Below are positions 1 to 20,322 of a stretch of 20,322 nucleotides of DNA, one piece after another (positions within the stretch are counted from its first letter, which is position 1; every line of letters begins with the position of its first letter). The translations under genes were made by a program, and so were the position numbers. This stretch comes from a virus, in IMG/VR virus record IMGVR_UViG_3300035670_001479, positions 1 to 20,322 of that record. The stretch is one strand, 5' to 3'. The notes under the pieces are model-generated. The model had not been told where the DNA came from and made no database searches. It saw only the letters and a list, made by a program, of their open reading frames with translations.

Positions 1-50
1 TCCTGTTCGGAGGCTTGGGTTGCTTGGTCAGCAAAACTCTGTGTGGTCAT
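1..50 (-). CDS. Start of a leftward gene, cut by the window edge (possible scaffolding protein)
   Basis: Only the first 16 codons are inside the window (MTTQSFADQATQASEQ), read leftward from an ATG at 50-48. A clear ribosome binding site (CGGAG, five bases upstream) supports the start. The gene follows the portal and the 85-residue gene in the same direction, and the visible residues are hydrophilic, rich in Q, A and T. In T7-like phages the gene after the portal usually encodes the internal scaffolding protein that directs prohead assembly. That identity is inferred from gene order only; the visible residues do not prove it. Confidence 0.6.
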   Translation of the reverse strand, partial: MTTQSFADQATQASEQ

Positions 51-52
51 TG

Positions 53-310
53 TCACTCCGCGCTTATGCGCTGTTGTAGGAAGTCAATGGTGTACTTTAA
101 TCCCCTGCGAAAGCCCCTAGAGTCTGCGACCCGCAAGGCAAAGTTAGGGTTGTCATACACCGATACAGCATCCTCTTGCGAGATAGTTGCTATCAGCTTT
201 TGCTCAATAGCTTTACAGACAATCTCTCGTAAAAGGGCTGATTCTTTCCAGAGCCTTTCAAGGTGTTCAACATCTTCCTTTGAAAGGTCTTTAATAAGGT
301 CAATCCTCAA
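53..310 (-). CDS. Small hypothetical protein downstream of the portal, TTG start
   Basis: This 85-residue, highly charged, probably helical soluble protein has no signal peptide or membrane segment and I do not recognise its family. The start is a TTG (310-308), supported by AGGAAG four bases upstream and by an 11-base overlap with the end of the portal gene, typical of translational coupling. It ends three bases before the next leftward gene. Its position between portal and probable scaffold genes suggests a late, virion-assembly role, but nothing in the residues identifies one. The segment around residues 5-50 (EDVEHLERLWKESALLREIV) is likely helical. Confidence 0.7.
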   Translation of the reverse strand: MRIDLIKDLSKEDVEHLERLWKESALLREIVCKAIEQKLIATISQEDAVSVYDNPNFALRVADSRGFRRGLKYTIDFLQQRISAE

Positions 311-2081
311 AATCTTCCTCTGCCCCTGTCGCTGGGGTCATCATGTGTTCCTGTACCTGCTGTGCAGCAACATTCTGTAGCTGGGCGGCTTCTGCCCTCT
401 CACTGATACGCACATACGGGCGTACAGGGATAGCTACATCAGCACCGCTTGCAGTAACCAATGCCCTTGCGTAGTCAATGCTGCTGACATGGAGCAGTGC
501 TTCTTGGTCAAAGCTCTGTGCAAGGCGGGTAATTGTCTGTACCAGTTTGGCTCGTTCTGCGTAGTGACGCGCACCCATAGGCACTAACCGGCCATTGGTT
601 TTCAGGTCATCACGGGTAACTTCGATGAACAGGCTCACCCCATCCTCATCAATAGTCTTTACAGTATCGGCAACATCCATATCCACACGGGATACTTCAA
701 TCTCTGCATTCAGCAGGTGTTCAAGGAACTCCTCCTCGAACTGCGTAATCTTGTGCTGGAAGAACTTGCCTGCGGCATTGGTAAGGGTTTCCACCTCAAA
801 GGCGGTTTTCTCACCGGCAGTACGGATACCCATTGCTTCCCTTGGTGCACCTGCGTACAGCTCCATACGGTTCTCAAGCTGCTGGATTTGGAAGTCTGCT
901 TGCAGTACGGTTGTATCAGGATGCAGGTATGCTACACGGCCACTACCGGCTTCTGGAATGTAGTAGTGTGTAGATGCCCCATGACGAACTACGTCCACAT
1001 CACCTTCGATGATGATGTCGGGGTCAAGCATATCGTCAAAGGCATCTGCACGGGCATTCTCAAGGTGGTTAATGCGGTACTGCATACCCACCAAGTTATC
1101 CAGCGGCCCCATTGCCCAAAGGTTGTCTGGACGCTTGCGCCAGCCACAATGGTAAATGTGGGGGCGACCTGTCCAAGTGTTCAACGGCTGGTTGCGGATT
1201 ACATAGCTGCGGTCTACTACAGTAATCACATGGTTAAGGTAGGTCGTCTGGGTATTGCGGTCGTAGATGTCCCCATAGAACTCAAGGATTTCTACATACC
1301 CACTTTCAAGGTACTGGTCAATGTTCCCAAAACCATCGAACTCAAGCTGGGTAGACTTTGCAATATCAGCAGTGTTGTCCTTGATGCCATGGTACTTGTT
1401 GCGGACGCTCTTGATTTCGGCCAAGATGGCTTCTTCATACTTCAGGGACGGGTTTTCAAGTATGTCCCGTTCAATGTCTGCAATAGCCTTGATTGTGCGT
1501 ACAATCTTGGGGCTATCGTAGAAACTCTTGGCAAGCGGATTGAATACGATGTCATACGGGCTAATGCGGTCTACCTGTGGGCCAGCATAGACAACCTCAT
1601 CGGCACCTGTCATCAGGTTCTTTTTCTTCTCGGTAATGTAGCTTACCTGTGCGAAGCAGTTGCCTGTAAGTACCCAATCTGAAAGAAGCTGGCTTACCGT
1701 CTGGCGGAACCTGCGGTTACGATGCTTCGCCTTCAGGTAGCTCTCAATCTTGTCCCGTTTGGCCTTGCTTACTTCGTCCGCAGACTCGCCATAGAAGCTG
1801 AACCAGCCTTCATTTGGCATCAGGGCATCCAAGTAGTTTGCTTCCAGCAAATCCTTTACTTGGGTAATCTTCGGGATATGGGTGCTGTTACTCCAAGGTA
1901 ACGCATCATTACTTGTTTCCCGTGTGCTGGTAGCGTATACCTGTTGGGTAACTTCCTTTACACGCTCGGTATGGGGTGCCTTGGCATCACGCCACTTCAT
2001 GTAGAGCGCAGCAATGTCCTCTGCGACCACATCCTTGTTCGCAAACAGGTCATCTACTGAAATGGATTCCGATGCACTCAT
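300..2081 (-). CDS. Portal protein (head-tail connector)
   Basis: The 593-residue product fits the large portal family of podoviruses, slightly longer than the roughly 535 residues of T7 gp8. Portals form a dodecameric ring at one capsid vertex through which DNA is packaged and ejected. Recognisable portal-type segments are MGPLDNLVGMQYRINHLENA at about residues 322-342, followed by an acidic DP-rich stretch, and AGAPREAMGIRTAGEKTAFE at about 409-428, which precedes a long helix (FFQHKITQFEEEFLEHLLNAE) like the portal stem and wing helices. The C terminus is acidic. The ATG overlaps the terminase stop (ATGA) and has GGAGAGG upstream. The pairing with large terminase makes the call firm although the family is divergent. 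Confidence 0.92.
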   Translation of the reverse strand: MSASESISVDDLFANKDVVAEDIAALYMKWRDAKAPHTERVKEVTQQVYATSTRETSNDALPWSNSTHIPKITQVKDLLEANYLDALMPNEGWFSFYGESADEVSKAKRDKIESYLKAKHRNRRFRQTVSQLLSDWVLTGNCFAQVSYITEKKKNLMTGADEVVYAGPQVDRISPYDIVFNPLAKSFYDSPKIVRTIKAIADIERDILENPSLKYEEAILAEIKSVRNKYHGIKDNTADIAKSTQLEFDGFGNIDQYLESGYVEILEFYGDIYDRNTQTTYLNHVITVVDRSYVIRNQPLNTWTGRPHIYHCGWRKRPDNLWAMGPLDNLVGMQYRINHLENARADAFDDMLDPDIIIEGDVDVVRHGASTHYYIPEAGSGRVAYLHPDTTVLQADFQIQQLENRMELYAGAPREAMGIRTAGEKTAFEVETLTNAAGKFFQHKITQFEEEFLEHLLNAEIEVSRVDMDVADTVKTIDEDGVSLFIEVTRDDLKTNGRLVPMGARHYAERAKLVQTITRLAQSFDQEALLHVSSIDYARALVTASGADVAIPVRPYVRISERAEAAQLQNVAAQQVQEHMMTPATGAEEDFED

Positions 2082-3649
2082 CTACCTCTCCGGCCACCAA
2101 AGCGTGGGTGGTATACAATGTTCTGTGTTGCGTCTGTAAAAGACTCGCGCTTTACTGATGGCGGCTTTGATACAGAGATTGCAGTTGTAAGGGCATCCAG
2201 CAAGTCATCATGTGGTGGACGCTTCAATGTAATTTCTTCCTCAAGGATGCTGAACAAGCCTCCTTTGCCATGCCACACGGTTTTCATTTCGTACCGTGGG
2301 TAGGTAATCATGGCGTGTTTTTCTTCCTTCTTGCCTTCGTGTCGTGTTGCTGCACGCCCTTCTACTACCAAGCTATCGCCGTTCTGGCGAATGTAGTTCT
2401 TCAGTTCCTTCTCAATGAAGTGGCCTGCCGCGTTGGTTTCGATGTAAATCTTCCTGAAACCCCATTTGCGATACAGGGACAACACCTTCTCGTAATACAC
2501 ATCAAACTTGTCTGTCTGGAATCTTTCCAAGTCCAAGACATAAATCATACCGTCTGAATCAAGGCCAATCACAGCAATGGCGGTATAGTCACGGCGCAAC
2601 TTACTGTTGGTAACGTCTGTCCACGCAACGTCCATTGCAGCAAAGATAGAGAGCTTGCGGCCATTGTAGTGCCAACCGCCACCTTCATCCTTCAGGTACT
2701 TCGCGTTGTAATACTGGAAGTTCTTGCGGTCTACTGTCTCACTGCCGGGGTCGTTAGGGTCGTTGTAATACTGTGCGTAGAACTGCGCCTGTTGCCCCAT
2801 ACTGAAATACTGTGCGCGAATGCGGGCAAGTATCTTGGGGTCAAAACCGTACCACTTGCTTGTTACTGGTGACAGCTCCCTCGGCCACAGGAATACGCCT
2901 GTGCCATCACCAATATCCTCTGTCTTGTATTCGAGGATGTCCCACAAAGGTTCTTCACCAATGTGCTGGCCTTCCTCGTCAAACACCGGCTCCATTGCTT
3001 CAGCAAACATATTGTATAGGTCTGCTGGGTGGTAGCGGGTTCCTACTGCCTTGGTATATGCACCGGGGTTCTTGATTGATGCAAACTGTGCAATAGCCTG
3101 TGCTACTTCCTGTCGGCCTATCTCTGTGTAGGCGTTCTTGTCGGTAACAACGTCATCCAGAACCAAGTGGCTACAGTGCAGGCCAATCGCGTTACTCTTT
3201 ACCGTCTTGACGATAATGGTGTAGTCACGAATACCCTCTGCCTTACGCTTAGGGTGGTCTACATTAAATGCCCATGCGCTCCACTTGTCGCGCTTGGCTT
3301 CTTCCTTGTTAATCATTTCCGGCCAAAGCAACTGGTAGCGGTCGCTAAGGAACATGGCCTTGATTGCGCTTACCTGAATGGTAGCCAGTTCTTCCATTGC
3401 GGACAGATATACCATCGTGGTAGTCGGGTCACGGGTAATCTGCCATACTGCCCATACTGCAATGCAGTGGGACTTCAAGTGTGCGCGTGGCAACAGCATC
3501 AACTGGTGGTCGCTACAGTCTTGGTCGCTCATCCACTTGAATACTTTTTCGTGGACTTCGCCGTAGCAGTAGTGCGGGTTAATGTACTTCGCAAACTCGT
3601 ATAGGTCGTTCTCGTAGAGTTCGCGTAGCTGCTGCCGTTTCTCAGACAT
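2078..3649 (-). CDS. Terminase large subunit (packaging ATPase and nuclease)
   Basis: This 523-residue packaging motor has both expected domains. The N-terminal ATPase carries a Walker A-like loop LLPRAHLKSH (residues 52-61), lacking the classical GKS/T as in many phage terminases, and a Walker B strand HLVLDD (161-166). The C-terminal RNase H-like nuclease has the first catalytic aspartate in FAAMDVAW (D340), then RRDYTAIAVIG (352-362), the second acidic site in IYIETNAAG (E404) and the last in PHDDLLDAL (D481, D482, D485). It cuts concatemeric DNA and pumps it through the portal. The start overlaps the stop of the preceding gene (TAATG) and its own stop overlaps the portal start, a tight packaging operon. 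Confidence 0.95.
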   Translation of the reverse strand: MSEKRQQLRELYENDLYEFAKYINPHYCYGEVHEKVFKWMSDQDCSDHQLMLLPRAHLKSHCIAVWAVWQITRDPTTTMVYLSAMEELATIQVSAIKAMFLSDRYQLLWPEMINKEEAKRDKWSAWAFNVDHPKRKAEGIRDYTIIVKTVKSNAIGLHCSHLVLDDVVTDKNAYTEIGRQEVAQAIAQFASIKNPGAYTKAVGTRYHPADLYNMFAEAMEPVFDEEGQHIGEEPLWDILEYKTEDIGDGTGVFLWPRELSPVTSKWYGFDPKILARIRAQYFSMGQQAQFYAQYYNDPNDPGSETVDRKNFQYYNAKYLKDEGGGWHYNGRKLSIFAAMDVAWTDVTNSKLRRDYTAIAVIGLDSDGMIYVLDLERFQTDKFDVYYEKVLSLYRKWGFRKIYIETNAAGHFIEKELKNYIRQNGDSLVVEGRAATRHEGKKEEKHAMITYPRYEMKTVWHGKGGLFSILEEEITLKRPPHDDLLDALTTAISVSKPPSVKRESFTDATQNIVYHPRFGGRRGR

Positions 3650-4143
3650 TAGTGTGCCTTAGCTAGTGGCGACTCTTTATACAGTTCTTCAAGCTTCTTC
3701 ATGTCTGCGCTGTCTGCCTCGTCCTTGGCTTTCTCTGCCTTGGTCTTGCGCTTACGGCTTTCTTCAGGGGGTGCACCGTAAAGGATGCGCTGTGCAGTAA
3801 CATTGCCCGTCTCTGCCTGCTCAACTAACTGACGCTTTGCACGCGCCTTGTCCTTCAAGGCACGCTCTGCTTCCCAAGACTCAAGGTATGGTTTGAACCA
3901 AGAGCAAGCCTTCAGGACTTCCCAATGGTGCCAGCTACCGAAGATACCAATAGCGGCTTCGTACTCGCTTTCATACAGCATATACTCTTGGTACAGACTG
4001 CGGCAGCCCCGATGGTCGTAGTCCTTCAGCGTAAACACTGGTGGATACTTCTCCCCCTTATCCCAGCTCCATTCCTCAAACAAGGATTTGGTCAGGAATT
4101 GGTAGTTATCACCACGGTTGTTTTCGTTAGTTAAGTAAGGCAT
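3649..4143 (-). CDS. Probable terminase small subunit
   Basis: This 164-residue gene lies directly before the large terminase, sharing TAATG overlaps with both neighbours, the classical place for the DNA-recognition subunit. The middle is rich in tryptophan and aromatics (SWHHWEVLKACSWFKPYLES). It is followed by AKRQLVEQAETGNVTAQRIL (about residues 103-122), a phrase typical of small terminase proteins of Gram-negative phages, then a strongly charged Lys/Glu tail that may form the oligomerisation or large-subunit contact. No clear N-terminal helix-turn-helix is visible. The function rests on position and on the A-E-x-G-N-x-x-A-x-x-I/L phrase; a structural comparison would be needed to prove it. 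Confidence 0.65.
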   Translation of the reverse strand: MPYLTNENNRGDNYQFLTKSLFEEWSWDKGEKYPPVFTLKDYDHRGCRSLYQEYMLYESEYEAAIGIFGSWHHWEVLKACSWFKPYLESWEAERALKDKARAKRQLVEQAETGNVTAQRILYGAPPEESRKRKTKAEKAKDEADSADMKKLEELYKESPLAKAH

Positions 4144-4391
4144 TACTTCTTCTTGGCAATCACTTTAGCGTCACGGACATTGCGGTTCGTTGCACGAGCA
4201 GGGAAACCGCTATCCTTAGGCTTTGGGATTTCAACGCCTTCATGCGGGGTATACTGCATAAAAGGCTTCTGCGGGTCTGTGCTATCTGGGTAGCCCAACG
4301 GCATACCTGCATCCTTACGGACTTGTGCTGGTACACGGGGACGCTTCTCAGGGTCTACAGTGAACTTCGGTTTTGGCTTATCTTTTGCCAT
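4143..4391 (-). CDS. Small basic, proline-rich hypothetical protein
   Basis: This 82-residue protein is unusually rich in Lys and Pro (KDKPKPKF at the start, AKVIAKKK at the end) with little predicted helix, so it is probably extended or disordered. No known domain is recognised. A good AGGAGA site lies six bases before the ATG, and the stop overlaps the next start. Basic, flexible small proteins in late operons are often minor virion or DNA-contact proteins, but no function can be assigned here. It sits between the probable small terminase and the 97-residue gene in the same leftward operon. Confidence 0.75.
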   Translation of the reverse strand: MAKDKPKPKFTVDPEKRPRVPAQVRKDAGMPLGYPDSTDPQKPFMQYTPHEGVEIPKPKDSGFPARATNRNVRDAKVIAKKK

Positions 4392-4400
4392 GTTAATCTC

Positions 4401-4694
4401 CTAGTAACGCCATTCTAATTGCAGGATGTATTTTGCTAAACGCTCTGCATCAGCCTTGTTAAAGCTGATACTTCTGGGTTTAGGCTTGGTCTTGCCGGTT
4501 TGTCCGGAATCTGTGGGCATTGGCTTTGACACGCTGAAATGAGAAGTAAGCCAGCCAATAGGGTCATCTTCGATAGATGACCACTGTTCTTGGAATGCTG
4601 CTTCACGCCCATGCTTCTGTCCCTTTTCGATTGCATCTGCCAACAGCCGTAGCAGCTTGCCAAGACTACCCGCAAGCTCACTGTACCCTGCCAT
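4401..4694 (-). CDS. Small hypothetical protein of the late operon
   Basis: This 97-residue protein has a helical N-terminal half (LGKLLRLLADAIEKGQKHGREAA) followed by QEQWSSIEDDPIGWLTSHF at about residues 36-54. A short 'W..I..DP..W...HF' phrase of this kind occurs in small phage proteins near lysis genes. A Lys/Pro-rich linker and a C-terminal helix follow. There is no membrane segment. The ATG overlaps the stop of the upstream small membrane protein (TAATG), so the two are probably co-translated. A second reading frame inside this gene could encode a lipoprotein, listed separately; if that is real, this locus would be part of a lysis cassette. Confidence 0.7.
   Translation of the reverse strand: MAGYSELAGSLGKLLRLLADAIEKGQKHGREAAFQEQWSSIEDDPIGWLTSHFSVSKPMPTDSGQTGKTKPKPRSISFNKADAERLAKYILQLEWRY
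4436..4612 (-). CDS. Nested candidate o-spanin (Rz1-like lipoprotein)
   Basis: A second frame inside the 97-residue gene reads as a 58-residue lipoprotein. It has a basic start (MGVKQHSKNSGHLSK), a hydrophobic core, and a lipobox LLISAC with the acylated cysteine at residue 28. The mature part is short and proline-containing (CQSQCPQIPDKPARPSLNPE). This is the architecture of outer-membrane spanins such as Rz1, which are typically encoded nested within or overlapping another gene. AAGGG lies eight bases before the ATG. No convincing inner-membrane spanin partner with a coiled coil is adjacent, and the frame could be open by chance, so this stays a candidate. Confidence 0.35.
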   Translation of the reverse strand: MGVKQHSKNSGHLSKMTLLAGLLLISACQSQCPQIPDKPARPSLNPEVSALTRLMQSV

Positions 4695-4834
4695 TATTCA
4701 GTGACGCACTCAAATACTTGGCAGCCAATAGAGGCCAGCACACCAGCATCAGATTGAATGTCGAAGAAGGCCAGTACGGCTACGATGATGCCTGCGGCCA
4801 ATACTACATACTTCTTTTTTACTTGCTTTGCCAT
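4694..4834 (-). CDS. 46-residue single-span membrane protein
   Basis: The start chosen is the ATG at 4834-4832, preceded by a strong TTTTAAGGAGAGCAAA site; the open frame extends further upstream but with non-protein-like residues overlapping the next gene. The product has a basic N terminus (MAKQVKKK), one hydrophobic span (YVVLAAGIIVAVLAFF, residues 9-24) and a short polar C-terminal part with two cysteines. One-span proteins of this size in late operons can be holins, holin regulators or minor virion proteins. With one span and no duplicate, the function is unassigned. Its stop overlaps the next gene start (TAATG). Confidence 0.75.
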   Translation of the reverse strand: MAKQVKKKYVVLAAGIIVAVLAFFDIQSDAGVLASIGCQVFECVTE

Positions 4835-4844
4835 TTTGCTCTCC

Positions 4845-5198
4845 TTAAAAGAATACCGGCATTTCAGCGGCAGGCACATGGATGGTCTGCCCGTGGAACT
4901 CGATTGTCTGGCTATTTTCTGGATAGAACTTGCGGTAAATCGCCAGTTTTGCGGGGTCAGCAAATACTTCCTCGCGTGTACCCAGCACCTGAACATTGGT
5001 CAGGCCATCGAAAAGGGACACCTCTTCCGGCTTGGCGCGAACCATGCTCATGGTTTCCTTGCCAACCCGCTTGGTCGGGGTTTTAGGAACGCGGAAGATA
5101 TAATCCTGCCCTACCTTCATCACGCGCTCTGGGCGTTTCGCCTCAAGCTCTGGGCCAAGTTTGGTTACATCAGGGCTGTAGGTAATCAGGTTAGGCAT
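4845..5198 (-). CDS. Hypothetical late protein downstream of the fibre gene
   Basis: This 117-residue soluble protein contains alternating strand-like segments (VMKVGQDYIFRVPKTPTK near residues 26-43, IEFHGQTIHVPAAEMPVFF at the end) that suggest a small beta fold. There is no signal peptide, membrane span or recognised domain. The ATG has GGAGG five bases upstream and overlaps the end of the fibre gene by eight bases, so the two are probably translated together. A virion accessory role (for example a fibre-associated or tail-completion protein) is possible from position only. Confidence 0.75.
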   Translation of the reverse strand: MPNLITYSPDVTKLGPELEAKRPERVMKVGQDYIFRVPKTPTKRVGKETMSMVRAKPEEVSLFDGLTNVQVLGTREEVFADPAKLAIYRKFYPENSQTIEFHGQTIHVPAAEMPVFF

Positions 5199-6543
5199 AA
5201 AGCGCCTCCGTGGCCGAAAGTGCTTTGCTATAGGTTTTCAGGTCGCCAATCAGGCCATGTGCTGATTGGGTTCCACCAAGGTAGGTGCCAACGTAAAAAG
5301 CAGTGGCGGTTCCGCTGAACGCAGCAGCAGCCGTAGTGCTTTCCAGCACACCATTGACATAGGTATTCACATTGACGTCCACATCAACGCTGGTCACAAT
5401 CCGCAATGGTTGGGAGTGAGGCATAACGTTGGTGGACGCCGTGGCGTTAGGATGAACCGTGTACAGCTTGTGGTCACTGCCGTCGATGATTGCACGGCGG
5501 GTAGTTTCGCCATCAATACTGTAAAGGCCATGCCCGTTACTTGACCCATCGTAGGCGTACAGGGTCATGGCGATGCTGTAATCAGCCGAATAGGCTGGCA
5601 TATTCGCCACATCAATCGTGGGAACATCCATAAGGCGGGTGGCTGCTGCGCCACTGGTCAGGATTGGGCTTGTGGCTGATTCGCCTGTCTCGAACTGGCC
5701 GACATCCACATAAAAGTAATCGCCGTCCTCAAGTGTCGATGCACCGCCAAGAAGATTGGCATACCCAGCAACAATAATCATTATATTGCCAGCGGTAAGG
5801 GCTGAAGTTGTGACTGTGACCCGTTGCGGCTCATCTGTAAGGGTAATCTGCGCGTCACCTTTTGGCGATGTGGCTGTAAAATCCAGAACCAAAAGGTCCA
5901 GAACCTTGCCAGCACAGTTGCCAGCTCGGACATACAGCGAAGCAGTCCCTGCCGCAGAATCAGCAGCCGCGAATGCTGGAAAGTTGATTCCAGAAAGGCC
6001 GCCAGAAACATCGCCGATGGTCACCTTGGCAGCAGTGCCAGTCCTGCCTTTGCAGGTTTCGACTGACTGGCTATAGGCTGCAACCCCTGTGGATGAATCG
6101 CTCCACTGTGCGGCGGTCGGGGTGGCATAGGTGACTTGGTTTACCCGTGTTTCCTCGACAAGCATCTTGCCGGAACGGTAGCGGGCGGTATTGTTGCCAA
6201 CTGCTACCAAATCCTCGGTAATACCATCGCCACCAGTCGCGCTAGATGCGCGAGTAACGGTTACGCTTCCAGTGCCCTTAACCGGCTTGCCCGTCTCTGT
6301 CATCCGGTAGTAGGCAACTACGTCATCATAATCTGTTGCGGCAAGGAAGTCGGTAAACTTCTTGAAACTGCTTGAAAGTACCGGCCCATACCCGATGTCC
6401 CGAAGGTATGCTTGGAGCATATCATTGACAGTACCGCTATACCCGTCCGCAACAAGCCCTGCCTTCATGGTATCATTAAGCGTACCTGAATAACCCCCTG
6501 CGAGGTTACTGAAGTGGTCTGCGATGCGGTGGTTAAGTATCAT
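5191..6543 (-). CDS. Tail fibre/spike-like virion protein with a C-terminal lectin-type domain
   Basis: The 450-residue product has three visible parts. Residues 16-48 contain an imperfect duplication (GGYSGTLNDTMKAGL and DGYSGTVNDMLQAYL). The middle, about residues 115-300, is Ser/Thr/Ala/Gly-rich beta sequence ending in DVGQFETGESATSPILTSGA. That phrase is common in phage fibre and spike proteins, where a carbohydrate-binding jelly-roll ends before the next domain. The last 130 residues look like a concanavalin/LamG-type jelly-roll, with its typical closing phrase GLIGDLKTYSKALSATEA. It probably binds cell-surface glycans. There is no collagen repeat or chaperone domain. The gene begins close behind the HNH gene and overlaps the 117-residue gene. 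Confidence 0.8.
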   Translation of the reverse strand: MILNHRIADHFSNLAGGYSGTLNDTMKAGLVADGYSGTVNDMLQAYLRDIGYGPVLSSSFKKFTDFLAATDYDDVVAYYRMTETGKPVKGTGSVTVTRASSATGGDGITEDLVAVGNNTARYRSGKMLVEETRVNQVTYATPTAAQWSDSSTGVAAYSQSVETCKGRTGTAAKVTIGDVSGGLSGINFPAFAAADSAAGTASLYVRAGNCAGKVLDLLVLDFTATSPKGDAQITLTDEPQRVTVTTSALTAGNIMIIVAGYANLLGGASTLEDGDYFYVDVGQFETGESATSPILTSGAAATRLMDVPTIDVANMPAYSADYSIAMTLYAYDGSSNGHGLYSIDGETTRRAIIDGSDHKLYTVHPNATASTNVMPHSQPLRIVTSVDVDVNVNTYVNGVLESTTAAAAFSGTATAFYVGTYLGGTQSAHGLIGDLKTYSKALSATEALYA

Positions 6544-6546
6544 GGC

Positions 6547-6819
6547 TTAGTCTTTCGGGTTCTTCTTGTGTGCGCCCTTGGTACGAGGGTAGCTGGTATT
6601 GGCCTTGGCTGAAGTTACACGCAAGTTACTTCTGCGGTTATCGGTAGCATCTCCGTTGCGATGGTCTACCTGCTTGCCATCTCCCTTCTTGACCTTACCT
6701 TCGGCCATCATCTTCCTGCGGGCGGCATTACGGGCAACCCGCTTCTTGATTTGCTCGGGCTGCTTCTTGTATTCGTTTTCTTTCTGGTAGTCCCGCTTGG
6801 AACCTTTACTGGATGGCAT
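6547..6819 (-). CDS. Small HNH-type protein
   Basis: This 90-residue, very basic protein has a compact HNH core: VDHRNGDATDNRRSNLRV at about residues 51-68, with D52-H53-x-N55, N61 and N65 matching the second half of the HNH_3 fold (D-H-x-N-G-x-x-x-D-N-R-x-x-N-L-R). The N-terminal half is Lys/Arg-rich and could contact DNA. There are no zinc cysteines. Stand-alone HNH proteins in phages are usually nicking or homing endonucleases, sometimes packaging cofactors. It is the first gene of the leftward block, beside the divergent non-coding region, with only a weak purine-rich ribosome site (AAAGAAG). Homing activity is inference. Confidence 0.75.
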   Translation of the reverse strand: MPSSKGSKRDYQKENEYKKQPEQIKKRVARNAARRKMMAEGKVKKGDGKQVDHRNGDATDNRRSNLRVTSAKANTSYPRTKGAHKKNPKD

Positions 6820-7032
6820 AATGCTTCTTTGTGTTTATATGGTTTAACTGTGTGTTTATTAGCGGCGGTATTCGCCGCAGATTTACGGTTATGTCAATGA
6901 CAGCTATACGAAATTAGCGGCATTTAAACCGGCAGTCCTGCTTTGGGTATCATCATTCCTGATTTGGGGCTTTATCTAGAAATACTGGTGTGTTTTTCTA
7001 GCACAATCCAAGCCTTATATGGCATGAAAGCC
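6820..7032. other. Non-coding spacer with short hairpins upstream of the HNH gene
   Basis: No credible gene is seen here. It holds a GC hairpin GCGGCG-GTATT-CGCCGC (6862-6878), an 11-base palindrome TGTCAATGACA (6892-6902), the 9-base repeat ATTAGCGGC near 6859 and 6915, and an inverted repeat CTAGAAA/TTTCTAG (6976-7001). None is followed by a T run in either direction, so they are not classical terminators. They may process or shield the 5' end of the late leftward transcript. Confidence 0.4.
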
Positions 7033-7112
7033 AGTAATCGCGCCACTTCCAGCCATATCGCGCCATATTAGGGTCAGGCACTTTCATCAATCTGGAACTA
7101 CCAAGGATTACT
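7033..7112 (-). ncRNA. Folding unit 1 of a tandem structured array
   Basis: This 80-base unit is closed by a perfect seven-base stem (AGTAATC 7033-7039 with GATTACT 7106-7112). Inside it a six-base stem (TTCCAG 7047-7052 with CTGGAA 7092-7097) encloses a small ATAT/ATAT hairpin (7055-7068). The closing stem abuts the first AATAGGTT linker exactly. The strand is assumed to be leftward because the neighbouring tRNAs are leftward. It has no tRNA T-loop or anticodon arm that I can recognise. Confidence 0.45.
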
Positions 7113-7120
7113 AATAGGTT

Positions 7121-7218
7121 CGCGGTTTTCTCGTGGTTTGCTGCTTGCAACAGTGTCCGGAATGCCAAGCAATGCTCACACGAAGGCACTTGACCCGCTA
7201 AGGTCTATGCGAGCCGCG
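7121..7218 (-). ncRNA. Folding unit 2 of a tandem structured array
   Basis: This 98-base unit is closed by a nine-pair stem with a four-T bulge: CGCGG (7121-7125) plus CTCG (7130-7133) pairs with CGAG (7210-7213) plus CCGCG (7214-7218). Internal hairpins are weaker (TTGC/GCAA near 7138-7149, GACC/GGTC at 7192-7205). It lies exactly between two AATAGGTT linkers. No protein or known RNA family is recognised. Confidence 0.5.
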
Positions 7219-7226
7219 AATAGGTT

Positions 7227-7322
7227 TGCCTGTCGGGTGGCAATGTCCCGAATGCCTGCCACATAACTACGGACAGGCTGTCCGTTGCAGCAGACTCCCG
7301 AAGGTCTGCCCAAAGTCAGGCA
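7227..7322 (-). ncRNA. Folding unit 3: cloverleaf with three perfect hairpins
   Basis: This is the clearest unit. The closing stem is TGCCTG (7227-7232) with CAGGCA (7317-7322). Inside are three consecutive perfect hairpins: GTGGCA/TGCCAC (7237-7262), ACGGACA/TGTCCGT (7269-7285) and GCAGAC/GTCTGC (7290-7309). The result is a four-way cloverleaf 96 bases long. It lacks the GTTCGA T-loop and conserved D-loop bases of a tRNA, so it is a tRNA-like shape rather than a tRNA gene. Confidence 0.6.
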
Positions 7323-7332
7323 AATAAGGTTT

Positions 7333-7438
7333 GCGACAGGCAGCGCCTAGAACACTGCCCCGTGCGGGTTGCCAAGGTTGTGGGCTTCTGCCACGACCTC
7401 CACAGGCTATGTGCCTGCGCGTGCACCCGCGGTGTCGC
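7333..7438 (-). ncRNA. Folding unit 4: multi-branched GC-rich unit
   Basis: This 106-base unit is closed by GCGACA (7333-7338) with TGTCGC (7433-7438). Inside are GGCAGCG/CACTGCC with a seven-base loop (7339-7359, one pair is a wobble only in the leftward RNA), AGGT.GTGG/CCAC.ACCT with a seven-base loop (7375-7399, one pair is a wobble only in the rightward RNA), CAGGC/GCCTG (7403-7417) and CGCG/CGCG (7418-7431). The two wobbles disagree about which strand is the RNA. Confidence 0.55.
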
Positions 7439-7447
7439 AATAGGTTT

Positions 7448-7532
7448 GGAAGTATTTACTTCCTTATACCCCCTTAGACCCGCTGGAAGATACTTTTGTT
7501 CCCCAAACCTGTAAAAATAATTATTACGGTTT
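7448..7532. other. Two perfect hairpins between the array and tRNA-Asn
   Basis: GGAAGT-ATTT-ACTTCC (7448-7463) starts on the base after the last linker. A second hairpin pairs AAACC (7505-7509) and GTAA (7511-7514) with TTAC (7524-7527) and GGTTT (7528-7532), leaving one bulged T. Neither has a terminator-type T run. Confidence 0.5.
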
Positions 7533-7551
7533 GTTAATGTTAATGGGAAGG

Positions 7552-7623
7552 CTGGCAAGGTAGGGGTCGAACCTACGACCGGGTGATTAACAGTCACCTG
7601 CTCTACCACTGAGCTACTTGCCA
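7552..7623 (-). tRNA. tRNA-Asn (anticodon GUU)
   Basis: All arms are present on the minus strand: acceptor TGGCAAG/CTTGCCA, D arm GCTC/GAGC, anticodon stem GGTGA/TCACC with loop CTGTTAA (anticodon GTT), and T stem GTAGG/CCTAC with loop TTCGACC. CCA is not encoded (GCCT follows the acceptor), so it would have to be added by the host enzyme. It lies four bases downstream of tRNA-Thr and would be processed from the same transcript. It probably supports AAC/AAT codons during late protein synthesis. Confidence 0.95.
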
Positions 7624-7627
7624 TTAT

Positions 7628-7703
7628 TGGTGCCGGAAGCAGGACTCGAACCCACCGCCTACTGATTACAAATCAGTTGCTCTACCAGATGAGCTATTCC
7701 GGC
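7628..7703 (-). tRNA. tRNA-Thr (anticodon UGU)
   Basis: A complete cloverleaf is present on the minus strand: acceptor GCCGGAA/TTCCGGC, D arm GCTC/GAGC, anticodon stem ACTGA/TCAGT with loop TTTGTAA (anticodon TGT), and T loop TTCGAGT on a stem with two wobble pairs. Discriminator A is followed by an encoded CCA, unlike its neighbour, so the two tRNAs may have different origins. It reads ACA codons. Confidence 0.96.
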
Positions 7704-7714
7704 AATATGCCTGT

Positions 7715-8122
7715 GGCTTCACAGGAAGCCCTGTGTTCAATTTTAAGGGTACTGGTAGTACCTAACCATACCTTTTGCCTAAAACGCCCTGTAGGGGCTT
7801 ACAGACGGTTCTCCTTGGTTTGTATTAAACCGGCCAGCAAAAGCAGGATACTGGCCGGTTACAGTATAGTCTAGTTGTTTATGTATATTACATAGATATA
7901 TATAATCTATATATCTAATTATATATTAAATATATACATAAGGCAAGCAGGGATGCTTGCCCATGATGTTCGGCTGCATGGAAGCAGCCATCACAGTATG
8001 TATATTATTACTGCTGGCCCCCAAAGGCCAGCCATAGTATACTACTTGAAACTACCAACCTAGACGGTTGGCAGTTCCTTCCCTTCAGGCAGTCGGGTAT
8101 CCATACCCTCCAGTGATTGCCT
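7715..8122. other. Dense run of compact hairpins, no gene
   Basis: No ORF is credible here. Perfect or near-perfect stems follow one another: GGCTTC/GAAGCC (7715-7730), GGTACT/AGTACC (7748-7762), CTGTA/TACAG (7789-7804), AACCGGCCAG/CTGGCCGGTT (7828-7860), GGCAAGCA/TGCTTGCC with a GGGA loop (7942-7961), GGCTGC/GCAGCC (7972-7989), GCTGGCC/GGCCAGC (8013-8032) and AACT.CCAACC/GGTTGG.AGTT (8050-8076). A two-part stem at 8087-8122 pairs AGGCAGTC GGGTA with TACCC and GATTGCCT. This may be one long structured RNA or DNA hairpins. No T run marks any as a terminator. Confidence 0.55.
7863..7941. other. AT-rich palindromic zone (possible DNA unwinding element)
   Basis: An outer inverted repeat TTATGTATAT (7879-7888) / ATATACATAA (7932-7941) surrounds a perfect nine-pair hairpin AGATATATA/TATATATCT (7894-7916). 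From 7879 to 7941 only three bases are not A or T. Such easily melted zones accompany replication origins, and this one lies about 700 bases from four DnaA boxes. It could equally be a nuclease-sensitive hairpin in RNA. Confidence 0.5.
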
Positions 8123-8225
8123 TCAGCTTCACTTCCTTTCGCTCAGGCTTCCTACCTTCGCTAATCACATAATGCTCCCTTTGACCACAATATTCCCCAA
8201 AAGTTCCCCTGTCAGTATCAACAAT

Positions 8226-8257
8226 CCGACGAACGGTCGATATTTCCGATAAACGGT
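8226..8257 (+). repeat. Two iteron-like direct repeats
   Basis: CCGACGAACGGT (8226-8237) and CCGATAAACGGT (8246-8257) match at 10 of 12 bases and start exactly 20 bases apart, about two helical turns. They lie between the hairpin region and the parS-like and DnaA sites. Two-site spacing of this sort suits a dimeric DNA-binding protein, but no initiator gene is in the window. Confidence 0.4.
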
Positions 8258-8364
8258 AGGTAAGGCTGAATACGGGATTTTATTTTAGATATATTTTGGT
8301 TGTGGTATAGAAGAGCAGCCTACCCCCCATACCCCCCTGCCCTAGGGGTGGCCAGCACCTTCAC

Positions 8365-8393
8365 TTGAGAATGATTCTCATTCGCATTATATA
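8365..8393 (+). promoter_or_regulatory. Rightward promoter overlapped by a Fur-box-like palindrome
   Basis: TTGAGA (8365-8370) and TATATA (8388-8393) are 17 bases apart, a sigma-70 arrangement. The palindrome GAGAAT-G-ATTCTC (8367-8379), extended as TGAGAATGATTCTCATT (8366-8382), covers the -35 box and spacer. It agrees with 14 of 19 positions of the Fur consensus. No gene starts for 500 bases downstream, so any transcript would have a long leader or be non-coding. Confidence 0.45.
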
Positions 8394-8523
8394 CCCACAC
8401 TTTCCGCATGGTTCGCATAATAGGGAGTTATGTTAAATGCTGATTACACTTGACCATCACATCAGGTAGTCAAGCAAGGTTGTCGTCCTCGTATACTGTA
8501 GTATACCGATGCACTGGAGTATA

Positions 8524-8539
8524 TGTTCCACGTGAAACA
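8524..8539. promoter_or_regulatory. parS-like site (ParB binding, bacterial chromosome type)
   Basis: TGTTCCACGTGAAACA differs at one position from the widespread chromosomal parS palindrome TGTTTCACGTGAAACA, and the C variant is itself used in natural parS sites of some bacteria. ParB binds such sites and spreads along DNA for segregation. No ParA or ParB gene is visible here, so the host proteins would be the partners. Only one copy is seen in the window. Confidence 0.75.
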
Positions 8540-8636
8540 ATGCCGTGAGGCTTATAACCCAATCATCACCCCCACCAATTCCCGGGTGTTCCTGTCTGGT
8601 ATTAACTTACCCCAATGTAACTTATGTATCAATTAG

Positions 8637-8690
8637 TTATCCACAAGTTATACACAATCATTCCTTGCCTGTGGATAAGTCTGTGGATAA
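8637..8690. promoter_or_regulatory. Cluster of four DnaA boxes (possible replication origin)
   Basis: TTATCCACA (8637-8645) and TTATACACA (8648-8656) point one way; TGTGGATAA (8670-8678) and TGTGGATAA (8682-8690) point the other. All four match TTATNCACA perfectly. Same-direction boxes start 11-12 bases apart, close to a helical turn, and the pairs face each other. The cluster is about 140 bases upstream of the early promoter. It could be an origin or a sink or switch for host DnaA. Confidence 0.8.
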
Positions 8691-8827
8691 GTCAGCGTAT
8701 GCCCTTTTTTGGGGTTGAGCCCATACCTTGGCATGGGTTGCTTGTGCGCGTTCCTGTGCGTCTGGTGTGTTGTGTCTTTTGGTTATAACAATACCTTTCC
8801 TTATGTATTCTTATTCTAATAAAGTGC
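8691..8827. other. Non-coding stretch between DnaA boxes and the early promoter
   Basis: It contains a hairpin CCCAT.CC/GG.ATGGG (about 8719-8736) preceded by a run of six T in the plus strand, followed by a G/T-rich then AT-rich stretch. No gene is supported. Confidence 0.35.
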
Positions 8828-8855
8828 TTGCATCCTGTGACAGGTGCGCTATAGT
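8828..8855 (+). promoter_or_regulatory. Rightward early promoter with a palindrome in its spacer
   Basis: TTGCAT (8828-8833) and TATAGT (8850-8855) are 16 bases apart and lie 33 bases before the first gene of the rightward block. The spacer holds a perfect 11-base palindrome CCTGT-G-ACAGG (8834-8844), placed where a bound repressor would block RNA polymerase. Host sigma-70 polymerase is the likely user. Confidence 0.65.
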
Positions 8856-8888
8856 GACCATATCGAAACAGCAAAAGAGGATTTAAAC

Positions 8889-9128
8889 ATGGACTATATC
8901 AAAGAGTTACAAGAAGAAAGCAAGGGCCAATTCATGCAACCCGAAATAGTGCGCGGAAGGCATTTTTTAATAGAGGAGATTGTACAAAATCTGCCGCTAG
9001 AATACCGGCCGGAAGGATATTATTGCAGGCTTTCCGCCGGTAGCTATCTTGATTGCACAGACTGGAACGGGCCTTTTGAAACCATAGAGGATGCTGCAAG
9101 GCATTTGTTAGAAACCTATTTTAACTAA
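8889..9128 (+). CDS. First rightward gene, hypothetical early protein
   Basis: The 79-residue product starts at the ATG with AGAGG eight bases upstream; the frame is open further upstream but that part overlaps the promoter. It has an acidic helical N terminus (MDYIKELQEESKGQF), then YRPEGYYCRLSAGSYLDCTDWNGPFETIEDA, which resembles short phage proteins that fold as one small alpha/beta unit. No family is recognised with certainty. As the first gene behind the early promoter it is a candidate host-takeover or anti-defence factor. That is inference from position alone. Confidence 0.75.
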   Translation: MDYIKELQEESKGQFMQPEIVRGRHFLIEEIVQNLPLEYRPEGYYCRLSAGSYLDCTDWNGPFETIEDAARHLLETYFN

Positions 9129-9157
9129 ACAACATACGCCCTAGGGGGGCCGGAAAA

Positions 9158-9493
9158 ATGAAAAAGACTATTGACAGCGTTAGTGAGTTCCGGGACGAGT
9201 TCCATCGTATGGGACGAGGGAGCCAGTTCAGTTATGACGGCTTGGCGGTACTCTTTGAGCATATCGAAGATTACGAGCAGGATACTGGCGAGGAATGGGA
9301 GTTAGATGTAATCGCCCTGTGTTGTGAGTTCACCGAATATAGCAGCGCGTTGGAAGCCTGCGAGGGTTATTCCTTTGAGCCTGACGAGGAACAAGATGAG
9401 GAGGAGCAACAGGAATCCGCGTTAGAATGGCTGGAAGGAGAAACAATGGTGTTGCGCGTGCATCCTTCGGGCGTGATTATCCAAAACTTTTAA
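9158..9493 (+). CDS. Small very acidic early protein
   Basis: This 111-residue protein is strongly acidic, with a run of Glu/Asp/Gln between residues 72 and 87 (EPDEEQDEEEQQ). Its N-terminal part, SEFRDEFHRMGRGSQFSYDGLAVLFEHIEDYEQDTGEEWELDVIALCCEFTEY, resembles a small phage protein type that is common but uncharacterised. Acidic early proteins sometimes mimic DNA to block host nucleases, which is possible here but unproven. A purine-rich stretch (GGGGGGCCGGAAAA) precedes the ATG. It is the second gene of the early operon, 29 bases after the first. Confidence 0.75.
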   Translation: MKKTIDSVSEFRDEFHRMGRGSQFSYDGLAVLFEHIEDYEQDTGEEWELDVIALCCEFTEYSSALEACEGYSFEPDEEQDEEEQQESALEWLEGETMVLRVHPSGVIIQNF

Positions 9494-9510
9494 TTTAAGG
9501 GGCAGAGAAA

Positions 9511-9756
9511 ATGAAAAAGCAGGATATTATCGCAACACTTGAAACAAGTAAAACCAAAGCCCGCAGCGGCATGATAAAATCACTTGAATACTGGCAGAAT
9601 AGCCATGATTACGAAGCCCGGAAGGTGCGGGAGTTAATCATAAAATGGCTACAGGCCGGTGCCGATAGGCATTATAATTCAGAGATGGAATACCTTAGCG
9701 CACCTGAAACATACACCAAAGCAACCGCCATATATGGTTGGAGGGTAGGGGAATGA
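9511..9756 (+). CDS. Hypothetical early protein, helical
   Basis: The 81-residue product is mostly amphipathic helix (KKQDIIATLETSKTKARSGMIKSLEYW, then EARKVRELIIKWLQAGADRHYNSEMEYLS). It has no membrane span, cysteine cluster or recognised domain. AAGGGGCAG lies upstream of the ATG, and the stop overlaps the next start (ATGA), so it is translationally coupled to the 73-residue gene. Function is unknown; its location among the early genes is the only hint. Confidence 0.75.
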   Translation: MKKQDIIATLETSKTKARSGMIKSLEYWQNSHDYEARKVRELIIKWLQAGADRHYNSEMEYLSAPETYTKATAIYGWRVGE

Positions 9757-9974
9757 CTATCTATATTTACTTGCAACATAAAGAAACAGGGAAGGTACTT
9801 TATGCAAAGATTGGAAGGGATGGTGTCGTAACTAGCGACAACAAACCTTGGCCCAGCAGCACGAAAAAGGCGGACGCCCTTATTAACGAGCTTTACCGGC
9901 TGGGCTATCACGACTGTTACAAGATACACGGACAATGGCACGAGCCAACCTATCATCTCGGGGAATTGACATGA
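9753..9974 (+). CDS. Hypothetical early protein
   Basis: The 73-residue product starts at an ATG overlapping the preceding stop, with GGGTAGGGGA upstream. It begins with a beta-type segment (MTIYIYLQHKETGKVLYAKIG), followed by a basic loop and a helix (KKADALINELYRLGYHDCYKI). It has a single internal cysteine and no known motif. The stop is four bases inside the next gene's start region. No function is assigned. Confidence 0.7.
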   Translation: MTIYIYLQHKETGKVLYAKIGRDGVVTSDNKPWPSSTKKADALINELYRLGYHDCYKIHGQWHEPTYHLGELT

Positions 9975-10171
9975 GATGCGCTGCCTGTAATGCCCGATTG
10001 GTGGAGTATACAAAACAAGACTTATGCGCTGAATGTGCAGGGATTGTACGGGATACGGTACGGAACAGGTACAATCCTGTTGAGCCTGTAAATGTATGGG
10101 AGCTGGTGGAATGCATCAACATAAACAACGCAACTGGAATAGGCTGCCTTACGAAGAAAGGCGAAGGCTAG
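9971..10171 (+). CDS. Small zinc-finger-like protein ahead of the primase
   Basis: The 66-residue product has two CxxC pairs near its start (CAAC at residues 3-6 and CAEC at 20-23), spaced as in a small treble-clef or zinc-ribbon finger. A less ordered C terminus follows. The start is the ATG with GGGGA upstream. Its last 61 bases overlap the primase gene in another frame, an unusually long overlap, so the two may be coupled. It could be an auxiliary DNA-binding protein of the primase, but that is inferred only from position. Confidence 0.65.
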   Translation: MRCAACNARLVEYTKQDLCAECAGIVRDTVRNRYNPVEPVNVWELVECININNATGIGCLTKKGEG

Positions 10172-11019
10172 CGGAAAGCCTGACCCTGTCCGACGGGGAG
10201 CAGGTAAAGTTAAACCATGACCAATGCCCGGCTGGTACGGATACGAAAAGCAGGCTATATGTAAAGAGGGAAGGCGATGCAATCCTATTTTATTGTCATC
10301 ATTGCAATCAATCTGGCCGGTACAATCTTGCTGGTTGGGCTGGTAACATGGCAGGGTATCTTGATAACATGGTTGCAGGAACAGGCGGGCATCCTGTACG
10401 AGAACGACAAGGCGCTGGCCGAGGCCCACAATGGGGTGATAGGCTACCTACGGATGCAGTACGAAGATTGAATGAGTGGCCTCTCATGGCCTCTCAGTGG
10501 GTGCGACAATACGGTATAACGGAAAAAGAGGTACAGGACAATGGAATCTTCTACAGTGACATTGCAGGCGGTGTGTGTTTTCCTGTCTATCGTGATGGGG
10601 GTTTGCACGGCGTGGTGGTACGAAAGCACTTACGCCCGGTGGGTGGAGTATGGCGGGGTGCGAAATATCTCACTCGCCAGTATGATATGGCCCGCCCTAT
10701 GGTGTACAAAAGGCTATCTGCTCATGATGTGCTTGTTATTACCGAGGATATTCTGAGCGCCATTAAAATGGGTAGGTACGCGGACACCATTGCCCTACTT
10801 ACAGCACATGATAAGGATGAGGTGGTAAGCCTTTGTAAAGGCTATGAAAAGGTAATCATCTATCTGGATAATGACAATGCCCATGTGCGGGACGCACAGG
10901 AACGGTTGAAGGCGCGAATAGGTTTGGTGAACAGGAATGTAGTAGTATATCGGGGGGATAAAGACCCCAAGGAATGCAGTGACGATGAGCTGTTACAAAT
11001 TGTTAATGGACAGTATTGA
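10111..11019 (+). CDS. DNA primase (zinc finger plus TOPRIM domain)
   Basis: The 302-residue protein makes RNA primers for the replication fork. The N-terminal zinc-binding part has H36-x2-C39 and C62-x2-C65 (LNHDQCPAG and FYCHHCNQSG). The catalytic TOPRIM part shows VLVITEDILSAIKMG (207-221, the acidic TED site) and KVIIYLDNDNAH (247-258, the DxD site). Unlike T7 gp4 it has no fused helicase; the helicase is the next large gene. The chosen ATG has GGAG eight bases upstream; an in-frame ATG 15 bases earlier is possible. Its first 61 bases overlap the zinc-finger-like gene, and two short ORFs are open inside it in another frame. Confidence 0.93.
   Translation: MHQHKQRNWNRLPYEERRRLAESLTLSDGEQVKLNHDQCPAGTDTKSRLYVKREGDAILFYCHHCNQSGRYNLAGWAGNMAGYLDNMVAGTGGHPVRERQGAGRGPQWGDRLPTDAVRRLNEWPLMASQWVRQYGITEKEVQDNGIFYSDIAGGVCFPVYRDGGLHGVVVRKHLRPVGGVWRGAKYLTRQYDMARPMVYKRLSAHDVLVITEDILSAIKMGRYADTIALLTAHDKDEVVSLCKGYEKVIIYLDNDNAHVRDAQERLKARIGLVNRNVVVYRGDKDPKECSDDELLQIVNGQY
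10277..10471 (+). CDS. Possible overprinted membrane protein inside the primase gene
   Basis: A different frame within the primase gene encodes a 64-residue protein with a good ribosome site (GAGGGAAGGCG before ATG). It has a hydrophobic span (FIVIIAINLAGTILLVGLV, residues 5-23) and a polar helical tail (QEQAGILYENDKALAEAHNG). T7 has small genes (4.1, 4.2) nested in its primase-helicase gene, so overprinting here has a precedent. It may still be a chance frame. Confidence 0.35.
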   Translation: MQSYFIVIIAINLAGTILLVGLVTWQGILITWLQEQAGILYENDKALAEAHNGVIGYLRMQYED

Positions 11020-11046
11020 TTTTGTATGGTAACATATTTATGCCAG

Positions 11047-11103
11047 CCCCCGTCAGGGGGATGGATTATGTAATACAGTTAGTGGACACTGATTGTATAT
11101 AAT
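11047..11103 (+). promoter_or_regulatory. GC hairpin and a -10-like box before the helicase gene
   Basis: CCCCC-GTCA-GGGGG (11047-11060) forms a tight hairpin without a T run. TATAAT (11098-11103) is a perfect -10 box 14 bases before the helicase start, but no good -35 box is seen at 16-18 bases. It may be a weak promoter or only AT-rich leader sequence. Confidence 0.35.
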
Positions 11104-11116
11104 CTAGGAGATGTTC

Positions 11117-12382
11117 ATGCTTGATATAGCATTGCTACAGTTAATCACGGATAACGAAGGATGGCACAGGTATGCAGACCTTATCCGTCCAGCCACGCAA
11201 GAGGCAGAGTTAATCCTGCGTGATATGCACGAGTATCGTGCCAAGGTAGGTGACTTTAACTGGAGCCAGTTCGGTACATGGTTCCTACAGGTTAAGCACC
11301 CTACACTGAAGGCAGACAAGAGGGACATCTACCAGCAGGTATTTGCACAGCTTGCCAACCCTGCACCAGTAAGCGATGGCTACATTGAAACCATGCTGGA
11401 TAGCATGAATGAACGCTACTATGCCAACGAAATCAGGAAGGCGTGCGAGGCAGTATGCGATGGCAGGCATGGTGCAAGTATCGAGGACATTAACGAGCTA
11501 CTGCAACAGGCAAATGATGACCGTAGATACCTTCATGGGGATGACAAGCATATTGTTATAGCAAGCCTAGACGAGATTGTAGAGGCAATGGACACAGGAC
11601 ATGGTCTTACATGGCGACTACATGAGTTTAACCGTAGCCTAGGCCCACTGCGTAAGGGGGATATGGTACTGCTGTCAGCACGTCCAGAGGCAGGCAAGAC
11701 CACAATGCTTGCAAGTGAAGTCAGCAACTTTGCAGAACAGTGTAAAGGCCATGCAGACTTCAAAGACCGCCCTATTGTCTGGTTCAACAACGAGGAGGAA
11801 GGCAAGAAGGTCAAGATGCGTATCATGCAGGCAGCATTGGGTTGTACCACCAAGCGCATCATGAATGACCCACAAGGGGCAATGCGTAAGTACGAGGAGA
11901 TTGTAGGGGACAAGGACAGGATTATCGTATACGATAACAAGCGTATGCACTACAAGGAGATTGAGAAGTTCCTTGCCAAGCATAACCCATGTGTTATTGT
12001 GTACGACCAGTTGCGCAAGGTAGCAGGTTTCGAGAAGGAGGGCAGTGAGGTACAACGCCTGCAACAGTTGTATGGCAAACACGCACGGGCAATGGCAGCA
12101 GAGTATGGCCCTGTCCTTACAGTACACCAAGCCCGTGGTGATGCTGAAGGCGTACTGTGGGTTAATGGCAACCAGTTAGAGGGCTGCCAGACCGAGGTAC
12201 AGGGAGAGCTGGATGTGCAGATTATGATGGGCAGGAGCTTTGAGGCAGGCTATGAGAATGTGCGTGGATTAAATATTGTTAAGAATAAGCTGTTAGGTGG
12301 AAAAGATACCGAAGAAGCCTTGCGTCATACGAAGTTTGAGGTTATCATTAGACCAGAGATAGCAAGATTTGTAAGTCCATAA
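11117..12382 (+). CDS. Replicative DNA helicase, DnaB/RecA-like
   Basis: This 421-residue hexameric-type helicase unwinds DNA ahead of the polymerase. The C-terminal RecA-like motor shows KGDMVLLSARPEAGKTTM with the Walker A loop at about residues 187-196, then IVWFNNEEEGKKVKMRIMQAAL typical of DnaB motif H1a, Walker B CVIVYDQL near 291-298, LTVHQARG (sensor motif) and a closing RGLNIVKNKLLGG. The N-terminal 150 residues are helical, as in the primase-contacting domain of DnaB. The start at 11117 is preferred over the ATG six bases earlier because AGGAG lies six bases before it rather than touching it. It follows the separate primase gene. Confidence 0.94.
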   Translation: MLDIALLQLITDNEGWHRYADLIRPATQEAELILRDMHEYRAKVGDFNWSQFGTWFLQVKHPTLKADKRDIYQQVFAQLANPAPVSDGYIETMLDSMNERYYANEIRKACEAVCDGRHGASIEDINELLQQANDDRRYLHGDDKHIVIASLDEIVEAMDTGHGLTWRLHEFNRSLGPLRKGDMVLLSARPEAGKTTMLASEVSNFAEQCKGHADFKDRPIVWFNNEEEGKKVKMRIMQAALGCTTKRIMNDPQGAMRKYEEIVGDKDRIIVYDNKRMHYKEIEKFLAKHNPCVIVYDQLRKVAGFEKEGSEVQRLQQLYGKHARAMAAEYGPVLTVHQARGDAEGVLWVNGNQLEGCQTEVQGELDVQIMMGRSFEAGYENVRGLNIVKNKLLGGKDTEEALRHTKFEVIIRPEIARFVSP

Positions 12383-12392
12383 GGAGAAGATT

Positions 12393-13010
12393 ATGAAACT
12401 GGAAGTAGGCAAGTATTACAAGAACCGGATGGGTGAGGTTTGCGGCCCTGTCAGGGAAAATCCTGAGGGTTCCTGTGAATATCCATTTAAGGCACCGTGT
12501 GGGGAGTCTATCCATGGTTTTACACAGGATGGCCATTGGTGTCACGGAGAAATCAGTAAAAAAGACCTCATCGAAGAATGCAACGCAGATGGCAGTGCGA
12601 TTAAGGATGGCGTCTGTCTTTCCGGAACCATTTGTAATGTAAAAACATACGACAAACCTTTGACTCCTGAACAAATTGATAAGAAAGAAAGCAACCGCGA
12701 GCTACTAGAACGGGCAATGAATGAGGAGCTAAGTGTTCTTTGTGTACCCACATCAGAGGTGCTCAAGGTTACCGCAATCGGAAAAAATATATGGGTAGAT
12801 AGCGATAGGGAGTGGCATCCAATAGAACAGATTGTCTGGAAAATCATTGAACCAGAAGTAGCCGCAGATGACTTGGCCGATGCGGCAGAGAGTGTCCTGC
12901 GCTACTGCCCAGCGTCAACACACGAATTGCAAGTCAGTTATTTAAGCGCGCTTATTGAGTTGCAGCATGTCGTTAAAAAATACCGTAAACAGCAAGGAGA
13001 TAAGCGATGA
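12393..13010 (+). CDS. Hypothetical phage protein with N-terminal aromatic/cysteine domain
   Basis: The 205-residue product has a strong AAGGAGAAG site. The first 60 residues (MKLEVGKYYKNRMGEVCGPV, then HGFTQDGHWCHGE) look like a compact beta domain found at the start of various small phage proteins of unknown function. The centre (ELSVLCVPTSEVLKVTAIGKNIWVD) is beta-rich, and the end is a helical segment (DDLADAAESVLRYCPASTHELQ). Six cysteines are spread out without a clear zinc pattern. It starts 10 bases after the helicase and its stop overlaps the next start (ATGA). Function unknown. Confidence 0.75.
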   Translation: MKLEVGKYYKNRMGEVCGPVRENPEGSCEYPFKAPCGESIHGFTQDGHWCHGEISKKDLIEECNADGSAIKDGVCLSGTICNVKTYDKPLTPEQIDKKESNRELLERAMNEELSVLCVPTSEVLKVTAIGKNIWVDSDREWHPIEQIVWKIIEPEVAADDLADAAESVLRYCPASTHELQVSYLSALIELQHVVKKYRKQQGDKR

Positions 13011-13171
13011 AAGAGCGCCCTATTAACCCAGAAGATATGCCGCTGTACAACAAGCGGCCTTACAAGAATACGATGGCTACCCTTGACGAGATTGAGGATG
13101 ATGCCGATAATGTGTATGAGGAACGCCGACAGGCAGCACTGGACGACATGATGGAGAAAGACCATGACTAA
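13007..13171 (+). CDS. 54-residue acidic hypothetical protein
   Basis: This ORF starts within the stop of the preceding gene (ATGA), with AAGGAG upstream, and ends inside the next gene's start. The product MKERPINPEDMPLYNKRPYK is followed by an acidic helix rich in Asp, Glu and Met (EIEDDADNVYEERRQAALDD). The two-sided overlaps support it as a real coupled gene. No domain is recognised and no function can be given. Confidence 0.7.
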   Translation: MKERPINPEDMPLYNKRPYKNTMATLDEIEDDADNVYEERRQAALDDMMEKDHD

Positions 13172-13340
13172 CGAAGAACTGCTGTATAAGCTGGCTGGTT
13201 TGATGTATGCTTATGACCAGCAGCAAGAGAAGGGCTACGATGTATGCCCTGTGCACGAGGTATATGAGTTGGTAGACAAGTGGTGGGAAGATGTGGTAGA
13301 CTATCCTTGTAATCCAGAAAGGGAGCAAAGCCATGAGTGA
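13164..13340 (+). CDS. 58-residue hypothetical protein
   Basis: This ORF starts eight bases before the previous stop, with GGAG upstream, and overlaps the ASCH gene start. The product MTNEELLYKLAGLMYAYDQQ continues as GYDVCPVHEVYELVDKWWED, an acidic, probably all-helical protein with a tryptophan pair. The chain of short overlapping genes here (13007-13838) is typical of densely packed phage operons. Function is unknown. Confidence 0.7.
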   Translation: MTNEELLYKLAGLMYAYDQQQEKGYDVCPVHEVYELVDKWWEDVVDYPCNPEREQSHE

Positions 13341-13647
13341 CCCACGCATTCTGCACCTGACACTGAAAAAGCAATGGTTCGACATGATAGCCAGCGGTGT
13401 AAAGCGCGAGGAATACCGCGAGCGGAAGCCGTACTGGAATAAGAGGCTTTCAAAGCATTATGACATTGTGCAATTCCGCAATGGATACCGGAAGGATTCG
13501 CCAACGATGCGCTTTGAGATTAAGGAAGTATTGACCAGCCTGGGCATTGTTGAATGGGGCGCACCTGTAGCAGAAATCGTCTACATCATCCGGCTTGGCA
13601 ATCGAACAGGCGCAAGACCTGGAGGGGAAGTGACATGGAACGATTGA
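13333..13647 (+). CDS. ASCH/PUA-like domain protein
   Basis: The 104-residue protein matches the short phage form of the ASCH fold, an RNA- or nucleotide-binding domain related to PUA. Its first strand-helix unit, ILHLTLKKQWFDMIASGVKREEYRERKPYW (residues 6-35), has the conserved 'W.D.I..G.K..E.R' pattern. YDIVQFRNGY and MRFEIKEV supply further strands. Some ASCH proteins act on modified nucleosides or RNA. The phage role is not established. The ATG overlaps the preceding stop; the stop overlaps the next gene by 13 bases. Confidence 0.75.
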   Translation: MSDPRILHLTLKKQWFDMIASGVKREEYRERKPYWNKRLSKHYDIVQFRNGYRKDSPTMRFEIKEVLTSLGIVEWGAPVAEIVYIIRLGNRTGARPGGEVTWND

Positions 13648-13838
13648 CAACAGAACAACTCGACCATTTGGCTAGGCTGATTAAGGCAGAGGTTTCGTTT
13701 TTCAACGGATGTCATGTAAACGACCCTACCATTAATAGTGCTTGTTTCAAAGCTGCCTGTAAGGTTCAAAATTATTTGGTTAGGAAGGCTAGTCGCGAAC
13801 AGTCTCGCAAGCGTAACAAGCTGCTGAGTGGCGAGTAA
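13635..13838 (+). CDS. 67-residue hypothetical protein
   Basis: The start is the ATG at 13635 with GGAGGGGAAG upstream; the frame is open upstream but only as antiparallel noise over the ASCH gene. The product is helical and basic at the C terminus (NYLVRKASREQSRKRNKLLSGE), with two cysteines (C42, C46) in SACFKAACKVQ. A nucleic-acid contact is conceivable. No family is recognised. It ends 15 bases before the next ORF, in the same frame. Confidence 0.7.
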   Translation: MERLTTEQLDHLARLIKAEVSFFNGCHVNDPTINSACFKAACKVQNYLVRKASREQSRKRNKLLSGE

Positions 13839-13853
13839 TAGGGCCGATGTTGT

Positions 13854-14123
13854 GTGGGCGATTTAACGCAGAGCCAAACCGCACTACTTGTTGAGCGTAT
13901 TGGTGAAGATGCTCTTAGGAACAGCGATGTTTCGCTACCCTACTGCCTGATGCTTGATTATGACAACGCCAAGGACGATATAACCGCCCTGCGTGAGCAG
14001 ATTGCCGCGTTAAGTGAAAGCCATGCAAGGCTGTTGGATGCTTTACAGAATATCATCGCGGCGGCGAAATGCACTGGTACGGGTGACAAGCCGCATAACC
14101 TTGGCATTTGCGTGGAGGAATGA
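13854..14123 (+). CDS. Hypothetical protein with a short coiled coil, GTG start
   Basis: The 89-residue product reads MGDLTQSQTALLVERIGEDA, then a helix (NAKDDITALREQIAALSESHARLLDALQNI, about residues 39-68) with heptad spacing, and a short cysteine-containing tail. Leu/Ala coiled coils of this sort end several small phage early proteins. The GTG is the first start after two stops in this frame; its ribosome site (AGGG, about ten bases away) is poor, so the start is uncertain. The stop lies inside the ribosome site of the next gene. Function is unknown. Confidence 0.55.
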   Translation: MGDLTQSQTALLVERIGEDALRNSDVSLPYCLMLDYDNAKDDITALREQIAALSESHARLLDALQNIIAAAKCTGTGDKPHNLGICVEE

Positions 14124-14125
14124 AG

Positions 14126-14527
14126 ATGAGTGAAACGAATCGAAATGACGATCCGCAACATGCGGTTGTTATGTGTGAGCACTGTAAAAAGCGCGGAAAA
14201 CCGTGGTATGGAAGTGATGCAAAATGTGCATTCACAGAAGAAGGGTTTGAGCAAAACTGGAATTGTGCGACAGTTAATATGATTCGAGATATTTGTTATG
14301 AAGGACAAGAGTTAAAATATGGAATCACTTATCAGTATTGTGATGATGATAAATACGCGACAATAAAAGTAGACCATATTGATATTGATGGAAGTCCTCT
14401 TGCTTTGTGGGTTTCATGGTACAAAAGTAGGGGAAACACACAGGCTATGTGGCTGCTATTTGACAAGCTGCCTCCAAGAATCCCAACGGAATCTGAATGC
14501 TTAGCTATTGTTGCTGCTTACACATAA
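14126..14527 (+). CDS. Hypothetical protein of a cassette-like unit (CxxC motif)
   Basis: The 133-residue product starts at the ATG with GGAGG seven bases upstream. It has CEHC near residue 17 and three further cysteines, suggesting a small zinc site, then a beta-rich middle (YATIKVDHIDIDGSPLALWVSWY) and a C-terminal helix (ESECLAIVAAYT). Codon use is AT-richer than in flanking genes (many GAT, AAA, AAT, TAT), a sign of a different origin. Its stop codon TAA is also the first three bases of the attC-like element. It sits between small early-type genes and the polymerase. Confidence 0.75.
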   Translation: MSETNRNDDPQHAVVMCEHCKKRGKPWYGSDAKCAFTEEGFEQNWNCATVNMIRDICYEGQELKYGITYQYCDDDKYATIKVDHIDIDGSPLALWVSWYKSRGNTQAMWLLFDKLPPRIPTESECLAIVAAYT

Positions 14528-14572
14528 CAAAACCGCACAGCGGCGCTCGCGTCCGCTGCTGCAAGGTGTTAA
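14525..14572 (+). repeat. attC-like element, copy 1
   Basis: This 48-base element begins TAACAAAACCGCACAGCGG and ends TGCAAGGTGTTAA. TAAC/GTTA would form the outer pair. GCACAGCGG pairs with CCGCTGCTGC leaving one extra base out, and a CG-rich loop lies between. This order (outer core, unpaired spacer, inner stem with an extrahelical base, loop) is that of integron attC sites. It starts on the stop codon of the 133-residue gene, and its last bases form part of the next gene's AAGGAG ribosome site. Confidence 0.65.
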
Positions 14573-14582
14573 GGAGAGAGTT

Positions 14583-14747
14583 ATGTTCTGGGGTTCAGTA
14601 AAGCTGCACGACGGCAACCGCATAGAGTGGGTGCCAAACTACCTGCTGGAGATGACCCCGGAGCAGCAGTTCAAGAGCAATCTTGACGCCGGACACTTCG
14701 ATGGTTACGAGTTAGTGGGGCGTTATAAGAGGCCGCAGGAGGCATAA
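14583..14747 (+). CDS. 54-residue hypothetical protein before the polymerase
   Basis: The start is the ATG with AAGGAGAG six bases upstream; the longer open frame runs through the attC-like element and is not protein-like there. The product MFWGSVKLHDGNRIEWVPNY followed by LLEMTPEQQFKSNLDAGHFDGYELVGRYKRPQ looks like a small folded alpha/beta protein. Its stop overlaps the polymerase start (TAATG), so translation of the two is coupled. Function is not known. Confidence 0.7.
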   Translation: MFWGSVKLHDGNRIEWVPNYLLEMTPEQQFKSNLDAGHFDGYELVGRYKRPQEA

Positions 14748-15940
14748 TGAAGTACATTGTGTTTGATACCGAAACCACTATCCGCAATCGTGGTGACGAG
14801 GCAGTAGGAGACAACCAAGGCAGCCCTTACCACCACGCCAACCGTGCTTGGTTATTCGGCTGGAAGTCTGACCAATGCAAGCGTGTTAATGTTGTCCGCC
14901 ATAAAGACGGCTTTGACAAGGCATGGTTTCGTGATGCAAGCTGGTTAGTAGGGCAGAACATACGCTTCGACTTGGCTTACCTGCGTAAGCACTACCCCAT
15001 TGAGTACGAGCTGTGGCTGCAAGGTGGAGGCAGGATTTGGGATACGCAGACAGTTGAATACCTGATTACAAGCCAGCAGACCAAGATGGTTAGCTTGGAT
15101 AAGCTGGCAGAGAAGTACGGTGGCACACTGAAGGACGACCGTGTTAAGGAATACTGGCAGGCAGGTATTGATACACCTGATATTCCTGATGAAGTGCTTG
15201 TACCGTATCTTGAGCAGGATGTTCTGAATACTGAAAAGGTATTCCTTGCCCAAGCCAAGCAGGTGCGCGAGTTAGGTATGACAAAGCTGGTACTTAGCCA
15301 GATGGATGCAATGCTTGCCACAGCAGAGATGCAGTGGAACGGGATGCGCTTTGACAAGGAGAAGGCACTGGCAGAAGCAAGTATCCTACGGGATACAGCG
15401 GCAGGCTTACGCGCAAAGCTGACAGAAGCTATGACCGTATATCACCCACACATCCAAGACCCAAACCCCATGAGCAACGAGCAGATTAGCCTAGTGCTGT
15501 TTGGGGGTGTAGTGTTCATTGATGAGCAGCTACCAGTGCTGGAGAATGGTGAGCCAGTACGGTACAAGTCCGGGGCAAGGAAGGATGAGATTAAGACCAA
15601 AAAGCAGGCAGTGCCTTATGGTGCAGCAGGATTTGGTATCAAGACCAAGGAAGAAAACGCTACCACCAAGAAAGGTATTTATCAGGTAGGCGACAACATC
15701 CTGAACGACATTATCAAGGCCCACAAGGGCAAGCCTGTAGCAGAGTTCTGTATGGATGTGCTACAGCTACGGGCAATCGAGAAGGACTTGACTACCTACT
15801 TCATTGGCCTGTCTGACCTTACTTGGCATGATGGTTACATTCGTGGTGAACATAATCATTGTGTGACTGTCACAGGTAGGTTGAGTAGCAGCAAGCCCAA
15901 CATGATGAACATATCAAACAAGGTTAGAGAAAATGCCTAG
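14747..15940 (+). CDS. DNA polymerase, N-terminal part: 3'-5' exonuclease and thumb
   Basis: The 397-residue half of a family A polymerase has the full proofreading domain: Exo I VFDTETT (D7, E9), Exo II GQNIRFDLAYL (N71, D75) and Exo III YLEQDVLNT (Y154, D158). The thumb-type region follows, up to TGRLSSSKPNMMNI (about residues 376-389), the template-contacting motif. It then stops after SNKVRENA, before motif A. An intact enzyme would continue into the catalytic palm, which lies about 280 bases downstream as a separate gene. The stop overlaps the start of the helix-turn-helix ORF (ATGCCTAG). Two-piece polymerases are known in other phages and can reassemble as two polypeptides. Confidence 0.93.
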   Translation: MKYIVFDTETTIRNRGDEAVGDNQGSPYHHANRAWLFGWKSDQCKRVNVVRHKDGFDKAWFRDASWLVGQNIRFDLAYLRKHYPIEYELWLQGGGRIWDTQTVEYLITSQQTKMVSLDKLAEKYGGTLKDDRVKEYWQAGIDTPDIPDEVLVPYLEQDVLNTEKVFLAQAKQVRELGMTKLVLSQMDAMLATAEMQWNGMRFDKEKALAEASILRDTAAGLRAKLTEAMTVYHPHIQDPNPMSNEQISLVLFGGVVFIDEQLPVLENGEPVRYKSGARKDEIKTKKQAVPYGAAGFGIKTKEENATTKKGIYQVGDNILNDIIKAHKGKPVAEFCMDVLQLRAIEKDLTTYFIGLSDLTWHDGYIRGEHNHCVTVTGRLSSSKPNMMNISNKVRENA

Positions 15941-16148
15941 AAAAGTAATAGTAGACTACCATACAATACAAGACTTGTATGAGAACACATCATTGACGCA
16001 GGCAGACATAGCAAAGAAAGTTGGCTGTAGGGCTAGTGTTGTCTCTAACTGGGCATCAAAAAGATACTCTTCATCAGCAAGGAAGGCTAGAAAAGTGGAG
16101 GTGGTTTGTCTTGCTGTCCGACTACAAGAAACTTGTACGACAGTATGA
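15933..16148 (+). CDS. Helix-turn-helix protein inside the split polymerase
   Basis: The 71-residue ORF starts inside the stop region of the first polymerase part. Residues 10-45 form a clear helix-turn-helix: IQDLYENTSLTQADIAKKVG, then CRASVVSNWASKRY as the recognition helix. After ARKARKVEVV the residues stop looking protein-like, and a protein-like continuation is open in the +1 frame (see the next entry). The true product may therefore be longer in an intact form. DNA-binding domains of this type are found in the specificity parts of homing endonucleases and in small repressors; no nuclease motif is present. Confidence 0.65.
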   Translation: MPRKVIVDYHTIQDLYENTSLTQADIAKKVGCRASVVSNWASKRYSSSARKARKVEVVCLAVRLQETCTTV

Positions 16149-16221
16149 GGAATTATGTAGTGAATACGACTTGTTACACATGGAAGCAGAAGAACTCCGT
16201 ACAGAGTGTAAGGAGCATTGA
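16021..16221 (+). CDS. Second ORF of the polymerase insert, coiled-coil-like end
   Basis: In the +1 frame relative to the helix-turn-helix ORF, residues LSDYKKLVRQYEELCSEYDL and LHMEAEELRTECKEH form an amphipathic helix. It ends in TGATG, where the stop overlaps the start of the second polymerase part, so ribosomes must probably arrive there. The true start is unclear (TTG at 16021 or an internal start). It is either a separate small gene or the displaced C terminus of the helix-turn-helix protein after a frameshift. Confidence 0.4.
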   Translation: MAVGLVLSLTGHQKDTLHQQGRLEKWRWFVLLSDYKKLVRQYEELCSEYDLLHMEAEELRTECKEH

Positions 16222-17093
16222 TGAACATTAAGGAATGTTTCACAAGCCGCTTTGAAGGGGGATACCTGATTGAAGCCGACTTCAGCCAGCTAGAAGTCGT
16301 TGGCCTTGCGATCCTTACGGGCGACAAGCAGCTAATGGAGGACATCAGGGAAGGTAGGGACATGCACTGCATCAGTGCCAGCTTCCTTAGCGGGGAGAAG
16401 TATGAGGACATCTACACCAAGTACAAAGCAGGTGATGCAAAATATGCAACACTTCGCAAGAGTGCCAAGCAGCCTAGCTTCCAGCTTCAGTATGGTAGTG
16501 GTGCAAAGAGTATGTCTGACTCATGCAAGCTGCCCCTAAAGACCTGTCAGGAGTTTATAGACAACTACTACACCCGCTACAGTGGGGTTAAGCAGTGGCA
16601 GGAGGATATTGCCAATACCGTAGAGAACGGGCGCAAGCCTTCCGGTAGGCATACTAAAGGTGGCTTTCCTGCTGGCGAAAGCACGATTGTAACGGCAACA
16701 GGGCGTAGGTATACCTTCATGGAATACGATGCCCCCATGTTCATGCACCGTAAAGGGACTATGACCAGCTTCAGCCCTACGGAAATCAAGAATTATCCCG
16801 TACAGGGCTTCGCTACAGGGGACATAGTACCCCACATGCTGGGGGTAATCTATCGTGAGTTACTTGGTAGCCGCATCCACAAGGACTGCCTGATGGTCAA
16901 TACCATCCACGATAGCGTCCTGTTTGATTGTAAGGCAGAAGTACTTGCCGAAGCCTGTAAAATGATTTACACTATTATGTGTAACACCAGCGAGACTATT
17001 GCAGAGTTCTTTAATATCAATATACCCCTGCCTTTGAAGTGTAGTATTGAGGTTGGGTATACTTGGTATGAAATGGACAAGTATGTTATATAA
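16221..17093 (+). CDS. DNA polymerase, C-terminal part: catalytic palm and fingers
   Basis: The 290-residue half carries the polymerase active site of family A. Motif A is EADFSQLE (catalytic D20). Motif B on the O helix is RKSAKQPSFQLQYGSG with R79, K83, F87 and Y91 at the spacing of R754, K758, F762 and Y766 in E. coli Pol I. NYPVQGFATGD (191-201) is the Q-helix region, and motif C is NTIHDSVLFD (H230, D231), with Ser where most relatives have Glu. The start ATG has AAGGAG five bases upstream and overlaps the preceding stop. It must pair with the N-terminal part to give a working enzyme. The C terminus (DKYVI) is followed at once by the second cassette-like unit. Confidence 0.93.
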   Translation: MNIKECFTSRFEGGYLIEADFSQLEVVGLAILTGDKQLMEDIREGRDMHCISASFLSGEKYEDIYTKYKAGDAKYATLRKSAKQPSFQLQYGSGAKSMSDSCKLPLKTCQEFIDNYYTRYSGVKQWQEDIANTVENGRKPSGRHTKGGFPAGESTIVTATGRRYTFMEYDAPMFMHRKGTMTSFSPTEIKNYPVQGFATGDIVPHMLGVIYRELLGSRIHKDCLMVNTIHDSVLFDCKAEVLAEACKMIYTIMCNTSETIAEFFNINIPLPLKCSIEVGYTWYEMDKYVI

Positions 17094-17122
17094 CTTCTTT
17101 GTAACAAGTGGATGGGTACATA

Positions 17123-17353
17123 ATGACGAGAAAAAAAGACGAGATGTATAAAGAGCCTGACTTTTATGATGTAATAAAAGAGCTTCCTGACGATGAGACC
17201 TTTGTGATTGGCCAAAGTTACGAAGAATATGCTGCAACCACTCTCGCTTGTAAGAAGTGTGGCAATACGGCTTTTCGTGTCGGTCAAGGCTCATATTTTA
17301 CAGCCATTAAATGTACTGAATGTGACTGGCAGTTGTGCATACATGAAGGCTAA
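17123..17353 (+). CDS. Zinc-ribbon-like protein of the second cassette-like unit
   Basis: The 76-residue product has an acidic N-terminal half (KEPDFYDVIKELPDDETFVI) and a C-terminal zinc-ribbon pattern: CKKC (residues 43-46) and CTEC (64-67), separated by beta sequence (GNTAFRVGQGSYFTAIK). The start shown is the ATG after a weak GTGGATGGG; a GTG 15 bases upstream is possible. Its TAA stop is the beginning of the second attC-like element. Its codon use (GAT, GAG, AAA) differs from the tight polymerase genes around it. A DNA- or RNA-binding adaptor is likely; no specific function can be named. Confidence 0.72.
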   Translation: MTRKKDEMYKEPDFYDVIKELPDDETFVIGQSYEEYAATTLACKKCGNTAFRVGQGSYFTAIKCTECDWQLCIHEG

Positions 17354-17399
17354 CAAAACCGCACAGCGGCGCATCGCGTCCGTTGGTGCAAGGTGTTAA
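17351..17399 (+). repeat. attC-like element, copy 2
   Basis: This 49-base element matches copy 1 except for one inserted base in the loop and two substitutions. It starts with the stop codon of the zinc-ribbon gene. The substitutions keep the fold: C to T keeps a wobble pair in AGCGG/CCGTT, and C to G makes GCAC/GTGC fully paired, leaving one extrahelical G. It lies between the polymerase/zinc-ribbon genes and the SSB promoter. Confidence 0.65.
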
Positions 17400-17404
17400 A
17401 GTAG

Positions 17405-17434
17405 TTGCAAAGCGGTGTAGTAGTATGGTACAAT
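17405..17434 (+). promoter_or_regulatory. Sigma-70-like promoter before the SSB gene
   Basis: TTGCAA (17405-17410) and TACAAT (17429-17434) are 18 bases apart, 30 bases before the SSB start. The -35 box resembles that of the early promoter (TTGCAT). It sits immediately after the second attC-like element, so SSB and downstream genes can be expressed independently of the interrupted polymerase region. Confidence 0.55.
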
Positions 17435-17463
17435 AGTTATAGTATTTGAAAAGGAGAATACTT

Positions 17464-17934
17464 ATGCAAACAGTAACAGGTAAAGTCGAGTCCATGCGTC
17501 AAGACCGCAAGGGCATTAAAGTGAACGGCGAGTGGTACGCAGCATTCGCTTCCAGCCAGTTGAAGGGTATCGAGTGGAAGGATGAAGTAACCTTCCAAGT
17601 AGCCACGACCGAGAAGAACGGCAAAACCTACAAGAACATCAAGGGTGATGTTGAGAAAGCTGGTGGCGGTTCCTCTACCACTGCTCCTTCTGCAAGTCCT
17701 GCTGTAATGGCCGCAGCCGCCGTATGGCCGCAGCCTGTAGATGCCCGTAGCCGCAGTATCATTCGCCAGAACAGCATGAGCAACGCTGTGAAGTATGCCG
17801 CAGCATTCATGCAGGATGGTGGCGCATCCCCTGACGATGTAGTAGCCGTTGCCCGTGTATTCGAGGCGTACTGCACCGGTGAGAGCGATAGCCGTGATGA
17901 CCAGCCTTTCACTGATGATGAAATGAACTTCTGA
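17464..17934 (+). CDS. Probable single-stranded DNA-binding protein
   Basis: The 156-residue product begins with a short OB-fold-like beta domain (VTGKVESMRQDRKGIKVNGEWYAAF, then VTFQVATTEKNGKTYKNI). A flexible Gly/Ser/Thr/Pro/Ala linker comes next (about residues 65-90), then a helical part and an acidic tail ending DDQPFTDDEMNF. An acidic C terminus closing with an aromatic residue is the signature of phage and bacterial SSBs, which use it to recruit polymerase and other replication proteins. The ATG has AAAAGGAG upstream. It follows its own promoter and precedes the exonuclease. The OB fold is inferred from pattern, not proven. Confidence 0.75.
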   Translation: MQTVTGKVESMRQDRKGIKVNGEWYAAFASSQLKGIEWKDEVTFQVATTEKNGKTYKNIKGDVEKAGGGSSTTAPSASPAVMAAAAVWPQPVDARSRSIIRQNSMSNAVKYAAAFMQDGGASPDDVVAVARVFEAYCTGESDSRDDQPFTDDEMNF

Positions 17935-17976
17935 TTTAGTTTAGCACAAGGATGTGCTTCCCTATTGGAGAATACG

Positions 17977-18954
17977 ATGCCCCTCACAGACAAAGACCTA
18001 CTGATTGATGCAGACCGCATTGTTTACGCGGTAGGCTTTGCCTGCCAGAAAACAGTGTACACCTTGGGTAGCCTGCACTTCAACACCAAGACCGAGGTGA
18101 AGGAGTACATGGAGGCCAACCCAGAGCTGGTTGCAGAAATGTTCGGGCAAGAGCTTGTGTTGGAGCCTGTTGCCAACTGCCTGCATAGTGTCAAGCTGAT
18201 GCTGGATGCTATTGTCCGTATCACTACTGGTAAGTACCACATCTTTTTGGGAGGCAAGGGTAACTTCCGGCTGAAGATTGACCCGCAATACAAGGCCAAC
18301 CGTATTGATAGCCCAAAGCCAGTCTACTACCAAGACATCCGCGACTATATGGTGAAGTTCTGGGGAGCAGAGATTGTGGAAGGTATGGAGGCAGACGATA
18401 TTGTAGCCATGCTGCAAACCGAGGATACGGTTATTGTGTCTGGTGACAAGGATTTGTTGCAGGTTCCCGGCTACCACTACAACCCACAAAAGCCTGATTT
18501 AGGTGTATACAAGGTAGGCGTGGCCGAGTCAGCCCGTAACTTCTACACACAGATGCTTGCAGGGGATGCTACGGATAACATCAAGGGGCTTGGTGCCGTA
18601 CCAGAGGAGATTATTCAGGAATATGAACTGCATCACAGTAGCCGTAAAGGCTGTGGTCTAGTCTCTGCATCAAGGCTTCTGGAAAATTGTATGACAGCAG
18701 CCGAGATGCACCAGAGGGTGCTGGATGTATACACGGTTAAACATGGTGGCGATAATGAAAAAGCATTTGCAGACTTTCTTCAACAAGGAAAACTTCTCTG
18801 GTTGTGTCGGTCTCTGGAACCGGAGACAGGTGCTCCTGAACAGTGGGACGGCATGGTGCATCCGTCTTATATCGAGGCTGATACAGGAAGTTGTGATTTG
18901 TGTAGTGCTGATAATGGTGGGGTTTGCATGGGGGGCTTATTGGCAAGTGTATGA
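17977..18954 (+). CDS. 5'-3' exonuclease of the T7 gp6 / FEN type
   Basis: The 325-residue flap nuclease removes primers and degrades DNA from 5' ends. Motifs in order are LLIDADRIVYAVGF (D11), FLGGKGNFRLKIDPQYKANR (about residues 88-107, the basic arch region), EGMEADDIVAML (two metal-binding Asp), TVIVSGDKDLLQVPG and LAGDATDNIKGLGAV (the DxTDNxxG helix-hairpin motif). The ATG at 17977 has GGAG six bases upstream. The last about 20 codons (CDLCSADNGGVCMGG) look poorly conserved and overlap the next small gene in another frame. It lies between SSB and the reductase and completes the replication set. Confidence 0.93.
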   Translation: MPLTDKDLLIDADRIVYAVGFACQKTVYTLGSLHFNTKTEVKEYMEANPELVAEMFGQELVLEPVANCLHSVKLMLDAIVRITTGKYHIFLGGKGNFRLKIDPQYKANRIDSPKPVYYQDIRDYMVKFWGAEIVEGMEADDIVAMLQTEDTVIVSGDKDLLQVPGYHYNPQKPDLGVYKVGVAESARNFYTQMLAGDATDNIKGLGAVPEEIIQEYELHHSSRKGCGLVSASRLLENCMTAAEMHQRVLDVYTVKHGGDNEKAFADFLQQGKLLWLCRSLEPETGAPEQWDGMVHPSYIEADTGSCDLCSADNGGVCMGGLLASV

Positions 18955-19090
18955 GGTGCGAACTGCCTGTGGCATTATGCAGCAGCACAAGCCTTTCTGG
19001 GAAGGTGAGTATTATGAGTGCTGGTATTCAATCCCTGACCGTGGGTTTGTACCAGATGACAGCCTTCTCCCGTACAAGTACAACCTGTAA
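18893..19090 (+). CDS. Small membrane-anchored protein overlapping the exonuclease, GTG start
   Basis: The 65-residue product is read in another frame from within the exonuclease gene's last 62 bases. The GTG start is supported by AGGAAG just upstream. A hydrophobic stretch (ICVVLIMVGFAWGAYWQVY, residues 2-20) is followed by a polar part with two cysteines, many aromatics and an ordered end (FWEGEYYECWYSIPDRGFVP). It probably crosses the inner membrane once with a short periplasmic or cytoplasmic domain. An upstream extension of the frame exists but is not protein-like. Function is unknown. Confidence 0.6.
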   Translation: MICVVLIMVGFAWGAYWQVYEVRTACGIMQQHKPFWEGEYYECWYSIPDRGFVPDDSLLPYKYNL

Positions 19091-19105
19091 TAACTAAGGA
19101 AATAT

Positions 19106-20322
19106 ATGAACGATTACCAGACCTACATTGCAAAATCACGCTATGCCCGTTGGCTTGATGAAGAAGGCCGCCGCGAGACTTGGGCAGAGACAGTAGAACG
19201 CTACATCTACTTCTTCAGTGATATGCTATCCAAGGCAGACAAAGAGCTTATCCGTAAATACCTGAATGAGCTTGGTGCCATGCCATCCATGCGTTGCATG
19301 ATGACGGCTGGCGAAGCACTGAACATCAGCAATGTTGCTGGATTTAACTGTAGCTACCTTGTAGTAGACCATCCCCGCGCCTTCGATGAGCTTATGTATA
19401 TCCTGATGTGTGGCACTGGGGTAGGCTTCAGTGTAGAGCGCATGTATGTGCAGAAGCTACCGGAGCTTCCAGAACAGTTCCATGAAACCGAGACAGTCAT
19501 TGCAGTAGCAGACAGCAAGATTGGTTGGGCAAAAGCCTTCCGTGAATTGCTGGCAATGCTGTGGGCAGGCCAAGTACCAACGTGGGACATGAGCAAGGTG
19601 CGCCCTGCCGGGACAAGGTTAAAGACCTTTGGTGGTCGCGCTAGTGGGCCAGAACCATTGGATAGCCTGTTCAGGTTTACGGTACAGTTGCTCCGTACCG
19701 CAGCAGGACGTAAGCTGACCGACCTTGAGTGCCATGACCTATGCTGTAAGGTAGCAGACATTGTTGTGGTAGGTGGTGTGCGCCGCAGTGCATTGATTAG
19801 CCTTAGCAACCTTGGTAGTGACCGTATGCGCCGTGCCAAGATGGGGCAGTGGTGGGATGAACACCCACACCGTGCTTTGGCTAACAACAGTGTCGTATAC
19901 ACCGAGAAGCCTGACTACCAGACATTCCTTACTGAGTGGGTGGCCCTGTACGAGAGCAAGTGTGGTGAGCGCGGTATTATCAGCCGACCAGCCATGCAGA
20001 AGAAGGCAGCAAGCAATGGTCGCCGTGATGGTGAACATGAGTTTGGTGTTAATCCTTGCTGCTTTACGGGTGATATGCGCCTGCTGACCACCAACGGGTA
20101 CCAGAGGTTTGCTGACTTAGAAGGTAAGGAAGTTGTAATCATCAATCATAACGGAGATAAGAGCATTGGCTCGGTGTGGTGCAGCGGGGAACGCAACACA
20201 GTAGAGGTTCGATTTGCTGGGGATAAGAGTAGCATCGTCTGTACTCCAGACCACTTGTTTATGGACACTGTAGGCAATGAAGTAGCAGCGGCAGACCTTA
20301 AAGGAAGGCGGGTTATGCCTTT
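19106..20322 (+). CDS. Class II (B12-dependent) ribonucleoside-triphosphate reductase, interrupted by an intein, cut by window edge
   Basis: The gene makes deoxyribonucleotides for phage DNA. The visible 405 codons match the monomeric, adenosylcobalamin-dependent type. MTAGEALNISNVAGFNCSYL and ILMCGTGVGFSVER are signature phrases close to those of the Lactobacillus leichmannii enzyme. They are followed by VRPAGTRLKTFGGRASGPEP, VADIVVVGGVRRSALISLSN and the active-site GVNPC (C318). Class II enzymes need no oxygen and no separate radical subunit, useful under varied conditions. The ATG has AAGGA seven bases upstream. From C319 onward the sequence is intein rather than reductase, and the gene continues beyond 20322. 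Confidence 0.95.
   Translation, partial: MNDYQTYIAKSRYARWLDEEGRRETWAETVERYIYFFSDMLSKADKELIRKYLNELGAMPSMRCMMTAGEALNISNVAGFNCSYLVVDHPRAFDELMYILMCGTGVGFSVERMYVQKLPELPEQFHETETVIAVADSKIGWAKAFRELLAMLWAGQVPTWDMSKVRPAGTRLKTFGGRASGPEPLDSLFRFTVQLLRTAAGRKLTDLECHDLCCKVADIVVVGGVRRSALISLSNLGSDRMRRAKMGQWWDEHPHRALANNSVVYTEKPDYQTFLTEWVALYESKCGERGIISRPAMQKKAASNGRRDGEHEFGVNPCCFTGDMRLLTTNGYQRFADLEGKEVVIINHNGDKSIGSVWCSGERNTVEVRFAGDKSSIVCTPDHLFMDTVGNEVAAADLKGRRVMP
20060..20322 (+). mobile_element. Intein inserted after the reductase active-site cysteine (N-terminal part visible)
   Basis: At residue 319 the reductase sequence breaks and reads CFTGDMRLLTTNGYQRFADL, a typical intein block A (C-x-x-G-D). CTPDHLFMD follows about 60 residues later, an intein block B (T380, H383) that assists the first splicing step. 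The insertion point is exactly after GVNPC, the catalytic region. The endonuclease and C-terminal splicing blocks would lie beyond the window end. Confidence 0.9.

Follow-up and report, generated by a model that had tools for sequence, protein, structure and literature searches.

What kind of element is formed by four structured segments that stand one behind the other, separated by near-identical AATAGGTT-type linkers, in the non-coding DNA of a virus and close to two of its tRNA genes? The window analysed here, the whole stretch of 20,322 bases, is an IMG/VR virus record, and a preliminary description made from its letters had placed four units of 80, 98, 96 and 106 nt at 7033-7438, with coordinates and linker sequences that we find to be correct (Table 1). 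The analysis supports a series of structured segments, each closed at its ends, that is real, non-random and specific to the tRNA strand. A candidate new phage small-RNA array is the best remaining reading of this series and is unproven; it is weighed below against one large RNA, an mRNA leader, a DNA-level element and chance.

Genomic setting

Both the homology of portal and terminase and the gene order identify the record as an uncultured Zobellviridae-like podovirus, the portal being 43-49% and the terminase 43-47% identical to those of Zobellviridae (best relatives e.g. ICBM2, SIO1, PA11 and ICP2). The late genes of the window, which include portal, large terminase, tail and HNH genes, are on the - strand, and the genes for primase, helicase, DNA polymerase and exonuclease are on the + strand; the two divergent blocks are separated by some 2 kb of non-coding DNA (6820-8844). 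The DNA polymerase is split into ORFs 14747-15940 and 16218-17093, with a 71-aa ORF (15933-16148) between them that is possibly a small insertion; the polymerase is also split in ICBM2 and interrupted in ICP2.

A divergent late/early junction is common to the window and the relatives examined (ICBM2, CW02, GX1 and ICP2), and in all of these relatives it is without coding sequence. CW02, GX1 and ICP2 have 1-1.8 kb of non-coding DNA at the equivalent junction, and in ICBM2 the corresponding divergent point consists of the two genome ends, with 159-bp terminal repeats, where the late genes end and the early genes begin. Because of this synteny with ICBM2, we infer that the window seems to have been assembled, at 6820-8844, across joined genome ends.

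Within the junction, the array follows the genes for tRNA-Thr and tRNA-Asn and belongs to the 5' leader of the structural operon. That two real tRNAs accompany it in the same orientation had been noted before and is borne out by ARAGORN and Rfam, which place both on the - strand, about 100 nt upstream of the array. Inside the array, ARAGORN and the Rfam tRNA model (RF00005) find nothing at E values up to 10, only the two flanking tRNAs being detected, and the earlier idea of diverged tRNAs or a tRNA-like tail is not upheld. No Rfam family, GOLLD and ROOL included, matches the array at E up to 10, in agreement with the first impression that it fits no known family, and the small ORFs that overlap it match no domain family. 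The best sigma-70-like promoter of a consensus scan (Table 1), a weak match, could drive the tRNAs, the array and the downstream structural genes.

Table 1. Features on the - strand in and around the array, listed in descending coordinates (MFE, minimum free energy; z, MFE relative to shuffled sequences; stem P, chance of such a closing stem in dinucleotide shuffles)
Feature	Position	Strand	Evidence and remarks
Best sigma-70-like promoter, TTGCCT-17-TATAAT	7918-7946	-	Consensus scan, 10/12; 6 sites vs 4.8 expected in shuffles (weak)
tRNA-Thr (TGT), 3' CCA encoded	7628-7703	-	ARAGORN; Rfam RF00005, 66.7 bits
tRNA-Asn (GTT)	7550-7623	-	ARAGORN; Rfam RF00005, 70.5 bits; upstream of array
Leader hairpin u0	7448-7515	-	Upstream of linker 1; isolated fold -18.9 kcal/mol; z -1.9
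Linker 1	7439-7447	-	Sequence; AAACCUAUU on transcript, AATAGGTTT on + strand
Unit u1, 106 nt	7333-7438	-	6-bp stem GCGACA/UGUCGC; multi-branched MFE -55.3 kcal/mol; z -3.26; stem P 0.0032
Linker 2	7323-7332	-	Sequence; AAACCUUAUU on transcript, AATAAGGTTT on + strand
Unit u2, 96 nt	7227-7322	-	6-bp stem UGCCUG/CAGGCA; rod-like MFE -44.1 kcal/mol; z -3.62; stem P 0.0019
Linker 3	7219-7226	-	Sequence; AACCUAUU on transcript, AATAGGTT on + strand
Unit u3, 98 nt	7121-7218	-	5-bp stem CGCGG/CCGCG; z -0.69; stem P 0.0075
Linker 4	7113-7120	-	Sequence; AACCUAUU on transcript, AATAGGTT on + strand
Unit u4, 80 nt, last, without linker after it	7033-7112	-	7-bp stem AGUAAUC/GAUUACU; z -2.76; stem P 0.0003
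Small HNH protein gene	6547-6819	-	Pfam HNH_3; first protein gene downstream of array

Units, linkers and closing stems

Each of the four units has a perfect terminal stem, as had been claimed, although the length then given, 6-9 pairs, was overstated: on the tRNA strand the stems of u1-u4 have 6, 6, 5 and 7 pairs, the sixth closing pair of u3 existing on the + strand only, as G-T. The four stems are unlike in sequence, yet every one pairs. Similarity between the sequences of the units is not significant (best P 0.08), and their predicted interiors differ, with no common internal architecture. A consensus fold of u2 and u3 comprises 12 pairs only, 2 of them compensatory, too few to be informative. 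The units have only the linker and a self-closing end-stem in common; the earlier view that architecture and linker persist while the stems differ holds for linker and closing stem, and not for the interiors. Nor is u2 predicted to form the cloverleaf with which it had been credited, this fold reaching -31.7 against -44.1 kcal/mol for the rod-like MFE structure, 12 kcal/mol worse.

The probability of the closing stem was obtained for each unit from dinucleotide shuffles, and the joint probability of the stems is about 1e-11, the linker boundaries being taken as given. Chains of end-stems are not unusual by chance if no linker is demanded, and are not counted as evidence here; the proper test therefore combines linker and stem. 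Such a combination is sought by a motif-blind detector, which requires an 8-mer repeated at 60-120 nt (with one mismatch or one insertion) and, from each copy to the next, a closing stem of 5 bp or more. The detector re-finds the array (7121-7218, 7227-7322 and 7331-7438, with the linker AATAGGTT). Shuffled sequence in which linkers and stems also coincide had been raised as an objection, and none of 500 shuffles of the 20 kb window reproduces the array or gives any match. In about 1.03 Mb of other fetched sequence, matches are confined to contigs that had been fetched for protein-coding tandem repeats, and no further non-coding case was recognised in this ~1 Mb. The linker-plus-stem arrangement is far beyond chance.

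Strand-specific folding

Compared with shuffled sequences, the MFE z scores of u1-u4 are -3.3, -3.6, -0.7 and -2.8 on the - strand and -1.3, -1.9, -0.5 and -0.4 on the + strand, and the entire array scores -2.9 on the tRNA (-) strand vs -0.2 on the + strand, rising in strength to -3.55 when the leader is added. The real tRNAs that flank the array have z scores of -2.3 to -2.4, a size that u1, u2 and u4 attain or surpass. The folding of units against shuffled controls, proposed at the outset as a check, favours these three on the - strand, and fails for u3, the interior of which folds no better than shuffled. Since the - strand beats its shuffles while the + strand does not, the predicted folding points to RNA on the tRNA strand and not to a DNA palindrome. 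When the leader is folded as a whole, the closing stems of u1, u2 and u3 have pairing probabilities of about 0.9-0.99 (inner pairs) and that of u4 has a probability of only about 0.26; partial pairing is predicted for linkers 1 and 2 in the long transcript.

Two other elements were observed in the same junction. About seven near-perfect hairpins are found in AT-rich DNA at 7800-8165, where both strands are extreme (z -6.7 and -7.4); this block may be a different element, possibly acting at the DNA level. It is situated between the tRNAs and an oriC/parS-like block, which also belongs to the podoviral non-coding junction and combines, within 170 bp, a perfect parS-type palindrome, TGTTCCACGTGAAACA (8524-8539; 0.08 expected when up to 2 mismatches are allowed), with four DnaA boxes (8637-8690), of which three are TTATCCACA and one is TTATACACA. 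Neither the parS site nor a comparable cluster of DnaA boxes is present in CW02, GX1, K4, ICP2, ICBM2, the distant relative L008 or the contig L011. The block might recruit host DnaA or ParB.

Search for relatives

No second array was found by scans of IMG/VR, by BLAST of phage and plasmid records or by a scan of genome contigs with the terminase; the array itself, compared by BLASTN with phages and plasmids, gave chance matches only, and the terminase had no match among the genome contigs. Three pattern searches yielded candidates that were rejected. The triple-linker pattern is met in 32 IMG/VR contigs, where we interpret the matches as protein repeats in tandem, with spacings that are, almost without exception, multiples of 3; the conserved-loop pattern GACCTT..GGCATTCNGGACAYTG has one match, within a 650-aa reading frame; and the tandem of tRNA-Thr and a second tRNA occurs in 14 contigs, in none of which linkers or an array follow the tRNAs.

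Relatives of the virus were also sought by terminase, helicase, primase, tail protein and DNA polymerase, which led only to two fragments (L002 and L003, 84%), both of which stop short of the junction and the array, and to distant relatives. L008 (58% identical) has tRNAs at the corresponding place and no array. In this contig, the tRNAs (ARAGORN: Asn, Gly and Gly) directly precede a Lys/Arg-rich ORF of 133 aa (1409-2291 for the whole segment), which resembles the small HNH protein of the window by eye and seems to be without clear HNH residues. The divergent junctions of CW02, GX1, ICP2, ICBM2 and L008 contain no equivalent chain and have weaker structure. The array is a single orphan instance, and the claim made for it rests on this one case.

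Proposed mechanism and alternatives

The reading that we prefer, with a confidence somewhat short of even, is that the array encodes four structured small RNAs, which are co-transcribed with the tRNAs, cut in the linkers and act as decoys or sponges. A single transcript would start at a promoter upstream of the tRNAs, take in tRNA-Thr, tRNA-Asn, the leader hairpin and all four units, and run on towards the HNH and tail genes. Every unit would fold independently, closed by its own end-stem, and the A/U-containing AAACCUAUU linkers would be the points at which a ribonuclease cuts, releasing stable RNAs of about 80-106 nt. During infection, these products could then sequester a host protein, either one that binds RNA or a ribonuclease, in the manner of decoys or sponges; this role is preferred as the most economical one where a number of unlike structured RNAs are set free together with tRNAs. 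The reading is favoured by the periodicity of linkers and stems, by four end-stems that are unlike in sequence and all pair, by the folding of the - strand, with u1, u2 and u4 at or beyond the z scores of the tRNAs, by the probable closing stems of u1-u3, by the overlapping small ORFs, which match no domain family, and by the tRNAs at the same place in L008; against it stand the fold of u3, the low probability of the u4 stem, the partly paired linkers 1 and 2, the weak promoter, the single instance and an inexact match to RNase E sites. The consensus of this enzyme is RN|WUU, to which the linkers, read by eye, do not correspond exactly.

Alternatively, the locus could produce one large, unprocessed RNA of about 410-480 nt, with four domains joined by a repeated junction motif and working as a whole, which we regard as unlikely. 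Its size and its tRNA-linked phage setting would recall GOLLD and ROOL (PMC12286853), to neither of which Rfam finds a match, and the strengthening of z once the leader is included would fit a single folded molecule. The leader is also complementary to linker 1: the 5' arm of u0, AGGTTTGG, is able to pair with CCAAACCT, which spans the linker; however, this pairing is not favoured when the whole transcript is folded, and a repeated linker between self-closed units favours modularity over long-range folding. Distinctly unlikely, in our estimation, is a late-operon 5' leader with self-contained structured domains that protect or insulate the mRNA of the structural genes or else modulate transcriptional read-through, with no separate RNAs released. 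The array does lie directly upstream of the HNH, tail and packaging genes, with which it shares a strand, has a promoter-like site upstream and occupies a junction that is non-coding in all relatives examined, yet these relatives lack such a leader at the equivalent place, the array yielded no terminator signal, and the role needs no repeated identical linkers.

The position at which relatives such as ICBM2 have their genome ends, the late genes ending and the early genes starting at the termini, also brings to mind a DNA-level element for replication, concatemer resolution or packaging, and the DnaA boxes, the parS-like site and the two-strand hairpin block are all close by. This is highly improbable in view of the strand asymmetry of the array, unlike the block at 7800-8165, and, the linker excepted, there is no common DNA sequence for a protein to bind, because the stems differ between units. 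Least probable of all is a chance coincidence or a decayed, functionless remnant, for which one may cite the single orphan case, the energetically unremarkable u3 and the ease with which end-stem chains alone arise, but which must be set against the failure of the 500 shuffles to satisfy the linker-plus-stem detector and the lack of any other recognised non-coding case in about 1 Mb.

If the units are released separately, as in the small-RNA reading, a small lytic phage would have a compact and modular means of delivering several non-coding RNAs alongside its tRNAs, and the linkers would provide a short rule for seeking such arrays in other phage genomes. A bolder version, which we consider very unlikely, would make the array the representative of a novel kind of RNA locus in phages, a ‘CRISPR turned inside out’, in which structured RNAs unlike one another lie between standard cut-site linkers and are released with tRNAs to neutralise host defences that bind or cleave RNA.

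Comparison with known systems

Integron attC sites resemble the array in being imperfect inverted-repeat units of 60-140 nt. They differ in that the array folds asymmetrically between the strands, and neither an integrase nor a cassette is seen; of the attC boundary motif RYYYAAC / GTTRRRY, RYYYAAC is absent from both strands of 7033-7447. Type III toxin-antitoxin (ToxI-like) RNA arrays consist of short, nearly identical repeats that are cut by a ribonuclease at fixed junctions, and the array is likewise a tandem of structured units separated at fixed junctions, whereas its units are long and dissimilar. PADLOC and Pfam searches revealed no toxin gene among the flanking ORFs scanned, the small HNH protein being the only one among ten neighbouring ORFs to match a defence/toxin model. 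Phage tRNA clusters may carry extra stable RNAs, e.g. species 1 and 2 of T4, which are also non-tRNA structured RNAs beside tRNAs and on one strand. The array differs from them in having no tRNA homology, sequence similarity was not found, and we know of no common linker in RNAs of this type.

Closest in setting are GOLLD and ROOL, large ornate structured RNAs of phages and prophages near tRNA islands, the function of which is unknown (PMC12286853). Like them, the array is phage-encoded, structured and located beside tRNAs; the array itself matches neither the GOLLD nor the ROOL model. GOLLD and ROOL are conserved in sequence, each acting as one long molecule, whereas the array is composed of four self-closed units of 80-106 nt and a repeated short linker.

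Follow-up and report, generated by a model that had tools for sequence, protein, structure and literature searches.

Four perfect DnaA boxes lie within 54 bp of non-coding DNA between the late and early operons of a podovirus, and they are very probably bound by the DnaA protein of the host. Our tentative preference is that this DnaA platform, with host IHF assisting, would act as an optional origin of replication whose use is linked to the early promoter. The window, that is, the whole stretch of DNA that was analyzed, is a 20,322-base IMG/VR record that is probably a fragment of a phage genome.

The fragment is related to the Zobellviridae and is of the Vibrio phage ICP2 type, as indicated by terminase and portal homology, a divergent early/late layout, and the order of the replication genes (primase, DnaB-like helicase, split PolA, and exonuclease). 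Its leftward late side encodes the portal, the terminase, a tail protein, an HNH protein, and two tRNAs, and its rightward early side includes the 5'-3' exonuclease. The divergent layout is shared by ICP2, where the non-coding junction spans 1.75 kb, and the split PolA of the window matches that of ICP2 at 41–43%. PolA is also split by a small HTH/HNH-like ORF in ICP2 and VP41s3, which resembles a homing-endonuclease insertion. The first-pass annotation had called the phage T7-like. This label is loose: the terminase and polymerase have their nearest matches in Zobellviridae/ICP2, and a T7-type RNA polymerase (PF00940) was found neither in the fragment nor in five Zobellviridae records, in a search that gave no match in the control genomes either. 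Transcription of this phage probably depends on host RNA polymerase. Features of the window are listed in the table.

Table. Features of the 20,322-base window that bear on the DnaA box cluster
Feature	Position	Strand	Description
Terminase large subunit	2078..3649	-	45–47% to Zobellviridae
Divergent junction, leftward late/rightward early genes	6820..8888		~2 kb, non-coding; carries tRNAs
tRNA-Asn and tRNA-Thr	7550-7703	-	Within the divergent junction
Perfect Fur-type 7-1-7 palindrome	8366..8380		TGAGAATGATTCTCA; 256 bp left of the cluster
AT-rich segment left of the boxes	8590..8640		Unstable (nearest-neighbor stability); candidate unwinding element
IHF consensus WATCAANNNNTTR	8627..8639	+	Here TATCAATTAGTTA; final TTA shared with box 1
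DnaA box 1	8637..8645	+	TTATCCACA, perfect consensus
DnaA box 2	8648..8656	+	TTATACACA, perfect consensus
DnaA box 3	8670..8678	-	TTATCCACA, perfect consensus
DnaA box 4	8682..8690	-	TTATCCACA, perfect consensus
AT-rich segment between cluster and early promoter	8775..8824		Candidate unwinding element (nearest-neighbor stability)
Putative sigma-70 early promoter	8828..8855	+	TTGCAT-16-TATAGT, read by eye; weak -35
First early ORF	8889..9128	+	79 aa; no family match
Second early gene	9158..9493	+	phrog_9974 type; 111 aa, acidic; used to anchor the test of relatives
DNA primase	10096..11019	+	Rightward early side
DnaB-like replicative helicase	11111..12382	+	Rightward early side
DNA polymerase A, two pieces	14747..17093 (14747-15940, 16218-17093)	+	HTH/HNH-like ORF between the pieces

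The perfect consensus TTATNCACA occurs four times in the window, always inside positions 8637-8690, and nowhere else in its 20,322 bases. Dinucleotide shuffles predicted 0.99 perfect boxes for the whole window, close to the earlier claim of fewer than one, and the chance that any one box is joined by three others within 53 bp is ~3e-9; the cluster noted in the first-pass annotation is thus far above chance. Boxes with at most one mismatch were at background (22 matches in the window versus 20.6 expected), so the DnaA signal consists of the cluster alone. The boxes are oriented ++-- with start-to-start distances of 11, 22, and 12 bp, which bears out the spacing of about one turn described for each pair, and the inner facing boxes (2 and 3) are two helical turns apart. 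There were no GATC sites near the cluster, a point of difference from E. coli oriC. Bacterial genomes seldom contain this four-box layout (five stretches in 257 Gb, three of them from Fictibacillus). The cluster was therefore not copied from a common type of host origin, and a generic host oriC layout was rejected.

A non-coding cluster of consensus DnaA boxes and an IHF consensus that adjoins or overlaps them are both found here, as in an oriC-type origin at the sequence level. The IHF consensus has two matches in the entire window. The left AT-rich segment falls within the least stable 0.5–2% of the window, and the right one is its second least stable 50-bp segment; AT-richness is common in intergenic DNA anyway, and the flanks showed neither a trio nor a 13-mer repeat. 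The putative early promoter starts 137 bp right of box 4 and is followed by an RBS-like sequence and the ORF at 8889. The early promoter proposed about 140 bases away is plausible, but it is weak and scored under the threshold of the promoter scan. On the other side of the cluster, the Fur-type palindrome is the only match with up to two mismatches in the window, and it overlaps a promoter-like TTGAGA...TATATA, read by eye.

Similar helically phased clusters were found by a three-box pattern in at least 120 viral contigs. Among the matches listed, 69 of 114 clusters were in non-coding DNA against a background that is 81% coding, and divergent junctions were preferred over convergent ones (24 versus 4), a preference that we count both for an origin and for a transcriptional role. 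The 64 cluster families among these matches have tandem boxes 11–12 bp apart and facing boxes 22–24 bp apart. These peaks were not imposed by the search, because the pattern permitted tandem distances of 10–14 bp and facing distances of 13–39 bp. An IHF consensus occurred within 150 bp of the cluster in 10 of the 64 families among the matches listed, with two expected. The composite of an IHF consensus and tandem boxes was present in 10 viral contigs, including L311; the same composite as in the window was seen in L114, L249, and L311. This repeated placement in many environmental phages that are unrelated to one another suggests that use of the host DnaA switch is common among phages. One phage contig of 129 kb, L124 (IMGVR_UViG_3300042505_000752), has 39 perfect DnaA boxes, of which many are packed into ~600 bp (~115300-115930).

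The perfect consensus, the phasing, the IHF site, and the recurrence lend good support to the earlier proposal that host DnaA is the intended binder, as does the absence of a DnaA-like HTH protein (PF08299) from the window and from the cluster-bearing phage records tested. A phage-encoded DnaA-like binder was rejected, since PF08299 was found only in MW202483, which had no cluster in the 33 kb covered. The protein in that record (L407:7083-7379, minus strand) has 98 aa and consists of the DnaA box-binding domain alone (Bac_DnaA_C), with relatives in a few fecal and spring phages.

Relatives were also collected without regard to boxes, as three sets of 80 viral contigs anchored by a homolog of the early gene at 9158-9493, by the helicase, or by the terminase. 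In the early-gene set, 67 of 97 perfect boxes were 0.5–2 kb upstream of the anchor with ~4 expected, and the reversed-pattern control gave seven in the same 112 kb of upstream bins; we count this enrichment for an origin. Fifteen of the 67 loci with 2 kb of upstream sequence had at least two boxes within 200 bp, compared with one in the control. The loci with clusters form three groups by single linkage of the surrounding DNA, so the number of loci exceeds that of independent events, and the Poisson value is overstated. Isolated phages with that early gene (from Nitrincola, Psychrobacter, and Microcystis) had no cluster.

The other two anchors rarely led to clusters. Two or more clustered boxes were found in only two of the 80 helicase-anchored contigs, L152 and L164. 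L164 is a near copy of the window layout, with a tail-fiber gene, five boxes, early genes, primase, helicase, polymerase, and exonuclease, and its replication module is of the same type, split polymerase included, which also counts for an origin. Among the 80 terminase-anchored contigs, clustered boxes were found only in L380. A separate search added L311, a Zobellviridae-type contig (terminase 42%) in which boxes and the IHF composite are just upstream of the late operon; we count this for an origin as well. Approximately 17 junctions of terminase relatives located by ORF direction had no box or one box each, and the cluster is absent in ICP2, PA11, VP41s3, GX1, and 468E53-1. No close relative (>80%) spanning the junction was found, nor were there DNA-level relatives of the junction in phage or plasmid collections. 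The first-pass annotation had named loss of the boxes in close relatives as evidence against its proposal, and the outcome is divided: most terminase relatives with a visible junction (~43–63% identity) lack the cluster, but L164 and L311 have it. The cluster is sporadic, or optional, within the phage's own family. The replication module does not require it, since ICP2, PA11, and most relatives do without and only two of 80 helicase loci have it.

In the origin reading, DnaA would fill the four phased boxes while IHF bends the DNA at box 1, and one of the two adjacent AT-rich segments (8590-8640 or 8775-8824) would open. The opened segment could then be used to load the phage primase, DnaB-like helicase, and PolA, and origin firing would be coupled to transcription from the early promoter ~140 bp away. 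DnaA binding, IHF binding, unwinding, and origin use are all inferred from the sequence. E. coli oriC likewise combines perfect boxes, IHF involvement, an AT-rich flank, and non-coding DNA; its boxes are spread over ~190 bp, however, compared with four in 54 bp here, and the phage has its own helicase, primase, and polymerase. The oriR of phage P1 is also phage-borne and has tandem DnaA boxes (an annotated DnaA site in the replication origin, 62891-62908), but it relies on phage RepA and iterons, serves upkeep of a plasmid prophage, and has a tandem spacing of 9 bp. No iterons or Rep protein were seen in the window. GC skew flips at the cluster, but it follows gene direction and also flips in ICP2, PA11, and VP41s3, which have no boxes. 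The skew is therefore not an independent line of evidence, and its use to prove an origin was rejected.

We prefer an origin over pure transcription control because the perfect boxes are numerous and phased, an IHF site is present, and AT-rich DNA flanks the cluster. A transcription hub stays close, nonetheless, because of the sporadic distribution of the cluster and the Fur-type operator, which fits transcription control at least equally and is counted against an origin. According to this alternative, which we consider a serious if somewhat doubtful possibility, DnaA, IHF, and a Fur-type regulator acting at 8366-8380 would tune early and/or leftward late promoters to host growth and iron state, and replication would start elsewhere. 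The end of the cluster 137 bp before the putative early promoter would suit such a role, as would the preference for divergent junctions. There is a precedent in lambda, where host DnaA binds close to promoters of the replication region and regulates them (PMC3985674), although the lambda sites are merely consensus-like and downstream of the promoter, unlike the four perfect phased boxes upstream in the window. Against a hub, phages differ in how far the cluster lies from the first early gene (~180–460 bp by ORF calls), many clusters have 5–14 perfect boxes, which is above what is usual for promoter control, and Fur-type sites are near just a handful of clusters.

The 350 bp around DnaA clusters showed a 15-fold enrichment of Fur-type sites with at most one mismatch (12 versus ~0.8 expected), with five of the 12 coming from one T5-like phage. 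There were 38 such sites in total, compared with a mean of 5.6 for shuffled palindromes. Ten of 11 Fur-type sites in the terminase-anchored relatives were 3–8 kb upstream of the terminase, which is the junction zone, and their recurrence at junctions of relatives without boxes also speaks for a hub. Zobellviridae-type relatives with Fur-type sites at the junction and no DnaA cluster were L345, L392, L377, and L347. These Fur-type patterns emerged post hoc and require independent confirmation; Fur itself may bind the palindromes.

A DnaA sink or nucleotide-state switch, which would lower or change host initiation activity in the manner of datA or DARS, is improbable. datA and DARS2, too, are defined by DnaA boxes next to an IHF site (PMC8682772). 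The core of E. coli DARS1 and DARS2 likewise has a convergent + - - triad with a 12-bp tandem spacing, and IHF acts in DARS2. The geometry of the window (+22-12-, and +11+22-) is nevertheless unlike that of DARS1/DARS2 (+14-12-): the facing spacing is 22 bp rather than 14 bp, the window has an extra + box, and read on the other strand the distances are 22 and 11 bp. Membership in DARS was rejected on these distances, and membership in datA was rejected because its perfect boxes are 162 bp apart. The host's own DnaA sites far outnumber four boxes on one incoming genome. Of the three roles that had been proposed, the sink is therefore the least supported; either initiator or early-promoter sensor may be the actual role. 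A few other viral contigs, which speak for a switch of this kind, have the exact E. coli DARS core geometry (L074:62-96, L078:1560-1594, L081:1374-1408, L087:2791-2825, and L115), and their triads are possible phage-borne DnaA-reactivating sequences.

Two further explanations are very unlikely. The first is a DNA-entry stop signal as proposed for T5, whose injection stop region has been described with DnaA boxes, repeats, and palindromes (PMC13250531). The T5-like phage HildyBeyeler (L310:8188-8742, 12024-12105) likewise has perfect DnaA boxes, including a 12-bp tandem pair, and five Fur-type palindromes in non-coding pre-early DNA by early genes. That region differs, however, in having boxes 12 and 61 bp apart, in two inverted copies. 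T5-like siphoviruses are known to enter in two steps, which is not known of the podovirus group considered here, and the ends of the ICP2 record are far from its junction. The second, a functionless remnant of origin DNA captured from a host or plasmid, would fit the sporadic distribution but is opposed by the recurrence of the same placement in unrelated phages, the intactness of all four boxes, and the rarity of the layout in bacterial genomes.

DnaA boxes in phages are already known from P1 oriR, lambda, T5, and the predicted origin of phage PseuGes_254. Searches of open-licence papers found no recurrent DnaA/IHF control region, sometimes with a Fur-type site, in lytic phages with their own replisome, nor any account of such clusters in podoviruses. 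It is conceivable, though on balance unlikely, that lytic phages with a full replisome of their own widely install, at the early/late junction, a DnaA/IHF hub that in some cases includes a Fur-type operator, and that host DnaA starts their replication, tying it to growth and iron state. We did not find the replication start established for ICP2-type and many environmental lytic phages, and a recurrent DnaA/IHF site names a testable host factor. Should this hold, the replication initiator of the host could gate phage replication, and DnaA, IHF, and perhaps Fur would be linked to phage timing. In metagenomic phages with unannotated genes, the site would then serve as a marker of early regions and probable origins.

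Limnohabitans phage DC31 and Curvibacter phage P26059A also have facing perfect intergenic boxes (five and two, respectively). They differ in being large phages (76 and 84 kb), a TCTTATATAAGA palindrome is present between the facing boxes, and the site is unannotated. Palindromes of this type between facing boxes were observed in L277, L282, L288, L296, L404 (DC31), and L405 (P26059A), which are very different genomes that include isolates on freshwater Limnohabitans and Curvibacter.

The phrog_9974 protein encoded at 9158-9493 is conserved, and its fold was predicted with a pLDDT of 92. A role as a DnaA partner was rejected, since the predicted fold gave only weak matches. The best of these was ArdA (Z 3.8), an antirestriction DNA mimic, and we regard an early anti-restriction function for this gene as a lead, not as a result.
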